The notes beneath the pieces were generated by a model. It searched no databases and was not told where the DNA came from. It worked only from the letters and a program-made list of their open reading frames with translations. Source: an uncultured Bacteroidales bacterium (GTDB lineage Bacteria; Bacteroidota; Bacteroidia; Bacteroidales; CAIWKO01). Taken from it: DNA of 64,000 nt. Every line of letters starts with the position of its first letter. Position 1 is the first letter of the stretch. Location of the stretch: contig CAIWKO010000045.1 of NCBI GenBank assembly GCA_903913285.1, forward strand, positions 192,068-256,067. Direction: 5' to 3'. Below, piece after piece: positions 1 to 64,000 of this stretch. The position numbers and the translations under genes were made by a program.

Positions 1-1
1 A

Positions 2-52
2 AACATCACTATCAAAGATACCAAGGACGGGGCAACCTGGAATATGGAATAA
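2..52 (+). CDS. C-terminal tail of a truncated protein
   Basis: The first bases hold an open plus-strand frame of 16 codons (NITIKDTKDGATWNME) ending in TAA at 50-52. The gene begins before the window, so its function cannot be judged. The frame is supported only by being open to the edge and by a hydrophilic, protein-like composition. A palindromic repeat follows directly, consistent with a 3' gene end converging on the lipoprotein gene at 89-724. Confidence 0.4.
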   Translation, partial: NITIKDTKDGATWNME

Positions 53-58
53 TTATTT

Positions 59-84
59 GTAGGGACACGACATGTCATGTCCTT
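59..84. repeat. Palindromic element between convergent gene ends
   Basis: Near-perfect palindrome GGACACGACATGTCATGTCC (one C/T mismatch) preceded by GTA. It lies between the 3' end of the truncated plus-strand gene and the 3' end of the minus-strand lipoprotein gene. The same sequence recurs at 50773-50803, so it is a dispersed element rather than chance. The hairpin could act as a transcription terminator or RNA stabiliser, but no T-run follows at this copy. Confidence 0.6.
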
Positions 85-88
85 CAAC

Positions 89-724
89 CTAATTTTTCAA
101 ATACCACAAGAGCCCTTCATCTGTTTTAAACCCAAGCAGACCTTGGCTTGTATTATAATAGGCTGTTTTAATGTTATTATTAGAAGTTAATGTATAAACA
201 TTATAATACTTGTTTGGCCCGACAAACAGGCTGTCACTAAAAGAAACGTTATCAGCATGTATTCCCATTAATACAGACAAATCATTAAATGCAAATCTGC
301 TATCAAAAACCCAATCTTGAGAATCAGTATATTGAATTTGCAAATAAAATAATTTATGGAAAGCATTATCATAATAATAAACAAGCAATTCAAGTTCCAG
401 ATAACCATAATTATTTGCTTGTTCAAAGTGAGTAACATTATTTCTAATATAATAATAGTCAGGTTCGCATTCGCCATAGTAATATTCGAAAATGTGATCT
501 TTCTCGTATTCACCAAATTTTCTATAACCGGAGTAAAAATAAAGCGAATATCCAACCGAATCTTTAAAAACAATTTTTTCGGTTCCGCTATAGGGTACAA
601 TACTTAAATCGGTTGAAATGAAATCAACAGTGCCTAAATTTTTTGGCTTACCGCATTTATTACATTGAACAAACACCATCACCAAAATCATCCCAACGCT
701 CAACAGAAATATTTTTCTTTTCAT
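89..724 (-). CDS. Predicted lipoprotein of unknown function
   Basis: A 211-residue protein. The N-terminus (Lys-Arg-Lys, hydrophobic stretch to residue 20, then Cys21 in VFVQC) is a lipoprotein signal, so the mature protein should be anchored to the outer or inner membrane facing the periplasm. The remainder is rich in Tyr, Asn and Phe with alternating hydrophobic residues, which suggests a beta-rich fold. No catalytic motif or known family was recognised. The start is the only ATG giving the complete signal peptide. It is probably a single-gene unit: the next minus-strand gene, at 858-1838, is upstream and has its own terminator in between. Confidence 0.75.
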   Translation of the reverse strand: MKRKIFLLSVGMILVMVFVQCNKCGKPKNLGTVDFISTDLSIVPYSGTEKIVFKDSVGYSLYFYSGYRKFGEYEKDHIFEYYYGECEPDYYYIRNNVTHFEQANNYGYLELELLVYYYDNAFHKLFYLQIQYTDSQDWVFDSRFAFNDLSVLMGIHADNVSFSDSLFVGPNKYYNVYTLTSNNNIKTAYYNTSQGLLGFKTDEGLLWYLKN

Positions 725-789
725 TGTAATTTATATTGACTTCGAAAGTTTTCTACGCATAAAATTACTAATTATAACCATTCAACCTC

Positions 790-831
790 AAAAAAAAAAC
801 TCCCTCAGCCATCACAACCAAGAGAGTTTTT
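790..831 (-). terminator. Rho-independent terminator after the 326-residue gene
   Basis: On the minus strand, AAAAACTCTCTTGG pairs with CTGAGGGAGTTTTT (14 positions, several G-T wobbles) around a 9-nt loop, followed by a run of ten T. It lies 27 bases after the stop codon of the gene at 858-1838. Confidence 0.75.
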
Positions 832-840
832 CACTTTTAT

Positions 841-868
841 CTATTCACTATTACCTATTAACTACCAG
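841..868. repeat. 7-bp CTA-rich tandem repeat over a stop codon
   Basis: Four in-phase heptamers on the plus strand: CTATTCA, CTATTAC, CTATTAA, CTACCAG. The stop codon of the minus-strand gene (858-860) lies inside the third unit, so the last codons belong to the repeat. On the sense strand the units contain TAG and TAA in successive frames. Related heptamers occur at 2480-2521 and 27843-27905. Confidence 0.65.
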
Positions 869-1838
869 GTGTTCCATCATCAATAGCCTTCATCTCCGTA
901 ATAACTTCCGTCGTTTCCCCTGCCTTAATATCAAACTTAATAACCACGTCATTATACGTAGCTTTTCTCAAAATCGCCGTATAACTGCCTTCCTTCAAAT
1001 CCACCAACAGTCCGCCTTCATCGTCTGTGTTCAACACATAATCCGTACCTTCTATCGTCAGTTCGGCATCCTCTATCCAACTGTCGTCTATACCAAAATC
1101 TTTCGCCGTAAAATCCAGTTCACCCATTTTGGCTGCCAGTTGTTCAGCCAGTTTCTGTTCTTTCTCAACCTTAGTAGTTCCATCATGTCTGATTCGTTTC
1201 AGCAGCAAACTAATCGTATATTCCTTTGCTCTCACATTTCCCTTAAACAAAGTCTTCCCTGCCAAACAAATGTTCAGCGTCATGTTCCACATATCATCAA
1301 ACTTAACGTGATTTTCGCTCACAGCCAATTGCTTATCTGCTTCCATTTGATTTTGTTTCTGATTCAGCAGCCTAACCTGCTCAGCTTTTGCTTTCATGCC
1401 GTCCCATTGTCCTGAACTCCATCCCTGATCTTCCAGCGCATCATTATTATCCTCTATATTCTTATTCAGCACCGTCATCGCCAAAGCCAAACCTTCCATA
1501 TTATCTCGCGAAATACATTTCCGAACATCGCTCACACCCATATCTTTCACCTCCATATTCAAATTACTGCCTGCATTAGTAGCAAAAACAATAATATCAT
1601 CCAAATCCGTTCTCAGGCTTATCGCGGTGGTCATCAACAATTTTGTAATCGTAGCTTTTTGCTTAATATAAAACTTAGTAGCCACAATACCTTCACACAC
1701 CTCTATCGCTGCTATTGTATCATCTTCAAAAGTGCCCAGATATTTTTTATACTTTGTCGTAAACTTTGTTTTATCAGTATGAAAACTGTCGATAACAAAT
1801 CTCGACAAAACCGTTTTATCTTCAATTTTTGGATGCAT
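858..1838 (-). CDS. Hypothetical helical protein with a C-terminal beta-sandwich-like module
   Basis: A 326-residue protein without signal peptide or membrane segment, so probably cytoplasmic. Residues 1 to about 235 look all-alpha, with many charged residues. The last 80 residues (VDLKEGSYTAIL, then KFDIKAGETTEV) resemble the carboxypeptidase-regulatory-like/PEGA type of small beta-sandwich. No catalytic motif is visible. A phylum-type promoter lies just upstream (1876-1908), a terminator follows the stop codon, and a 21-bp tandem array lies 290 bp upstream. It is a single-gene unit of unknown function; the beta module suggests binding or adhesion rather than catalysis. Confidence 0.7.
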   Translation of the reverse strand: MHPKIEDKTVLSRFVIDSFHTDKTKFTTKYKKYLGTFEDDTIAAIEVCEGIVATKFYIKQKATITKLLMTTAISLRTDLDDIIVFATNAGSNLNMEVKDMGVSDVRKCISRDNMEGLALAMTVLNKNIEDNNDALEDQGWSSGQWDGMKAKAEQVRLLNQKQNQMEADKQLAVSENHVKFDDMWNMTLNICLAGKTLFKGNVRAKEYTISLLLKRIRHDGTTKVEKEQKLAEQLAAKMGELDFTAKDFGIDDSWIEDAELTIEGTDYVLNTDDEGGLLVDLKEGSYTAILRKATYNDVVIKFDIKAGETTEVITEMKAIDDGTPGS

Positions 1839-1875
1839 AATACTAGATTTTTAAATTAATACTAAAAATCAAAAG

Positions 1876-1908
1876 CAAATATAAATAAAAAAACAAGAAA
1901 ATTACAAA
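1876..1908 (-). promoter_or_regulatory. Bacteroidota-type promoter of the 326-residue gene
   Basis: Read on the minus strand, the -7 element is TATATTTG (1883-1876) and the -33 element is TTTG (1908-1905), with a 21-bp spacer. The -7 element is 38 bp upstream of the ATG. Confidence 0.55.
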
Positions 1909-2126
1909 AATTAACAAATTAATTTTACACTAATAATCGATAATACGTACATGCCTTAATCCACAAGCATTTTAGACAGTACACTTAACCATCAACAAAC
2001 TAAAAATTTTTATCCGAAACAAATTATTAATAAAATAACACATCAAAATTGCCCTATTTCTATCAACACGACGTACCAAATGACCTTAAAACAAACTTAA
2101 ATTCTTATCAATTTAATAAAAACAAA

Positions 2127-2357
2127 GGGAAATCTCCCACTGTCGAAGGGTAACTTGTCACTGTCGAAGGGAAATCTCTCACTGTCGAAGGGAAATGTCT
2201 CACTGTCGAAGGGAAATATGTCACTGTCGAGGGGAAATCTCTCACTGTCGAAGGGAAATATGCCAATGTCAAAGGGAAATCTCTCACTTTCGAAGGGAAA
2301 TGTCTCACTGTCGAAGGGAAATCTCTTACTTTCGAAGGGAAATTTGTCACTGTCAAA
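2127..2357 (+). repeat. 21-bp tandem array A1, 11 units
   Basis: Eleven contiguous units of exactly 21 bp. Each starts GGGAAAT or GGGTAAC and ends CTGTCGAA, with variation mainly in the middle (CTCTCA, GTCTCA, ATGTCA). The array ends in a degenerate twelfth unit containing AACGCGT. Because 21 is a multiple of 3 and the unit lacks stops, frames on both strands stay open (for example a seven-residue SLSKGN-type repeat). This is a side effect of the period, and no start signal or conserved protein supports translation. Array A2 (13194-13424) has the same length, unit number, core TGTCGAAGG and terminal AACGCGT. Confidence 0.9.
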
Positions 2358-2479
2358 GGGTAACGCGTCTACCAAGCCTTTCCGAAGGTCAATTATTCAA
2401 TCTAATAACATATAACTTCCAATCCTCCCCACAAATCCTCCAAACTTTAAAAAAATAATTTAAAACTTAAAACAAAAAC

Positions 2480-2521
2480 CCTTGAACCTTTAACTTTAAA
2501 CTTTGAACTAATAACTTTAGG
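2480..2521. repeat. 7-bp tandem repeat downstream of the GH16-like gene
   Basis: Six in-phase heptamers: CCTTGAA, CCTTTAA, CTTTAAA, CTTTGAA, CTAATAA, CTTTAGG. Read on the minus strand, the sense of the upstream gene, they contain TAA and TAG in shifting frames. Degenerate copies (CTTTAGGCACTT) continue to the stop codon at 2577. Confidence 0.6.
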
Positions 2522-2576
2522 CACTTTAAGTACTTTAGTTCACCTGCCCGACGATCAGGCGGGCTTTAGGCACTTC

Positions 2577-4511
2577 CTACTCCACCGTTATTTCAAAAAT
2601 CTTCCCCACCAGATCCTTCTTCGGGAAGGGGATAAACTGCTGTTCAAAAGGGCTGCCGGGCCACCAGTCGGTATTGTGAAACTCCTGCGAGATGATCAGC
2701 AGCATTTGGTTGTTGGGTATAGAGGTAATTTGGTCGTTCATGTAGCCCACCACGCGCAGTTTGTCTTTCTCGGGCCCGATGCGCCATATAATTTCGGTAG
2801 GTTTCCATTCAATTTGAAAATAATAATAGGGCGAAGCAAACAACTCGTCGTCCGATTCGGGTGTGCGTTCCGTAAGGGCTCGATACCAGTAGTCCCAGCG
2901 ATGGGCGGTGAAGTTCTGGCCGTTGTATGCAACGGGCATACAACCCACATCGTAGTTGCGGGGCTGCGGACAGGCCATATCCCAGTTGGTACAACACACC
3001 ATCACCTTACCCGAGTCGTTTTCTACGGCTTGTGGCAGGGGCACGTTCCACCATGTTTCCTTATTCCTATCGGCCACCGGATAGAGGTAGGCAGGCGGAA
3101 ACTGATACGAGGGGCAATAGCCGACCGTTTTCAGTATCTCGAAATCAATTTCGGAATAGGACGTCAGGGGCGAACGTTTCTCGTTCTTTCCGCCGCCATA
3201 TTTTGGCAGATAACCTTTCTCCGTGCATTCGCGGCAGTTGTTCCAGTCTTCGTTTCCGTTGGTCACGAGCCAGATGGCGTTGGTGATGCCGTTCCACACG
3301 CCGTTTTTGTTCAGCAGTTCGGTGAGTTTCACCTTCACGGTATATTTTCCGTACGTTAAACCTTCGCGCGTGATCACTCCCACGCTTTGTTTTTTCCAGT
3401 CGCCCCATTGCGAAGCCTCGTTATGTATAGCAACCGTTGCATTGGTGGTATCCACCTCTATTTGCCTGCACGGACAACTAATGATTTGCGGCTCAACCGA
3501 AATAAGTTCTTCTTTCTTAAAAAAGCTGCGGTTCCAGTTGTAGTCGCGCAGCGAATAATTATCGTTCAAAACGTCGGCTATCACCGGGATGTTATCGAAT
3601 TTGGCAGTGGCATTCACGTTATTGATCACCTGAGCCAAAGGCGTGTTATAATAGAGTGCATCGCTGGCTCCGCAATGTTTGGAAAAATATCCTCCGTAGG
3701 TTTTCGGGTCGAAATCAACCGGGTTGGTATACACGCCTGCAGCCAGATCGGGCTTGGCCACCACACACAGATCGTTGCCCGTGGTTTGAACAAAAACATT
3801 TTTCAGTTCATAGCCGTCGCCATACAGGAAATAATAATAGGGGTTCACAAATTTATTGTTATGCTTCAGCCCGATATTGCTGATATAGCCGGGTATGATT
3901 TTGTTTTTGATATTGTCGGCAGTGGTTACCACCAGCATAAAACTGTAGTTGCCCGTGCGGGGATTCCGTTGCCAGCGCTGGTTTTCGTGTTTACTGAAAT
4001 AGCGTGCTTCGTTGCGCGGATTGCCCACGATGCGCAGCTTGAAATCAACACTGTGGAACTTCCCGTCGGCTGGAATCACAGGCGTTTCAACAAAAGCAAC
4101 AGTCGAATCTTCCCAGCTTCCGTAGAAGTTTTCGTTTGCCAGGGGATGCTCGTCCATGCCATGATCTGTACATTCGGGAAATTTGTAAGATTCGTTTTGA
4201 TAATATATTTTATAGGCGAATTTTTGCGCACTGCCACTATTGTTTTTGATAGCGAACTCAAAATCGAATTTCCCGTCGGCAGTTTGCCTGACAGAGGGGA
4301 TATTGAAGCCGTTGATGGCACCATTATAGTCGAGATACAGCAACTTGGTGTTTTTCGAATCGGGAGAAAGCGCACTCCAGTTGGTGAGGGTTTTAAAATC
4401 CTTAATTTCGAAGATCTGCGATTGCTTTTCCTTGCCGGGACGATTGCCGCACGATGCCAGCAGCAAAGCCAGCACAACCATCAGGGCGCTATGTTTCAGG
4501 CTGTTCTTCAT
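2577..4511 (-). CDS. GH16-like glycoside hydrolase lipoprotein
   Basis: A 644-residue protein starting at MKNSLKHSALMV. This start overlaps the stop of the preceding gene as ATGA, indicating translational coupling, and gives a clean lipoprotein signal (LLLASCG). A longer frame upstream exists but lacks a signal peptide. The C-terminal third carries SEIDFEIL with E454, D456 and E458, the ExDxE catalytic signature of GH16/concanavalin-A-like glucanases, followed by Trp- and Tyr-rich strands. The N-terminal 350 residues are beta-rich and unassigned. The family cleaves beta-1,3/1,4-glucans, galactans or similar; the substrate here is unknown. It is coupled to a membrane FG-GAP protein, so the pair probably works together at the cell surface. 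Confidence 0.65.
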   Translation of the reverse strand: MKNSLKHSALMVVLALLLASCGNRPGKEKQSQIFEIKDFKTLTNWSALSPDSKNTKLLYLDYNGAINGFNIPSVRQTADGKFDFEFAIKNNSGSAQKFAYKIYYQNESYKFPECTDHGMDEHPLANENFYGSWEDSTVAFVETPVIPADGKFHSVDFKLRIVGNPRNEARYFSKHENQRWQRNPRTGNYSFMLVVTTADNIKNKIIPGYISNIGLKHNNKFVNPYYYFLYGDGYELKNVFVQTTGNDLCVVAKPDLAAGVYTNPVDFDPKTYGGYFSKHCGASDALYYNTPLAQVINNVNATAKFDNIPVIADVLNDNYSLRDYNWNRSFFKKEELISVEPQIISCPCRQIEVDTTNATVAIHNEASQWGDWKKQSVGVITREGLTYGKYTVKVKLTELLNKNGVWNGITNAIWLVTNGNEDWNNCRECTEKGYLPKYGGGKNEKRSPLTSYSEIDFEILKTVGYCPSYQFPPAYLYPVADRNKETWWNVPLPQAVENDSGKVMVCCTNWDMACPQPRNYDVGCMPVAYNGQNFTAHRWDYWYRALTERTPESDDELFASPYYYFQIEWKPTEIIWRIGPEKDKLRVVGYMNDQITSIPNNQMLLIISQEFHNTDWWPGSPFEQQFIPFPKKDLVGKIFEITVE

Positions 4512-6274
4512 TTCTTCGGATCGTGTTGTAAGGTTAAGAACGAATAGAGGCCTATGGTTTCGGGCAGATCGACGATAATGCTGTTGTTGCTGCACAGGGT
4601 GAAGAACGAAACCGTGTTGTTATCGGCAAACTTCCCAGCCGAAACGATAAGGTTTTCGTAGTATTTGGGATTATGATCCTTTTCATAGCCCTTGAAATCG
4701 ATATTGCCGAGTATTTGATAACTCTTTTCCGAGAAACGTATCAATTTCATATCGAACCTCCACGAATTGCCGCAGGAAATCAATTCAGCCTTGCCATCGC
4801 CATCAAAATCGTTGGCAAAATAGGTGTTTTGAGGGTACAGCGTATCGCACTTTCCGTTGAAATTCCCCTGCTGAATGCAGGAGATCTTTTTCAGAACCAC
4901 GTCCACATCAAACAGCTTATAATAACATTGCCGACTTTTAATGTCAGAATACAACAACAATATATTATCGGCACCGCCGCTGTTTATAAAATCCGCCCCA
5001 AGCATTTTACTCTCGTAGCGTTGGGTGTTGGCTTCCGTAATTTCGCCCAAACTAACAGTATTCCATTTTTTCTTGTCGAAACTTAGCAGATTAGTTTTTC
5101 CTGTTGCTTCAATGGCTATAAGCTCTTCCTTTTTGTTCCCTTTTGGGTGGAATTTGCTAATTTGAGTTATCGCAGCTTTCAACCCGATATCGCCCGTTCG
5201 TTGCAAATATACCTGCATGCTTGCCGGGTTTTGGGCCGGTTTAAACCACAACAGGTTCTGCGGACTAGCATCAAATGCCACAATTTCGTCCACACCATCT
5301 CCGTCGACATCGGCAACAGTCATTTGAACAGGTGGTTTTGCGAATTTTATATCATTCTTAAAACTCAGCTTTTTGTAATTGAACTGATGGTTTGCGGCAT
5401 CATACCAAATATACCCGAAAGGGATCCCTTTTCGCAGAATCAATATCTGATCTGTAGCATTTCGCGTGTTGAAAAAATGCCCCGCTAAAAAACGGTCGTT
5501 CCTGTCCAGTTCAAAAGAACCGTTTCCGTCGGTGCTCATAACCGAAGTATTTTTAACATTCACGACGATCTGTTTTTCGGCATAATAAGCAGGGTAGGGC
5601 GGTTGGTTTGGAACAGGTTTATACGAATAGTTTTTCACAGTTTCATCTATCAGAGGTTTGTTGCCTTTGAGTTCCTGTTTGCCAAGTACCAGCAACACAT
5701 CGTCCATAAAAACTTCGCGCTTGCAATTGTTCCAATAATAAACTTTCACAATGTCGGTTGAATCGAATTTTACATCTTTAATTTCGGCTTTGCCACTCAC
5801 ATAAAACCATGCATCTTGTTTAGGCGCATCGTCATCTATGTTGATGAGTTTCGAATATTTCAGGCTATTCCCCGAACTTACGATCTGAAACACCAGTTTG
5901 CCCTCCCATTTATTAGCATTGGCAGGCAGATATATCCAGGCACCAAAGCGCGCCTCGCTGAGGTTTTTATAATTAAACTCGGCAAAAGGTTTCTGTAAAA
6001 GAACACTGTATTGATCTTTGCCACTTATCTTAACGGATCTTTTCCCCGAAAAGGCATGTAAGGTTGAGAACATGGAATTGGCATTGCCGTTTTCAAGATC
6101 GTAGATAAAAGTATTCGGATAATTCGTGCTGTCGGATGCAGCAATTCTATAATTTACGACAGGCGGTTTGGGGATATAAACATGATATTTCAGCTCGTAA
6201 ACCAAAAAAACAAAAAAAAATGCAAAAACGAACAACAGCCCCAGAAAAAAGAATACGCGGTGTGTTTTATGCAT
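4508..6274 (-). CDS. Membrane-anchored FG-GAP repeat protein
   Basis: A 588-residue protein with one N-terminal transmembrane segment (FFFLGLLFVFAFFFVFLVY) and a large extracytoplasmic part. Residues 30 to about 190 look like a carbohydrate-binding-type beta-sandwich. The rest contains FG-GAP/VCBS-like blades with calcium-loop motifs VADVDGDGVDEIV and DFDGDGKAEL, typical of beta-propeller surface proteins. The start at 6274 is chosen because a -7 promoter element lies at 6294-6301, which excludes the longer start at 6319. It overlaps the GH16-like gene by 4 bases. The likely role is substrate or ligand binding for the coupled hydrolase; this is inferred from context. Confidence 0.7.
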   Translation of the reverse strand: MHKTHRVFFFLGLLFVFAFFFVFLVYELKYHVYIPKPPVVNYRIAASDSTNYPNTFIYDLENGNANSMFSTLHAFSGKRSVKISGKDQYSVLLQKPFAEFNYKNLSEARFGAWIYLPANANKWEGKLVFQIVSSGNSLKYSKLINIDDDAPKQDAWFYVSGKAEIKDVKFDSTDIVKVYYWNNCKREVFMDDVLLVLGKQELKGNKPLIDETVKNYSYKPVPNQPPYPAYYAEKQIVVNVKNTSVMSTDGNGSFELDRNDRFLAGHFFNTRNATDQILILRKGIPFGYIWYDAANHQFNYKKLSFKNDIKFAKPPVQMTVADVDGDGVDEIVAFDASPQNLLWFKPAQNPASMQVYLQRTGDIGLKAAITQISKFHPKGNKKEELIAIEATGKTNLLSFDKKKWNTVSLGEITEANTQRYESKMLGADFINSGGADNILLLYSDIKSRQCYYKLFDVDVVLKKISCIQQGNFNGKCDTLYPQNTYFANDFDGDGKAELISCGNSWRFDMKLIRFSEKSYQILGNIDFKGYEKDHNPKYYENLIVSAGKFADNNTVSFFTLCSNNSIIVDLPETIGLYSFLTLQHDPKK

Positions 6275-6293
6275 TGAATGTTTTATTTTGAGC

Positions 6294-6320
6294 CAAATAT
6301 ACAAACGATTTTCGAACAAA
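6294..6320 (-). promoter_or_regulatory. Bacteroidota-type promoter of the FG-GAP/GH16 operon
   Basis: On the minus strand, -7 TATATTTG (6301-6294) is preceded by TTTG (6320-6317) at a short 15-bp spacing. The -7 element is 19 bp from the ATG at 6274. Confidence 0.5.
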
Positions 6321-6367
6321 AATATTCTGTAAAATTAAAATTATAGTATTGCTGTCGGTTTTATTAA

Positions 6368-6375
6368 TATTTTTG
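6368..6375 (+). promoter_or_regulatory. -7 promoter element of the GT2 gene
   Basis: TATTTTTG matches TAnnTTTG exactly and ends 19 bp before the ATG at 6395. No clear -33 TTTG was found. Confidence 0.4.
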
Positions 6376-6394
6376 CATCAATATAAAGAACAAA

Positions 6395-7114
6395 ATGACA
6401 GTATTATCTATAATTATTCCTGCATACAATGAAGCCAAGACCATCCATCTGATACTGGATAAAGTTAAGGCTGTCAGTATAATTGGTGGCATCCAAAAAG
6501 AGGTCATTATTGTGAACGATTGCTCGAAAGATAATACCGAAGAAGCAATTTTAAAATACAAAGCAGAAAACCCCGAACTGAATATACAGTATGTGAAGCA
6601 CGAAAAAAACGCCGGCAAGGGTGCTGCCCTGCACACAGGTATTGCCAAAGCTACCGGCGATTATCTTATTATACAGGATGCCGATCTGGAATACGACCCC
6701 GAAGAATACAACATACTGTTGAAACCCATGATCAATGGTTTTGCCGATGTAGTTTACGGTTCGCGCTTTATCGGAGGCAAACCTCACCGCATTTTGTTTT
6801 TCTGGCATTCAATCGGCAACCGTTTCCTGACCCGAATTTCGAACATGTTCACCAATTTGAACCTGACCGACATGGAAACATGCTACAAACTGTTCAGAAG
6901 AGAGTTTATTCAAAGCATAAACTTGCGCGAAAACCGTTTTGGTTTCGAGCCCGAAGTTACCGCAAAGATATCGCGTGTTAAAGAAATCCGGATATACGAA
7001 GTAGGCATATCATACTATGGCCGCACCTATGCCGAAGGGAAAAAAATAAGCATGAAAGATGGTTTCCGTGCACTTTACTGCATCATGAAATACGGTCTTT
7101 TCAAATGTAAATAA
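6395..7114 (+). CDS. Family 2 glycosyltransferase, polyprenyl-phosphate mannosyl/glucosyl type
   Basis: A 239-residue soluble GT-A enzyme. Nucleotide-sugar binding motifs are [14 protein letters not shown] near the N-terminus and VNDCSKDNT around residue 45. The metal-binding DxD is in [14 protein letters not shown] near residue 100, followed by [10 protein letters not shown]. This is the pattern of dolichol-phosphate mannosyltransferase-like enzymes, which load a sugar onto a polyprenyl phosphate for use on the far side of the membrane. There is no C-terminal membrane domain, so it is the short class. It is divergent from the FG-GAP/GH16 operon, which hints at a link to surface glycans. The exact sugar is unknown. 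Confidence 0.85.
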
Positions 7115-7130
7115 TGATCACTTTCCGGTT

Positions 7131-7532
7131 CTAAAACCCATATTCGTCGTAAAATTTATTCAAAGTGCCGTAAAGGTCTTCAAAAGCCACATAGTGGTTG
7201 TTGCATCCTTTTTTGGAACAGAATTTTACTTTTCCGCCCAGATCCAATAACAAGGGAACCATCGGTGCCTGACACAATTCGCATACTTCGCTGCCGTTTA
7301 GCACCTGATTGCAATGCGGGCAACAGAATTCGGCTATATCAACTCCCGAAATATCCATGTCGGCCTTATGGTCAAAACATCCGTAAATAGAACACAAACG
7401 TATGGTACCTCTCGTATTTCCTAATTGTATGTTCAACTTGATGCTGGGTTTATCGTGCAGCAGATTTTCGTAATCCATCAAAGATTTGTTGCACTTCGGA
7501 CATTTTACATTAATTGAAACTGTTTTGCTCAT
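7131..7532 (-). CDS. Small protein with several zinc-ribbon-like cysteine pairs
   Basis: A 133-residue cytoplasmic protein. CxxC or CxxxC pairs appear as CPKCNKS near the N-terminus, CSIYGC, CCPHCNQ, CELCQAP and CSKKGC. These are enough to bind two or three zinc ions in ribbon or treble-clef folds. The internal pattern (a CxxC pair, then a C-rich YGC or KGC element) appears twice, suggesting an internal duplication. No enzyme motif is visible. It converges with the glycosyltransferase gene, with 16 bases between the stop codons. Function unknown; nucleic-acid binding or a protein-interaction adaptor would fit. Confidence 0.7.
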   Translation of the reverse strand: MSKTVSINVKCPKCNKSLMDYENLLHDKPSIKLNIQLGNTRGTIRLCSIYGCFDHKADMDISGVDIAEFCCPHCNQVLNGSEVCELCQAPMVPLLLDLGGKVKFCSKKGCNNHYVAFEDLYGTLNKFYDEYGF

Positions 7533-7844
7533 AATTATTTCTCCACTAATATTAATTAATAAATGAATTATGATATAAAATTACACAATTATGAAGCAAA
7601 ATACAAGCAGAACTGATATTAATCAATTCAACCGATCAATAAAAAACAAAAAACCTTATAATTACGCTTAGCTCAGAGGCAAAAAGACGATTATGATATG
7701 TAACATTACTGACAAATATTTTTAAACTCTGATGATTTTCTAAAAAAAGTTTTACCTTTAAAAATTATTAGCGCCGAAAATAGTTTTTGCTATCAGACGC
7801 ACATAAAAGAACATAATTAACCAATAACCAAAAATTAAAAAACT
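7533..7844. other. AT-rich interval without a gene
   Basis: The 312 bases between the divergent zinc-ribbon and rubrerythrin-fusion genes hold no credible coding frame, tRNA or strong hairpin. It must contain the promoters of both genes. TAGTTTTTGC near 7780 is a near miss to the phylum -7 element. Confidence 0.5.
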
Positions 7845-8864
7845 ATGTTTGATACCAGTCATTTGCACCCGATGATCGTACATTTTCCGGTTGCTTTAAT
7901 TGTAGCCGGATTTTTTCTGGATGTACTGAGTTTATTCTTTAACAAAAAAGAACCCTGTTTGTCGAAAGCCGGATTTTATCTGATGATACTCGGCACCTTA
8001 GGCGCAATTGCAGGATATTTCACCGGTGAGTTTTTCACACCAGAATACAAAGGTGTTTTAGGCGAACTCAAAGAAAATCACGAATTGTTTGCAAAGATCA
8101 CTATGTTCGTGATGATAGCCGCTTGTCTTATCCGCATTTATCTGGTATGGAAAAAGAAAACCCGGGGCGGATTGAAATGGCTGGTATTTTTCCTGTTTTT
8201 AATTGCCACCATAAGCGTTGGAATTACAGGCTTGCTGGGTGGCAATATGGTGTATAACCACATGATAGGTTATCAGGATACTGATGTTTCTGCTCAGAAC
8301 TCAACAAAAACCGTCAATAAAACCGTCGAAAACCTGGAAGCTGCCATACAGGGCGAAACAACAGCTTCTGCAAAATATGCTGCTTTTGCTCAAAAAGCAA
8401 AAGAAGAAAATTTCGATCAAATTGCTGTTTTGTTCAATGCAATATCGAAATCGGAAAGCATACATGCTGCTAATCATGCAAAAGCATTACAAAGTATGGG
8501 AATTCAAATGAGTGCTGTCAAAGCAGAACCTTTCGATGTTAAGACCACCAAAGAAAATTTGGATGCAGCCTACAACGGCGAAAAACATGAAGTTGAAGTG
8601 ATGTATCCGGCATTTATGGATCAGGCAAAAGCTGATAATGCCGCCGATGCTGTGAAATCTATCGGTTGGGCGATGGATACCGAAACAAAACACATGGAAC
8701 TATTCAAAACGGCTATTGACGCCTTGGCGGCCAATAAAGTTAAAACGTTGCCTGTTCAGTATTTTGTATGTCCCAAATGCGGTTATACGTACAGCAATAA
8801 AGATGTTGAAGATAATTGCGATCTGTGCGGCACACCTAAAGAAAAATTCTTTGTGTTCAAATGA
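7845..8864 (+). CDS. Membrane-anchored rubrerythrin (DUF2231 + ferritin-like + rubredoxin-like)
   Basis: A 339-residue three-part fusion. Residues 1-145 are a DUF2231-type module with HLHPMIVHFPVAL and four transmembrane segments. Residues 160-295 are a ferritin-like rubrerythrin domain with di-iron ligands E171, E204xxH207, E246 and E280xxH283. Residues 305-335 are a rubredoxin-like iron site, C309xxC312 and C325xxC328. Rubrerythrins reduce peroxides by passing electrons from the rubredoxin iron to the di-iron centre. Here the enzyme would be tethered at the inner membrane, possibly drawing electrons from the quinone pool, which is inference. A strong terminator follows. Confidence 0.85.
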   Translation: MFDTSHLHPMIVHFPVALIVAGFFLDVLSLFFNKKEPCLSKAGFYLMILGTLGAIAGYFTGEFFTPEYKGVLGELKENHELFAKITMFVMIAACLIRIYLVWKKKTRGGLKWLVFFLFLIATISVGITGLLGGNMVYNHMIGYQDTDVSAQNSTKTVNKTVENLEAAIQGETTASAKYAAFAQKAKEENFDQIAVLFNAISKSESIHAANHAKALQSMGIQMSAVKAEPFDVKTTKENLDAAYNGEKHEVEVMYPAFMDQAKADNAADAVKSIGWAMDTETKHMELFKTAIDALAANKVKTLPVQYFVCPKCGYTYSNKDVEDNCDLCGTPKEKFFVFK

Positions 8865-8884
8865 TTATTAATTTTAATCCTTTC

Positions 8885-8919
8885 AAATGCCCGAACCTGA
8901 AAAGTTCGGGCATTTTTTT
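8885..8919 (+). terminator. Rho-independent terminator after the rubrerythrin fusion
   Basis: Perfect 12-bp arms AAATGCCCGAAC (8885-8896) and GTTCGGGCATTT (8904-8915) with a 7-nt loop, followed by a T-run. It is 20 bases after the stop codon. Confidence 0.9.
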
Positions 8920-8926
8920 ACATTTG
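8919..8926 (+). promoter_or_regulatory. -7 promoter element of the POT transporter gene
   Basis: TACATTTG starts in the last base of the preceding terminator's T-run and lies 19 bp before the ATG at 8946. The upstream element is unclear because the terminator occupies that position. Confidence 0.4.
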
Positions 8927-8945
8927 TACAGAAAAAACAACTGAC

Positions 8946-10241
8946 ATGGAAAAACAAACACTAAAAAGATCGGGCTTCAAAAGTTTTCCGCGCAATTTCT
9001 GGACCGTCATCACTATGGAGTTTTTCGAGCGAGGTTCTTACTACGGTGTTATGTCGGTTCTGTCGGTCTATCTTGTTTTGAGCACAAAGAATGGAGGATT
9101 GGGTTTTTCGAAAGAAAGCGTCGGCATAATCAAAAGCACCATCACGCCCTTACTTTATCTCTTGCCAATAATTTCAGGCGCAGTGGCCGACCGTTATGGT
9201 TACAAAAAAACACTCACCTTTGCTTTTATCGTAATGAGCACGGGCTATTTTCTCACCAGTTTATTTACGGGCTACGGACTCATATTTGCCAGTTTGTTGT
9301 TGATGGTTACCGGTGCAGGATTTTTTAAACCTATCATTTCGGGAACCATTGCCCGCTCAACTGATCATAATAATTCATCCTTGGGATTCGGAATTTACTA
9401 CTGGTCGATAAACCTCGGGGCCTTTATTTTTCCGTTGATCCTGATCCCGTATCTAATTTCAATTTCGTGGAGCTATATTTTTATTATGGCAGCCATTGGC
9501 ACAGGTTCTATGTTGTTGCTCAACCTTTTTGTGTATAAAGAACCTTCAAAACCTGCTAATTCAAAAAGTTTGGGAGTTATTGCCAAAGAGATGATATTGG
9601 TTCTGAAAGATTACAGATTTATTGTAATGATCGTTATTTATTCAGGCTTCTGGATCTTATATTTTCAGATGTTCGATTCGGTATTGTGGTATCTGAGCGA
9701 ATATGTGAACGTAACTCCTGTAAATAATTTTGTGAATTCGTTTCTGAGTCTTTTTGTTGCAAATCCGCACTGGAAATTCGAAGCAGAACATGTAACGGTA
9801 GTAAATGCAGCCACCATCATCCTTTTGCAGATACTCATATCAAGCATCGTGAAGCATACCAAAGCTTTGCCTACGATGATAGTGGGTATCACGATGGGAA
9901 CAATCGGCATGGCAATTTTGGCTATTTCAGCAAATATCTGGGTATTTATTATCGGCATCTTTATTTTCTCGATAGGCGAAATGACGGCACATCCCAAATT
10001 CATTTCGTATGTGGGCCTCATCGCTCCGGCCGATAAGAAAGCACTTTATCTTGGGTATTCTTTTTTATACGGTGTTATCGGAAGCGGAATAGGAGGAGTA
10101 TTGGGTGCCCATTTATACGTTTATTATATTGACACCTTAAAAAATCCTTCTGCACTCTGGATCGTGTTTAGTTTGATCGGAGTTGCGACAATAATAGGCC
10201 TGCTCTTGTTCAATAAATTTCTGGCTCCGAAAAAAGTTTAA
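8946..10241 (+). CDS. POT/PTR-family proton-dependent peptide transporter
   Basis: A 431-residue polytopic membrane protein of the major facilitator superfamily with about 12 hydrophobic segments. TMEFFERGSYYGV (E25, E28, R29) matches the ExxER proton-coupling motif in helix 1 of POT transporters, which import di- and tripeptides with protons. The following ADRYGYKK loop is the MFS signature. At 431 residues it is shorter than many bacterial POTs, which carry two extra helices. The stop codon overlaps the convergent DUF502 gene by 4 bases, and no terminator separates them. Confidence 0.85.
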   Translation: MEKQTLKRSGFKSFPRNFWTVITMEFFERGSYYGVMSVLSVYLVLSTKNGGLGFSKESVGIIKSTITPLLYLLPIISGAVADRYGYKKTLTFAFIVMSTGYFLTSLFTGYGLIFASLLLMVTGAGFFKPIISGTIARSTDHNNSSLGFGIYYWSINLGAFIFPLILIPYLISISWSYIFIMAAIGTGSMLLLNLFVYKEPSKPANSKSLGVIAKEMILVLKDYRFIVMIVIYSGFWILYFQMFDSVLWYLSEYVNVTPVNNFVNSFLSLFVANPHWKFEAEHVTVVNAATIILLQILISSIVKHTKALPTMIVGITMGTIGMAILAISANIWVFIIGIFIFSIGEMTAHPKFISYVGLIAPADKKALYLGYSFLYGVIGSGIGGVLGAHLYVYYIDTLKNPSALWIVFSLIGVATIIGLLLFNKFLAPKKV

Positions 10242-10840
10242 GATTCTGCTTGTTCCGTTTTATTCGCAATGTCGTTTTCCAGATCAACCACACCTCCCGA
10301 AATAATGAATTTGATTGCATCGGTGGAAGACATATTGAGATGCGTGATGTTTTCGGCCGGAACCACATACATACATCCCGTAAAGGTGAACGAAAAAGGT
10401 ATATAAACGGCTATCTTCTTTCCCGAAATACCTATCAGCGATAGCTCTTTGTTGGTAACAAATCCCATTTGCTCGATGCCGGCTTCTTTATTCACCATAA
10501 CCAGCACAGGTTCGTTGAACTTTTTCTTTTTCCCGACAAATGCACCCAGCAGATCTTTAATAGAAAACACAACTGTTTTCAACAAGGGCATGCGGTTTAA
10601 GGTTTTGTTGAAATATGCAACAATAGGCCGGCCAATGATGGTGGAAGCCAGCAAACCTGTAATGGTCACCACAACTAAAATGATAACAATGCCGATTCCG
10701 GGTATATTAATGGGCACCAGATTATCGACAAATTTAAAGATCACGTAAAGTATATAGATCGTGATGCTGATGGGCGCTAAAATTATAAGGCCCTGAAAAA
10801 AATAATTCAATATCTTTTTTAAAAATGCTTTGCCGTTCAT
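10238..10840 (-). CDS. DUF502 family membrane protein
   Basis: A 200-residue protein with two transmembrane segments (about residues 15-38 and 43-68), the motif LAPISITIYILY, then GRPIVAYFNKTLNRMPLLKTVV and GAFVGKKKKFNEPVLV. This is the DUF502 pattern, a widespread bacterial and plant family without a settled biochemical function. The cytosol-facing C-terminal half is beta-rich. A -7 element lies 17 bp upstream. The 3' end overlaps the POT gene on the other strand. Confidence 0.8.
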   Translation of the reverse strand: MNGKAFLKKILNYFFQGLIILAPISITIYILYVIFKFVDNLVPINIPGIGIVIILVVVTITGLLASTIIGRPIVAYFNKTLNRMPLLKTVVFSIKDLLGAFVGKKKKFNEPVLVMVNKEAGIEQMGFVTNKELSLIGISGKKIAVYIPFSFTFTGCMYVVPAENITHLNMSSTDAIKFIISGGVVDLENDIANKTEQAES

Positions 10841-10856
10841 AGCTTTGGGTTTTTCG

Positions 10857-10864
10857 CAAAATTA
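10857..10864 (-). promoter_or_regulatory. -7 promoter element of the DUF502 gene
   Basis: Minus-strand TAATTTTG (10864-10857), 16 bp from the ATG at 10840. The divergent plus-strand promoter starts 4 bp away. Confidence 0.4.
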
Positions 10865-10867
10865 CGA

Positions 10868-10896
10868 TTTGAGGCTCTATTATGGAATTATTTTTG
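10868..10896 (+). promoter_or_regulatory. Bacteroidota-type promoter of the MuiA-like gene
   Basis: TTTG (10868-10871), 17-bp spacer, TATTTTTG (10889-10896), giving a leader of about 55-60 nt before the ATG at 10959. Confidence 0.5.
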
Positions 10897-10958
10897 TAGA
10901 TTTATGGAAATTTGAAATTAGATCATCTTTATTACTGAAATTAAAATAATCTACTATT

Positions 10959-12572
10959 ATGAAAAAGTCACTATGCGTAATGCTTTTTGCTAGCATTTTA
11001 TTATCGGTAAATGCTCAGGATAAACCTAAATCTATAAAATCGAAGATCAAAGAGGTTACGGTTTTTTTTAACGGGGCTCAGATCACTCAGTCGGGCGATG
11101 TTTCAATTCCCGCCGGACAAAGCACCATTATTTTCGAAAATCTCACACAATATATCAATGCTCAAAGCATACAAGTGAAAGGCGAAGGGAACTTCGATAT
11201 CCTTTCGGTGGTGCATCAGATCAATTATCTGAAAAGCCAGGAAAAATCGCCCGAAGCCATACGTGTTGAAGATTCTATTCAACTGCTTTCGAAAAACCTG
11301 ACGGTGCAACAAACCTATCTGAGCGTTTATACGCAGGAAGAAACCATGTTGCTTGCCAATAAAGAACTTGGAGGAACGCAAACCGGTGTAAAAATTATCG
11401 ATCTGAAAGAAGGTACCGAATATTTCCGCACCCGTTTGATGGATATTAAAACCAACGAGATGAACATACAGGATAAAATAACTGCTATTCAAAAACGCCT
11501 GGCAATATTAAACAATCAACTTGCAACACTCAACACTCAGGTAGCTGAACCTACCAGCGAAATTCTGGTTACCGTAAATGCCGATGCTCCGGTAACAGCC
11601 AAAATGATATTAAGCTATTATATCACCAATGCCGGTTGGACCCCTACCTACGATCTGCGTGCCGTGGATGTGAAAAGTCCGGTGGAATTGGATTTTCGTG
11701 CCAACGTTCATCAAAACACGGGCACCGACTGGAACGGTGTGAAACTAACCTTATCAACCGGGAACCCTATGCAGAATGGTGTGAAACCTGCTTTAAATCC
11801 CTGGTATTTATCGTTTATAAATCAAAATAATTTCGTAGGCTACAAAAACGATAAAGCCCCGGTGGCTGCTGCCGAATTTTCATCCGATAGGGGTGAAGCC
11901 GGAAAAACGGAAACCAAAACCACGGGGGGCACAACAGCCGATTATACCGTTATGAACGAAAATCAAACCAACATATCATACAATATAAGCATTCCTTATA
12001 CCATACCTGCCGATGGCAAAGATTATATGGTTGAAATCCGTAAGAACACTTTGAATGCTGCTTACGAATATTATTGCGCTCCCAAGCTCAACAGCGATGT
12101 TTTTCTGGTGGCTCATGTAAGCGGATGGGATAAATATAATATTGTTTCGGGCGAAATGAACTTGTTCTTTGAAGGAACTTATGTAGGCAAATCCCATATC
12201 GATACCCGTGTCACCACCGATACACTTGATCTTTCGATGGGTGTGGATAAAAGCATAGCCGTCAAACGCGAAAAAGTTCAGGATCTGACCAGCGTAAAAA
12301 TTATCGGCGCCAACAAAAAAGAAACCTTTACTTATACCATCAGCCTGCGCAACAAAAAATCGCAGGGAATTGCTATATTGGTTGAAGATCAGGTGCCCGT
12401 TTCAACAGATAAAGATATCGAAATTGAAGCGCTCGAAACATCCTCGGCCAACTACGACAAAGAATCGGGCAAACTATCGTGGAAATTCCAGATGAAACCT
12501 GCCGAAACCAAAACACTTAAACTATCGTGGTCGGTGAAATATCCAAAAGATAAGCAGGTTAATTTGTATTAA
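10959..12572 (+). CDS. MuiA-like exported protein (DUF4140/DUF4139)
   Basis: A 537-residue protein with a signal peptide cut after LLSVNA, leaving Gln at the new N-terminus. Residues 28-130 match the N-terminal DUF4140 region (VTVFFNGAQITQSG). Residues 205-530 match DUF4139, with YYITNAGWTPTYDLRA, TGTDWNGVKLTLSTGNP and the closing WSVKYPKDK. Between them is a short charged helical region. The family includes the mucoidy inhibitor MuiA, but its biochemical activity is not established. It would be soluble in the periplasm. A hairpin terminator with a long loop follows. Confidence 0.85.
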   Translation: MKKSLCVMLFASILLSVNAQDKPKSIKSKIKEVTVFFNGAQITQSGDVSIPAGQSTIIFENLTQYINAQSIQVKGEGNFDILSVVHQINYLKSQEKSPEAIRVEDSIQLLSKNLTVQQTYLSVYTQEETMLLANKELGGTQTGVKIIDLKEGTEYFRTRLMDIKTNEMNIQDKITAIQKRLAILNNQLATLNTQVAEPTSEILVTVNADAPVTAKMILSYYITNAGWTPTYDLRAVDVKSPVELDFRANVHQNTGTDWNGVKLTLSTGNPMQNGVKPALNPWYLSFINQNNFVGYKNDKAPVAAAEFSSDRGEAGKTETKTTGGTTADYTVMNENQTNISYNISIPYTIPADGKDYMVEIRKNTLNAAYEYYCAPKLNSDVFLVAHVSGWDKYNIVSGEMNLFFEGTYVGKSHIDTRVTTDTLDLSMGVDKSIAVKREKVQDLTSVKIIGANKKETFTYTISLRNKKSQGIAILVEDQVPVSTDKDIEIEALETSSANYDKESGKLSWKFQMKPAETKTLKLSWSVKYPKDKQVNLY

Positions 12573-12588
12573 TATATTGTCAGTAGAG

Positions 12589-12656
12589 AACGGTGTTAAA
12601 GATCGGCTGCTCCTTCAAAGATGGTGCAATAGCTGATTTTTAACATCGTTTTATTT
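12589..12656 (+). terminator. Probable terminator between convergent genes
   Basis: AACGGTGTTAAA (12589-12600) pairs with TTTAACATCGTT (12639-12650) over 12 positions with one wobble, around a 38-nt loop, followed by TTATTTTAT. It serves the MuiA-like gene and touches the stop codon of the convergent gene. Confidence 0.5.
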
Positions 12657-13034
12657 TATCCATTCAAAGGCTTGTGTACATGGGTCGCATTCAAAACCCA
12701 ATTCTGTGCCAACACAACAGGCTTTGTCGCCTTTTTTAATATGGGTATAGGCCAGATCGAGTTCTTCTGTAACCTTGTTTCCCTTCGTATCGGTGCCTTC
12801 AAGCATAACTTTATAAAAATCCTGGTAGCCTGCCGGTTCAAAATACACTTTTTGAACTTTGATAAGTTTTTTAGTATCATTATCGCAGCATGCGCACCAC
12901 AATATCACTTCCTTTTGTTTGTTTAAAAGTTTGGTTGCTTTCTGAGCCTGTTCTTTGGTAATATAATCCAACTGGTCAGCTTTGCTATAGCTGGTAAAAA
13001 TTAATATTGAAATTAACAGGATGATCTTTTTCAT
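12651..13034 (-). CDS. Exported cysteine-rich protein of unknown function
   Basis: A 127-residue protein with a signal peptide ending SYSKA. The mature part contains CACCDND, then KACCVGTELGF and CDPC, seven cysteines in about 80 residues. This suggests either disulfide stabilisation or metal binding in the periplasm. The central part (KVYFEPAGYQDFYKVMLEG) looks like a small beta-sheet. No family was recognised. Two overlapping -7 elements lie about 55 bp upstream, and array A2 begins about 160 bp upstream. Confidence 0.7.
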   Translation of the reverse strand: MKKIILLISILIFTSYSKADQLDYITKEQAQKATKLLNKQKEVILWCACCDNDTKKLIKVQKVYFEPAGYQDFYKVMLEGTDTKGNKVTEELDLAYTHIKKGDKACCVGTELGFECDPCTQAFEWIK

Positions 13035-13085
13035 GGGAGGATAATTTTAGAGAAAATTGTTTGCCTGATTGTCTGATGTTTTATA

Positions 13086-13102
13086 CAAAACTACCAAAAT
13101 TA
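13086..13102 (-). promoter_or_regulatory. Two tandem -7 elements upstream of the Cys-rich gene
   Basis: Minus-strand TAATTTTG (13102-13095) and TAGTTTTG (13093-13086) both match TAnnTTTG and nearly abut. No clear -33 element was seen. Confidence 0.35.
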
Positions 13103-13193
13103 TTTTGATAAATCACTCCATTTCAGTTAAAAAATTCGGATTTTTTATTTTACAATAAAAGACACAATATTTATCTCGAAAGTCAATGAAGAA

Positions 13194-13424
13194 GTGTCGA
13201 AAACCATTTCCAAACTGTCGAAGGCCATTTCCAAAGTGTCGAAGGTCGTTTCCAAAGTGTCGAAAGTCATTTCCAAAATGTCGAAGGCTATTTCCAAAGT
13301 GTCGAAGGTCATTTACAAAGTGTCGAAGGCCATTTCCAAAGTGTCGAAGGTCGTTTACAAAGTGTCGAAGGTCATTTCCAAAGTGTCGAAGGTCAAAAAC
13401 AAAATGTCGAAGGTCATAAACAAA
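13194..13424 (+). repeat. 21-bp tandem array A2, 11 units
   Basis: Eleven contiguous 21-bp units, each GTGTCGAAGG, then YCRTTTCCAAA or a close variant, ending with a degenerate GTGACAACGCGTT. Unit number, length (231 bp), orientation, core TGTCGAAGG and terminal AACGCGT are shared with array A1. Frames across it encode lysine-rich heptads (SKVSKVI), but there is no convincing start signal. Confidence 0.9.
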
Positions 13425-13540
13425 GTGACAACGCGTTAAAGTACATCACCTTACAAGGATGTAAAAAATCATTATATGCAGCGGAAAATTAAAGCTGATA
13501 AGGCCAGATTTCACCATTTTTACCCAAATCCCCTCACAAC

Positions 13541-13572
13541 CTAAACGACTAAACACCTAAACGACTACACGC
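13541..13572. repeat. 8-bp tandem repeat just after the KdsC-like gene
   Basis: Four octamers CTAAACGA, CTAAACAC, CTAAACGA, CTACACGC, starting 12 bases beyond the stop codon of the minus-strand gene. The same octamer (CTAAACNN) is repeated at 52103-52148 over the end of rsmA. On the sense strand each unit holds TAG, and the 8-bp period moves it through all frames. Confidence 0.7.
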
Positions 13573-13584
13573 CCAACCCCCTTT

Positions 13585-14106
13585 TTACCATTCAAACGCA
13601 TCCTCGTTCATCCATTTGCCCTGTATTTTCATGATCTGTTCAATAATATCGCGCACGCAGCCATGTCCGCCCTTATAATGCGAAATGTATTTCGAAATAG
13701 ATTTTATCTCTTCGGCGGCATCTGCAGGGCAAGCCGGTAAGCCTGCCATTTTCATCACGTGATAATCGGGGATATCATCGCCCATATAAAGTACTTGTTC
13801 TGCGCGGGCATTCTTTTCTTTCAAATAGTTCTGAAAAGTTTCAATTTTGTTACCAATGCCTATAAAAACATCTGTCATGTTCAAAGTTTCGCAGCGTTTC
13901 ACAATGCTGTGCGATGTTCCCCCGCTGATGATGGCAACATTATATCCGTTCTTTATGGCCAAATGCAAAGCGTAGCCGTCTCTCACGTATCCGGTGCGCA
14001 ATTGGTCGCCGTTTTCGGTGGTCAATACAGTACCGTCGGTCAGCACACCATCATAATCAAAAATCAGAGTAGTGATATGCTGGAGAAGTTCTTTATAATT
14101 TATCAT
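13585..14106 (-). CDS. kdsC: KdsC-like HAD phosphatase
   Basis: A 173-residue HAD-superfamily phosphatase of the C0 (capless) class. Motif I is FDYDGVLTDG with D17 and D19, motif II is IISGG near residue 60, a conserved Lys lies in GIGNKIETF, and motif IV is MGDDIPDYHVM. The length and motif order match 3-deoxy-D-manno-octulosonate-8-phosphate phosphatase, which dephosphorylates Kdo-8-P for lipid A core synthesis. The exact substrate is inferred. It overlaps the DUF2520 gene upstream by 4 bases (ATGA), so the two are co-translated. Confidence 0.8.
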   Translation of the reverse strand: MINYKELLQHITTLIFDYDGVLTDGTVLTTENGDQLRTGYVRDGYALHLAIKNGYNVAIISGGTSHSIVKRCETLNMTDVFIGIGNKIETFQNYLKEKNARAEQVLYMGDDIPDYHVMKMAGLPACPADAAEEIKSISKYISHYKGGHGCVRDIIEQIMKIQGKWMNEDAFEW

Positions 14107-14882
14107 AAGGTTTTCTGAGTGTTTTGAATATGTTTTGTAAACAATTCGTACAATTCTTTAAATTCGGGCATAGCTTCAAGCATTTTCAACTGAGTTTCGA
14201 TCACAGTTTTGTCGTTGCGTGCGGCAGGCCCTGTTTGCAGTTGAGCGGGTGAGCTTTTCTGAACTTTTCGGGCTGTTTCCAGTATCAATGGCCGCAGCAG
14301 ATCGAATGGGATATTATTTTTTTCCAGAATTTTTTCGGCAATGACATAATTCATATTGGTGAAATTGCAGGCAAAAACTGCAGCCAGATGCACAATTTGC
14401 CGATCAACAGAATTCATCTCCCGAACATTGTCAGAAATAAGATTCGCCAGTTGTTTTAATGCGGCAAAAGTTTTTTCCGAATTGCCTTCAATGCAAAGAG
14501 GAGTCTTTTTAAATTCGCTTATTGCAGTAGCTGAAAAGTTCATCAACGGATAAAACACACCATAATTTTTAAAAATATCCCCTAATACGGACATGTTAAT
14601 ACTCCCGGAAGTATGGGCACAAATTCCCTTGCACCCGGGTAATTCGCTTGCTGTTTTCAGAATAGCTGCATCCGAAATTGAGATCAGATAAAGGTCTGCA
14701 TTACGTGGGAGTCTGGTGAGGCTATCTGTGTGAGGAGCGCCTATTTTTTCGGCAAGTTTTCGGGCGTGCGATTCACGCCGGCTATAAATATATTGAATAT
14801 TCAACCCGGCATTTTTAAAAGCAAAAGCCAAATTTGTTGCCAGATTGCCCGAACCGATAAGTACAATGTTTTGTATGTTCAT
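14103..14882 (-). CDS. Rossmann-fold oxidoreductase-like protein with DUF2520
   Basis: A 259-residue protein. The N-terminal NAD(P)-binding Rossmann domain has IVLIGSGNLATNLAFAF near the start, an YSRRE loop suggesting NADP preference, and LYLISISDAAI. The C-terminal half is the helical DUF2520 domain, with FYPLMNFSA and HLAAVFACNFTNMNY. The arrangement resembles ketopantoate and pyrroline-5-carboxylate reductases, but the substrate is unknown. It lies in an operon with the KdsC-like gene (overlap) and the lipoprotein gene upstream (12-base gap). Confidence 0.8.
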   Translation of the reverse strand: MNIQNIVLIGSGNLATNLAFAFKNAGLNIQYIYSRRESHARKLAEKIGAPHTDSLTRLPRNADLYLISISDAAILKTASELPGCKGICAHTSGSINMSVLGDIFKNYGVFYPLMNFSATAISEFKKTPLCIEGNSEKTFAALKQLANLISDNVREMNSVDRQIVHLAAVFACNFTNMNYVIAEKILEKNNIPFDLLRPLILETARKVQKSSPAQLQTGPAARNDKTVIETQLKMLEAMPEFKELYELFTKHIQNTQKTL

Positions 14883-14894
14883 TATTTGATGAGA

Positions 14895-15563
14895 TCAGTA
14901 CAAAATATTAAATTTCGTGGTGTCGAAGGCATTGCAATAATGTGTTAAGGTATGCTGAACCGTGCCTCCTCCTTTTGTCACGTTGTAGGTAACCGTAACA
15001 TTTTGATTTCCGTAGGTCCTGCAAACTATTGTATCCGTATAATACAAACCCAAACCCTGATAGGTGGTATTATCACAACATTCGTAGCAACTCACCCATC
15101 CAGCACTAAAACTGTAAGCAATATGGTCGTTGGTATCGGAAGGGTAAAAGTTTTGAACGTTCATTTTTATAAAAGATTCCGGGTAGATATCATAAACAGG
15201 CGAAAATGTTGTTCCTGCAATAATATCTGAAGTAGTCAGGTCAATAATTTGTCCGAAATAATGATCTTTTGCAATTGTAATTTCATATCCTGCAACTTTT
15301 TCTTCTTTGAAATCAAAAATAAAAGTTCCCGAACCGTCGGTTGTGGTGGTAGCTATATTATCGTATCCCGAGCTAAAAATCCCACCGCTGCTAAGTTTGC
15401 TCGCAGCAATAGTAACGCTTGCCCCGGCAATATATTCCTGAGTATTGGGGTCGTATACCTTACCCTCAATATGAATGGCGTTTTTTTTGTCTTTATTGCA
15501 GGCTGTAAAAATAAATACGGCAGCAATAAACACCAATCCGAACCTTTGTAATATAGAATTCAT
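14895..15563 (-). CDS. Lipoprotein with carboxypeptidase-regulatory-like domain
   Basis: A 222-residue protein with a lipoprotein signal (VFIFTACNKD, Cys near residue 22). Residues 30-110 form a carboxypeptidase-D-regulatory-like beta-sandwich (IEGKVYDPNTQEYIAGASVTI, then TTDGSGTFIFDF), common in Bacteroidota surface proteins. The C-terminal 100 residues include CYECCDN and further cysteines, possibly disulfide-bonded. Function unknown, but surface binding is plausible. It is probably the first gene of the operon with the DUF2520 and KdsC-like genes. Confidence 0.75.
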   Translation of the reverse strand: MNSILQRFGLVFIAAVFIFTACNKDKKNAIHIEGKVYDPNTQEYIAGASVTIAASKLSSGGIFSSGYDNIATTTTDGSGTFIFDFKEEKVAGYEITIAKDHYFGQIIDLTTSDIIAGTTFSPVYDIYPESFIKMNVQNFYPSDTNDHIAYSFSAGWVSCYECCDNTTYQGLGLYYTDTIVCRTYGNQNVTVTYNVTKGGGTVQHTLTHYCNAFDTTKFNILY

Positions 15564-15650
15564 GTGTTATAAAATTCTCTACTAAAGTACGAATTAATAG
15601 GACAATTATTGCAGCCGTATTAAAAAATCTTTCTTAAAGTACAAACGAAA

Positions 15651-15950
15651 TTAATCTTTGCACGTGTTGATGCACTCAACCATTTTTGCCAGAGCCACAT
15701 CTTTAATGGAGTAAAAAGTGTTTTTTCCGGCTCTGCGCGATTGCAATACACCATGGGTTTTCATCATATTCAGATGGTTTGATGCAGCAGCTTGCTCAAT
15801 ATTTAATTTTTCATAAATTTGAGTAACATTCAACTGCTTGTTGGCTTCGAGCAATTCAATAATTGCAATTCTCATCGGATGAGCGATAATTCTCAGACGG
15901 CTGGCGGCAGCGTCTAATTTGTCTACATCAATTTTGCTGCTTAGTGACAT
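15651..15950 (-). CDS. ArsR-family winged-helix regulator
   Basis: A 99-residue DNA-binding protein. The ArsR-type winged helix spans residues 10-90, with HPMRIAIIELLEAN, the recognition-helix region NIEQAAASNHLNMMKTHGVL and the wing RRAGKNTFYSI. There is no ELCVCD metal-binding motif, so the signal is probably not a classic ArsR metal. A Cys near the C-terminus could be redox-sensitive. A good promoter lies upstream. Several palindromic ACATG motifs in the divergent interval at 16050-16150 are candidate operators. Confidence 0.85.
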   Translation of the reverse strand: MSLSSKIDVDKLDAAASRLRIIAHPMRIAIIELLEANKQLNVTQIYEKLNIEQAAASNHLNMMKTHGVLQSRRAGKNTFYSIKDVALAKMVECINTCKD

Positions 15951-15974
15951 AATTTTAAATTTATTTGTTTAACA

Positions 15975-16008
15975 CAAAGATAAAATAAAATTTATTGAAA
16001 AAAACAAA
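15975..16008 (-). promoter_or_regulatory. Bacteroidota-type promoter of the ArsR-family gene
   Basis: Minus-strand TTTG (16008-16005), 22-bp spacer, TATCTTTG (15982-15975), 24 bp from the ATG. Confidence 0.5.
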
Positions 16009-16111
16009 AAACGAAATATTTTTTAATTATTTTATTCGAATGAAAATTAAAAAAACATGTTCTAAAAGTACTATGAACAGGTAAACATGCACGTATCTAG
16101 GTATAGCAAAG

Positions 16112-16127
16112 TGTCATATTCATGACA
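16112..16127. promoter_or_regulatory. Candidate operator (inverted repeat)
   Basis: TGTCATATTCATGACA: 6-bp arms TGTCAT and ATGACA separated by 4 bp. It lies between the two divergent promoters. Binding by the neighbouring ArsR-type protein is inference from position only. Confidence 0.3.
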
Positions 16128-16243
16128 GGCAAAAGACATGCATCTTTCAGAGAAAAATTATTGAATAGTCCTAATAAAATCAAGATAAAACGATAAGGAT
16201 TCTTTAATATTAGAATTCCCGTAGTAACTCACAAAATAAATTT

Positions 16244-16251
16244 TAAATTTG
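16244..16251 (+). promoter_or_regulatory. -7 promoter element of the glycosyltransferase gene
   Basis: TAAATTTG, an exact TAnnTTTG match, 49 bp before the ATG at 16301. No clear -33 element. Confidence 0.4.
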
Positions 16252-16300
16252 TGCCTTCAACTGACATGGATATTATTTTTTATATAAGTCTCAAAACAAA

Positions 16301-17173
16301 ATGAAAGTTTCAGGTTTTACTTTTGTCCGAAATGGTGTTAAATTCGATTATCCGTTTATAGAAAGTATACGATCTGTTTTGCCCGTTTGCGACGAATTGA
16401 TTGTTGCCGTAGGAAATTCGGATGACGATACTCTTGAGCGTATTAAAAAAATAAACGATCCGAAGATCAAGATCATAGAAACTGTTTGGGACGATACATT
16501 GCGTGAAGGCGGTATGGTCTTGGCCGATGAAACCAATAAGGCACTTGACGCCATTTCGTCCGATAGCGACTGGGCTTTTTATGCTCAGGCCGATGAGGTT
16601 TTTCATGAAAAAGATATGGAGGCAATTCGGCAGGCCATGCTGGAATATAAGGATGATCTGAGAATTGAGGGATTGTTGTTTCAACATATTAATTTCTTTG
16701 GTTCGTATGATTATATTGCAGATTCTCATAAATGGGTCAAGGATGAAATTCGTGTGATCAGAAATAACAAGAACATTCGTTCATGGAAAGATGCAATGAG
16801 TTTCAGAAAAGGCGGCAAGGTATTGCATGTAAAAAAAATTGATGCTACCATTTATCACTACGGTTGGGTTAAAGATCCGCGAACTCAGATGGCAAAACGC
16901 AAAGAGTTCGAAAAACTTTGGCACGACGACGAGTGGGTTGAAAAAAACATTGCTGTTGCAGACGAGTTTGATTATCAAAACATAGATGTTTTGTCGGAGT
17001 TCAAAGGCACGCATCCTGCAGTAATGCACGAAAGGATTCAGAGAGCAAACTGGAAGTTCTCATTCGATCCGGTGAAAGCCCTAAAAGTATCATCCCGAAT
17101 CCGTTTTCTGAATTTCGTTTATAGAAATACGGGGTGGAATATCGGTAAATTTAAAAATTATAAAAAACTTTGA
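16301..17173 (+). CDS. Family 2-like glycosyltransferase
   Basis: A 290-residue soluble protein with GT-A features. It begins MKVSGFTFVRNGVKFDYP, has a nucleotide-binding strand (CDELIVAVGNSDDDTLERI) and an acidic metal-binding candidate in WAFYAQADEVFHEKD. Later residues include HYGWVKDP and an acidic segment near 220. The pattern fits the GT2-like enzymes found in surface-polysaccharide loci, but donor and acceptor cannot be told. It is transcribed alone. Its stop codon abuts the convergent ispG stop within TGATCA, with no spacer. Confidence 0.75.
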   Translation: MKVSGFTFVRNGVKFDYPFIESIRSVLPVCDELIVAVGNSDDDTLERIKKINDPKIKIIETVWDDTLREGGMVLADETNKALDAISSDSDWAFYAQADEVFHEKDMEAIRQAMLEYKDDLRIEGLLFQHINFFGSYDYIADSHKWVKDEIRVIRNNKNIRSWKDAMSFRKGGKVLHVKKIDATIYHYGWVKDPRTQMAKRKEFEKLWHDDEWVEKNIAVADEFDYQNIDVLSEFKGTHPAVMHERIQRANWKFSFDPVKALKVSSRIRFLNFVYRNTGWNIGKFKNYKKL

Positions 17174-18865
17174 TCATTCATCTTTCCAGTCACCATTTTC
17201 TTTGATCAGTTTTATCAGTTCTTCCAATGCAATAGCTTCATCGATGTTTTTGCGGATCAGTTTTTTTCCTTTATACAGATTGATTTTATTAGGTTGTGAA
17301 CCCACATAACCATAATCGGCATCGGCCATTTCGCCGGGCCCGTTGACAATACACCCCATTACACCTATTTTCAAATTCTTCAAATGCGAAAGTTTTAAGG
17401 ATATCTTTTCCAAAGTTCCTTCAACATCATAAGAAGTTCTACCGCAAGTGGGGCAGGCAATAAATTCGGCCTTAAATCGTCTCAACCCCATTGCCTGCAA
17501 TATTGAAAACATGAGTTTTGTTGTCTGTGTCTGATGGTGGATGGTATCAATACAAATGCCGTTCAGCATTCCATCAATAAGAAAGAAAGCATATTCTGCT
17601 GAAGCTGCAACTTGTATTTCATTGGCATTATAATGGTTGTATTTTTTATAAAGAACAATAGGCTGTTTATTCCCGCTTTTTTTTAAGTCAAAAAGTTTTT
17701 TCCGTGCAAGTCTTAAATCGCTGCAGAGACTGATATTATATGCAATCACAGCAGTATTATCCTGTTGTAGATTGATGGGATCGGGATCAGATGCATCAAC
17801 ACGTATAATATCAGAAGCATCTGTACTATTGAATTTTTTAATATTGTGTTGCTGTATATCGTAATAATAATCCGGTAAATGTACTTTTTCAGAATTGATA
17901 TCCGATTCGGTTGTGATAACGGCAGGAGAATAATCACTCCCAATGCCATCAATATTCAGAGGTTCTACTTTCGTAAAACTATATCCTCTATAGAATGAAT
18001 CAGCCCGATTATTTCGGTACTTAACAAACTCCTGACATAACTGTTTGGCAACAGGAATTTCGTGCACCGGATTTTCGGTAAGCGAAACCCGAATGGTATC
18101 TCCGATACCTTCCATTAATAGCTCACCAATTCCGGTTACTGATTTTATTCGTGCATCTATCCCTGCTCCGGCTTCGGTAACTCCAAGATGAAGAGGATAA
18201 TTGTAGCTGCTTTCTATCATTTTTGCAGCTAAAAGGCGATAAGAATAGATCATTGTTTTCACATTGCTTGACTTCATAGAGAGTACTAAATTGTGAAAAC
18301 CATGATCAACAAATAATTTGATAAACTCCATGGCTGAAACTACCATACCTTCCGGTGTATCACCATAACGTTCAGTGATACGTTCAGAAAGCGATCCGTG
18401 ATTAACACCGATGCGGATGGCTGTCCCATATTCTTTACATATAGCGATCAGCGGAGCTAACCTTGAATTTATCTTTTCAAGTTCTTGCTGGTACTTTTTT
18501 TTAGTATATTTTTTTGTTTTGGAGGCTGACGATCTTTTATCAACATAATTCCCGGGATTGATCCGTACTTTATTTACGATACGTGCTGCAATTTCGGCAG
18601 CTTCGGGTTGAAAATGTATATCTGCAATTAATGGAACCGAACATCCTTTTAGCAACAATTCATCCTTTATTTTTTGCAAATTCTCAGCTTCAGTTTTGTT
18701 GCGGGCGGTTATCCGAACCAATTCGCATCCGGCATCAACAAGTTCCATCACTTGTTTAACCGTTGACAAAGTATCCATTGTATTGGTATTTGTCATCGAT
18801 TGTATTCGCACGGGATTTGTGCCACCCAGTGCCAGATTTCCAATATGTATTTCGCGGGTCAGCAA
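17174..18865 (-). CDS. ispG: 4-hydroxy-3-methylbut-2-enyl diphosphate synthase
   Basis: A 563-residue IspG/GcpE of the three-domain type seen in Bacteroidota, chlamydiae and plants, longer than the roughly 370-residue E. coli enzyme because of a middle insertion. It converts methylerythritol cyclodiphosphate to HMBPP in the non-mevalonate isoprenoid pathway. The N-terminal TIM barrel has IQSMTNTNTMDT and VRINPGNY. The C-terminal domain provides the 4Fe-4S ligands C471 and C474 (CPTCGR), C505 (GCIVNGPGE) and probably E512. It lies 12 bases after the CCG-domain gene and is probably co-transcribed with it. It also feeds the isoprenoids that uppS needs. Confidence 0.95.
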   Translation of the reverse strand: MLTREIHIGNLALGGTNPVRIQSMTNTNTMDTLSTVKQVMELVDAGCELVRITARNKTEAENLQKIKDELLLKGCSVPLIADIHFQPEAAEIAARIVNKVRINPGNYVDKRSSASKTKKYTKKKYQQELEKINSRLAPLIAICKEYGTAIRIGVNHGSLSERITERYGDTPEGMVVSAMEFIKLFVDHGFHNLVLSMKSSNVKTMIYSYRLLAAKMIESSYNYPLHLGVTEAGAGIDARIKSVTGIGELLMEGIGDTIRVSLTENPVHEIPVAKQLCQEFVKYRNNRADSFYRGYSFTKVEPLNIDGIGSDYSPAVITTESDINSEKVHLPDYYYDIQQHNIKKFNSTDASDIIRVDASDPDPINLQQDNTAVIAYNISLCSDLRLARKKLFDLKKSGNKQPIVLYKKYNHYNANEIQVAASAEYAFFLIDGMLNGICIDTIHHQTQTTKLMFSILQAMGLRRFKAEFIACPTCGRTSYDVEGTLEKISLKLSHLKNLKIGVMGCIVNGPGEMADADYGYVGSQPNKINLYKGKKLIRKNIDEAIALEELIKLIKENGDWKDE

Positions 18866-18877
18866 ATGTTTTATTTA

Positions 18878-19555
18878 TTAATGTTGTTCAATGTATATGT
18901 CAAGTTCTTTATGCCATTCATCGGGTTCATAAGTTTGAGGTTGTGTTTCTTCACCAAATAAAAGATCTAAAAGATGGTGCGGCTTTTTTCCGCCGATATA
19001 AATAGATTTTATACACGAAATACAATAAACCACAACCTCTTTAACAGGCATCTCGGCTGTGCGTTTGATCATTTGTTCTTTAACCTTTTCAGTTGGTATC
19101 AACCCATAGAAACTATCTCCGCAGCAATTACTTTTCGTGCGCGTATTTTTTGGTTCAACAACAGTAATATTCATCTTTTGTAATACCGTTCTGATTGCAG
19201 TCTGAACCTTTTCCTGTTCACGTGTAGGACAAGCATCCAGGATCGTCATGATCTGTTCATGATAATCAGGAAATGCTATGATATCGTTTTTAGCTAAAAT
19301 TTCCCATAATGATATGGTTGAAGAGTCCTTATAATCGTTTGCAAATCTCTTATTGCAACCTGGACATATGTTGATGATCAGAGTTTCTCCGGTTAATTGT
19401 GGGTCGTGTTTGCAACAGGTCTCTAATAATTCTATTTTGCCTAATTTTTCATTCAAAAGAATAAATAATTTTTCCGCTAATTGTTGCTTATATAACATAA
19501 GTGCACATCCCGGTGCGAACATCATTTTAGTAAAAGTATCGTCTTTTATCGTCAT
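18878..19555 (-). CDS. CCG-domain (HdrB-like) iron-sulfur protein
   Basis: A 225-residue cytoplasmic protein with two cysteine-rich CCG-type motifs: CCKHDP followed by CPGC, and CCGDS followed by CISC. There is an extra Cys in the N-terminal FAPGCALM. CCG domains in HdrB, LutA and GlpC bind unusual iron-sulfur clusters and handle thiol or electron transfer. The protein consists of little else, so it is an orphan subunit. It sits directly upstream of ispG, a 4Fe-4S enzyme, suggesting a role in electron supply or cluster maintenance, which is inference. Confidence 0.75.
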   Translation of the reverse strand: MTIKDDTFTKMMFAPGCALMLYKQQLAEKLFILLNEKLGKIELLETCCKHDPQLTGETLIINICPGCNKRFANDYKDSSTISLWEILAKNDIIAFPDYHEQIMTILDACPTREQEKVQTAIRTVLQKMNITVVEPKNTRTKSNCCGDSFYGLIPTEKVKEQMIKRTAEMPVKEVVVYCISCIKSIYIGGKKPHHLLDLLFGEETQPQTYEPDEWHKELDIYIEQH

Positions 19556-19578
19556 TATTGGGATAGTTTATTTCTTGT

Positions 19579-19586
19579 CAAATTTA
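19579..19586 (-). promoter_or_regulatory. -7 promoter element of the CCG/ispG operon
   Basis: Minus-strand TAAATTTG (19586-19579), 23 bp from the ATG at 19555. The -33 element is not clear. Confidence 0.4.
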
Positions 19587-19676
19587 CAAATTATTCTTTC
19601 AATGCTTATTCTGATTTACTTTAATTATTGCTATAAAGACAATTTTGATTATTGCTGAATTCATTAGGAGGTGACA

Positions 19677-19714
19677 AAACAAAAAAGACCTCCAAAATGG
19701 AAGTCTTTTTTGTT
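19677..19714 (-). terminator. Terminator after the septknot gene
   Basis: An 18-bp stem with one mismatch (AAACAAAAAAGACCTCCA against TGGAAGTCTTTTTTGTTT) and a 3-nt loop. T-runs occur on both strands, so it could work in either direction. It lies about 70 bases after the stop codon of the minus-strand gene at 19786-20133. Confidence 0.75.
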
Positions 19715-19785
19715 TCATTATTTCTATAGTAAGTAATTCTGTCAATAAGAAATTTGTCTATTAAGACTTAATTTATGACAATAAA

Positions 19786-20133
19786 TTAGTACATCAATTG
19801 CTTTTTACTCGAATTTTGCCATCCGGCATCACTTTTATATTCCGAAAAGTAGATAACAAGATCGGCATCGCTTTTATAATCGCAAAAATAAATGGTTACA
19901 TTGGCATCGCTTTTATAATTGCAAAAATACCATAAGCCGTCATTTCCTGTAGCATCGCTTGAATAAGAACATTTATAAACTACCAGGTCTGCATCGCTTT
20001 TGTATTGCGCAACGTAAACTTTTACTTTTGCATCGCTCTTATATTCGCATGAATATACTTTTTGAGCATTGGCTGCATTAACTCCTATCAGGATTGCAAC
20101 TAAAAACAAACTGATTTTTACTAATTTTTTCAT
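19786..20133 (-). CDS. Exported septknot-type (DUF6150) repeat protein
   Basis: A 115-residue protein with a signal peptide ending GVNAANA and Gln at the mature N-terminus. The mature part is six copies of a roughly 12-15-residue beta repeat ending in YKSDA (one copy YSSDA), alternating with KVYV/LVVY/TIYF strands and four cysteines. This matches the DUF6150 family, which I recall being renamed septknot because structure prediction suggested a 7-crossing topological knot. No enzymatic activity is known. It is a small periplasmic or surface protein in its own unit, with a strong terminator after it. Confidence 0.75.
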   Translation of the reverse strand: MKKLVKISLFLVAILIGVNAANAQKVYSCEYKSDAKVKVYVAQYKSDADLVVYKCSYSSDATGNDGLWYFCNYKSDANVTIYFCDYKSDADLVIYFSEYKSDAGWQNSSKKQLMY

Positions 20134-20183
20134 GGTGATTGATTTTGGATTAATACTGTGTAAATTATTATTTTGAAATTTTA

Positions 20184-20435
20184 TTATAGTTTTATCAATT
20201 TATACGAAAAATTTTCCATAATCGGGTTGGCTAAAAGTTCCTGACATGCTTTATCAATTTTTGTGCCAGCAGTTTTTTCATTAGTTGCTTCAATATCAAC
20301 TGCAATATGTTTCCCGATTCTTACATCAACTATTTCGGGTATTCCTATATTTTTCAAACTCGATGTAACGGCTTTTCCTTGTGGATCGAGCAGCTCTTTC
20401 AGCGGCATAATATCAATTTCGGCTCTGAATTTCAT
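20184..20435 (-). CDS. purS: Phosphoribosylformylglycinamidine synthase subunit PurS
   Basis: An 83-residue small acidic alpha/beta protein with MKFRAEIDIMPLKELLDPQG and IPEIVDVRIGKHIAVDIE, the PurS pattern. PurS dimers bridge PurQ and the small PurL in the FGAM synthetase complex of purine synthesis. No purQ or purL is nearby. Instead the gene overlaps pssA by 23 bases, so its expression is tied to phospholipid synthesis. It is full length. Confidence 0.85.
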   Translation of the reverse strand: MKFRAEIDIMPLKELLDPQGKAVTSSLKNIGIPEIVDVRIGKHIAVDIEATNEKTAGTKIDKACQELLANPIMENFSYKLIKL

Positions 20436-21177
20436 GTTTTTTTAATTTATTTTTATGAATTTGATCGGTTAATGAGAGAACAATATACAAAATTATAACA
20501 AAAGGGATAGCAACAAAATAAAATAATGAAATTAATACTACCGAAATAATAATAAAAATATACCGCATTCGGTTTTCACTCCATCCGAACGATCTGAATT
20601 TCATAGCAAACAACTGAAGATTAGAAACCAAAAGGTACGATAAAGTTATTGTTGCTGCAATAAGTACAAAAGGATTGGTCACGAAAAAAAACAGATAATC
20701 GTTCCAGGGGAATAAAGGCGATTCCAGCTTGCGTGATACAAGTGGAAGAATGGAAATAATAACAAGCGCATTTGCCGGAGTCGGCAACCCGATAAAATGG
20801 TCCGTCTGCCTTTCGTCAATATTAAATTTGGCTAAACGCCATGCTGAAAAAACAGGTATAATGAATGCTAAAAATGGAGTATAAACTGGCAAGTCAAAAT
20901 GCCACACTTTCAAACTTAATGTCAGCAATTGAAACATAGCTACCCCGGGAACAACTCCAAAAGAAACAACATCCGATAACGAATCAAGCTGTTTCCCGAT
21001 TTCTGATTTAACATGCAACAAACGCGCAACAAATCCGTCAGCAAAATCAAAAACAGCGGCAGCTAGCACCAAGTAAACCCCTGTCATAAAATCTCCCCGG
21101 AATAAAAAATAAATTGCAATACAACCGCAAAGCAGATTAAGACAAGTGATATAATTGGCAATATTTTTTCGGATCAT
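20413..21177 (-). CDS. pssA: CDP-diacylglycerol-serine O-phosphatidyltransferase
   Basis: A 254-residue inner-membrane enzyme with 6-8 hydrophobic segments. Residues 45-75 hold the CDP-alcohol phosphotransferase signature, DFADGFVARL, then G, then LDSLSD, giving the DG-AR-G-D-D catalytic set. It makes phosphatidylserine, the precursor of phosphatidylethanolamine. The start MIRKNIANYIT at 21177 is preferred because the -7 promoter element covers the alternative ATG at 21198. It is the first gene of a unit with purS. Confidence 0.9.
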   Translation of the reverse strand: MIRKNIANYITCLNLLCGCIAIYFLFRGDFMTGVYLVLAAAVFDFADGFVARLLHVKSEIGKQLDSLSDVVSFGVVPGVAMFQLLTLSLKVWHFDLPVYTPFLAFIIPVFSAWRLAKFNIDERQTDHFIGLPTPANALVIISILPLVSRKLESPLFPWNDYLFFFVTNPFVLIAATITLSYLLVSNLQLFAMKFRSFGWSENRMRYIFIIISVVLISLFYFVAIPFVIILYIVLSLTDQIHKNKLKKHEIQSRN

Positions 21178-21195
21178 TATTATGAGTTCAATTAG

Positions 21196-21228
21196 CAAAA
21201 ATAATTATTAAACTTACACTTTGGCAAA
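21196..21228 (-). promoter_or_regulatory. Bacteroidota-type promoter of pssA-purS
   Basis: Minus-strand TTTG (21228-21225), 21-bp spacer, TATTTTTG (21203-21196), 18 bp from the chosen ATG. The -33 element lies inside the divergent promoter's spacer. Confidence 0.6.
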
Positions 21229-21247
21229 TACATTTCACTTATTTTTG
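21220..21247 (+). promoter_or_regulatory. Promoter of the esterase-cutC-transglutaminase operon
   Basis: TTTG (21220-21223), 16-bp spacer, TATTTTTG (21240-21247), 16 bp before the ATG at 21264. It is interlocked with the pssA promoter. Confidence 0.5.
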
Positions 21248-21263
21248 TTCAAAAATAATAAAG

Positions 21264-22670
21264 ATGAGAAATACAATTGTGTTGTTTTCAATTCTGATCG
21301 GTGTTGTGTTGGCCTCTTGTTCAGGTCGGAATACACATAAAACACAGCAAGAAGAAACTTTGATCCCCGGAAAAGTAATTCCAAAAGTATCGTGTAAAAA
21401 AGATATTACTCAATCGTATGCACTTTATCTACCTTCGGGATATTCTGATAAGAAAATGTTTCCTGTGATCATTGCATTCGATGCTCATGGCACAGGATTG
21501 AACCCGGTTGAATTGTTTAAAGAACAAGCTGAGAAATACGGATATATTCTGGTAGGGTCAAACGTTTCTAAAAATGGTATGTCATGGGATGCAACCGCGG
21601 CACATTATGATCTGTTACTTGCCGACATTCTTGAACGATTTGGTATTGATAAAAGCCGTATCAATACTTGCGGCTTTTCAGGGGGAAGCAGAGTGGCAAG
21701 CACACTGGCAATCACAAAAGGTGGAATTGCCGGAGTTATTGGATGTTCAGCAGGTTTCCCCCCGGTTAAGGATGCAATAAAATATAAGTTCGATTATTTT
21801 GGTTATGCCGGCAACGATGATATGAACTATGCCGAAATGGTGAACTTGGATCATGCTCTGGATAACAGTCTTTTTCGTCATCAGTTGGTAATCTTTAATG
21901 GAACACACGGTTGGCCTCCAAAAGAAAATATTGCTGAATCGATCATCTGGACCGAATTGAATGCTATGAAAGATAAGAAAAAAGCTATTGATCCGGATTT
22001 TGTTAAAATTCAACTATCCGATTTTGACAATAAACTAACCGAAATTCAAAAAAAAGGAAATAAGTACGAAGAGTACCTGATAACAAAAAAGATCGTCAAT
22101 TATTTTAAAGACCTCACCGATACCAAGAAATATGAAGCCCAACTGGCTATTCTCAGTCAAAATGCAAGCGTGAAAAAGAGTATACAGGATGAAGCCGATT
22201 CCGAGAAAAAAGAAATGATGTATCAGCAACAATATGTTCAGAAGTTATCAACTGAAAATGCTGCATGGTGGAAGAACGAAATATCAAAATTGAATAATTA
22301 TATTGCCAAGTCAACGAACGAAACCGAAAAACATGTGGTAAAACGTGTTCTCGAGTATTTAAGTTTGGCTGCATTTTCAACCTGCAATTCCTTATACACT
22401 CAAAACAACCTGACAGAAGCAGAGCATTACATTGAATTGTATGCAATCATCGATTCTGACAATCCTGAACCCGAATTTATGTTTGCTCAGGTCTATGCCC
22501 GCAAAAAAGATTCGGATAAAGCCATGGAGCATCTGAATAAAGCTGCTGAATTGGGATTTAATGATAAATCGCGCATCGAGAACGATACGATATTTTTTAA
22601 ATACAATCCCGACAAACGTTTTGTTGAGGCAATGGATATTATTAATAAGAATCAGGCTAAAAACAAATGA
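21264..22670 (+). CDS. Lipoprotein with alpha/beta-hydrolase domain and TPR-like tail
   Basis: A 468-residue protein. The signal VLASCSG marks a lipoprotein with Cys at about residue 19. Residues 45-250 form an alpha/beta hydrolase of the esterase/PHB-depolymerase type. The oxyanion region is VIIAFDAHGTG, the nucleophile S139 lies in CGFSGGSR, and the catalytic His is probable in NGTHGWPP. The C-terminal 200 residues are helical with TPR-like pairs (AEHYIELYAIIDSDNPEPEFMFAQ). It is first in a four-gene operon with overlapping stops and starts. The substrate is unknown. Confidence 0.75.
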   Translation: MRNTIVLFSILIGVVLASCSGRNTHKTQQEETLIPGKVIPKVSCKKDITQSYALYLPSGYSDKKMFPVIIAFDAHGTGLNPVELFKEQAEKYGYILVGSNVSKNGMSWDATAAHYDLLLADILERFGIDKSRINTCGFSGGSRVASTLAITKGGIAGVIGCSAGFPPVKDAIKYKFDYFGYAGNDDMNYAEMVNLDHALDNSLFRHQLVIFNGTHGWPPKENIAESIIWTELNAMKDKKKAIDPDFVKIQLSDFDNKLTEIQKKGNKYEEYLITKKIVNYFKDLTDTKKYEAQLAILSQNASVKKSIQDEADSEKKEMMYQQQYVQKLSTENAAWWKNEISKLNNYIAKSTNETEKHVVKRVLEYLSLAAFSTCNSLYTQNNLTEAEHYIELYAIIDSDNPEPEFMFAQVYARKKDSDKAMEHLNKAAELGFNDKSRIENDTIFFKYNPDKRFVEAMDIINKNQAKNK

Positions 22671-23137
22671 TCTTTTGCGAATCTTTAAAACCAGGCGTTC
22701 CGAAACGTACGTTGCTTGCAATTGCCGGTATTATTTGGACTTTTGCCGGCAGTATGTTGCTTTGGCGTGGTTTTTCCGGTTTGATCGATGCTCATGCCTT
22801 ATTGTGGAGAGATTTACCCATAAGTTTAGCAGGAGGTATCATTTTCTTTCTATTCCTGTTTTCAAGAATTTCACGAAAGCATGTTCGGCGTATCATAGGT
22901 TTAAAACCCGAAAAACCATGCATGTTCTCATTTTTTAATATAAAAAGCTACATATTAATGACGGTAATGATGACAGGCGGAATTCTACTTCGTAAATTCA
23001 ATGTTGTGGATCATGAAATACTTTATTCTTTTTATGCTTGCATGGGGATACCGTTGTTATGTTCATCGGTAAGATTTTATTATAATTGGTTTATATACCA
23101 AAAAACAAAAGATATTTATGGAAAAGATCAGGTTTGA
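22667..23137 (+). CDS. Four-helix membrane protein of unknown function
   Basis: A 156-residue protein with about four transmembrane segments (residues 17-35, 48-63, 92-110 and 120-140) and Arg-rich loops (SRKHVRRIIGLKPEKP). The N-terminal motif SLKPGVPKRTLLAIAGIIWT appears typical of a conserved but unnamed family. It overlaps the esterase gene by 4 bases (ATGA) and cutC by 20, so it is translated with both. Confidence 0.7.
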   Translation: MIFCESLKPGVPKRTLLAIAGIIWTFAGSMLLWRGFSGLIDAHALLWRDLPISLAGGIIFFLFLFSRISRKHVRRIIGLKPEKPCMFSFFNIKSYILMTVMMTGGILLRKFNVVDHEILYSFYACMGIPLLCSSVRFYYNWFIYQKTKDIYGKDQV

Positions 23138-23855
23138 AGTTTGTGCTAATTCACTACAATCGGCATTAGCTGCCCAAAAAGGAGGCGCCGACCGCATTGA
23201 ATTATGTTCACAACTTAAAGTGGGCGGAGTTACACCATCAGCGGCGACAATTAAAATGACGATCGAACGCTTGCGTATTCCGGTATTTATTCTCATACGT
23301 CCGCGTAGTGGTGATTTTTTTTACGACGATTTTGATATGTCGGTTATGAAGGAAGATATTGAAATTGCAAAAAAATATGGTGCTGCAGGTGTTGTTTTTG
23401 GTGTTCTGTTAGCCGATGGTAACATAGATGTTAAACGTACCTCCGAATTGGTAAAAGTTGCCCGGCCCATGCAAGTAAATTTTCATCGTGCTTTCGATCG
23501 TGCCCGAAGCCCTTTGTCAGCTCTCGAAGATGTTATCAAAACCGGTGCCGACAGAATTCTTACTTCAGGTCAGGCAAAATCGGCGTCTTCCGGAAAAACC
23601 TTGCTGAAAAGTTTGGTTGAAAAAGCTTCAGATAGAATAATCATTATCGCAGCTTCAGGCATCACTCCAGAAAATGTTTCTGAACTAATTAATTCCACCG
23701 GAGTAAGAGAAGTGCATGCCTCATGTTCTGTTAAACAGAAAAGCGAGATGGAATGGGGTACCGAAATAGATACAGGCAAGATTACTACAGTTACCGATGC
23801 TAAAGTGGTTAGTAAATTGGCCAACGTTCTTATTAATTATCCTGACGCGATATGA
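23118..23855 (+). CDS. cutC: CutC-family protein
   Basis: A 245-residue TIM-barrel protein with the CutC patterns FEVCANSLQSALAAQKGGADRIELC, split here as FEVCANS and GGADRIELC, then IRPRSGDFFYDDFD, VFGVLLADGNID and FHRAFDRA. The name comes from copper homeostasis in E. coli, but the family's real catalytic role is unsettled. It is complete in length. It overlaps both neighbours and sits between a membrane protein and an exported transglutaminase-like protein, an unusual operon for it. Confidence 0.9.
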   Translation: MEKIRFEVCANSLQSALAAQKGGADRIELCSQLKVGGVTPSAATIKMTIERLRIPVFILIRPRSGDFFYDDFDMSVMKEDIEIAKKYGAAGVVFGVLLADGNIDVKRTSELVKVARPMQVNFHRAFDRARSPLSALEDVIKTGADRILTSGQAKSASSGKTLLKSLVEKASDRIIIIAASGITPENVSELINSTGVREVHASCSVKQKSEMEWGTEIDTGKITTVTDAKVVSKLANVLINYPDAI

Positions 23856-26506
23856 CAAAAAAAATTCTTGCCATCCTGTTTTTATTGTTGAGTTTTCAAT
23901 TAAAAGCACAGGACCGGACAAAACATTTCATTACCGACGCAGCTTACCGCGAACAAGTGAATAATGCTTATACTCAAATAAAGAACGTAGCAAACGACAG
24001 AACAGCTCAGTTGTTCACTGTTTTTTCAGGCAAACTGAGTTTGGAAGAGGAAGAAGCCCTGAAGTTTTTATATGCCTATATGCCTTTAAGCGATCTGGCC
24101 GATTATAACGGTGATTTTTTCCTGAAACAGGTTCGAACCGCATTGTTGGCCCGCCAAACATTTAGTTGGGGAAAAACTATTCCAGAGGATATATTCAGAC
24201 ATTTCGTTTTGCCTTATCGTATCAACAACGAAAACCTTGATTCATCGAGGATGGTCTTTTTTAACGAACTCAAAGACCGTATTAAAAACCTGTCCATGCA
24301 CGATGCTGCTCTGGAAGTAAATCATTGGTGTCACGAAAAAGTTACATATAAAGCTTCCGACGAGCGTACCAGCGCTCCCTTAAGTACTGTCAGAAATGCT
24401 TATGGGCGTTGCGGCGAAGAGTCTACTTTCACGGTCACCGCTCTCCGTTCGGTTGGTATTCCTGCCCGTCAGGTTTATACGCCACGTTGGGCTCATTGCG
24501 ACGATAATCATGCCTGGGTTGAAGTTTGGATTGATGGTAAATGGCATTTCATGGGTGCCTGCGAACCCGAATCCGATCTCGACATCGCTTGGTTTGCTGC
24601 TCCCGTTCTTCGGGCCATGCTTTGCAATACAACTGTTTTTGGTGCTTATAAAGGTCCCGACGAACAATTAAAGTCAGCCGAAAACTTCACCCAAATAAAT
24701 CTGATAGCAAATTATGCGCCTTCAAAAACCCTGTTCGTAAAAACGATCGATAAGAACAAAAAGCCTGTTACCAATGCTTTTGTTGAATTTCAGTTGTATA
24801 ATTATGCTGAGTTTTATCCTTTGGCAAAAAAGAAAAGCGACAGCCACGGACTATCTTCTCTGATAACAGGTTTAGGCGATCTGATGATTTGGGCGTATTC
24901 GGGCGATCAGTTCGGGTATCAAAAAGTTACGGTCGAAAAAACCGATACGGCCATCATCGTCATCGATCAGTTTCCTGCCGGCGAAGGCTCTCAAAACTTA
25001 AGCTTTGTTCCCCCGGTTGAACGTCAGCCAAAAATTCCTGCCGAAAAAGACAAAGCTCAAAATGATCAGAAACTTAAGAACGAGGATAATATTCGTGCAA
25101 GTTACGAAGCTACCTTCATCGATTCGGTTAATTCATGCCTCATCGCGCCAAAAGCAGGTCTGAATTCCGATTCGGTTTGGATGTATCTGAAACTTAGTAG
25201 GGGTAATTGGCCCGAAATAAAGAGTTTTATTACTTCGGGCGCTCAGTTCAACAAGACCTTTATGTTTAATATTCTGTCCGATATTTCTCAAAAAGATCTC
25301 CACGATACGCCTTCCGGAATTTTATTGGATCATCTCCAAAATTCAAAAACCGATTTTATGATTTCCGATAAAATTCCCGTCGAAGTTTTCTATAAATATG
25401 TTTTGAACCCAAGGATCGCCGGTGAGATACTGAGTCCTTACAAAAGTTTCCTGCAGCAGCAATACGATAAAGATTTTATTGCAAAAACTCGTAAAGATCC
25501 CTCCTCGCTCATTAAATATATCAACGAAACCATTAAAATTTCACCCGACGGCAATTATTCGCGAAACCCCCTAACACCCGTTGGCACATTCAATCTGAAA
25601 TATGCCGACCCAATTTCGCGCGATATTTTCTTCGTTGCTCTGTGCCGCAGTTTTGGTATTCCCGCTCAGGTCGATCCGGCTACAAAAGTGCCCTCATATT
25701 ATAAGAACAGCGAATGGCACGAGGTGTATTTCGACAAGCACGAAATCAATACTGCTCCCAAAGGCACTTTGCTTATTGATATCCCTTCAAAACTTGATTT
25801 CACTCCCGAATATTACACGCATTTCACCATCGAAAAATTCTCCGAAGGCGTTTATCGCTCCCTCGATTATGAAGAAAGCAATGTTTTCGATAATTTTCCG
25901 GCTAAACTTTCGCTCGATACCGGAAGTTATATGATAGTTACGGGTATTCGCAATAACGATGGTTCGGTCAACACCCGTCTTGCTTTTTTCAGATTGGCTG
26001 CGCAACAGGAAAAAAAGATCACGCTCGGGTTCATCACTCAGGATCTTGCTCCTGAATCAGTAGGTAACTTCAATTTATCCGAAACCTTCCAAAACCTGAA
26101 AACCAAAAACAAAGAAACCTTCAATTCGTTCATCAATAATAAAGGTTTGGTGCTCGCCTGGATCGACCCCGACCGCGAACCTACCAAGCATACCATGGTC
26201 GATTTTCAGCAACTAAAAGCATCCTTCGAGAAATGGGCAGGTGGAATAGTGTTCCTCATCCCCGCTTCAAAAAACTCCGCGAACTTCTCCAATACTACAT
26301 TTTCGGGTCTTCCTCAGCAAAGCGTTTTCGGAATCGACAACGACGATCTTCTTTCCCGTATCGAAAAACTAGTATCTCAAAAATTCAACAACAATTTCCC
26401 CGTGTTTTTATTGATCGACAAATCAGGCAACATCCTCGACATTTCTTCGGGCTACAAGATCGGCAGGGGAGAGCAGATCGTGAAAATGCTTAAGTATCTG
26501 AAGTAG
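23852..26506 (+). CDS. Exported transglutaminase-like protein with thioredoxin-fold tail
   Basis: An 884-residue periplasmic or secreted protein with a signal peptide ending FQLKA and mature N-terminal Gln. Residues 140-245 are a transglutaminase/cysteine-protease fold with C187 (GRCGEES), H220 (DNHAWVEVW) and an acidic residue in GACEPE. A second, degenerate copy spans about 560-650 (FFVALCRSFGIPAQVDP, then SEWHEVYFD). The last 120 residues (FPVFLLIDKSGNILDISSGY) resemble a thioredoxin fold without a CxxC. The family often acts on peptides or cell-wall amines; the substrate here is unknown. It overlaps cutC by 4 bases (ATGA). Confidence 0.75.
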   Translation: MTKKILAILFLLLSFQLKAQDRTKHFITDAAYREQVNNAYTQIKNVANDRTAQLFTVFSGKLSLEEEEALKFLYAYMPLSDLADYNGDFFLKQVRTALLARQTFSWGKTIPEDIFRHFVLPYRINNENLDSSRMVFFNELKDRIKNLSMHDAALEVNHWCHEKVTYKASDERTSAPLSTVRNAYGRCGEESTFTVTALRSVGIPARQVYTPRWAHCDDNHAWVEVWIDGKWHFMGACEPESDLDIAWFAAPVLRAMLCNTTVFGAYKGPDEQLKSAENFTQINLIANYAPSKTLFVKTIDKNKKPVTNAFVEFQLYNYAEFYPLAKKKSDSHGLSSLITGLGDLMIWAYSGDQFGYQKVTVEKTDTAIIVIDQFPAGEGSQNLSFVPPVERQPKIPAEKDKAQNDQKLKNEDNIRASYEATFIDSVNSCLIAPKAGLNSDSVWMYLKLSRGNWPEIKSFITSGAQFNKTFMFNILSDISQKDLHDTPSGILLDHLQNSKTDFMISDKIPVEVFYKYVLNPRIAGEILSPYKSFLQQQYDKDFIAKTRKDPSSLIKYINETIKISPDGNYSRNPLTPVGTFNLKYADPISRDIFFVALCRSFGIPAQVDPATKVPSYYKNSEWHEVYFDKHEINTAPKGTLLIDIPSKLDFTPEYYTHFTIEKFSEGVYRSLDYEESNVFDNFPAKLSLDTGSYMIVTGIRNNDGSVNTRLAFFRLAAQQEKKITLGFITQDLAPESVGNFNLSETFQNLKTKNKETFNSFINNKGLVLAWIDPDREPTKHTMVDFQQLKASFEKWAGGIVFLIPASKNSANFSNTTFSGLPQQSVFGIDNDDLLSRIEKLVSQKFNNNFPVFLLIDKSGNILDISSGYKIGRGEQIVKMLKYLK

Positions 26507-26519
26507 GGCATTTTGTTTT

Positions 26520-26552
26520 TTTGTTTACTTTCTGTCAAAAATAGTATTTTTG
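26520..26552 (+). promoter_or_regulatory. Bacteroidota-type promoter of the outer-membrane barrel gene
   Basis: TTTG (26520-26523), 21-bp spacer, TATTTTTG (26545-26552). The ATG at 26577 is 24 bp downstream. A start at 26550 would lie inside the -7 element. Confidence 0.55.
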
Positions 26553-26576
26553 CAAATTATTCATTTAACCCTTATT

Positions 26577-27836
26577 ATGATGATGAAAAAATTTTTGCTT
26601 TTATTATTGGTGATTTTGCCCTTTGTTTCGATGGCACAAGACCAACAACCTGCTTTTGGAATAAAGTTTTCGGGATACGTTAAGAACGATTTTTTCTTCG
26701 ATACTCATACCACCGTCAACCTTCGTGAGGGCGAATTTTATTTATACCCCGAAAATGTTAAACGGGATAAAGATAATGTCGACATAAATGCTCATTCAAG
26801 TTTCAATATATTAGCCATACAGTCGCGTTTGCGCGGCGACATTTTTGGCCCCGATGCCTTTGGCGCTAAAACCTCGGGTGTTATCGAAGGCGAATTTTTC
26901 GGTACTCAGGATGCCAATTCCAATGGGTTCCGCCTGAGACATGCTTTCGTAAAACTTTCGTGGCCCACCACCGATATCATTATTGGCCAAACCTGGCACG
27001 GCATGTTTGTCGAAGGGTGTTTCCCCGAAATTATGGCGATCAACACCGGCGCACCATTTCAACCCTTTTCGCGCAACCCTCAAATTAAAGTTGTGCAAAG
27101 TCTCAAAGACTTCAAATTTATGTTGTCGCTCATGTCGCAGCGCGATTTCACAAGCTGGGGTGGTTCAGGTGCTCTCCGCAATTCAACCTTGCCCGAAGTA
27201 AATCTGAGGATACAATACCAGCATTTCAACGAGGATAAAACCCGCGAAATATTTTTTGGTGCCGGTGCCGATTACAAAATATTGGTGCCACGCCTGGTAA
27301 CCGACAGCAACTATGCCACCAATTCGAACATGAGCAACTATGCTTTCATGGCATTTTTTAAATATCGCTGCAAAAGCATTACGCTGAAACTCGAGGGAAC
27401 CTACGGACAAAATCTCTACGATCAGGTGATGATTGGTGGCTATGCTTATAAATACACAACCGATAGCACAACCATTGCCCGCGGCGATTTTTCGTACACG
27501 CCCATCAATACACTTGCTGCATGGGCCGATATTGCAACCAACGGTTCAAAATTTCAGTTCGGTATTTTTGGCGGATACACCAAAAACCTGGGTTCGTACA
27601 GCAACATTTTAAACTGGACCAGCGAATCGTCCTTTTTCTCGCGCGGACAAAACATCGATTATGTTTATCGTATTTCGCCCAGGGTAGTATTTATCTCAGG
27701 CAAAGTTAAAATGGGTATCGAAGGCGACTACACCGTGGCAGGCTACGGCTCTTCCGTCAACAGTTTGGGCGAAGTGCAAAACGTGAAACCCGTCAGCAAC
27801 ATCCGTCTGATGTATTCCGTTTTCTACTACTTCTAA
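26577..27836 (+). CDS. Outer-membrane beta-barrel (porin-like) protein
   Basis: A 419-residue protein from MMMKKFLLLLL, with a signal peptide cut after FVSMA and mature N-terminal Gln-containing sequence (QDQQ). The whole mature chain shows alternating hydrophobic strands with aromatic girdles and ends in Tyr-Phe, the C-terminal signal recognised by BamA. A short helical/loop insertion with the acidic FFGTQDANSNG precedes the central strands. It resembles DcaP-like and other trimeric porins, but the substrate is unknown. A 7-bp repeat begins immediately after its stop codon. Confidence 0.75.
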   Translation: MMMKKFLLLLLVILPFVSMAQDQQPAFGIKFSGYVKNDFFFDTHTTVNLREGEFYLYPENVKRDKDNVDINAHSSFNILAIQSRLRGDIFGPDAFGAKTSGVIEGEFFGTQDANSNGFRLRHAFVKLSWPTTDIIIGQTWHGMFVEGCFPEIMAINTGAPFQPFSRNPQIKVVQSLKDFKFMLSLMSQRDFTSWGGSGALRNSTLPEVNLRIQYQHFNEDKTREIFFGAGADYKILVPRLVTDSNYATNSNMSNYAFMAFFKYRCKSITLKLEGTYGQNLYDQVMIGGYAYKYTTDSTTIARGDFSYTPINTLAAWADIATNGSKFQFGIFGGYTKNLGSYSNILNWTSESSFFSRGQNIDYVYRISPRVVFISGKVKMGIEGDYTVAGYGSSVNSLGEVQNVKPVSNIRLMYSVFYYF

Positions 27837-27842
27837 GAAGAA

Positions 27843-27905
27843 GGTATTTGGTATTTGGTATCTGGTATTGGGTAACTGGTATCTGGTAACTATTATCTAT
27901 TCACT
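27843..27905. repeat. 7-bp tandem repeat between convergent genes
   Basis: Nine in-phase heptamers: GGTATTT twice, GGTATCT, GGTATTG, GGTAACT, GGTATCT, GGTAACT, ATTATCT, ATTCACT. They begin 7 bases after the barrel stop codon and run over the stop codon (27897-27899) of the minus-strand HD gene, so the last codons of that gene are repeat sequence. It shares CTATTCACTA with the repeat at 841-868. Confidence 0.75.
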
Positions 27906-28571
27906 AATCTCTCCCCATTCTTTATAGAATTGCTTCAGGAACGCGGTCATAAAATCGTGGCGTTCTGCGGCAATTTCTTTTGCGGTGGTGGTGTTCAGTT
28001 TATCTTTCAGCAGCAGCAATTTCTCATAAAAATGATTGATGGTGTGCGACTGATTCTTTTTGTAGGCATCAAAATCGGTGTGAAAAACGGGTTTAACCTC
28101 CGGATTATAAATTTCTCTGTTTCTCGAGCCTCCGTAGGCAAACGTTCGTGCAATGCCTATAGCGCCGATGGCATCCAGCCGGTCGGCATCCTGAACCACT
28201 TTGGCCTCGATAGTTGCAGCCCGGTTCTCTTCTCCTGCGCCTTTAAACGAAACCTGCTCGATAATAGCTGTGATTTTTTCAACCGTTTCGGGCTGCAGTT
28301 CACATTTCAGCAGCCATTGTTTTGCTTTGCCCGATTCGGCATTGGCTAATTTCCAGTCGTCAACATCGTGCAGCAGCGCTGCCATTTCAACCAAAAACAT
28401 ATCGCCTCCTTCCGTTCGTGCCAGATGCAGCGCCATATTCCGCACCCTGAACACGTGCCACCAATCGTGTCCCGACGCTTCTCCTGCCGATTCCCTTTTC
28501 ACGAACTCGGCCGTTTCCGCCACAATTTTTTGTTCACTATCTGTTAAAATTCCGTCCACCGATTCACTCAT
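27897..28571 (-). CDS. HD-domain phosphohydrolase
   Basis: A 224-residue cytoplasmic protein of the HD superfamily (YedJ-like). Metal ligands are visible as HDWWHVFRV around residue 39, ALLHDVDDW around residue 66, and the later KVVQDADRLDAIGAIG, giving the H-HD-D set. Such enzymes hydrolyse phosphate esters, often nucleotides; the substrate is not defined. A -7 element (TATATTTG) lies 27 bp upstream. The stop codon lies within a heptamer repeat. Confidence 0.85.
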   Translation of the reverse strand: MSESVDGILTDSEQKIVAETAEFVKRESAGEASGHDWWHVFRVRNMALHLARTEGGDMFLVEMAALLHDVDDWKLANAESGKAKQWLLKCELQPETVEKITAIIEQVSFKGAGEENRAATIEAKVVQDADRLDAIGAIGIARTFAYGGSRNREIYNPEVKPVFHTDFDAYKKNQSHTINHFYEKLLLLKDKLNTTTAKEIAAERHDFMTAFLKQFYKEWGEISE

Positions 28572-28597
28572 TAAATAAGATTATGCCATTATCAACA

Positions 28598-28605
28598 CAA
28601 ATATA
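28598..28605 (-). promoter_or_regulatory. -7 promoter element of the HD-domain gene
   Basis: Minus-strand TATATTTG (28605-28598), 26 bp from the ATG. No well-spaced -33 TTTG. Confidence 0.35.
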
Positions 28606-28980
28606 CTAAAACCCAACCAAAAACCATAACTTCCTTCTTCCAATTATACATTCTTCATTCTGACTCCTGAATTCTGAAATCCAAATTCCCGACCAATCAA
28701 AACTTGTACGCCTTTTGGCGGATTAATTTTCCTCCGTGTTCCTCCGTGTTCTTGGTGTCTCTGTGGTTTTCTAACTCCCAACTCTAGTTACTCTAGCTCA
28801 CTCTAGTCACTTCTATTAATCCATTCTTATTTCTGAATTCTGACTTCCAAACTCTCTGTCAAAATGTCATAAATTCACCCTCACCCCATCAAAAAACCAA
28901 ACCACCTTCCTCACACCCCAAAATTCCCTTAAGGAAGCACTTTTTTCCACTAAAACTATCAATATACTGATATACAAAGC

Positions 28981-29189
28981 GTTTACACGAAATCGGAGGG
29001 TATTTACATAAAAGAAATTAAGCTGCGAGCAAAATCGGAACCCGGTTACACGAAATCGGAACCCGTTTACAAGAGCGCGGAAGCTCGGCGCGTAAAATCG
29101 GAAGCCATTTACATGAATTTTTTACCGCTTACATGAAATCGGAAGCCATTTACACGAGTTCGGAAGCCTCTTTACATTGTCGAAATCAG
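28981..29189 (+). repeat. 21-bp tandem array A3, about 10 degenerate units
   Basis: About ten units of 21 bp (one of 20 bp), consensus start GTTTACACGAAATCGGAAGC. Several units are strongly diverged and the array ends with TTGTCGAAATC. Aligned in phase, the segment CGGAAGCCATTTACA matches CGAAGGCCATTTCCA of array A2 at 12 of 15 positions, so A3 is an older or faster-drifting member of the same repeat family. Confidence 0.8.
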
Positions 29190-29356
29190 ACATTTTGTCA
29201 AAAACCCCCTAAAAACCCCCTATAAATAAAGCCTATGGCTAAATCAATTTCCAACCTGCTCATCCCATTTGGCTTTTTTAATTGTTTCGAAGAAACAACG
29301 TGCGTTGGCCTGTCCAAACGGCGGGCCGGCGTTGGCTGTGGATGAAAAAAATACTA

Positions 29357-29435
29357 GAAAATCGTAAAAGCCTGCCCGACTTTTGGCGGGGCGTTTACGT
29401 TTCCGCCCTTAGGCGGACTACTTTTACTGATTTTC
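29357..29435. repeat. Large nested inverted repeat
   Basis: Outer arms GAAAATCGTAAAAG (29357-29370) and CTTTTACTGATTTTC (29421-29435) pair with one bulge. Inside are CCGCCCTTAGGCGG, a perfect 5-bp-arm hairpin, and a GC-rich CTGCCCGAC/GGCGGGG region. A further hairpin (GTTCGTTTCTTTTT with AAAAAGAAGTGAAC) lies at 29487-29516. It looks like a folded dispersed element, with no protein-coding content. Confidence 0.5.
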
Positions 29436-29584
29436 TTATTTTTTTCAGAGCGCGTGGAAGCTTCGTTTGGACTGTTCTTTTCTTTGGTTCGTTTCTTTTT
29501 AACAAGAAAAAGAAGTGAACGAAGCTAAATTAACAAGTAATTAGAATGAACAACCCTTCTGAATTCTAAACTTTAGGCACTTAC

Positions 29585-30706
29585 CTACTTCATCAGGCTC
29601 TCAACCTTCTTATACAGATCGTCGCCGCGCAGGCCCTTGGCAATAATTTTTCCTTCCTTATCCAGCAGCAGGGTATACGGAATCCCGCTGATATTAAACA
29701 ACGGCACCACCATCGATTTCCAGTATTTCAAATCGCTCACCTGGGTCCAGGGAAGAGGTTTGGTTCTGAGGGCACGTGTCCACGAAGCCTTATCCTTGTC
29801 GAGCGAAACCCCGAGTATCTCAAATCCTTTCGAATGAAAATCAGCGTAAAGCTTTTGCACGTTCGGCACTTCTTTTATACACGGTCCGCACCACGAAGCC
29901 CAAAAATCCACCAGCAGATATTTACCTTTAAACGAGCTCAAACTCACGTTCACCCCGTTCGTATCGGGCAGCGTAAAATCGGGAGCAACCGAACCTAAGC
30001 GTGTTTTCTTCGAAGCTTCTATTTGCATCGTAAAATTATTCACGTAAAAGTTTTCAGGATATCGTTTCATCATCACCGAATCGGCTTTGCTGTATAGATC
30101 AATATTTTCATCCACTTTCAAATTATCCTGAATGAACAAAATTGCCAGCGACCCCAAATTCTTTTCAACAAACTCGCTCAGCGCAACAGTGAGTTTTTTA
30201 TTTATTTTATCATAAGCTGCCGAATAAACCTTTTGCAACGAATCATACTTTGGGTTTGCCATATTCTGATACGAAGCATTGCTGATACTGTCTAATTTTG
30301 CTTTAGTAGTTGTTATCAACTTCTGATTTTTAAAAACTTGCTCCGTTTGTTCCGATCCCTTAACCATAAGTTGATTCATAAAATCCTTCACATCGGTCGA
30401 TATCTCCACATTTTCTCCAGCCTGAAAAATACACATAACGAAAGTGCTGTTATCAAACTGCAATCGGTAAAAATCAGTAGCTTTCAGTTCAAGGTTATAC
30501 GTAAAATTTCCGTCCTTATCGATTGGAATAATGGCAACCTGATTCATTTCCTTACCGATCTGAAATAGCGTAGCAGAAGTATACGTATTGTTTTTCAACG
30601 TTCCTTTAATACTTACCTCATTCTTAAGCTGAGAAAAAGCCGGAACAAAGGAAGTTGCCAACAAGAAACAGAATGTTGCAAAAAAGATCTTTTTATAAGG
30701 TATCAT
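29585..30706 (-). CDS. TlpA/ResA-like thioredoxin with N-terminal DUF4369
   Basis: A 373-residue exported protein from MIPYKKIFFATFC, with a signal peptide ending VPAFS and mature N-terminal Gln. Residues 25-135 are a DUF4369-type beta domain, 140-230 a helical linker, and 240-373 a thioredoxin domain of the AhpC-TSA/redoxin type. Its redox motif is WASWCGPC (C273, C276), followed by ISGIPYTLLLDKEG with the cis-Pro. It would reduce disulfides in the periplasm, for example in cytochrome c or cysteine-rich exported proteins such as those at 12651 and 14895, which is inference. A start at 30736 is possible. Confidence 0.85.
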   Translation of the reverse strand: MIPYKKIFFATFCFLLATSFVPAFSQLKNEVSIKGTLKNNTYTSATLFQIGKEMNQVAIIPIDKDGNFTYNLELKATDFYRLQFDNSTFVMCIFQAGENVEISTDVKDFMNQLMVKGSEQTEQVFKNQKLITTTKAKLDSISNASYQNMANPKYDSLQKVYSAAYDKINKKLTVALSEFVEKNLGSLAILFIQDNLKVDENIDLYSKADSVMMKRYPENFYVNNFTMQIEASKKTRLGSVAPDFTLPDTNGVNVSLSSFKGKYLLVDFWASWCGPCIKEVPNVQKLYADFHSKGFEILGVSLDKDKASWTRALRTKPLPWTQVSDLKYWKSMVVPLFNISGIPYTLLLDKEGKIIAKGLRGDDLYKKVESLMK

Positions 30707-30785
30707 AGAATAAAAATTTTTAAAAATGAGAGACATCCGGGAATAATATTAAGTAAGTTTCTTCAAAAACGATAACTGGTTAAAT

Positions 30786-30828
30786 AAAAAAAAATCAAAA
30801 ACCCGGGTAAAGGATTTTTGATTTTTTC
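30786..30828 (-). terminator. Terminator of the envelope operon
   Basis: On the minus strand AAAAATCAAAAATCC pairs with GGGTTTTTGATTTTT around a short loop, followed by a T-run. It lies 17 bases after the second skp-like gene. Confidence 0.8.
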
Positions 30829-30844
30829 ATAAACACAATAAATA

Positions 30845-31360
30845 TTAATTCAGACCGAGTTCTTTTTTAACCATCGGCATAATATCTTCAGTAGGATCTG
30901 TGTATAAAAGCACACCCAGTCCGGCATCGAAGATATATGTGTATTGATTATCCTTGGCAACTTTTTCAATAGCTGCTTTAGCTTTATCGATAATTGGTTT
31001 CAAGAGTTCATTTTGTTTCTTTTCCAGATCGTCCTGTGCTGATTTCTGAAAATCTTCAATACGTGCCTGAATATCCTGAAGTTCTTTCTGGCGTGTTTGT
31101 TTAATCAGGTCAGTCATATCTTTTTCGTTTGCCAAATAATCCTGATATTTGGTTTCGAGTTCGCCTTGCATTCCTTTAACCTGAGTTTCCAGAGTTTTTG
31201 AATATGCTTGAATTTTAGCCATAGCTGAATCTCTGCCCGGCATTAGTTTTAATAATTCGTTTGAGTCAATGTGACCGAATTTTTGTTTTTTCTGCGCGTA
31301 AGAACTAACCGTAAATCCTACTAAAGCTAAAATAATTAATACTCTTGTTACTTTTTTCAT
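30845..31360 (-). CDS. Skp/OmpH-family periplasmic chaperone
   Basis: A 171-residue exported protein with a signal peptide ending VSSYA and mature Gln. Residues 30-150 are the charged, mostly helical OmpH/Skp coiled-coil domain (GHIDSNELLKLMPGRDSA, then EKKQNELLKPIIDKAKAAIEKVAK). Skp trimers escort unfolded outer-membrane proteins to the BAM complex. It is one of two paralogues in tandem, downstream of bamA. A separate -7 element (31396-31403) may give it extra transcription. Confidence 0.9.
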   Translation of the reverse strand: MKKVTRVLIILALVGFTVSSYAQKKQKFGHIDSNELLKLMPGRDSAMAKIQAYSKTLETQVKGMQGELETKYQDYLANEKDMTDLIKQTRQKELQDIQARIEDFQKSAQDDLEKKQNELLKPIIDKAKAAIEKVAKDNQYTYIFDAGLGVLLYTDPTEDIMPMVKKELGLN

Positions 31361-31395
31361 ATAGATATTAAGTTGTTAATGATTTAAATTTTGTG

Positions 31396-31403
31396 CAAAC
31401 CTA
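31396..31403 (-). promoter_or_regulatory. -7 promoter element of the second skp-like gene
   Basis: Minus-strand TAGGTTTG (31403-31396), 35 bp from the ATG, with CTTG 16 bp further upstream as a weak -33. Confidence 0.35.
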
Positions 31404-31494
31404 CATAAATTTTTTAAGACAAGCATCCTTAGAACGAAAATTTATCACTGTTATTATAGAATATCAACTGAATAATAAATTTTTAAGTTAATGA

Positions 31495-32094
31495 TTACTC
31501 TTGATCTTTATTATTTGTTTTTTCTTTGTCCTTTTCTTTATCCTTATCACTATCCTTATCATTTTTAGTTTTAATTGCTCCCGGTTTATACCCAAGTTTA
31601 TTTAAAACATCGTCGCTTTTATCGAATTTTGAATTGGCATATAAAAGTGTAAGGCTTCCTGATTTATCAAAAATAAAAGCCAAGCCACCTGCAGTTGCGA
31701 TTTCTTCAATAGCTTCATACACCTTATCCTGAATAGGTTTTATTAATTCCTGACGTTTTTTAAACAGATCGCCGTCTTTTCCAAATCTTTTTTTCTGCAG
31801 ATCTTTTGCTTCTTTTTCTTTGGCAACAATTTCATCCTGACGTTTTTTCTTTATATCATCAGGTAACAGAACAGCTTCTGCCTGAAAATCTTTATAGAGT
31901 TTATCAACGGCTGCAAACTTTGTTTCAATTTCCTTTTGCCAATCAAGAGAGAGTTTATCCAAAAGATCTTGAGCATCGCGATATTCCGACATATTTTCTA
32001 AAATATATTCCGAATCCACAAATCCAAATTTTTGTGCTTTCGCATGAAAAGCAAACAAAGGAACGAGAAATAATAAAACGAATAACTTTTTCAT
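31495..32094 (-). CDS. Skp/OmpH-family periplasmic chaperone with charged tail
   Basis: A 199-residue exported protein, signal peptide ending AFHAKA and mature Gln-Lys-Phe. Residues 20-150 are the OmpH/Skp helical domain. Unlike its neighbour it ends in a 25-residue tail of almost only Lys, Asp, Glu and Asn (KDKEKDKEKTNNKDQE), likely disordered. The ATG at 32094 is chosen because GGAGGT lies 5 bases upstream, a Shine-Dalgarno sequence that is rare in this genome. It follows bamA by about 30 bases. Confidence 0.9.
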   Translation of the reverse strand: MKKLFVLLFLVPLFAFHAKAQKFGFVDSEYILENMSEYRDAQDLLDKLSLDWQKEIETKFAAVDKLYKDFQAEAVLLPDDIKKKRQDEIVAKEKEAKDLQKKRFGKDGDLFKKRQELIKPIQDKVYEAIEEIATAGGLAFIFDKSGSLTLLYANSKFDKSDDVLNKLGYKPGAIKTKNDKDSDKDKEKDKEKTNNKDQE

Positions 32095-32123
32095 AGGTAC
32101 CTCCAATTATTTTTTAATTTATT

Positions 32124-34745
32124 TTAGTCGATAGATTGATTTATTGAGAAATGGAACTGACTTCCTCCTTTTGCACCACTTGGTAATTTATCAAATCCAT
32201 ATCCCCAGTCAAGGCCCAGAAGCCCAAACATAGGTAAAAACACTCTAACCCCAACGCCTGCCGAACGATAAACGTCAAACGGATTGAATGCTTTAAAATT
32301 TGACCAACAATTTCCGCCTTCAGCAAAACTCAAAACATAAACTGTTGCCGATGGATTAAGTGAAATAGGATAGCGTAGTTCCAAAGAAAATTTATCAAAG
32401 ACCGCGCCTCCGATAAGGTTTCCGGATGCATCTTCAGGTGTAAGTGAATTGTTTGAATATCCTCTGAGAGCGATAATTTCTCTTCCATCAAGAGAAAATC
32501 CTGATAGTCCATCACCGCCTAAGTAAAAACGTTCAAATGGCGGGATCCCTATATTTTTATTATATGAGCCCAAGAAACCAAATTTTGATCGGGTGCTGAG
32601 AACCAAATTTCCTGATATTTTGGTATAAATAGCCGTAGTAAATTTCCATTTATGATATTCTATCCACTGAAATTTTTGTTCATCTGAAAGTTTTGAATAA
32701 TCTTCGTTTTTAAATAACGAAAATGGTGGTGTTAATTGCAACATTAGCGAAAATTCAGAACCTGAACGCGGATAAATAGGTTGATCGATAGAATTTCGTG
32801 AAAAAGTAACCGAATAATTTATATTGTTTGAAGTGCCATTAGTAAAAGTGAAAGTAGAAACATAATTATTTAAGCTGTAATGTTGATAACCTATTTCATT
32901 ATAAAATGTAAAAAAATCATCTGGCCATTTCAAACGGGAGCCTAATCCAACTGATGCTCCAATTATGCCTATTGCTTGACGGCTTGCATTGCTTTTTTTC
33001 AATCCATTGGTTTGCGAAGAATAATAAACAGAAATACTGAGTGCATGTGGTTTTTTTCCACCAAGCCAGGGTTCTGTAAATGAAGCATTATAAGCCTGAT
33101 AATACGATCCGTTAGTTTGAATTCTTACACTCAGTTTTTGACCATCTCCTGAAGGGAGAGGCTGCCACGCAGAACTTTTAAAGAAATTGTGCATCGAAAA
33201 GTTATTAAAAGAAACACCAAGAGTTCCTATTAATCTTCCTGCACCCCAACCTCCTGATAGTTCCAGTTGATCAGATGAAGTCTCTTCAACAGAATACTCA
33301 ATGTCTACAGTACCATCTGTTGGGTTTGGAATAATATCAGGTACAATTTTTTCTGCATTAAAATATTTTAATTGAGCTAATTCGCGTGTGGTTCTGATAA
33401 TGTCTGAACGATTAAATAATTGTCCTGGTTTTGTACGAATTTCACGCATAACCACATGATCGTTAGTTTTTGTATTTCCTCGTATAGTTACTTTATTAAT
33501 ATAGGCTTGTTTTCCTTCAATAATTCTGATTTCTAAATCAATAGAATCATTATCAATTCTGACCTCAACAGGTGTAGCACTAAAAAATAAATAGCCATTA
33601 TCCATATATAAAGAAGAAATATCAAACCCGTTTGGATTATAACTTAAGTTTGTTTCAAGAGCTTTCTCATTATAAACGTCTCCTTTGAAGATTTTTAAAA
33701 TTGCACCTAATTCTTTGTCGGTATATTTTGTATTACCTACCCAGTTAATATTTCTAAAGTAGTATTTTTTTCCTTCTTTCAGGTGAATATTTATATCGAT
33801 AGTGTTTTCTCCAGATTTTACAATAGTGTCTTGAATAATTTTTGAATCACGATACCCTAATTCATTATATTTATCAATAATTGCAAGTCGGTCTTTTTCA
33901 TATTCATCATGCAAAAACTTAGAAGACTTAAATATTCTCAAAACAATTTTAGAATCTAAATACTTCATAAAGTTTTCCTCAATACTCACAGAATCCGGAA
34001 CAAAAAGTTTTTTTATGGTTTGGCAAATAAGAGTATCAATTCCCATCAAAGGATTAAAAACAGATTGTTCTTTTGTTTTTTTCATCAAATGTTTAAGCCT
34101 ATACGACGATACATTATCATTGCCTAAAAAATTTATTTTATGAATTCGAACTTTCTTATGTTTTTTTATGTCAATATTTAATTTTGCGGTATACTTATTT
34201 GAGGAAGAATCGATAGTTTCACCTATGTTAGCTTCAACATTATAAAACCCTTTATCCTTATAGAATTTTTTAATAATATCAGTTGACCGGAGTATTACAT
34301 TATTTGTAACTACATCTCCTTTTGTAAGATTAAGTTTAGTTCGGATATCATCAACATCCGATTTTTTAATGTTTGAAGAAAACAGAGGAGTTGATGATAA
34401 TCTTGGATGTTCTCTGAGTTGAATTTCAAGCCATATTTTTTTATCCTCAATTTTAGTTGCATAAATTTTAATATCATCAAAAAGACCTTGGTTCCAAAGA
34501 TTTTGAATTGATTTGGTGATTTTTTCACCAGGAATTTGTAAAACTTCGCCTTCATAAAGTCCTGTTAGAAGTTTGCAGATATTAGTATCAGTATAATGCA
34601 CCCCCTTAAAATCAATTTTTTGAATTTCATAATCTTTTGGTGTTGCATAATCGATACCGCCTTTATCATCGATAAGTACCTGTGCTTTTAACGGGAAACT
34701 TATAATTAAAAGAATGATTAATTTATAAAAGTTTTTCAGTGTCAT
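32124..34745 (-). CDS. bamA: Outer-membrane protein assembly factor BamA
   Basis: An 873-residue Omp85 protein with a signal peptide ending SFPLKA and mature Gln. Residues 35-470 hold five POTRA domains (for example KIDFKGVHYTDTN, VRIHKINFLGN, YYFRNINWVGNTKYTD, YINKVTIRGNTKTND). The rest is a 16-strand barrel with the conserved lid-loop motif in GVRVFLPMFGLLGLDWGYGFD. It inserts all other barrels into the outer membrane. It lies 3 bases after uppS and directly before the skp-like genes, the conserved Bacteroidota order. Confidence 0.95.
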   Translation of the reverse strand: MTLKNFYKLIILLIISFPLKAQVLIDDKGGIDYATPKDYEIQKIDFKGVHYTDTNICKLLTGLYEGEVLQIPGEKITKSIQNLWNQGLFDDIKIYATKIEDKKIWLEIQLREHPRLSSTPLFSSNIKKSDVDDIRTKLNLTKGDVVTNNVILRSTDIIKKFYKDKGFYNVEANIGETIDSSSNKYTAKLNIDIKKHKKVRIHKINFLGNDNVSSYRLKHLMKKTKEQSVFNPLMGIDTLICQTIKKLFVPDSVSIEENFMKYLDSKIVLRIFKSSKFLHDEYEKDRLAIIDKYNELGYRDSKIIQDTIVKSGENTIDINIHLKEGKKYYFRNINWVGNTKYTDKELGAILKIFKGDVYNEKALETNLSYNPNGFDISSLYMDNGYLFFSATPVEVRIDNDSIDLEIRIIEGKQAYINKVTIRGNTKTNDHVVMREIRTKPGQLFNRSDIIRTTRELAQLKYFNAEKIVPDIIPNPTDGTVDIEYSVEETSSDQLELSGGWGAGRLIGTLGVSFNNFSMHNFFKSSAWQPLPSGDGQKLSVRIQTNGSYYQAYNASFTEPWLGGKKPHALSISVYYSSQTNGLKKSNASRQAIGIIGASVGLGSRLKWPDDFFTFYNEIGYQHYSLNNYVSTFTFTNGTSNNINYSVTFSRNSIDQPIYPRSGSEFSLMLQLTPPFSLFKNEDYSKLSDEQKFQWIEYHKWKFTTAIYTKISGNLVLSTRSKFGFLGSYNKNIGIPPFERFYLGGDGLSGFSLDGREIIALRGYSNNSLTPEDASGNLIGGAVFDKFSLELRYPISLNPSATVYVLSFAEGGNCWSNFKAFNPFDVYRSAGVGVRVFLPMFGLLGLDWGYGFDKLPSGAKGGSQFHFSINQSID

Positions 34746-34748
34746 TTT

Positions 34749-35483
34749 TTATTGAATTTGCTCGCTAGTCATTCCAAATCGTCTTTCTCTTTTCTGATAA
34801 TTTATGATAGCTGAATAAAAATCATTTTTTCTAAAATCAGGCCATAAAACGGGTGTAAAATATAGTTCAGTATATGCCAATTGCCATAGTAAAAAATTAC
34901 TAACACGATATTCCCCACTTGTTCTGATTAATAATGAAGGATCAGGGATGTCTTTTGTCGTTAGTGATTTTGAAATAAGTTTCTGATCGATCTCATTTGT
35001 TGTAATAATATTATTTTTAACGTTTTCAGCAATTTTTTTTACAGCTTGAGTAATTTCCCATCTTGAACTATAACTTAGAGCAAGAATAAGATTCATTCGG
35101 GTATTTTTTGCTGTAATATTAATGGTATTCATTAATTCGTCGTAACATTTTTTATGTAGGCTTTCGATATCTCCAATTGCAAGTAAACGAATATTATTCT
35201 TAATTAGTGTTTCAGTTTCATTATTTATTGATTTTACCAAAAGTTCCATTAGAGCATCAACTTCTTCTTTTGGTCTGTTCCAATTTTCAGTAGAAAAAGC
35301 ATATAAAGTAAGGTATTTAATGCCAATTTCAGTTGCTGCTTCTACACATTCCCGAACGGCAGTAACGCCTTGATTGTGTCCGAAAATGCGTAATGCACCT
35401 CTTTTTTTTGCCCACCTGCCATTGCCATCCATTATTATAGCAACGTGTTCTGGCAATTTTTCAGGAATAATTTTTTCTTTCAT
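34749..35483 (-). CDS. uppS: Isoprenyl (undecaprenyl) diphosphate synthase
   Basis: A 244-residue cis-prenyltransferase. IIMDGNGRWAKKRG contains the catalytic Asp (D19) and substrate-binding residues. Later motifs are YLTLYAFSTENWNRP and LLIRTSGEYRVSNFLLWQLAYTELYFTP. It condenses isopentenyl units onto farnesyl diphosphate to make the lipid carrier for peptidoglycan and surface glycans. The gene lies 23 bases after the porG-like gene and 3 bases before bamA. Confidence 0.95.
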   Translation of the reverse strand: MKEKIIPEKLPEHVAIIMDGNGRWAKKRGALRIFGHNQGVTAVRECVEAATEIGIKYLTLYAFSTENWNRPKEEVDALMELLVKSINNETETLIKNNIRLLAIGDIESLHKKCYDELMNTINITAKNTRMNLILALSYSSRWEITQAVKKIAENVKNNIITTNEIDQKLISKSLTTKDIPDPSLLIRTSGEYRVSNFLLWQLAYTELYFTPVLWPDFRKNDFYSAIINYQKRERRFGMTSEQIQ

Positions 35484-35506
35484 GTATAATAATTGGTACG
35501 AATAAA

Positions 35507-36358
35507 TTAATCCTTGTACTTAGCTTTTATTTTTGGATGTTGTTTATATGCCGGGCAATTTTTATTTTTAGATTTTATTCGAAATGAAACCGTAAGTCCG
35601 GTAAAAACATACCAATCTTTTGTCCGTGGATTTCCACGTTGCATACCCGCATGTAGTCCTTGATTTGTGAGCGAACGATCAGCAAGTGGTAAAGTATTAG
35701 GACTATTTTCCGTAAGAATACCCGGATCGACATAAACAGTGCTTACATCATCAATATAATCAGTGAATGTCTTTCTGATACCCCATTCTAATCCAAGACT
35801 AATAAATTTGGCAGGAGAATATTTTAAACCTAATCCGAATGGTATCGCTATTGATGTTAATGCATAGTTTTTTTTAGTGCTTCCAGTGGTTCCTTGCCCC
35901 TCTGTTCCCAAAGGTTGTAATGGGTACCATGTTCCGTTAAGTTCAGCTTTAGGATTAAAATTAAATAGCGAAGCCCCAACAAAAATATACGGAGATATAA
36001 AATGTTTTTTGTCACCGATAATGTATTGTAGAAAATTAAATTCAATTTGAGGTGAAAAATCGAAGATGTAACTTTTAAAACTTAAATTTCGATCAACATT
36101 AGCTTTAGAGCGTGCGTCACTTGCTTCAAGTTCTCCAATTAGTGCACTGACTTTAAAAGACCATCGGGGAGTAATATTATATCGATATACAATACCACCG
36201 GCAAATTTTGTTTCTAAAAAATGTGTTGAGGGGTTTAAATCTCCTAAATAATAAGATCCCCCTAAAAAAACACCAATTTCATTATGGTAGAATTCTTGTG
36301 CTTTGATTTTAAAATTTAACAATAAAGGTATTATAGCTATAATAAAAAACTTTTTCAT
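35507..36358 (-). CDS. porG: PorG-like outer-membrane barrel (DUF6089), paralogue 1
   Basis: A 283-residue protein with a signal peptide ending FKIKA and mature Gln. It forms an eight-strand-type outer-membrane barrel of the DUF6089 family (IGVFLGGSYYLGDLNPS, TFTDYIDDVSTVYVD, MQRGNPRTKDWYVF). In Porphyromonas gingivalis the gene at this place, just before uppS, bamA and two ompH genes, is porG, a component of the type IX secretion system that contacts the PorK/PorN rings. Gene order and family support the name. The rest of the T9SS is not in this window. Confidence 0.75.
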   Translation of the reverse strand: MKKFFIIAIIPLLLNFKIKAQEFYHNEIGVFLGGSYYLGDLNPSTHFLETKFAGGIVYRYNITPRWSFKVSALIGELEASDARSKANVDRNLSFKSYIFDFSPQIEFNFLQYIIGDKKHFISPYIFVGASLFNFNPKAELNGTWYPLQPLGTEGQGTTGSTKKNYALTSIAIPFGLGLKYSPAKFISLGLEWGIRKTFTDYIDDVSTVYVDPGILTENSPNTLPLADRSLTNQGLHAGMQRGNPRTKDWYVFTGLTVSFRIKSKNKNCPAYKQHPKIKAKYKD

Positions 36359-36364
36359 GTAATC

Positions 36365-37321
36365 TTAGAATCTGTGTTTAGGAAAGAATCTCCTACCGAG
36401 TGAGCAATATACATTTAATGTTAATGACATAAACGAATCTTTCCTCTTGGGGTCTCCCCGTTGTTCCCCTGGCAAAGTACTTGTGTATAAACGAGAGCCA
36501 GGACTATTATTTAAAGCAGGATTTGCCATGTCAACTGAAAGTTGTCCTCCTTTTGAGTTTAATAACGCATTTTTATCAAAATATGTTGTACTGACATCAT
36601 CAATATAATCCGTAAAACAAATATTTTGGGTATATTCAATTCCAATCTCCCAGGCTTTTGAAATTCGAACTCTTAACCCAATTCCCAAAGGTATTGTAAA
36701 TTGCAAAGGCGAATATTGTTTTCGTGTAGATACTAGTCCTTCTCCTTCAGTTGTTAACGTGCGAAGAGCATTCCATTTACCTGCATATTTTCCTTTAGCA
36801 TTAAAATAATATCCTCCAACTCCAACATAAGCATAAGGCGTATAAGAAAAGGCAGACCAACCGCCAAAACCTCTAACACCACCTAAATTATATCTGTGAC
36901 CGTTTTGATTAAATTCATATGAATATTCTATGGCAGAAGCAAGTTCATAAATAGGTGTTCTAAAATTTAAATTTCTGTTTTGCCTAAAAATTTCTTTTGT
37001 GTTTGCGTCATTTCCACTCAACCATGAATAGTTAAAAAATGATCTTGATGAAAAATGCCTTGCAAATTGATATTTATAGCCTAATTGAATTGAAGGGCGG
37101 ATTGCTTGGTAATCAAAATCGCGAAGACTAAAAGGGCCGGACCCGATTTTATTAGCACCACCGAGATCTCCTAAAAAATTTGTTGCTCCTAAATTAAAAA
37201 ACACTTTGTTTCTGTCTTTTTTCCATTCAACAGATTTGTACTTATATCTTCTTCTCTGCTGGGCAAATACAATACTTCCAGCTAATATAAATATAATTAA
37301 AAAGATTGATAGTTTTCTCAT
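36365..37321 (-). CDS. PorG-like outer-membrane barrel (DUF6089), paralogue 2
   Basis: A 318-residue protein with a signal peptide ending SIVFA and mature Gln. It shares with the following gene the motifs NFLGDLGGANKIG, FTDYIDDVSTTYFD and GEQRGDPKRKDSFMSL, so the two are tandem paralogues. This copy has a longer N-terminal extension and additional Gly-rich strands. It is the first gene of the envelope operon, with a good -7 element 23 bp upstream. Which copy does the T9SS job is unknown; both may be needed or one may be specialised. Confidence 0.75.
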   Translation of the reverse strand: MRKLSIFLIIFILAGSIVFAQQRRRYKYKSVEWKKDRNKVFFNLGATNFLGDLGGANKIGSGPFSLRDFDYQAIRPSIQLGYKYQFARHFSSRSFFNYSWLSGNDANTKEIFRQNRNLNFRTPIYELASAIEYSYEFNQNGHRYNLGGVRGFGGWSAFSYTPYAYVGVGGYYFNAKGKYAGKWNALRTLTTEGEGLVSTRKQYSPLQFTIPLGIGLRVRISKAWEIGIEYTQNICFTDYIDDVSTTYFDKNALLNSKGGQLSVDMANPALNNSPGSRLYTSTLPGEQRGDPKRKDSFMSLTLNVYCSLGRRFFPKHRF

Positions 37322-37343
37322 AATCTTTAATTTGCTAAACTTA

Positions 37344-37351
37344 CAAAAGTA
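37344..37351 (-). promoter_or_regulatory. -7 promoter element of the envelope operon
   Basis: Minus-strand TACTTTTG (37351-37344), 22 bp from the ATG of the first PorG-like gene. It would drive both PorG-like genes, uppS, bamA and the skp-like genes. Confidence 0.4.
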
Positions 37352-37403
37352 AAAAAAAAATAAATAGAAATGAAAAATTAAATAATAATAATTGGAGCAG
37401 ATA

Positions 37404-38282
37404 CTAATTGCGCTTATCCCATCCCCACATGAGTTTTTCTCTTATCGTTGAAAAAAAAGGTTTATTTTGGAAATGTATGAAATTGATTTGGAAATTTTCT
37501 TTTTTGATTTCCAGTTCAATTGTTGAACTGGTGACAACATTACTTGAATCCAAAGTAACCAGGTAATTATCAATTCTTCCTTCAACTTTTAATTTTATTG
37601 TAACATTATCAGGGACTACAATGGGTCTAACGGTTAAATTATGAATAGCAATAGGTGTTAAAATAAAACTTGATGAATCCGGTGTCACAATTGGCCCGCC
37701 ACAACTTAATGAGTAAGCTGTAGAACCTGTTGGTGTGGAAACAATTAATCCATCAGCCCAGTATGTGTTTAAAAAAACGTTATTAATATATGCATGAATC
37801 AGAATCATTGATGATGAATCGCGCTTATGAACTGTGATTTCGTTTAAAGCGAAATTATTTTCTCCAAAAAGATTTTGTGGATTTTCAATTTTAATTAGAG
37901 TTCTTTTTTCAATTATGAATTTATTTTCCAGTATGTTTTCAATTGCTTCAGTAATTTCTTCTTTTGAAATGCTTGATAAAAAACCCAGCCTGCCTGTATT
38001 AAATCCCAAAATCGGAATTCCGGAATCTTTTATCAACGTAATTGTTTTTAAAAGCGTGCCGTCTCCACCTATGCTGAATAAATAATCCACCCCGTTTTTT
38101 AGTTCCTCATGATTTGAGAATGTTTCGGTGTCCGAACTTACCAAATGATTTTTAAATAACTGTTCACAGAAAGGTTTGTAAATGCAAATCTTAAAATTAT
38201 GGTAGTTGAGCCTCCCCAATAGTTCCATATAATATTCTTCCTGTTCTTCCGTAAAATTTGTTGCAAATAGTGCAATTTTCAT
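37404..38282 (-). CDS. nadK: NAD kinase
   Basis: A 292-residue ATP-NAD kinase. SIGGDGTLLKT is the conserved GGDGT nucleotide-binding and catalytic motif. GFNTGRLGFLSS, ALNEITVHK and TPTGSTAYSLSCGGPIV follow in family order. It phosphorylates NAD to NADP. It lies 9 bases after the CBS gene and in the conserved Bacteroidota neighbourhood upstream of the porG-uppS-bamA operon. Confidence 0.95.
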   Translation of the reverse strand: MKIALFATNFTEEQEEYYMELLGRLNYHNFKICIYKPFCEQLFKNHLVSSDTETFSNHEELKNGVDYLFSIGGDGTLLKTITLIKDSGIPILGFNTGRLGFLSSISKEEITEAIENILENKFIIEKRTLIKIENPQNLFGENNFALNEITVHKRDSSSMILIHAYINNVFLNTYWADGLIVSTPTGSTAYSLSCGGPIVTPDSSSFILTPIAIHNLTVRPIVVPDNVTIKLKVEGRIDNYLVTLDSSNVVTSSTIELEIKKENFQINFIHFQNKPFFSTIREKLMWGWDKRN

Positions 38283-38291
38283 AATGGTGTG

Positions 38292-38954
38292 TTAAATATT
38301 CAGGTAATTCATCAGCGAATCGTAGCGATCTTGCAAATCATTTGTATAATCCGATTCTGTAAAACTTGCCAAAACCGTATATCCGTATCTTTCAAAGGTC
38401 TGCAGAACCGGAAAGATGTTCATTTTGTTAATCTTCAATGTTACTTCCAGTTTAATGGAATTCGGGAAACTGCTGACATAGCAGTTTAGTATTTTAGCAT
38501 CATTCGATTCAACAATAGAGGCAATTTCCTGAAGCGAATAATCATTTTCATTACGTTCTACTATTATTATTCCTCCGGGATTCCGTATTGCAGCAGTTTC
38601 CGAAAATTGTTCCAACAGGTTTTGAGTGGTTATCGACCCTAAATACCAGTTATTATTATCAATAACCGGAACTACTGAAAGCTTCATTTCACTTACAAGC
38701 GATATTACTTCATACATGTGTTGATATTGATAAACAAATGCATTTACCAATGATAACGTATGATTCCCGATGGATTCTTCCAGTTTGTTTTCGGCAAAAA
38801 TATCATTTTCCGAAATTAATCCTAAAAATTCAACATTATTTACAATCGGCAAATGACTGAGTTTTTGGTCATCCATTAGTTTTAATGCATAGGATGCTTT
38901 ATCGGAGGTGTGAAGTGGGATAACAGCATCGGTCAACAGTTGCTTCGCAAGCAT
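38292..38954 (-). CDS. CBS-domain pair protein
   Basis: A 220-residue cytoplasmic protein. Residues 1-125 hold two CBS motifs (AVIPLHTSDKASYALKLMDDQKLSHLPIVNN, cited here only as AVIPLHTSDKAS and LSHLPIVNN; then MKLSVVPVIDNNNWYLG). CBS pairs bind adenine nucleotides such as AMP, ATP or SAM. Residues 140-215 look like a small ACT-like alpha/beta unit (EVTLKINKMNIFPVL). It probably senses nucleotide state. It is co-transcribed with nadK, consistent with adenylate sensing, but no partner is shown. Confidence 0.85.
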   Translation of the reverse strand: MLAKQLLTDAVIPLHTSDKASYALKLMDDQKLSHLPIVNNVEFLGLISENDIFAENKLEESIGNHTLSLVNAFVYQYQHMYEVISLVSEMKLSVVPVIDNNNWYLGSITTQNLLEQFSETAAIRNPGGIIIVERNENDYSLQEIASIVESNDAKILNCYVSSFPNSIKLEVTLKINKMNIFPVLQTFERYGYTVLASFTESDYTNDLQDRYDSLMNYLNI

Positions 38955-38980
38955 GGAATTTTTTAAAGTTTAATTTTATA

Positions 38981-38988
38981 CAAACCTA
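38981..38988 (-). promoter_or_regulatory. -7 promoter element of CBS-nadK
   Basis: Minus-strand TAGGTTTG (38988-38981), 26 bp from the ATG at 38954. Confidence 0.4.
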
Positions 38989-39077
38989 CAAGAAATTTTC
39001 CACATAAAATCTTTCGTCGCAAAAAATTAAAGTTGACAATTTTCGAAACTTATTTTTAAAAGTGATTACACAATTTC

Positions 39078-39085
39078 TAACTTTG
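39078..39085 (+). promoter_or_regulatory. -7 promoter element of pdxJ
   Basis: TAACTTTG, ending 17 bp before the ATG at 39103. TTGACA at 39033 is too far upstream to pair with it. Confidence 0.4.
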
Positions 39086-39102
39086 TCATAAAAATTCATA
39101 GA

Positions 39103-39816
39103 ATGACCAAATTAAGTGTAAATATAAACAAAATTGCCACATTAAGGAATGCCCGCGGAGGAAATTTACCTGATCTGATCAAAACTGCCACCGATTGCGA
39201 ACGCTTCGGAGCTCAAGGCATAACGGTTCATCCGCGCCCCGACGAAAGGCATATCCGGTACCAAGATGTTTGCGACTTAAAAAAAATAGTAACCACCGAA
39301 TTCAATATCGAGGGCTATCCTTCCGATGCCTTTATTAAATTGGTTTTAGAGGTGAAACCAGCTCAGGTCACTTTGGTTCCCGATCCGCCCGATGCCATAA
39401 CATCCAATGCGGGTTGGGACACGATTTTAAATCAGTCTTTCTTGCAGGATGTGATTGCCAAATTCAAACAAGATGAAATCAGGACTTCGGTGTTCATTGA
39501 TCCCGATGAAAAAATGATTGTTCAGGCAAGAAAAACGGGAACCGACCGCATCGAACTTTATACCGAAGCCTATGCCAAAAACTTTCCTGTCGATAAACAG
39601 CGGGCTATTGTCGGATACGCCGAAGCAGCAAAAATTGCCAATTCAGTTGGGCTGGGTATTAACGCAGGTCACGATCTCAACCTCGATAATTTGAAGTATT
39701 TCCACGAAAATATTCCGGGTTTATTAGAAGTCTCTATTGGTCATGCGCTGATTTGCGATGCCTTGTTCTTTGGCCTCGAAAACACCATTCAGCTTTATTT
39801 ACGGCAACTGAGTTAG
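39103..39816 (+). CDS. pdxJ: Pyridoxine 5'-phosphate synthase
   Basis: A 237-residue TIM barrel with the PdxJ patterns [56 protein letters not shown] and [14 protein letters not shown]. It condenses 1-deoxyxylulose-5-phosphate with aminoacetone-3-phosphate to make pyridoxine phosphate, vitamin B6. Full length. The 3' end overlaps the convergent M28 gene by 4 bases. Confidence 0.95.
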
Positions 39817-40841
39817 TTGGCTTTTGCCACAGGTGCCGATTCTTCAAACACCACGGTCAGCAATGTTTGCCCGACTGCTTTAAGTGCGTTTTTGTCCACG
39901 TGAGCCAGATTGTCGTTCATCGTGTGCCAATATTTATAAAATCCCGTTCCTGAGCTTTCATCATTATGTATAAGGTCAATGGTCGGAATTTTAATGATAT
40001 TGTTTACATAATAATGGTCATCGGTTATCGGGTTCGTTTCCTTATCAATAAAGTTAGCGCTGTAGCCTATCCTTGCTGCCGCATCCCAAACTTTCTTGAT
40101 GATATCCGGAGCAAATTTCTCCGAAATACCTTCATGAGTGAAGCAAACATTCTGCACGCCTACCATGTCCAGTAATATTCCGAAATTAGCCTGATAGTTT
40201 TGCTTATGCGGATTTTTCGACCAGTATTGCGACCCCAGTCCCCAATAATCTTCGCTATATTGATGTCTGTCGTTTTGAGGTTCGCCGTAATCTTCCGCAT
40301 CGAACAAAACTAGGTCAACCCCCATTTTCAGCTTGTGTGTCGAAAGTATTCTTGCAATTTCCATCAGCACTCCCACACCGCTGGCGCCGTCGTTGGCACC
40401 GTCAATGGCGGTAAGGTGCTTGGTACTGTCAGGATCCTGGTCGGCATAGGGGCGCGAATCCCAATGCGAACTCAGCATAATTCTTTGAGGAGCCTCGGGG
40501 TTGAACGTAACAATAATGTTCTTCATTCGCAGCATCGTTCCGTTATAGGCCCTCACCACTGCTTTCTGAATCACCACATCTTTCGACCAGCCTCTCATTT
40601 TCTGTTCCAACCATACCTCGCATTTGTCGTGAGCAGGGGTGTTGTTCACGCGCGGCCCGAAATCAACTTGCTTCTCAACATAATAAAACGCTGAATCCTG
40701 GTTGAAAACAGGCACCTGAACCCGGGCACCTTTCGGTTCGGTTTTCTCGTTAGTGGCTACGGGTTTCTTATTATTTCCGCACGAAACCGTCAGAAAATAG
40801 AATACAGATAATCCTAAAAAAACTTTGATAAATGATTTCAT
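39813..40841 (-). CDS. M28-family lipoprotein, glutaminyl-cyclase-like
   Basis: A 342-residue lipoprotein (FLTVSCGNN, Cys near residue 21). The M28 metal-binding fold shows [27 protein letters not shown] (zinc Asp), FDAEDYG (acidic residue) and [12 protein letters not shown] (zinc His). The spacing and the single-zinc residue set resemble type II glutaminyl-peptide cyclotransferases of Bacteroidota (as in Porphyromonas gingivalis) more than aminopeptidases. Such an enzyme would convert N-terminal Gln of exported proteins to pyroglutamate. This fits the Gln-first mature proteins throughout the window. An aminopeptidase remains possible. Confidence 0.8.
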
Positions 40842-40852
40842 AAAAAAAAATT

Positions 40853-41851
40853 TCAATTAAGTATAAACATATAAAAACGCTGGCTGTTTTCCAGCGATTC
40901 CTCAATAGGGATATACGAAAATGGCATAGCTTTCTTTAATTTCTCGTTCGAATATTTCGAAGTGTTTTGCGAAATCCGCGCCGCATCTTTCGTAAATGAC
41001 GATTTCCTCTTCGAAAACAGGTCTTTAACAGCATTCATCCGCCACGCAATATCCGTAATAAAAGGTGTAGCATGTTTTTGAGGAGGTTTTTTTCCAATGC
41101 ATTTGGCTATTTTCCCCATGATTTCCCTGTAACCCAAATTTTCGGCAGTAACAATAAAACTGTCATTCACCACCTGGCTTTTCGTCAGCCACACCATCAC
41201 TTTTGCCACATCCCTCACATCCACAAAACTGTTCGCCCCGCCCGTATAATATTTCAGTCCTTTCCCAATTTGTCCAAAAAGCGAGCCTGTCCCTGAATCC
41301 TGTTTCCACGGACCCACTATCACTGACGGCCTAACCATTACCGTCTCCAGCCCCTCAGCCGAAGCCCGCCAAACTTCCAGATCCGCGTCAAATTTGCTCC
41401 GTGCATAATCCGAATGCCGTTCCGTTCCGTCCCAAACCGTATCCTCACAAATCATCTCCGCCCGTCCCAAAGCCGCAATCGAACTCACATAACACAACTT
41501 TTCAACCCCCATTTCCAGTGCCGCGTCAATCAGGTTTTGCGTTCCTTCAACATTGGTGTGCTGCATTTCCCCGCGGTCTTTCTTCCAAAACGAAACCTTG
41601 GCGGCGCAATGATACACAATGCTTACACCCTCCAGCGCCTCTGCCACAGCGTCCATATCCCTCAAATCGCATTCCCTCCATTCAATCCGCCCAAAAAGCT
41701 TCTCTTTCCCATAAAAACCAAACAATTTCCTCACCATTTCCGTGTCCGAGGCGGGTCGTCTCAGTGCACGTATGCTCTCAGCATCATCCATGCATAGTTC
41801 TATCAACAAATGTGCCCCCAAAAATCCTGTACCTCCTGTAACTAAAATCAT
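40853..41851 (-). CDS. NAD-dependent epimerase/dehydratase (extended SDR)
   Basis: A 332-residue Rossmann-fold enzyme. The coenzyme motif is VTGGTGFLGAHLL at the N-terminus, with YHCAAKVSFW, YVSSIAALG and the catalytic YARSK. The C-terminal substrate domain includes YTGGANSFVDVRDVAKVMV. It resembles dihydroflavonol-reductase-like/NAD-epimerase members, and the substrate is unknown. It is first in a two-gene unit with the M28 lipoprotein gene, an 11-base gap away. Confidence 0.85.
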   Translation of the reverse strand: MILVTGGTGFLGAHLLIELCMDDAESIRALRRPASDTEMVRKLFGFYGKEKLFGRIEWRECDLRDMDAVAEALEGVSIVYHCAAKVSFWKKDRGEMQHTNVEGTQNLIDAALEMGVEKLCYVSSIAALGRAEMICEDTVWDGTERHSDYARSKFDADLEVWRASAEGLETVMVRPSVIVGPWKQDSGTGSLFGQIGKGLKYYTGGANSFVDVRDVAKVMVWLTKSQVVNDSFIVTAENLGYREIMGKIAKCIGKKPPQKHATPFITDIAWRMNAVKDLFSKRKSSFTKDAARISQNTSKYSNEKLKKAMPFSYIPIEESLENSQRFYMFILN

Positions 41852-41867
41852 GATGTTTGAATTGATG

Positions 41868-41875
41868 CAAAATTA
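41868..41875 (-). promoter_or_regulatory. -7 promoter element of the SDR gene
   Basis: Minus-strand TAATTTTG (41875-41868), 16 bp from the ATG. Confidence 0.4.
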
Positions 41876-41915
41876 CGATAATTATTAAAACTATAGTCCT
41901 TTTGCAGTTGCCTAT

Positions 41916-41951
41916 TAGTTATTGGCGATAAATTCAAATTGCCAATAACTA
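41916..41951. promoter_or_regulatory. Inverted repeat between divergent SDR and tyrS
   Basis: Perfect 11-bp arms TAGTTATTGGC (41916-41926) and GCCAATAACTA (41941-41951) around a 14-base AT-rich loop. It lies between the two promoters and ends 32 bp before the tyrS -7 element. It may be an operator for one or both genes, or an RNA hairpin if transcribed. Confidence 0.4.
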
Positions 41952-41982
41952 TTTAAATAAACTTCCATTTCTCCAAAAACAC

Positions 41983-41990
41983 TATTTTTG
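41983..41990 (+). promoter_or_regulatory. -7 promoter element of tyrS
   Basis: TATTTTTG, 13 bp before the ATG at 42004, giving a very short leader. Confidence 0.4.
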
Positions 41991-42003
41991 TAAAAAAACT
42001 GCT

Positions 42004-43284
42004 ATGAATTTTGTCGACGAATTACGCTGGCGCGGAATGATACACGATATGATACCGGGCACCGACCTTCAACTTCAAAAAGAAATGACCTCAGCGTATG
42101 TAGGAATCGACCCTACGGCCGATTCCCTCCACATCGGCCATTTGGTTTCCATCATGATGTTGAAGCATTTTCAACTCTGCGGCCACAAACCCATAGCATT
42201 GGTAGGAGGTGCCACCGGCATGATTGGCGACCCTTCGGGCAAATCAGAAGAACGCAACCTTTTGGACGAAGAAACCCTGCGCCACAACCAGAACTGCATT
42301 CAAACACAACTCGAAAAGTTCCTCCACTTCGGAAACATACCCAACAGCGCCGAAATTGTGAACAACTACGACTGGATGAAAGGCATGGATGTACTCACAT
42401 TCTTGCGCACGGTTGGCAAGCACATCACCATCAACTACATGATTTCAAAAGAATCGGTGCAGAAACGCATGCAATCGGGTAGCGGAATTTCCTACACCGA
42501 GTTCACCTATCAACTGGTTCAGGGCTATGATTTTTATTGGCTTAACCAGCATCATAACTGCAAACTGCAAATGGGCGGTGCCGACCAATGGGGCAACATC
42601 ACCACTGGCACCGAACTCATCCGCCGCATGGGAGCGGGAGAAGCTTATGCCATCACCTGTCCGCTCATCACCAAAGCCGACGGCGGTAAATTCGGCAAAA
42701 CCGAAGCGGGTAATGTGTGGCTGGACCCGAAAAAAACTTCACCTTACAAGTTCTACCAATTTTGGCTGAACTGTTCCGACGACGATGCCGAAAAATATAT
42801 CAAGATATTCACACTTTTCGCTCAAGCCGAAATTGAAGATATCATCCGTCAGCACCGTGAAGCTCCGCATTTGCGCGTGTTGCAAAAAGCATTGGCCAAA
42901 GATATCACCATCCGAGTTCATTCGGAACAAGAATACAATGCTGCCCTTGAAGCTTCCGAAATATTATTCGGTAAAGGAACTTCCGAAACCTTGCAAAAAC
43001 TCGACGAAGAAACCTTCCTTTCGGTTTTCGAAGGTGTGCCTCAAAGCATAGTTTCAAAAAACGAATTGATTGCAGGTATTAATATCATTGAACTTCTGAG
43101 TACCAACACCAATATCATGCCTTCGAAAAGCGAAGCCCGCCGCATGCTGAAAGAAGGAGCCGTTTTATTAAACAAGGCAAAAATGGCAGAATCAACTCTG
43201 GTAGATACAAGTTATTTGCTCAACAACAAATATATTTTGGTTCAGAAAGGCAAGAAAAATTATTACCTGATAGTGGTAGAATGA
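42004..43284 (+). CDS. tyrS: Tyrosyl-tRNA synthetase
   Basis: A 426-residue class I synthetase. The HIGH motif is in DSLHIGHLV near residue 45, the tyrosine site includes [12 protein letters not shown] and [10 protein letters not shown], and the KMSKS-equivalent loop is [11 protein letters not shown]. The C-terminal 70 residues are an S4-like RNA-binding domain ([15 protein letters not shown]). It attaches tyrosine to tRNA-Tyr. The stop codon abuts that of the convergent hybrid kinase within TGATCA. Confidence 0.95.
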
Positions 43285-46200
43285 TCATTTTTTCATTACA
43301 CGTAAAATTTCATTCATCAAGCCTGTTTTATCAATCGGTTTCAATAGAAAACCGCTAAAACTTTTTGTTAGTATCTTCTGAATGTCCGTTTCTGTTGAAT
43401 AAGCTGTTAAAGCTATTAAAGGAATTTTATCGTTCAAACTATAGATTTTATCAGCGGTTTCAACTCCGTTCATACCTTCTCCTAAATTGATATCCATAAA
43501 AACAATATCATATACCGATCTTTTTATGAGTTCTAAAGCCATTGTGCCTGTTGTAGCAATGTCGATGACGCATTCATTCTTCAGATAAGCTTCTATCAAT
43601 TCGCCGTTTATTTTATTGTCGTCAACCACTAAAACCTTGTATTTTGAAATGTCTTTTGAAATGGGTTTTTTATCTTTTTGAACTGAAACGGAGTTATTAA
43701 TTTCCACGATCTTTTCCGGTTCAGCCAGTGGTAAATAAATCGTAAACACAGATCCTTTCCCCAGTTCACTTTCAACAAGTATTTTGCCTCCCATGAGTTC
43801 AGTCATTTTTTTACACAATGCAAGTCCAAGCCCTGTGCCTTCATAGCTTCTGTTCAAGCCTTCGCTTACCTGACGAAACTCTTGAAATATCAGATTATAG
43901 TGATCTTTTGAAATACCGATCCCGGTGTCGGCTATAGAAATATAGGCATATTCTTTTTCGCGATAGGAAGAAACTCCCGTTTCGATCGTAATCCCGCCTT
44001 TTTCAGTGAACTTAATTGCATTCGAAACCAAATTGTTTAAGATCTGTATCAGAAAATTTTCATTGAATGCAGCAAACACATTTGTTTGAAGATTTTTCTT
44101 AAGAAAGATATTTTTCAAATTTGCTTCATGCTCAATAGGCGAAATCGACATTTCGATGAACTTATTCAGGTTGGTTCTCACGATCTCCAGAGGTTTCTTG
44201 CTTGCTTCAAGTTGCGACAAATTTAAAATGGAATTTAATGTGCTCATCAATCGCTCGCCCGAAAACAAGATATTATCAAGCATATCCTGCGATTTGCTGT
44301 CTTTGATTTGCTGCCGCAACAAGGAGGCGAATCCCAAAATACCTGTCATGGGTGTACGAAGTTCGTGGCTCATATTGGCAATAAGAGCTGTTTTTAGTCT
44401 GTCAGAGTCTTCAGCAATTTCTTTTGCGTGCAAAAGTTGGTCTTCGGCCTGCTTTTTATAGATCAACGAAGCGATCTGTTCGGAAACAAAAACAAGCAGA
44501 TCTTTTTCTGCAGAAGTATATTGTACCCCTTTCGAATAGTTTTGAACCGCAATAACCCCGATCACCTTTTTTCTTGTTATCAATGGAACTCCAAGCCAAT
44601 CTTTTGATAAAGCTCCGATAATTTCAATTTCGCCTTCCTTTTCGAGGGTTTTAAGTATTTCGGGATTTGTCAGCAATGGTATACCGTGTCTTAAAACATA
44701 TTCTGTCAGACCCCTTTTCAGCCTTCGTGTTATAGGTTTTTCGTCTTTTTCATCAACAAAATACGGGAATGAAATTAAATCTGTGTTATCGTCATATAGT
44801 GCAATGTAAAAGTTTCGGGCATCCATTAATTCGCTTATGATCGAATGAATAGATTCATAAAGTTCATCGGAACTTGTAGCTGTATGAATTAATTGCGAAA
44901 TTATGAATGTGGCGGCCCGCGCTTTTTCCGATTTTTTTAATTCAGTAATATCGTGGTTGATATTCATAATGGCCTTTTGACCACTATATTCTATCACAGA
45001 CCCGTTGACAAGCATAAAAAGTTCTTTGCCGTTTTTGGTATTATGTATGGTTTCGAAATTTTTTAATGCATTCTTTTCACTTAAATTTTCAATTTGAATC
45101 TGATCGTAAGAGAAATTTTTTGACAATTGCTTTAAGTTCATTTTGCATAACTCATCTAAACTGTATCCATAAATTTCTGTTGCTTTTTCGTTTGCTGTGA
45201 TAATTTGTGTAGTAGCAGGATTAACAATTAATATAGCATCATTAGCATTTTCGAAGATTGCACGATACTGCGATTCGGAACGTTGAAGGGCTAATGACGT
45301 TTTTCGTTGTCTGGAAATATCCCGAACTACCTTGCCGATATAAAAATCATTTTTAGTGTTAATTTCGAAAGTCGTTTGTTGAATGTAGCGTTCTTTTCCG
45401 TCAATTGAAATAATTGATTCTTCAATATAACGATTGGATGAATTAACTTTTCCGTCGAAAATGGTTTTTAATGTTTCCGACTTGAGTTTCGAATAATAAT
45501 TTTCATTTCTTAATTCGGTTTTCATGAGTTGAAATTCCATATCCCATTGATATTCTCCAATCGCATTTTCTTTTAGGATCCCCGTAATTTGAGTCATTCC
45601 TTTATTCCATTCGATCACCTTTCCTTCCCTGTTGGTTAGAATAATCCCTTCAAGAGATTGTTCGATAACACTCCTGAATTTTTCTTCACTGGTGCTTAAT
45701 GCCAACTCTGTTATTTTTCTTTGATTAATTTCTTCCTGAAGTTGATGAATGATTTGTGTTAATAAAGCGGTCCGTTCTCTTACCCGGTTTTCCAGTTCTG
45801 TGTTCGCCTGCTTAATTGAACTTTCAATATTGCGCAGATCGGTTATTTCATAAAATGTCCCTAAGATATAAGGTGTTCCTTCAATATCATTAAAAAGTTT
45901 TTTCTTTGAAATTACTATTCTTTTAGCGCCTGAAGCAGTTTGTATTTCTTCCTCCACATCTGCATCCGATCCGGTTTCAATAACATTTTGATCTTGTAAT
46001 TCAAATATTTCTGCTTTCTTTTTGGGGAATAAAAAATGTGCAGTTTTACCAATAATTTCCCGAGAGGTCATGCCGAAGAAATCGCAAAAAGCCTGATTTA
46101 CAAAAAACCATTTATAATCTTTATCTTTAATGAAAATGGGTTCCGAAATATGGTTCAACAGATCGATTATTTTAGTGGAATTAATTGAAAAGAACCGATT

Positions 46201-46347
46201 AACTTCATCGGGTTGTTGAGCATCAATAATTCTGTAATTTGTTGAATCCGCAGGTTCGTTAATGGTTAAAACACCTTTCTGAATTTGGTCCTCGAGTGAA
46301 CGAACTATTTCTTCAAGGTTAGTTTTATTGGTAAATTCAAAGATCAT
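43285..46347 (-). CDS. Hybrid histidine kinase (PAS-PAS-PAS-GAF-HisKA-HATPase-REC)
   Basis: A 1020-residue soluble sensor kinase. Three PAS domains (about 45-165, 220-340, 355-470; for example EPIFIKDKDYKWFFVNQAF) are joined by a coiled coil. A GAF domain follows at 485-640, then HisKA with phospho-acceptor H661 (MSHELRTPMTG), HATPase with NLVSNAIKFTEKGG and DTGIGISKD, and a receiver with phospho-acceptor D952 (VFMDINLGEG). No transmembrane segment is visible, so it senses cytoplasmic signals, probably redox, light or ligands bound by PAS/GAF. It lies 5 bases after a smaller kinase gene. Confidence 0.9.
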   Translation of the reverse strand: MIFEFTNKTNLEEIVRSLEDQIQKGVLTINEPADSTNYRIIDAQQPDEVNRFFSINSTKIIDLLNHISEPIFIKDKDYKWFFVNQAFCDFFGMTSREIIGKTAHFLFPKKKAEIFELQDQNVIETGSDADVEEEIQTASGAKRIVISKKKLFNDIEGTPYILGTFYEITDLRNIESSIKQANTELENRVRERTALLTQIIHQLQEEINQRKITELALSTSEEKFRSVIEQSLEGIILTNREGKVIEWNKGMTQITGILKENAIGEYQWDMEFQLMKTELRNENYYSKLKSETLKTIFDGKVNSSNRYIEESIISIDGKERYIQQTTFEINTKNDFYIGKVVRDISRQRKTSLALQRSESQYRAIFENANDAILIVNPATTQIITANEKATEIYGYSLDELCKMNLKQLSKNFSYDQIQIENLSEKNALKNFETIHNTKNGKELFMLVNGSVIEYSGQKAIMNINHDITELKKSEKARAATFIISQLIHTATSSDELYESIHSIISELMDARNFYIALYDDNTDLISFPYFVDEKDEKPITRRLKRGLTEYVLRHGIPLLTNPEILKTLEKEGEIEIIGALSKDWLGVPLITRKKVIGVIAVQNYSKGVQYTSAEKDLLVFVSEQIASLIYKKQAEDQLLHAKEIAEDSDRLKTALIANMSHELRTPMTGILGFASLLRQQIKDSKSQDMLDNILFSGERLMSTLNSILNLSQLEASKKPLEIVRTNLNKFIEMSISPIEHEANLKNIFLKKNLQTNVFAAFNENFLIQILNNLVSNAIKFTEKGGITIETGVSSYREKEYAYISIADTGIGISKDHYNLIFQEFRQVSEGLNRSYEGTGLGLALCKKMTELMGGKILVESELGKGSVFTIYLPLAEPEKIVEINNSVSVQKDKKPISKDISKYKVLVVDDNKINGELIEAYLKNECVIDIATTGTMALELIKRSVYDIVFMDINLGEGMNGVETADKIYSLNDKIPLIALTAYSTETDIQKILTKSFSGFLLKPIDKTGLMNEILRVMKK

Positions 46348-46352
46348 ACAGT

Positions 46353-47144
46353 TTATTTTTTTGGTAAGGCAAATGTGAATGTACTACCCGAATTCTCTAT
46401 ACTGTCAATAACCAGGTACCCGTTATTTTTCGTAATTAGTTCCTTACACAGGATCAATCCCAATCCACTTCCATATTCATCAGCTGTTCCTTTTGTTTTT
46501 ATCTTTTGATCTAGTTTTAAGATCTTCTCCAGATTTTCTTTTTTAATTCCGACACCATTATCCGATACTGAAATCTCAATAAATCCATCAGAGTTTTCTT
46601 TGTTTTTGGTCTCTTTAGCCCTGATAGTAATATTGCCGCCCTGAGCAGTGAATTTTATGGCATTAGAGATCAGGTTGCGCAGTATAGTTTTGAGCATATT
46701 AATATCACCGATAGCCGAAATATTGGATTTTATCTCCGATCTTAACTTAATATTTTTGTGCTTTGCCTGAAGGTGAAGCACCTCAACGACCTCGTTTGCT
46801 GTTTCTGATACGTTTATGATCTGAGGATTGAACTCCATATGGGTGGTTTGCGACCATTCCAGTAAGTTTTGAAGCAGCCGCATCAACGATTTTGATGAAA
46901 CGTTGATGTTTTTTAAGTATTTTTTCTTTTCTGTATCGGTTAATGAATCAAAATTTGTTGATAGAATATCCGAAAATCCTATTATTGCATTGAGGGGGTC
47001 TTTCAGGTCGTGAGCAATGATCGAAAAAAAACGATCTTTGGTTGAATTTTTTTCTGATAATTTTTCCGCAGAATGTTTTATTGCTGTCTTTGACTTTTTT
47101 CTTTTGTCGGTGGTATTAAGCAATTTAACCTTGGAAGTTGCCAT
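46353..47144 (-). CDS. Sensor-less histidine kinase
   Basis: A 263-residue cytoplasmic kinase with only a 35-residue basic N-terminus before the HisKA domain. The phospho-acceptor H45 is in FFSIIAHDLKDPLN, followed by the HATPase motifs NLISNAIKFTAQGG, DNGVGIKKENLEK and GSGLGLILCKEL. Without a sensor it must take its input from a partner, plausibly the hybrid kinase encoded 5 bases downstream. Together they could form a mixed phosphorelay. Confidence 0.85.
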   Translation of the reverse strand: MATSKVKLLNTTDKRKKSKTAIKHSAEKLSEKNSTKDRFFSIIAHDLKDPLNAIIGFSDILSTNFDSLTDTEKKKYLKNINVSSKSLMRLLQNLLEWSQTTHMEFNPQIINVSETANEVVEVLHLQAKHKNIKLRSEIKSNISAIGDINMLKTILRNLISNAIKFTAQGGNITIRAKETKNKENSDGFIEISVSDNGVGIKKENLEKILKLDQKIKTKGTADEYGSGLGLILCKELITKNNGYLVIDSIENSGSTFTFALPKK

Positions 47145-47185
47145 AGTAAAGAATAAAAGTTATTAGCAGATTATTTTTAATAAGT

Positions 47186-47193
47186 CAAATGTA
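47186..47193 (-). promoter_or_regulatory. -7 promoter element of the kinase pair
   Basis: Minus-strand TACATTTG (47193-47186), 41 bp from the ATG at 47144. Confidence 0.35.
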
Positions 47194-47251
47194 GATAAAA
47201 AAACGCAGATTTATTTAAAAAATTGGGTACATTTATAAACGATTTTTCTAT

Positions 47252-47259
47252 TAAATTTG
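47252..47259 (+). promoter_or_regulatory. -7 promoter element of the YdeI-like gene
   Basis: TAAATTTG, 23 bp before the ATG at 47283. Confidence 0.4.
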
Positions 47260-47282
47260 TTTCGTTTATTGAATTTTAAATT

Positions 47283-47759
47283 ATGAAAGATTTTAAGTTT
47301 GAAGCTGTTTTGCAAAAAGCGCCTGATATGGATGCTTGTTATGTGGTTGTTCCGAAAAATAAGAATGACTGGAGCGAAAAAGGGCGTGTTAAAGTGAAGG
47401 CTTCTATTGATGGGATTCCATACAGGGGTTCGATCGTCAGAATGGAGAAGAACGGGCCTTTGCTGTTGCCTGTGCTGAAAGATATCCGGAATCAGTTCCA
47501 AAAAGATGAAGGCGACCTTGTTTATATTGCCTTAAGAGAAGATCTGGAAGAACGGTTTGTTGAAATTCCGCCCGAATTGCTTGATTTCTTTGCGAAACAT
47601 CCCGATATTGAACTGTTTTTTAAAGATCTTTCGTTTACAAATCAAAAAGAGTATGTTTTTTGGCTCACTTCGGCTGTTAGAGAAGAAACCAAACAGGCAC
47701 GGGTGAAAATGATGAAACAAAAATTGATGGAACGGAAAAAGAACCCCTTCGATAGATAG
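47283..47759 (+). CDS. DUF1905 + YdeI/OmpD-associated protein
   Basis: A 158-residue cytoplasmic protein. Residues 1-95 are DUF1905-like (FEAVLQKAPDMDACYVVVP, then RGSIVRMEKNGPLLLPVLKDIR). Residues 100-158 match the YdeI/bacteriocin-protection family (FFAKHPDIELFFKDLSFTNQKEYVFWLTSAVREETKQAR, cited only as LSFTNQKEYVFWL and REETKQAR). The family has weak links to stress or peptide resistance and no known enzymatic activity. Full length, single-gene unit convergent with tgt. Confidence 0.8.
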   Translation: MKDFKFEAVLQKAPDMDACYVVVPKNKNDWSEKGRVKVKASIDGIPYRGSIVRMEKNGPLLLPVLKDIRNQFQKDEGDLVYIALREDLEERFVEIPPELLDFFAKHPDIELFFKDLSFTNQKEYVFWLTSAVREETKQARVKMMKQKLMERKKNPFDR

Positions 47760-47765
47760 TTCTTT

Positions 47766-48896
47766 TTATATCCTGTTGTCCAAATCGGCCACTATCGATC
47801 TTTTCCACTGCGCGAAACTTCCTTCCACGATCTTTTTGCGCGCTTCTTTCACCAGCCATAAATAGAATGCCAGATTGTGCTGGCTTGCTATCATAGAGCC
47901 AAGCATTTCGTTGGTAACAAACAAATGCCGCAGGTAAGCCTTCGTGTAATGTGTATCGACAAACGAATAGGCATTTTCATCGATCACCGAAAAATCGTCT
48001 TTCCATTTTTCGTTGCGGATATTGATGCGTCCGTTCAGGTTAAAAAGCCAGCCGTTTCGGCCGTTGCGCGTGGGCATAACACAGTCGAACATATCGATGC
48101 CCAACGCGATGCCTTCCAGAATATTTGCCGGAGTTCCAACGCCCATCAGATAGCGGGGCTTATCCTGAGGCAATATGCCGCACACCTGTTCGGTTATTTC
48201 GTACATCACCTCGGTGGGTTCGCCTACCGACAATCCGCCGATGGCATTGCCCTCGCGCTGAAATGAGGCGATGGTTTCGGCCGAAATTTTTCGCAGGTCT
48301 TTGAAGGTGCTTCCCTGAACTATCGGAAACAATGTTTGCTCATATCCATACAAGGCTTCGGTTTCGTCAAAACGTTTGCAACAACGGCTCAGCCAGTCGT
48401 GGGTCATTTTCATCGATTCGGAAGCATATTGATATTCGCACGGAAAGGGCGTGCATTCGTCGAAAGCCATGATGATGTCGGCGCCTATGGTGCGCTGAAT
48501 GTCCATCACAATTTCGGGCGTGAAGGTATGTTTCGAACCATCGATATGCGATTGAAACACCACACCGTCATCCTTAAATTTTCGTATCGTCTTCAACGAA
48601 TAAACCTGATAACCGCCGCTGTCGGTCAGGATGGGTTTGTTCCAGCCGTTGAATTTATGCAATCCGCCGGCAGCCTGCAAAATGCCGAGGCCGGGCCTCA
48701 GATACAAGTGATAGGTGTTGCCCAAAATGATCTGTGCTTTTATATCTTCAGCCAAATCGCGCTGATGAACTGCCTTAACGGTTCCGGCGGTGCCGACCGG
48801 CATAAAGATAGGCGTTTCGATGCTTCCGTGAGCTGTTTCTATTTGTCCCGCGCGGGCAGATGTTTCGGTATCGCGACCGAGCAATGTGAATTTCAT
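47766..48896 (-). CDS. tgt: tRNA-guanine transglycosylase
   Basis: A 376-residue TIM-barrel enzyme that exchanges guanine 34 for preQ1 in the queuosine pathway. Active-site motifs are ILTDSGGYQVYSL, AFDECTPFP, GGLSVGEPTEVM and LMGVGTPANIL, and DMFDCVMPTRNGRNG holds the nucleophilic Asp region. The usual zinc-binding CxC-xx-C cluster before RAYLHHL is absent: here DENAYSFVDTHYTKAYLRHL has no cysteine. I recall the same in other Bacteroidota Tgt proteins, so it is probably a lineage variant. The start at MKFTLLGRD (48896) is set by a -7 element at 48901-48908 that overlaps any longer frame. Confidence 0.9.
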   Translation of the reverse strand: MKFTLLGRDTETSARAGQIETAHGSIETPIFMPVGTAGTVKAVHQRDLAEDIKAQIILGNTYHLYLRPGLGILQAAGGLHKFNGWNKPILTDSGGYQVYSLKTIRKFKDDGVVFQSHIDGSKHTFTPEIVMDIQRTIGADIIMAFDECTPFPCEYQYASESMKMTHDWLSRCCKRFDETEALYGYEQTLFPIVQGSTFKDLRKISAETIASFQREGNAIGGLSVGEPTEVMYEITEQVCGILPQDKPRYLMGVGTPANILEGIALGIDMFDCVMPTRNGRNGWLFNLNGRINIRNEKWKDDFSVIDENAYSFVDTHYTKAYLRHLFVTNEMLGSMIASQHNLAFYLWLVKEARKKIVEGSFAQWKRSIVADLDNRI

Positions 48897-48900
48897 TCCG

Positions 48901-48908
48901 CAAAGGTA
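48901..48908 (-). promoter_or_regulatory. -7 promoter element of tgt
   Basis: Minus-strand TACCTTTG (48908-48901) ends only 4 bases before the ATG. Transcription would start at or next to the start codon, implying a leaderless or nearly leaderless mRNA. Confidence 0.45.
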
Positions 48909-48954
48909 GTTATACCGCTTAATCAACACCAATTAGTTTATAAGTTTTTTAGCG

Positions 48955-48989
48955 TTTGCTCAATTTTAGTCGCATTACGAATAAATTTG
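48955..48989 (+). promoter_or_regulatory. Promoter of the glycosyltransferase-sigma factor pair
   Basis: TTTG (48955-48958), 23-bp spacer, TAAATTTG (48982-48989). The ATG at 49007 is 17 bp downstream, which rules out the longer frame beginning at 48956. Confidence 0.5.
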
Positions 48990-49006
48990 TACAAGAATAC
49001 ATACGT

Positions 49007-50152
49007 ATGATTTTTGAAAATTTTTTTGCTGATAGCCTTCAGTTGTATTTGTATTATGCTTTGGCGGGGGTTTTTCTGGTGCAAATTATTTACTTCTGGG
49101 GATTTTTTTCAAACTTTGCTTTCAGCCGCAAAAAACAAATTGCTGGGAGCAGCTTGCCCGTTTCGGTGGTGGTTTGTGCCCGCAACGAATATTATAATCT
49201 CGAAACCTATCTTCCGCTCATCCTCGAACAGGATTATCCCGATTTTGAAGTGATAGTGGTTAACGACGAATCGGACGACGATACCACGGGTTTGTTGAAC
49301 GATATTTCGCGGCAGTATCCGCGTTTGAAAGTGTTGCATATCGAAGAGAACAAGAATTTTTTTAAAGGGAAAAAGTTTCCGCTTTCGCTGGGAATTAAAT
49401 CGGCGCAGCACGATATTATTTTGTTGACCGATGCCGATTGCTATCCTGTCGACAAAAACTGGATCAACCGCATGCAATCGCATTTCTCGAATCCGAAAAC
49501 AAAGATCGTGTTGGGATACGGCGGCTACAGTTCCCGCAAGGGTTTGTTGAATAAGCTTATCAGGTTTGATACGATTATGATCGCCCTGCAATATTTTTCG
49601 CTGGCCAAAATTGGCATGCCCTACATGGGTGTGGGCCGAAATCTGGCGTATCGCAAGAGTTTTTTTCTCGATAAAAAAGGTTTTGCCAACCATCTGAAAG
49701 TTAGTTCGGGCGACGACGACCTGTTTGTGAACGAAAATGCCACGCGCGGAAATACTGCCATAGAGTTTGCGCCCGACAGCCACACGGTTTCGGAACCGAA
49801 AACCGACTATGATTCGTGGCTGTTTCAAAAAAAACGTCACGCCACCTCGGGCAGGTTCTATAAAATGAAACACAAATTCATCCTGACCTTGTTTCCGCTA
49901 TCAACGGTGGTTTTCTACGGTTTGGCAGTGGCAATGATACTGCTTTACCTGAATTTATATACTATTATCATCGTGGCAACGTTATTAATAATACGATTGA
50001 TTAGCCAACTTATTGTAACAAAAAATACAATGATTCGGTTGAAAGAAAGGAATTTATTATTATTTTCGCCCTTTTTTGAAATAGTTTTTATTGTTTTTAA
50101 TGTGTACGTCATGTTTGCGAATATGACAAAACAACAAAGCGGATGGAAGTAA
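49007..50152 (+). CDS. Membrane-bound family 2 glycosyltransferase
   Basis: A 381-residue protein. One N-terminal transmembrane segment (about 14-34), then a GT-A domain with VSVVVCARNEYYNLETYLP, VVNDESDDDT, the DxD in LLTDADCYP, and the acceptor-side SSGDDDLFVNE. A loose QxxRW-like element is QKKRHA. Two to three C-terminal membrane segments follow (about 295-370). It is a GT2 enzyme that probably extends or transfers sugars on a lipid-linked glycan. It overlaps the sigma-factor gene by 10 bases. Confidence 0.85.
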   Translation: MIFENFFADSLQLYLYYALAGVFLVQIIYFWGFFSNFAFSRKKQIAGSSLPVSVVVCARNEYYNLETYLPLILEQDYPDFEVIVVNDESDDDTTGLLNDISRQYPRLKVLHIEENKNFFKGKKFPLSLGIKSAQHDIILLTDADCYPVDKNWINRMQSHFSNPKTKIVLGYGGYSSRKGLLNKLIRFDTIMIALQYFSLAKIGMPYMGVGRNLAYRKSFFLDKKGFANHLKVSSGDDDLFVNENATRGNTAIEFAPDSHTVSEPKTDYDSWLFQKKRHATSGRFYKMKHKFILTLFPLSTVVFYGLAVAMILLYLNLYTIIIVATLLIIRLISQLIVTKNTMIRLKERNLLLFSPFFEIVFIVFNVYVMFANMTKQQSGWK

Positions 50153-50751
50153 AATTAAATCTCACCGAAAAAGCACAGCGCGATTTCAAGCTCGTTCAGC
50201 TTGCCGTTGGACAGGGCGACCAAAAAGCCTATGCTTCGCTGATGGGATATTATAAAGATGCCATTTACTTTATGCTGCTGAAAATGACCAACAATCCCGA
50301 CGATGCCGAAGATATGACGATAGAGGCGTTCGGGAAGGCTTTCAAGAAACTGGACCAATATACGCCCGAATATGCCTTCAGCACCTGGCTGTTTAAGATT
50401 GCATCCAACAATTGTATTGATTTTATCCGCCGGAAAAAGATGGACCTGTTGTCGATAAATAAAACCTACGACGACGAAGACGGTATAGAGATGTCGCACA
50501 ATTTGCCGGGTTATGGCCCCGACCCCGAAGAAAAGTTTATCGAGAAACAAAAGATAAAACTGATGCGCGAAGTGGTTGAAAAACTCAAGCCGCATTATCG
50601 CGAACTGGTTCAGTTGCGCTATTTCGAAGAACTGTCGTACGAAGAAATAGCCGAACAAATGGCTATACCCCTGGGCACGGTGAAAGCACAGTTGTTTCGT
50701 GCGCGCGAATTCCTGTATAATATTATGAAAAACGCCGAAGGGACGATTTGA
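50143..50751 (+). CDS. ECF-type RNA polymerase sigma factor
   Basis: A 202-residue sigma-70 family protein. Region 2 (residues 17-90) has DAIYFMLLKMTNNPDDAEDMTIEAFGKAF, cited here as TNNPDDAEDMTIEAF, and STWLFKIASNNCIDFIRRKK. Region 4 (135-195) has LKPHYRELVQLRYFEELSYEEIA and PLGTVKAQLFRAREFL. No anti-sigma factor is adjacent. The start codon lies inside the end of the glycosyltransferase gene, so envelope-glycan synthesis and this regulator are co-translated. It may respond to surface or envelope state, which is inference. Confidence 0.9.
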   Translation: MEVKLNLTEKAQRDFKLVQLAVGQGDQKAYASLMGYYKDAIYFMLLKMTNNPDDAEDMTIEAFGKAFKKLDQYTPEYAFSTWLFKIASNNCIDFIRRKKMDLLSINKTYDDEDGIEMSHNLPGYGPDPEEKFIEKQKIKLMREVVEKLKPHYRELVQLRYFEELSYEEIAEQMAIPLGTVKAQLFRAREFLYNIMKNAEGTI

Positions 50752-50754
50752 GGG

Positions 50755-50775
50755 GAGAGTTGAAAGTTAAAAGTA
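50755..50775. repeat. Short 7-bp repeat after the sigma-factor gene
   Basis: Three approximate heptamers GAGAGTT, GAAAGTT, AAAAGTA directly after the TGA stop, with TGA, TAA and TAG in shifting plus-strand frames. It leads into the palindromic element. Weaker than the other heptamer arrays. Confidence 0.35.
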
Positions 50776-50803
50776 GGGACACGACATGTCGTGTCTTTTT
50801 TTT
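50773..50803. terminator. Palindromic element acting as terminator
   Basis: GTAGG, then the perfect palindrome GACACGACATGTCGTGTC (50778-50795), then eight T. A hairpin plus T-run ends the plus-strand glycosyltransferase-sigma unit. It is the second copy of the element at 59-84. Confidence 0.75.
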
Positions 50804-50815
50804 ATCCAAGCCTGT

Positions 50816-51529
50816 CTATGGCACGTCAGAGCCTTCTTCATCTTTAATTTTTTTGTCAGTCTTTTTTTTCTTTTTCGAATTGATCAGGTGTTCGTCGAAA
50901 AAGCTGGTCAGCGCCATGGGGTTGTCGAGATTTTGGAGCAAAATAGTACAAACGTTTTTCAGGATCTGCTTATCGATAAGTTCTTTTTTGGCTTTATAGT
51001 TCGGAATAATGGATTTAACATGTCCGTGGATGGTTGAGAGCAATGAGGTTGCGGCATCGAAATCGGATTGAATTTGAGTGAACGCATCTTTTATGTCGGT
51101 GCCCAGATCGGCAGAATATTTGTCGGCAAGGTCGAGCGCTTGCTTGATTTTGGCCGGGTATTCGTCCAAACGATTGCGTTTGTAGCCCAACACACCATCG
51201 GGAAAACACTCCTTGTATTTTACCGATTTTTTGTGAAATTTATAAACCACGGCTTCATAAAAAATATCAACTTGCTGGTGAAACGACACCACCACATTGC
51301 CAACATGTTTGGTGGAGGCTTCTTTCGAACCCAAAGCCTCGATGAATTGGGTTATTTCTCCGTAAGTTTCTTTATAAAGGTTTTCGGTTTCGGTTATGAT
51401 GCTTGAGTAAGCAGGATTATTGGCGGCAACCAGATATTGCCAATGGTTGTAAAAAAATCCTGCAAAAGTAAAACGACCAACCAGAGTATTTTTTGTCGGG
51501 TATGCTGCATAACTGCTGAAATGTTTCAT
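50816..51529 (-). CDS. Hypothetical helical protein with basic tail
   Basis: A 237-residue protein without signal peptide or membrane segments. It appears all-alpha, with repeated aromatic and lysine residues (VSFHQQVDIFYEAVVYKFHKKSVKYKE). The last 25 residues form a Lys/Asp/Glu tail (NSKKKKKTDKKIKDEEGSD), probably disordered. No family was recognised. The 43-bp tandem array begins about 110 bp upstream of its ATG, and a terminator-like palindrome lies beyond its 3' end. Function unknown. Confidence 0.65.
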   Translation of the reverse strand: MKHFSSYAAYPTKNTLVGRFTFAGFFYNHWQYLVAANNPAYSSIITETENLYKETYGEITQFIEALGSKEASTKHVGNVVVSFHQQVDIFYEAVVYKFHKKSVKYKECFPDGVLGYKRNRLDEYPAKIKQALDLADKYSADLGTDIKDAFTQIQSDFDAATSLLSTIHGHVKSIIPNYKAKKELIDKQILKNVCTILLQNLDNPMALTSFFDEHLINSKKKKKTDKKIKDEEGSDVP

Positions 51530-52118
51530 TTTTTCTGAATTAGAGGGTTTATTTACTGTATAAATTTTGTTTTCTTAATGAATGTATTCTATAAAAAAAG
51601 AGCATTTAATCTTAGTTGCATTGGTTATTTTCATCAAATAACAGGCGCAATATACTACTTATTTTTGGAAAGTAATGCATTTTATAAACACAATATAATA
51701 CATTCATTTGGAAAGTATCGTATTTCATAACAGCAATATATTACTTTCCTTTAGAAAATATATCAATTCACAAGCGTAATATACTACTTACCTTTGGAAA
51801 GTATCGTATTACATAACAGCAATATATTACTTTCCTTTGGAAAATATATCAATTCACAAGCGTAATATACTACATACCTTTGGAAAGAGATAAATATAAC
51901 AAGCACAACATACAACTATCCTTTGGAAAGTATCGTATTTCACAGGTGCAATATACTACTTTCCTTTGGAAAGTATCGTATTTCACAGGTGCAATATACT
52001 ACTTTCCTTTGGAAAGTATCTCTCCGCTATCCTATAACAAGTGAAAAATGGTTTGGAAGGTCTAATAATATGAATTCAGAAGAACGAAGCCCGAAATATT
52101 ACCTAAACAGCTAAACGT
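51530..52118. other. Non-coding interval holding the 43-bp array
   Basis: 589 bases between two minus-strand genes, mostly occupied by the 43-bp array (51641-52030) and, at the right edge, by octamer repeats leading into rsmA. No gene or clear promoter for the left gene was seen. One or more repeats may overlap its promoter. Confidence 0.7.
51641..52030. repeat. 43-bp tandem array with a hairpin in each unit
   Basis: Units start at 51663, 51706, 51749, 51792, 51835, 51878, 51921, 51964 and 52007, exactly 43 bp apart, with a partial unit before the first. At each unit junction the better copies read TACTTTCCTTTGGAAAGTA: arms TACTTTCC and GGAAAGTA around TTT. The last two full units (51921-52006) are identical, while units 2+3 and 4+5 form an 86-bp higher-order duplication. 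The period is not a multiple of 3 and frames are closed, so it is non-coding. Confidence 0.9.
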
Positions 52119-52148
52119 CTAAATTCCTAAACCCCTAACCCCTAACAA
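52103..52148. repeat. 8-bp repeat covering the rsmA stop codon
   Basis: Octamers CTAAACAG, CTAAACGT, CTAAATTC, CTAAACCC, then CTAACCC and CTAACAAT. The rsmA stop codon (52119-52121) is the start of the third unit, so the last nine residues of the protein are encoded by the repeat. It is the same octamer as at 13541-13572. Confidence 0.75.
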
Positions 52149-52916
52149 TACCATATTGGTTATTTCCACAAACTGCGCCACCGTGAGCTGTTCGGCTCGT
52201 TTGGCAAAAAGTTCGGAAGCAAGCAGAGCCTTATCAATGTTGAGTGAACTTAAAGCATTTCGCAGGGTTTTGCGGCGCTGATTGAAGGCGGTTTTCACCA
52301 CGGTCTTGAAAAGTTTTTCGTCGCAATCCAGTTTTTCCACCGCGTTTCGTTTCAGGCGGATTACGGCCGATTTAACTTTTGGCGGCGGATTGAATACATC
52401 TTCATCCACCGTGAACAAATATTCTATATCGTAAAAAGCCTGCAACAACACGCTCAGTATGCCATATTCCTTCGAGGTCGGGCCGGAAGCAATGCGACGG
52501 GCAACTTCTTTCTGGAACATGCCCACCACTTCGGGTATCAGGTCGCGGTTTTCGTATACCCTGAACAATATCTGGCTCGAAATGTTGTACGGAAAATTGC
52601 CGATCACACCAAACGGCTCATCGAAATAAGCACGCATATCGAAGGTTAAAAAATCGCTGTGAAGCATATTGGCCTTTAGTTCCGGGAATTTATCCTGTAT
52701 GTATTCAAATGCCTCATTGTCGACCTCTATCAAAAAAGTTTCGTAAGCCGGAGATTGTATCAGGTATTTGGTCAGCACCCCCATGCCGGGCCCTATTTCC
52801 AGCACTTTTTTATAGTTATGGTGGAGCGTCAGACTTTCGGTGATGCGGCGGGCAATATCTTCGTCTTTCAGAAAATGCTGACCGAGATGTTTTTTAGGCC
52901 GAACAAAATTATTCAT
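52119..52916 (-). CDS. rsmA: 16S rRNA dimethyladenosine transferase
   Basis: A 265-residue Rossmann-fold methyltransferase (KsgA). SAM-binding motif VLEIGPGMGVLTKYL near residue 40, the catalytic NFPYNIS near residue 110, and the C-terminal helical domain with FNQRRKTLRNAL. It dimethylates two adenines in helix 45 of 16S rRNA and acts as a late 30S assembly check. The normal fold ends near FVEITNMV; the following LLGVRGLGI is encoded by an 8-bp repeat. The ATG shares one base with the stop codon of the TPR gene. Confidence 0.95.
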   Translation of the reverse strand: MNNFVRPKKHLGQHFLKDEDIARRITESLTLHHNYKKVLEIGPGMGVLTKYLIQSPAYETFLIEVDNEAFEYIQDKFPELKANMLHSDFLTFDMRAYFDEPFGVIGNFPYNISSQILFRVYENRDLIPEVVGMFQKEVARRIASGPTSKEYGILSVLLQAFYDIEYLFTVDEDVFNPPPKVKSAVIRLKRNAVEKLDCDEKLFKTVVKTAFNQRRKTLRNALSSLNIDKALLASELFAKRAEQLTVAQFVEITNMVLLGVRGLGI

Positions 52917-54778
52917 CAGTTAATTTTGTCTCCTCTCAAAATCCGGTAACGTTTGCGGGCATCAACCGTGAAAGTGCTTCCGGGATAATCGGTCATAAGT
53001 TTTTGGTAAAATTCCATGGCTTTGGCCAGGTTCTTAAATTGATTTTCGTTCAACTGTCCCAACAAAAACAAGGCATCATCGGCCAGAATACCGTCGGGAT
53101 AGGAAGCCACCAGTTTTTCGAGCAGGCTGTCGGCTTCGGCAAATTTTCGCTGTTTGATCTTTATTTTGGCTTTTTTAAACAAAACATCGTCGAAAAGCGG
53201 ATGATCGAGGCCCAGCATAAAAATTGAATCGAGGGTGTTCAACGCAAGCTCATCTTTGTTTTGAAACTGCAACAGGTCGGCATGAGCAAATATTTTCAAA
53301 CCGGTGTAGCTGCTGTCGGCATCAATATTATCGCCGATAAAAAGCGAAAGCTCCATGGCATCGTTGGCGATGAGTTTCGAAGTGGCGGCTTTCAGCACAT
53401 CGAGCTGTGCCTTGGCATAATCGAACTCGCCTATATAATAAAACAACTGCGCATTTCTGAATTTGGCTTCAAATCCAACCACATCATTTTTGTAAGCCTT
53501 ATCAACCTGCGAATACATCAGGCATGCCTCCCACGGATCGCCTGTCAGTAAAAGGATGTTAGCCAGTTCAATCTTGCACAAAGCAATTTGGTCGGCTGAC
53601 ACATTATGATATTGAACGGCTTTTTGAAGCAGATCGGTAGCTTGCTTGGGTTTGTCAAGATAAAAAGCCTGCAAATGAGCCAGGTTTTTTATCAGCTGAA
53701 GCCCGAAATCGGTTTGGTCGTTATAGATCAGCAGATCGTTATATTCTTTTTCGAGCGATTCAAGATCGGCTTTTTCGGGTGAGGTAGCAGCGGTAATTTT
53801 CAGATATTTTGTCTGAAGTTTTTCCACCAAACTCGTTTGATAATAGGGCGACAGAACTCCTTTTTTCGTGATGACATAATCGTAGCAATCGATGGCATCA
53901 TCATAATTACCGTTCGAGGCGGCGATGCGGCCAAGCATCACGAGGCGGTCGCCGTCTTCGCCGAAACGTTTGTCGATAGCTTTGGCCTGGATAACCGCCG
54001 TTGTAAATTCTTTCTCCTGTATAAAATACCACAGCAACAGCAATGAATAGGATTTCACGTCAGCGTCTTTTTTAACGCGCTGCAGCAGGGTGTTCTTAAA
54101 AATATCGTTTTTACTATTATCGGCATCATCCAAAAGCAGGTCCTGAAATTTCGATTCCACATTTTTTAATTCATCGGGATCACTGCCAATGAGATCGAAA
54201 TATTGGTTAATGGCGGCTTCGAAATCATTTTTTTTCAGATAGATCTCTCCCAGTTCGAGATTAAAATTGTAGTAGTTTTTAAGCAACTTTTGTCCGCGTT
54301 CGTATGTTTTAATTGCATAATCCGTTTCCCCGCGAACCAGAAATGCATTGGCCAGCATAATAATTTGGTCCTTATTCGCATCAACCGACTTAATGGCCGA
54401 TTCAAACTGTTTTTTTGCCTGCTCAGGATTATCCTCCGATTGATAAACATAACCCAGATCAACGCTCAGAGCAAGATTTTCGGGCTGTCTTTTTATTTGT
54501 TTTACCAGAAACTTTTCGGCTTTTTTGAAATCTTTGGTTTCTATCAAACATTTAAAATAATAATCGTAAATAAAGGGGGTAGGGGTTTTGGCATAAAGTT
54601 CTTCAAAAAGCTGAACGGCTTTATCGAACTCCTTATTCTGGAAATACTGAATTGCTAATTGCTCGGTTGTATTGGTTTGTGCGAAAGAAACCGTTCCCCA
54701 TAAAAACAACAATAACAACAAAAAGCCTTTGATAAATAAAGGTTTTGGTTTAGAGTTTTTTTTTTGACGGATATTCAT
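52916..54778 (-). CDS. Exported TPR-repeat protein
   Basis: A 620-residue protein with a signal peptide ending TVSFA and mature Gln. Nearly the entire mature part is tetratricopeptide helices (AIQYFQNKEFDKAVQLFEELY, cited as YFQNKEFDKAVQLFEEL; AIKTYERGQKLLKNYYN; AMEFYQKLMTDYPGSTF). TPR arrays are interaction scaffolds; a periplasmic one often assists outer-membrane assembly or secretion. It lies between serS and rsmA, joined to rsmA by a TGATG overlap and to serS by a 15-base gap. No enzymatic motif. Confidence 0.85.
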   Translation of the reverse strand: MNIRQKKNSKPKPLFIKGFLLLLLFLWGTVSFAQTNTTEQLAIQYFQNKEFDKAVQLFEELYAKTPTPFIYDYYFKCLIETKDFKKAEKFLVKQIKRQPENLALSVDLGYVYQSEDNPEQAKKQFESAIKSVDANKDQIIMLANAFLVRGETDYAIKTYERGQKLLKNYYNFNLELGEIYLKKNDFEAAINQYFDLIGSDPDELKNVESKFQDLLLDDADNSKNDIFKNTLLQRVKKDADVKSYSLLLLWYFIQEKEFTTAVIQAKAIDKRFGEDGDRLVMLGRIAASNGNYDDAIDCYDYVITKKGVLSPYYQTSLVEKLQTKYLKITAATSPEKADLESLEKEYNDLLIYNDQTDFGLQLIKNLAHLQAFYLDKPKQATDLLQKAVQYHNVSADQIALCKIELANILLLTGDPWEACLMYSQVDKAYKNDVVGFEAKFRNAQLFYYIGEFDYAKAQLDVLKAATSKLIANDAMELSLFIGDNIDADSSYTGLKIFAHADLLQFQNKDELALNTLDSIFMLGLDHPLFDDVLFKKAKIKIKQRKFAEADSLLEKLVASYPDGILADDALFLLGQLNENQFKNLAKAMEFYQKLMTDYPGSTFTVDARKRYRILRGDKIN

Positions 54779-54793
54779 TTCGTAAACGAAAAA

Positions 54794-56065
54794 TTAATCA
54801 ATTACATCAAATCCTGTATATTTTACCAATGCTTTCGGGATTAGTATTCCTTTTTCGGTTTGATTATTTTCCAGTAAAGATGCAACTATTCTTGGTAACG
54901 CCAGTGCGCTTCCGTTTAGTGTATGCGCAAAATTAATTTTCCCGTCGTCGGTTTTGTAGCGAAGTTTCATTCGGTTGGCCTGATAGCTTTCAAAGTTTGA
55001 AACCGAACTCACTTCGAGCCATCTTTTTTGTGCTGCAGAATAAACTTCCATATCGTAGGTCAGTGCCGACGTAAAACTCATATCACCACCGCAAAGTTTT
55101 AAAACCCGGAAGGGGAGTTCAAGTTTACGGAGCAAACCGCAAACATATTGGCGCATTTCTTCGAGTGTTTCATACGATTTGTCGGGATGTTGAATTTCGA
55201 CTATTTCAACTTTATCAAACTGATGCAATCGGTTCAAACCCCTGACATCTTTTCCGTATGAGCCTGCCTCACGACGAAAACAAGATGAATAAGCCACATT
55301 TTTAATCGGGAAATCTTTTTCTTTCAGGATCACATCACGATAAATATTTGTAACAGGAACTTCTGCAGTAGGTATCAGATAAAGATTATCGATCTGGGCA
55401 AAATACATTTGTCCGTCTTTGTCGGGCAACTGGCCGGTTCCGTAAGCTGATGCTTCATTAACCATCAATGGAGGCTGAATCTCGGTAAAACCGGCTTCAA
55501 TGGCATTATCTAAAAAGAAATTGATCAAAGCGCGTTGAAGTTTGGCACCTTTCCCTTTATAAACCGGAAAGCCGGCTCCGGTAATTTTGTTGCCGAGTTC
55601 AAAATCAATGATATTATATTTAGAAGCCAGATCCCAATGGGGCATAGCAGTTTCGGGCAATGCGGGGATTTCACCTTCCGAATAAACGATCTCATTATCT
55701 TCAGGAGTTTTACCAGGTTTAATTGAAGAATGGGGTGGATTTGGAAGTTGAACTAAAAGCGAGTTCAGATTAGCTTCCAGGTTTTTCAATTGTTCTTCCA
55801 GATTTTTGGCATTTTCTTTTAAACTGACTGTTGTTTCTTTAAGTTGATTTGCTTCCTGAACTTTTCCTGTTTTATAATATTCGCCAATTGCTTTTGCTAT
55901 TTTGTTTGATTCGGCATAGTTATCATCAAGAGTTTTTTGCACGATTCTTCTATCTTCATCACATTTGAGGATTTTATCAACCGGATCAGAGGCATTGAAA
56001 TTTTTCAAAGCGAGTTTTTCGATAATTGCTTTAGGATCGTTTCGTAAAATACTAAGTTGGATCAT
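54794..56065 (-). CDS. serS: Seryl-tRNA synthetase
   Basis: A 423-residue class II synthetase. The N-terminal 100 residues form the tRNA-binding coiled coil (NAKNLEEQLKNLEANLNSLL). The core has motif 2 (SSCFRREAGSYGKDVRGLNR, RLHQFDKVE) and motif 3 near the C-terminus (LNGSALALPRIVASLLEN). It charges tRNA-Ser and also the tRNA used for selenocysteine where present. It is first in an operon with the TPR gene and rsmA. Confidence 0.95.
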   Translation of the reverse strand: MIQLSILRNDPKAIIEKLALKNFNASDPVDKILKCDEDRRIVQKTLDDNYAESNKIAKAIGEYYKTGKVQEANQLKETTVSLKENAKNLEEQLKNLEANLNSLLVQLPNPPHSSIKPGKTPEDNEIVYSEGEIPALPETAMPHWDLASKYNIIDFELGNKITGAGFPVYKGKGAKLQRALINFFLDNAIEAGFTEIQPPLMVNEASAYGTGQLPDKDGQMYFAQIDNLYLIPTAEVPVTNIYRDVILKEKDFPIKNVAYSSCFRREAGSYGKDVRGLNRLHQFDKVEIVEIQHPDKSYETLEEMRQYVCGLLRKLELPFRVLKLCGGDMSFTSALTYDMEVYSAAQKRWLEVSSVSNFESYQANRMKLRYKTDDGKINFAHTLNGSALALPRIVASLLENNQTEKGILIPKALVKYTGFDVID

Positions 56066-56079
56066 AATAAATTTTTAAA

Positions 56080-56087
56080 CAAAAATA
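56080..56087 (-). promoter_or_regulatory. -7 promoter element of serS
   Basis: Minus-strand TATTTTTG (56087-56080), 14 bp from the ATG at 56065. The rplU-rpmA terminator lies just upstream. Confidence 0.4.
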
Positions 56088-56101
56088 ACGATAATGATAC
56101 T

Positions 56102-56137
56102 AAAAAAAATCTCCGATCACAAAAGTAACCGGAGATT
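56102..56137 (-). terminator. Terminator of rplU-rpmA
   Basis: Minus-strand arms AATCTCCG and CGGAGATT around a 14-nt loop, followed by a run of T. It starts 20 bases after the rpmA stop codon. Confidence 0.8.
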
Positions 56138-56156
56138 CTTAAAGATAATTTCTTTA

Positions 56157-56435
56157 TTAATTTTTTACGGTATCTTGTTGTTCAAGGGGAATAATTGACA
56201 CGTATGATCTTGCATCCTTTTTCTTTTTGAATTCAACGATCCCGTCAATGAGAGCAAACAAAGTATGATCTTTGCCCATGCCAACATTTAATCCCGGATG
56301 ATGAACGGTACCTCTTTGACGTGCAATGATATTTCCTGATTGAGCGAACTGTCCGCCATATACTTTTATTCCTAAACGTTTACTGTGCGATTCCCGACCA
56401 TTTGTCGAACTACCAGCACCTTTTTTGTGTGCCAT
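56157..56435 (-). CDS. rpmA: 50S ribosomal protein L27
   Basis: A 92-residue protein starting [20 protein letters not shown], the L27 N-terminus that reaches the peptidyl-transferase centre. [18 protein letters not shown] and [16 protein letters not shown] follow. There is no N-terminal extension for processing. Downstream of rplU by 27 bases in the usual order, with a terminator behind. Confidence 0.97.
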
Positions 56436-56462
56436 ATAATTTAATTTTTAATTTTCTTTGAA

Positions 56463-56774
56463 TTATGCTTTGATGTCTTCGATCTGTATTTTTGTAAGGT
56501 ATTGTCTGTGACCGTTAGATTTCTGATAACCTTTTCTTCTTCTTTTCTTGAAGACAATAACTTTATCACCTTTTAAATGGGTCAGTATTTTTGCTGTAAT
56601 AGTAGCTCCGGCAACTTTGGGTGCACCGACCTTAACTTTACCAGCATTTTCAAAAAGTAATACATTATCAAAAGTCACAGTAGAGCCTTCTTCAGCTTCT
56701 AAACGATGAACGAATACTTCCTGTTCTTTTTCTACTTTAAATTGTTGTCCTGCTATTTCAACTATTGCGTACAT
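56463..56774 (-). CDS. rplU: 50S ribosomal protein L21
   Basis: A 103-residue protein, MYAIVEIAGQQFKVEKEQEV, with the signature YQKSNGHRQYLTKIQI near the end. It binds 23S rRNA. First gene of the rplU-rpmA operon, with a -7 element 37 bp upstream. Confidence 0.97.
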   Translation of the reverse strand: MYAIVEIAGQQFKVEKEQEVFVHRLEAEEGSTVTFDNVLLFENAGKVKVGAPKVAGATITAKILTHLKGDKVIVFKKRRRKGYQKSNGHRQYLTKIQIEDIKA

Positions 56775-56810
56775 TGTAAAGGATTTAACGTTTTTTTAAA
56801 AATTGGACTG

Positions 56811-56837
56811 CAAAGATAAATAAATTTCTATTACAAA
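56811..56837 (-). promoter_or_regulatory. Promoter of rplU-rpmA
   Basis: Minus-strand TTTG (56837-56834), short 15-bp spacer, TATCTTTG (56818-56811), 36 bp from the ATG. Confidence 0.45.
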
Positions 56838-56984
56838 ATGTTGTTGGTTAAATTTTTTCTTTATTAATTTAAAAAATATGATTTACTGATTAAAAGAAAA
56901 GGGATAATAATTTATTTTGATGGATTTAAAATTGTCGAGTTATTTTTTTATTTTTACATCTTTAAATATTTTTTGTACAGAATA

Positions 56985-57015
56985 TTGACATGGAAGTAAA
57001 AAAGTATTAAATTTG
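56985..57015 (+). promoter_or_regulatory. Promoter of the response regulator/glycosyltransferase cluster
   Basis: TTG (56985-56987), 20-bp spacer, TAAATTTG (57008-57015), leaving a leader of about 65-70 nt. Confidence 0.45.
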
Positions 57016-57088
57016 TTAAAAATAATGTAAAAGGTCTACGTATTATAGTATATAAAACCTGGTCTTTAAACTTATTAAATAATTAGAA

Positions 57089-57814
57089 ATGAATATTCTT
57101 ATTTGTGAAAATGAAAATGCCGTTGCTTTTGCATTAAATTTTTATTTACAGAAAAACGGACATACAGTTACTTTGGTTAAGGACGGTGATTCGGTGCTAT
57201 TGAAGATCAATTCAATGGATTTTGATTTAATAATTACAGATTTATTTATCACTTTTCATACTGGTTTTGAGTTACTTCATCATTTACGGACAGTTTTAAA
57301 AAAGAAAACTCCGGTTATCATTTTGACAAAATTAAATGATGAAAATGAAAAACAAGAAGCGTTAAAAATGGGAGCTGATGATTTTATCACAAAACCGTTT
57401 AACCCTGAAGTTTTGATTAGAAAAGTTAATAACCTACTCTATAAAACTCCGAAAAAAATTATCAATACGTACGTATACGTTCAGATGATCGATCTGGAAC
57501 AATTGAATCAGATTACGGAAGGTGATAATGATTATTTAGCTGAAATTATCAGACATTTTATTGATGTCGCATCAGAATTAATAGTTTTAATCAAAAAGTA
57601 TTTAAATGAGATCAACTGTAAAGATCTTTTAGTGCAGTGTGAAAAACTCTCACGACAATTAACATTTCTTGGAATTTATTCTGCAAATTTAATTACTGAG
57701 CAGATCATTACAATAATTACGAATAAAAAAGACATGTACAGAATTCCTTCACTTGTTACTGAGCTTGAAATCCAAACTAATAAAGCAATCTCGGAAGCAA
57801 AAAAAATGATCTAG
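57089..57814 (+). CDS. Response regulator with degenerate Hpt domain
   Basis: A 241-residue cytoplasmic protein. Residues 1-120 are a receiver domain with acceptor D51 (LIITDLF), T80 and K102 (FITKPFNP), so it can be phosphorylated. Residues 130-240 have the helical layout of a histidine phosphotransfer domain (DNDYLAEIIRHFIDVASELI, then CEKLSRQLTFLG). The acceptor His of AHxLKG is E185 here, so this Hpt cannot carry phosphate. It may instead sequester or scaffold a partner. It is first in a cluster with a HEAT-repeat membrane protein and a processive glycosyltransferase. Confidence 0.8.
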   Translation: MNILICENENAVAFALNFYLQKNGHTVTLVKDGDSVLLKINSMDFDLIITDLFITFHTGFELLHHLRTVLKKKTPVIILTKLNDENEKQEALKMGADDFITKPFNPEVLIRKVNNLLYKTPKKIINTYVYVQMIDLEQLNQITEGDNDYLAEIIRHFIDVASELIVLIKKYLNEINCKDLLVQCEKLSRQLTFLGIYSANLITEQIITIITNKKDMYRIPSLVTELEIQTNKAISEAKKMI

Positions 57815-57988
57815 CAAAATTAAGAATCAATTTTATGCAAAAACTACTCTCTGAATTTATTTTGCTAATATCGAGTTTTTCCGTAATATTTCAAATTGAC
57901 AAAATTTGTGATTTTGTATTTATTCAAAAATCAAATAGAGACAAACTAGCTTACGAAGTGTTATTTTATAATATTATTAAATAAATTT

Positions 57989-59263
57989 ATGAGGCAGATA
58001 TTCAAACTATTGGTTGTTATTCTTTGGATCTCAAACACAGTTGAAGCAAATTCTAGTTATTCTCCAGAAAATAATCAAAGCATAAGCTATAAGAGATATG
58101 TCGACAGCATGAGAAAGAGTGGAACTTATATGCCATACTTTCCGGATTATTACCGTATCAAAGAAAAGCCTCCTAAAACGTATATTCAACTAGTTACAGA
58201 ATCATATAATAATTCAGCTATTACTAAAACTGTAGTTTTTCTTTTAATTGGATTTATTTCGCTTATTATCTTAATAACGATTTCTATTCCGGTAAATAGA
58301 TACTATTTTGATTATACGGAAAAGAAATCACAGAAACTAAGGCTGGAGTATCTTGACGAACTTATTCGCTATATTTTTGATGACGATTATATCATCAATA
58401 AAGAATTCTTTAGTAAAATTATTAAATTGAGATTTAATCGGAAAATTTTGTTGGAAGAAATTATTAAACTTCATTCCCAATTTATCGGTGTTTATGGCTA
58501 TAAACTTGAAAAACTTTTTTTCGAGATTGGTTTAGATGCTTATTCTCTTGATAAAGTAAGGAGTAAATTTTGGTATATTAAGGCCAGGGGATTTCGTGAG
58601 GTTGCTGAGATGTGTATTAATAGTGCGCTTCCGGAAGTTGAGAATAATTTGGACAGCAAAAATATAATATTGAAAGTCGAATCAAGAATAGCCTGGACAA
58701 AACTGAATCCTCAGTTTCCGGTTAAATATCTTGAAAACGAAACGGTTTCTCTTACTGAGTGGGGCAAAATGCATGTGTTTGGATTTCTCATAAAACAAAT
58801 TGTTGATATTGATCCTTATCTGAAATTATTGGATCATAAAAACCCTTCAATAATTATTTTTGGCTTACAAACAGTGGGACTGTTTAAAAGATACGAGTAT
58901 ACTGAAAGGATAAGTGGTTTTTTAACAAATGCAAATGAGGATATTTGTGCAGCTGCAATTATTTCTTTAGGAAATATGGGTACTGTTGAAACTTCAAAAA
59001 TTCTCATAGAGCACTATGACACCCAAACTCCGGCTAATAAAACAACAATTGTCCAAATTGTTAGTGACAACCCTTGCGACGGCTGTGTGGATTTCTTTGC
59101 AAAAATAATAGAAGAAGGTTATATTAACAGGTCGTTAAGTGCAGTCAAAGGGCTATTAATGATGAAAGATTTTGGTGAGGCTAAATTGAATGAATTGCTT
59201 GAAAGTAATATTGAAAATTTGCAGGGATTTATAAACCAGATTAAAGAATCTAATATTGAATAA
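57989..59263 (+). CDS. Membrane protein with cytoplasmic HEAT repeats
   Basis: A 424-residue protein with an N-terminal signal-like helix (1-20), a short periplasmic segment, one transmembrane helix (about 80-102) and a large cytoplasmic part. Residues 255-410 show HEAT-like helical repeats (PSIIIFGLQTVGLF, EDICAAAIISLGNMGTVETSKIL, NRSLSAVKGLLMMKDFGEAKL). HEAT repeats bind partner proteins. It sits 2 bases before the glycosyltransferase gene and is likely its regulator or scaffold, linking it to the response regulator. No enzymatic motif. Confidence 0.75.
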   Translation: MRQIFKLLVVILWISNTVEANSSYSPENNQSISYKRYVDSMRKSGTYMPYFPDYYRIKEKPPKTYIQLVTESYNNSAITKTVVFLLIGFISLIILITISIPVNRYYFDYTEKKSQKLRLEYLDELIRYIFDDDYIINKEFFSKIIKLRFNRKILLEEIIKLHSQFIGVYGYKLEKLFFEIGLDAYSLDKVRSKFWYIKARGFREVAEMCINSALPEVENNLDSKNIILKVESRIAWTKLNPQFPVKYLENETVSLTEWGKMHVFGFLIKQIVDIDPYLKLLDHKNPSIIIFGLQTVGLFKRYEYTERISGFLTNANEDICAAAIISLGNMGTVETSKILIEHYDTQTPANKTTIVQIVSDNPCDGCVDFFAKIIEEGYINRSLSAVKGLLMMKDFGEAKLNELLESNIENLQGFINQIKESNIE

Positions 59264-59265
59264 TT

Positions 59266-60696
59266 ATGTATCAATTTTTTCATATTTTCAGAAACTTTTT
59301 CGAATCAGGTATTTTTATTTATACTTCTGTATTATTTAGCAGCTATTTTTTGCTTTCATTGATTTCGGCTTTTGAAATGAGAAAGTATATTTTAAAGAAT
59401 AGCTTTGTTGATTATTCCGAAATACTTGCATCTCCTTACGTTCCGGCTATTTCGGTTATTGCTGCTGCTTATAACGAAGGGAGAACTATAGTTGAAAACA
59501 TTAGATCTTTATTGGCATTACATTACAATAGTTATGATGTAATTATTGTTAATGATGCGAGTACAGATGATTCAATGCAAAAAATAATTGAGGAATTCGA
59601 TCTGATCAAAATAGATTTCTTTTATAATAGTGTATTGATAACCAAACCGATTAAAGGTATTTATAGATCACGGAACGAATCCTTTTCCAAACTTATTGTT
59701 GTTGATAAAGAAAATGGTGGCAAAGCTGATTCAATAAACGCAGGGTTAAATGTTTCAACTAATAAATATTATTTGGCAATAGATGTTGACTGTGTTTTGG
59801 AGAGTGATTCACTGGTAAAGATGGTCAAACCTTTCCTTGAAGCTACTGACAAGAAAGTAATAGCAACTGGCGGAACAATCCGAATTATTAACTCATGCAC
59901 AGTTGTTAATGGTAAGGTTGTTGAAGTAACAGTTCCTAAAAATTTAATTAGCCGCGCACAGGTTTTAGAATATACCCGCTCTTTTCTTATGGGGAGAATG
60001 GCATGGAGCCGATTAAATGGATTATTGATTATTTCTGGTGCCTTTGGTATGTTCGACAGGGAAATTGTTATTAATATTGGCGGTTATAGTTCAGTTACCC
60101 TCGGTGAAGATCTGGAATTGATCGTGAGAATGAGAAGATATATGCATGATATTAAAGAGAAGTACCGGGTTATTTATATTCCCGATCCATTATGCTGGAC
60201 TGAAGTTCCGGCTAAAGTAAAGATTTTATCCAGGCAAAGAAATCGATGGACCCGTGGAACCGTTGCAACTTTATTAATTCATAGAAAAATGTTCTTTAAC
60301 CCACGATATGGATTTATCGGAATGATAAGTTTTTCTTTTTGGGTAATTTTTGAATGGTTTGCACCCTTTGTTGAATTCTTTGGGATTTTATATTTCTTGT
60401 TGATCATTGCTCTTGGAAATCCTAATTGGGTGTTGTTTTCACTAATGATTGGTTTTGCATACTGTTTTGGAGTTACTTTTTCTGTTGGTGCAATATTATA
60501 TGAGCAGCTTTCCTATCAGAAGTATAAAAAGCCGATAGATCTGTTTCGATTAATAGTAATGGCTTTTTTCGAACCACTTTTTTTCCATCCGATGCTTGTT
60601 TGGTTTGCGTTAAAAGGAAATTACCTGTTTTTAGTAGGTGAAAGACGATGGGGCAAAATGGATCGTAAAGGATTTGGGTCAGCAAGTAATGCCTGA
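59266..60696 (+). CDS. Processive beta-glycosyltransferase (PgaC/IcaA/BcsA-like)
   Basis: A 476-residue inner-membrane synthase. One N-terminal membrane segment (about 15-35), then a GT2 domain with IAAAYNEGRTIVENI, VNDAST (D97), AIDVDC (D173, D175), LGEDLEL (E281, D282) and QRNRW (Q324-W328). The last is the signature of processive synthases that couple polymerisation to export. Three to four C-terminal segments follow (350-450). It resembles poly-N-acetylglucosamine, hyaluronan or cellulose synthases; the polymer is not predictable. No c-di-GMP PilZ domain is fused. Confidence 0.85.
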   Translation: MYQFFHIFRNFFESGIFIYTSVLFSSYFLLSLISAFEMRKYILKNSFVDYSEILASPYVPAISVIAAAYNEGRTIVENIRSLLALHYNSYDVIIVNDASTDDSMQKIIEEFDLIKIDFFYNSVLITKPIKGIYRSRNESFSKLIVVDKENGGKADSINAGLNVSTNKYYLAIDVDCVLESDSLVKMVKPFLEATDKKVIATGGTIRIINSCTVVNGKVVEVTVPKNLISRAQVLEYTRSFLMGRMAWSRLNGLLIISGAFGMFDREIVINIGGYSSVTLGEDLELIVRMRRYMHDIKEKYRVIYIPDPLCWTEVPAKVKILSRQRNRWTRGTVATLLIHRKMFFNPRYGFIGMISFSFWVIFEWFAPFVEFFGILYFLLIIALGNPNWVLFSLMIGFAYCFGVTFSVGAILYEQLSYQKYKKPIDLFRLIVMAFFEPLFFHPMLVWFALKGNYLFLVGERRWGKMDRKGFGSASNA

Positions 60697-60858
60697 TAAT
60701 TACAGAATAATTATCAACTTATCAGGATCTGTTTTGTATTTCTCTTCTGAGATTCTAACTTTTATACGTAAGAATAAGAAATAAGAATAAGTAAGATTAC
60801 TTCTTATACCTTATTATTATAAAGCATTGCCCGGTAATAAAATTTAATTCTTTCCGCC

Positions 60859-62028
60859 TTATTTAGTCTTATCCATTCCGTTATAGTAATCCTTCAGAAT
60901 TTTAGAAACCAAAGGAATATAATAACGATAATAAAAGTGATCGGTTTCAGCAGGGGCAGCTTTTCCAAGCAAAAACAAGTGTAAATAATAAACTCCTTTC
61001 AACTGAATGAAATTAAAGTTTGCAGGATAATCCACAAAATCTCCTCCGAAATAGTAGAATTTATAATCCTTAGTATGTTCAAATGTTGCAGGAAATAATT
61101 TGGGTATACCTTGATATTTTAAAATTGAATCACCTTTAGCGTTTGATTTAATCTCATAGTATGAAAAAACATGATTGGAAGTATCAGTACTGTATGTTAT
61201 TTCGAACCAATACGGATAGTATAATACATCTGGCAATCCATATTTTTCGGTTGCACTATAGAATGTCTGAATTAATGGAACTTCCAAATTAAGATGTAAC
61301 TCTTTTCCCAGAATTTCAACGCGATCATCTTCATTAGCAAAAACAATTCCTGAAGAAGTAAATGGCCAGGCATTATGATGTTGTTGTTTATATAAATGCA
61401 CTACCCAGTGAGGTAATTCGGGATTTTTTACGGTATCAAGTAAATCGAAATAACGCCCTGTCCAACCGGTCCATTTTAAGTGGAAAATAGATTCAAGTTC
61501 TCTTCTGATGCCATAAGGGGTAGGAGATGCAAAGAAATTAAATTCCGTAACGATCAACTTTTTCTGGTCTTTCATTTTCCGTATTAACGACAATTCATTA
61601 TTGTCAAGACCTCCATATATTTTTTCAGAATGTTCCTGCTGTAATGTATCCCGATACCATTCGTTATAATACATTCCGTATGAATCAGCAAAATAAACGG
61701 CATCATAATAGTTGGCCATGCTGTCAATTTGTCTGTCCGAAAACTTGCTTAGATCGTGGATTTTGTATTGCTTGTGATCTTTGGGATAGAAACCGTAATA
61801 ATCAGTATCGATTTCATAATAATCCCGATTTTCTTTCACATACTTACTATTCTCAAGTATCCAGTCCAGTCCCCGATGCTCTCTGCAATATCGGTTTAAT
61901 ACGGTTTTATCTACAATAAGAATTTTAAATGGTTTTTTGGGTGTAAGCAACCAGCTTACCCACATGATTGCGGGGAACAGAACAACAACTAATATGATAA
62001 AGGTTACAATTATCTTTTTGATTCTCAT
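60859..62028 (-). CDS. Membrane-anchored protein of unknown function
   Basis: A 389-residue protein with one N-terminal transmembrane helix (about 5-28) and a large periplasmic part. The domain has many Tyr, Trp and His (WYRDTLQQEHSEKIYGG, HWVVHLYKQQHHNAWPF, DVLYYPYWFEITYS). The region WVVHLYKQQHHNAWPFTSSGIVFANEDDRVE, cited as QQHHNAWPF, could suggest a hydrolase-like fold, but no catalytic set is proved. It is convergent with the glycosyltransferase cluster. A role in handling the polymer is possible by location only. Confidence 0.6.
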   Translation of the reverse strand: MRIKKIIVTFIILVVVLFPAIMWVSWLLTPKKPFKILIVDKTVLNRYCREHRGLDWILENSKYVKENRDYYEIDTDYYGFYPKDHKQYKIHDLSKFSDRQIDSMANYYDAVYFADSYGMYYNEWYRDTLQQEHSEKIYGGLDNNELSLIRKMKDQKKLIVTEFNFFASPTPYGIRRELESIFHLKWTGWTGRYFDLLDTVKNPELPHWVVHLYKQQHHNAWPFTSSGIVFANEDDRVEILGKELHLNLEVPLIQTFYSATEKYGLPDVLYYPYWFEITYSTDTSNHVFSYYEIKSNAKGDSILKYQGIPKLFPATFEHTKDYKFYYFGGDFVDYPANFNFIQLKGVYYLHLFLLGKAAPAETDHFYYRYYIPLVSKILKDYYNGMDKTK

Positions 62029-62157
62029 CCTATTTAATTTTATGTAAAATTAATATTATTAGAATTGAAAAACACATTTTTTTTTATTTACATCAAAAAT
62101 TTTTTCTAAAAAAGTAATTTAAAATTGATTTTCAGCTATCAACTAATAATTCTTTTA

Positions 62158-62188
62158 TTTGTTTCTGATCATTTTTCTATTATTTTTG
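62158..62188 (+). promoter_or_regulatory. Textbook Bacteroidota promoter of the DUF3352 gene
   Basis: TTTG (62158-62161), exactly 19 bp, TATTTTTG (62181-62188). This is the best match to the phylum consensus in the window. The ATG is 17 bp downstream. Confidence 0.7.
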
Positions 62189-62205
62189 TAATAAAAAATA
62201 AAAGT

Positions 62206-64000
62206 ATGAAAAAGAAGCATAGAGGGCTAAAAATAATTTTATGGTTTTTAGTTTCAATACTATTGATTATAGGATCTATTGTTGCGTATTTGTATTTTGG
62301 TGAATCGGGCAAACGAAATGCGCTGACCGTAATTCCAAAAGAAGCTGTGTTTATAATCGAGACATCGAACCTTACAGAAGGCTGGTCCACTTTGAGCGAA
62401 AGTAAAATGTGGAAACATTTGTTATCGAGCCCCAAATTTGATAAGATCAACCAAAGTGCCATGCAACTCGATTCTCTGGTCAAAGGAAATAAAACTTTGA
62501 ATATGTTATTTTCCGAAAGGCAACTGGTTATTGCAGCTCAAATGACCACTCAAAGAGATTACGATTTTATTTTTGCTGTTGATTTAAAAAGGGCCTCAAA
62601 AATTTCTTTTTTGAAGAACTATATTAAAGATATTCTGGGTTATTTTGACTATTCTATGACCAAACGTACCTTCGAAGGAACCGAGATCCTTGAGCTCACT
62701 AAGACAAACTCAACCGAAATTCTCTCTATTTGTTTTATCGATAATATTATGGTGTGCAGCTATTCGCCCATGCTTATCGAAAAATCTATTCATCAAAAAG
62801 ATAGCGAATATTGGACAAAAAACCCCAATGTGCGTTTTGTCACCACAGAGATCAAGGGAAACAAACTCTTTAACTTTTATCTCAATTTCAGTCAACTCGA
62901 CGATTACCTGAAATGTTATCTTTCCGAGCCTTCCTCCATAGTAAATTCAATTAGTACGAATCTCTATTTTTCTGCTTTTAATGTAACTTTCGATAACGAA
63001 AAACTTCAGTGGGATGGCTATACCAGTGTGAACGACAGTTTGCCTTCTTATTTTAAGGCATTGGCTAATGTAGCCCCCGGAAAATGGAATGCTTACGATA
63101 TTATTTCTGATAAGGCGGCTCTTTATGTTTCGATGAGTTTTAATAATCAGGCTTCATTTTTCGATAAGCTGAAAGAAGTTTTTAAATCGGAAGATACCAC
63201 CAAGGCACAGGATTATGAAAAGACGATCAAAAAGGTCGAAAAATACTTAAGAATTAATCTTGACAACGACTTTTTCGGCTGGATCGGAAGCGAAATCGCC
63301 TTTGTAAAACTTCAGCCATCACCCAATGCAAACGAAGATGATGCTATTGCCATGATCCATGCTTCGGATATTGAAAGGGCTAAAGCTGGTATGGATAAGA
63401 TCACAAAAAACGTGCGTCGCAAAACCTTTGGCCTGGTTAAATTTAACGATACCGAATATAAAAACTTCACCATAAAGTATCTCGAATACGGCTGGTTCTT
63501 GAAATTGTTCTTCGGCAAACTGTTCAACAAGTTCGATAAACCCTATTATACCATAATGGACGATTATGTTGTTTTCAGCAACTCGCCTTCGTGTTTGATT
63601 GAAATGATAGATGATTATACTGTGGGGAAAACTCTGGCTCATAACTCCGATTTCATGAAGTTTCTCGATAATTTCGATCCCAAAGCCAATATGTCGGCAT
63701 TTGTGCAGATGCCCAAAGTTTATTCGCACCTTTATTATTACAGCACAAGCGAAAAACGTCAGGGCATTAAAGAAAACAAAGATGTTATTTTAGGTTTTAC
63801 ACGGGTTGGATTGCAATTGGTTTCCGATAACGGTATGTTCAAAACAAAACTTCACGCCGATTTCGACGAACAGGCAGGTTTCAGCAGCGACCTCGAAAAC
63901 ATCGAATCGGCAGCCGAGGACCTTTATCTCTTTCAGATCGATTCGGGAAAATATAAAGTAGTTATTGGTTCGAACATGGTGAATAGAACCGGGCCGTATA
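62206..64000 (+). CDS. DUF3352-family protein, incomplete at window end
   Basis: The open frame starts at ATG 62206 (MKKKHRGLKIILWF) and runs to the window end, 598 codons without a stop. An N-terminal transmembrane segment (ILWFLVSILLIIGSIVAYL) is followed by a periplasmic domain with the DUF3352-like opening TVIPKEAVFIIETSN. The pattern VDLKRASKISFLKNY and later the repeat DIERAKAGMDKITKN suggests duplicated beta-alpha modules. DUF3352 has no known biochemical function. The C-terminus lies outside the window. Confidence 0.7.
   Translation, partial: MKKKHRGLKIILWFLVSILLIIGSIVAYLYFGESGKRNALTVIPKEAVFIIETSNLTEGWSTLSESKMWKHLLSSPKFDKINQSAMQLDSLVKGNKTLNMLFSERQLVIAAQMTTQRDYDFIFAVDLKRASKISFLKNYIKDILGYFDYSMTKRTFEGTEILELTKTNSTEILSICFIDNIMVCSYSPMLIEKSIHQKDSEYWTKNPNVRFVTTEIKGNKLFNFYLNFSQLDDYLKCYLSEPSSIVNSISTNLYFSAFNVTFDNEKLQWDGYTSVNDSLPSYFKALANVAPGKWNAYDIISDKAALYVSMSFNNQASFFDKLKEVFKSEDTTKAQDYEKTIKKVEKYLRINLDNDFFGWIGSEIAFVKLQPSPNANEDDAIAMIHASDIERAKAGMDKITKNVRRKTFGLVKFNDTEYKNFTIKYLEYGWFLKLFFGKLFNKFDKPYYTIMDDYVVFSNSPSCLIEMIDDYTVGKTLAHNSDFMKFLDNFDPKANMSAFVQMPKVYSHLYYYSTSEKRQGIKENKDVILGFTRVGLQLVSDNGMFKTKLHADFDEQAGFSSDLENIESAAEDLYLFQIDSGKYKVVIGSNMVNRTGPY

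Follow-up and report, generated by a model that had tools for sequence, protein, structure and literature searches.

Genes for a response regulator, a HEAT-repeat membrane protein and a processive family-2 glycosyltransferase (GT), found side by side in 64,000 nucleotides from an uncultured Bacteroidales bacterium (the stretch analysed here, called the window), are the cytoplasmic and inner-membrane half of a Bacteroidota exopolysaccharide gene set that is widespread and apparently undescribed. The best explanation of the whole, which we hold at a probability of about 0.6, is a synthase-dependent exopolysaccharide machine in which a HEAT partner and a phosphorelay-fed regulator would take the place of c-di-GMP, and in which the window's own Hpt domain has become fused to the regulator and lacks its histidine. 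This explanation is built on gene content, co-occurrence, residues and predicted folds. The novelty lies in the conserved phosphorelay-HEAT-synthase unit and not in the dead Hpt domain on which a first-pass annotation of the window had centred. No description of a HEAT-regulator-synthase locus was found in the open full-text literature (most subscription journals fall outside that scope).

The four open reading frames lie where they were first placed: the regulator at 57089-57814 (+ strand, 241 aa), the HEAT-repeat protein at 57989-59263 (+ strand, 424 aa), the GT at 59266-60696 (+ strand, 476 aa), and a convergent membrane-anchored protein at 60859-62028 (- strand, 389 aa). A match to the Bacteroidota-type promoter-like pattern TTG-N20-TAnnTTTG at 56985-57015 (+ strand), about 74 nt 5' of the regulator start, is of note for its position only, the window having 3 such matches where 2.1 would be expected by chance. 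A terminator scan of the window also gave chance-level results only. Elsewhere in the window, a DUF3352 protein (65.9 bits; 62125-63999) sits beside the convergent gene and runs past the window end, and a 1020-aa hybrid histidine kinase of PAS-GAF-HisKA-HATPase-receiver architecture lies with a second kinase at 43285-47144, some 10 kb upstream of the locus.

The GT gene begins 2 nt past the HEAT gene. Its product has one N-terminal and several C-terminal transmembrane (TM) segments and carries every motif expected of a processive enzyme (D97, DVD at 173-175, GED at 280-282 and QRNRW at 324-328), as the first-pass annotation had read them; in a 19-sequence alignment D97, D173, D175, E281, D282, Q324, R325, R327 and W328 are invariant. 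It matches Pfam Glyco_tranf_2_3 and relatives, and its best NCBIfam match is TIGR03937 (PgaC_IcaA), at 119.2 bits under a curated cut-off of 422.3. The product is perhaps an amino-sugar polymer, a guess from this sub-threshold likeness to PgaC. The Pfam scan shows no PilZ domain on the GT. The protein encoded just before it has an N-terminal signal-like or periplasmic part, one strong TM segment at residues 82-100 by hydropathy, and then a stretch of some 320 residues made up of helical HEAT repeats, predicted to be cytoplasmic. The window protein scores 25.7 bits to HEAT_2, just below the 27.7 cut-off, while its homologues score well above; with the TM segment, this bears out its first description as a HEAT-repeat membrane protein lying between regulator and GT. 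Residues E204, E231, L248 and W258 are invariant in the alignment of the family.

Using the synthase as query, 67 loci were found among 84,980 species genomes, and profile searches over the phylum and close relatives added more. It had been asked at the outset whether the three genes co-occur across genomes, or whether most synthase homologues lack the other two. They do co-occur: family profiles place a HEAT gene immediately upstream of the GT in 79 of the 80 homologous loci with room for it, and a receiver protein is present in 46 of the 49 loci with at least 4.5 kb on both sides. The same 49 loci encode a YaiO barrel (46), an LtaS-like sulfatase-fold protein (28), a kinase of the locus family (24) and an Hpt (26); 18 have neither a locus-family kinase nor an Hpt nearby, which counts against the explanation given above. 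The locus HMMs were partly trained on loci they annotate, while position and adjacency are independent of that training. In a search of 148 genomes from the phylum, every one of the top GT matches has a HEAT match at adjoining coordinates. The loci come from Bacteroidales, Chitinophaga, Cytophagales, Flavobacterium, Pedobacter and other records, and from other classes of the phylum too. An exopolysaccharide-synthase locus with a receiver and a membrane HEAT protein stands as a conserved unit, as first proposed. The pairing is specific to this clade of synthases and not general to GT2 synthases, since a second and more distant synthase family, L138-L141 (about 365-390 bits, L138 in a congener of the source organism), has neither HEAT protein nor regulator. 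In three of those four, the synthase is followed by a TPR-like protein and a membrane-anchored protein of about 1000 aa. Many Chitinophagaceae loci have the LtaS-like part fused to the synthase, with the convergent gene, barrel, regulator and hybrid kinase on the opposite strand beyond the fusion. At L025:7968-11555, as at other such loci, synthase and LtaS-like part form a single reading frame of about 1195 aa, which puts polymerisation and probable decoration in one chain.

The window has neither the YaiO barrel nor the LtaS-like gene. Both are found in the source genome on another contig, C32, where the genome's sole YaiO barrel (TPR plus barrel; 190 bits, over the PF19413 cut-off) adjoins an LtaS-like gene that scores 757 bits with the locus-family profile; other sulfatase-family genes of the genome score at most 138 bits. 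Barrel and LtaS-like gene together occupy L113:5818-9343. Because the two genes lie together there, the locus is most likely split over two contigs rather than incomplete. A protein with a weak polysaccharide-deacetylase match is encoded near the pair, at L113:13485-15629.

The convergent gene, too, is a member of the locus: homologues at 26-45% identity occur in 14 of the 49 fully flanked loci, and several further loci have one as well. In the AlphaFold2 model of its product (pLDDT 86), a single N-terminal TM helix precedes a GATase1-like fold. Alignment of the model with VIA-align gives Z 13.9 over 204 aligned residues at 3.0 A to 3soz_A, and many GATase1-like chains at Z 11-14; the matches include ThuA-like proteins, GH42 galactosidase domains, the carbohydrate deacetylase Agd3 and oligosaccharyltransferase subunits. 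A 20-sequence alignment of the family has no invariant Cys that could serve as catalytic nucleophile, which makes amidotransferase chemistry unlikely. Our guess is a glycan-binding or glycan-processing part outside the cytoplasm.

The regulators of these loci are receivers of about 120 aa with no output domain and for that reason should act by protein contact. No GGDEF domain is encoded in any of 21 genomes with the locus (8 of 14 control genomes are positive), which makes control of this synthase by c-di-GMP unlikely. Hpt proteins with an intact His are found directly beside the regulator (e.g. L009, L012, L014, L029, L069, L132) or as the C-terminus of a hybrid kinase (e.g. L034, L060, L061). 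Wherever the position can be read in the other Hpt domains of homologous loci, the acceptor residue is His (37 of 37); in the window it is Glu. These intact domains point to a family-level design that is an ordinary His-Asp phosphorelay feeding a single-domain, CheY-like regulator. The first-pass annotation had proposed a control other than c-di-GMP and PilZ, with a pseudo-Hpt as its defining part, and had named homologous clusters with a functional Hpt His as the finding that would undo it. The first half agrees with the absence of GGDEF and PilZ domains from the genomes and synthase searched. The second half is not supported: homologous clusters do have Hpts with an intact His, and among the loci and genomes searched the fusion is found only in the window. 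In one locus receiver, at L035:790-1152, Glu replaces the Asp that would accept the phosphoryl group and the acid pocket contains a Pro; it is possibly a constitutive regulator.

The window regulator itself consists of a receiver (residues 1-118), a linker (about 119-131) and a C-terminal four-helix bundle (132-241). The receiver (Pfam Response_reg, 83 bits, E=2e-23) retains D51 and K102, as had been recognised, and also has T80. A further change was absent from that description: the acid-pocket pair is E7-N8, whose second position is Asp in 53 of the 55 other receivers of the alignment. N8 may weaken phosphorylation of this regulator. Pfam gives no match to the C-terminal domain. A family HMM trained exclusively on the stand-alone Hpts found in homologous loci, with the window sequence excluded, does recognise residues 132-239, with a score of 36.9 bits (E=9.5e-10 in a search of all locus ORFs), and the alignment places E185 at the acceptor-His position, in agreement with the first reading of an Hpt-like domain with Glu there. 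AlphaFold2, run on aligned homologues (receivers, Hpts and the receiver-Hpt tails of kinases), predicts a receiver and a four-helix bundle (helices 147-173, 177-194, 197-212 and 216-240) with mean pLDDT 93, and 94-98 in the bundle; a pTM of 0.55 means that the model speaks for the fold of each domain, not for their relative placement. A PDB fold search with the model gave receiver-bearing chains, so the assignment of the bundle relies on the alignment and on the helices of the model. The domain thus has the four-helix bundle of an Hpt and, with Glu185, not its phospho-accepting His.

In a receiver tree the window receiver clusters with the stand-alone locus regulators and not with kinase receivers (97/99 support, on a long branch), so the window protein is a locus regulator with an Hpt joined at its C-terminus. 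Derivation from the C-terminus of a hybrid kinase, which has the same receiver-Hpt order, is rejected for the receiver on this grouping. There is no second receiver-Hpt fusion among 67 related loci, nor at E <1e-26 in 395 genomes of the class, a threshold that a more diverged fusion would escape. L133 encodes a 255-aa regulator whose N-terminal part is not an Hpt.

The mechanism that we favour runs as follows. The GT2 protein would polymerise and translocate a glycan, which the TPR-YaiO outer-membrane barrel would export. The LtaS-like sulfatase-fold membrane enzyme present in about half of loci would decorate it, and in some loci the GATase1-like anchored protein would have an extracytoplasmic role. 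Where other synthases rely on c-di-GMP with PilZ or PgaD, this one would have a membrane HEAT protein as its obligate partner and a CheY-like single-domain regulator fed by kinase and Hpt. Most likely, the phosphorylation state of the regulator sets its docking on the HEAT domain and so switches the synthase post-translationally. We infer the docking site from two features of the HEAT protein, its constant position next to the synthase and its repeats, which are predicted to be cytoplasmic. Gating of the synthase by the regulator through HEAT, and the direction of such control, are proposals. The regulator might instead influence transcription by way of a partner, or have a different target. 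As for the window lineage, the Hpt joined to the regulator would have lost its His and become a binding, dimerisation or autoinhibitory module, the regulator being phosphorylated directly by a kinase or largely independent of phosphorylation. The weak phosphorylation that N8 may cause argues against gating by phosphorylation in this particular organism. The full proposal, that of a phylum-wide, undescribed machine switched by a His-Asp phosphorelay through CheY-like/HEAT docking and not by c-di-GMP, together with capture of the window's Hpt as a phosphorylation-dead part of the switch, is offered tentatively, at less than even odds.

The source genome (an assembly about 97% complete, in 70 contigs) has no other Hpt by Pfam or by the locus-family profile, two congeners have none by Pfam, and 40 of 59 relatives searched do have one. 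At this completeness, an Hpt may have been missed in the assembly. Taken with Glu185 and Asn8, the lack of another detected Hpt makes the phosphorelay look rewired or weakened in the window lineage. One account of this, which we regard as rather unlikely, is that the lineage has lost phosphorelay control, the regulator being vestigial or a constitutive HEAT partner and the two substitutions products of relaxed drift. It would explain why both positions relevant to phosphotransfer are altered in one protein, and it fits the split of the locus over two contigs and the synthase search in congeners (of three, two have no match at 1e-100 and one only a distant match). However, the 241-aa reading frame is unbroken, the bundle is modelled at high confidence, the Hpt-family residues still earn their 36.9 bits, and D51 and K102 are kept.

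A second account makes the HEAT protein a structural co-polymerase subunit, like PgaD, with no signalling role; the regulator would then control expression or another process via a partner and merely share the locus. HEAT does occur more constantly (79 of 80 loci, against 46 of 49 for the regulator), its gene abuts the synthase gene, with a gap of 2 nt in the window, and the distant members L120 and L122 keep HEAT next to GT with no recognised single-domain regulator adjacent. We nevertheless judge this account unlikely: throughout the phylum, almost all complete loci have a single-domain regulator close to HEAT-GT, which argues for shared function. Less likely still is the original reading of the pseudo-Hpt as a dedicated, phosphorylation-dead binding module that couples receiver state to HEAT as a new control device: its predicted fold is retained and Arabidopsis AHP6, an Hpt protein with its acceptor His replaced and unable to relay phosphate, is a working pseudo-Hpt regulator (PMC7402358), but the fusion occurs once in the genomes and loci searched and the regulator-HEAT-GT unit exists elsewhere with no pseudo-Hpt. 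AHP6 is a separate protein with Asn that inhibits by competition, whereas the window domain has Glu and is fused to a receiver.

Among known systems, the closest by synthase are the PNAG systems PgaABCD and IcaADBC, which share the membrane GT2 synthase with its best NCBIfam match to PgaC/IcaA and a TPR and barrel outer-membrane protein. They differ in that the window GT falls below the PgaC cut-off, no PgaD or PgaB is recognised in the locus, HEAT and receiver stand there instead, and the genomes have no GGDEF. E. coli, the only control genome with a YaiO-domain barrel (PF19413/TIGR04390), resembles these loci through YaiO/YaiP; no HEAT protein or receiver is known there. SypE and SypG of Vibrio fischeri are multi-domain regulators, and the Syp pathway is not of this synthase type. 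The likeness, with SypF, is that kinase-fed regulators control a biofilm polysaccharide (PMC12369376, PMC5019070). A precedent from another type of pathway comes from Myxococcus xanthus, where the single-domain regulator EpsW, once phosphorylated, acts post-translationally to stimulate EpsZ, a phosphoglycosyl transferase (PMC12802240). It shows that contact with a CheY-like protein can be enough to switch an enzyme of polysaccharide synthesis. EpsZ is the initiating phosphoglycosyl transferase of a Wzx/Wzy pathway and not a processive synthase, and that system has no HEAT adaptor.

The survey yields a gene list for follow-on work: regulator, HEAT protein, synthase, YaiO barrel, LtaS-like enzyme and GATase1-like protein. 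For most known synthase-dependent exopolysaccharides the switch is c-di-GMP. The carrier genomes tested have no GGDEF, and the conserved receiver-HEAT-synthase unit is a concrete candidate for gating the synthase there. The fused pseudo-Hpt of the window is a natural experiment in the removal of a relay step.
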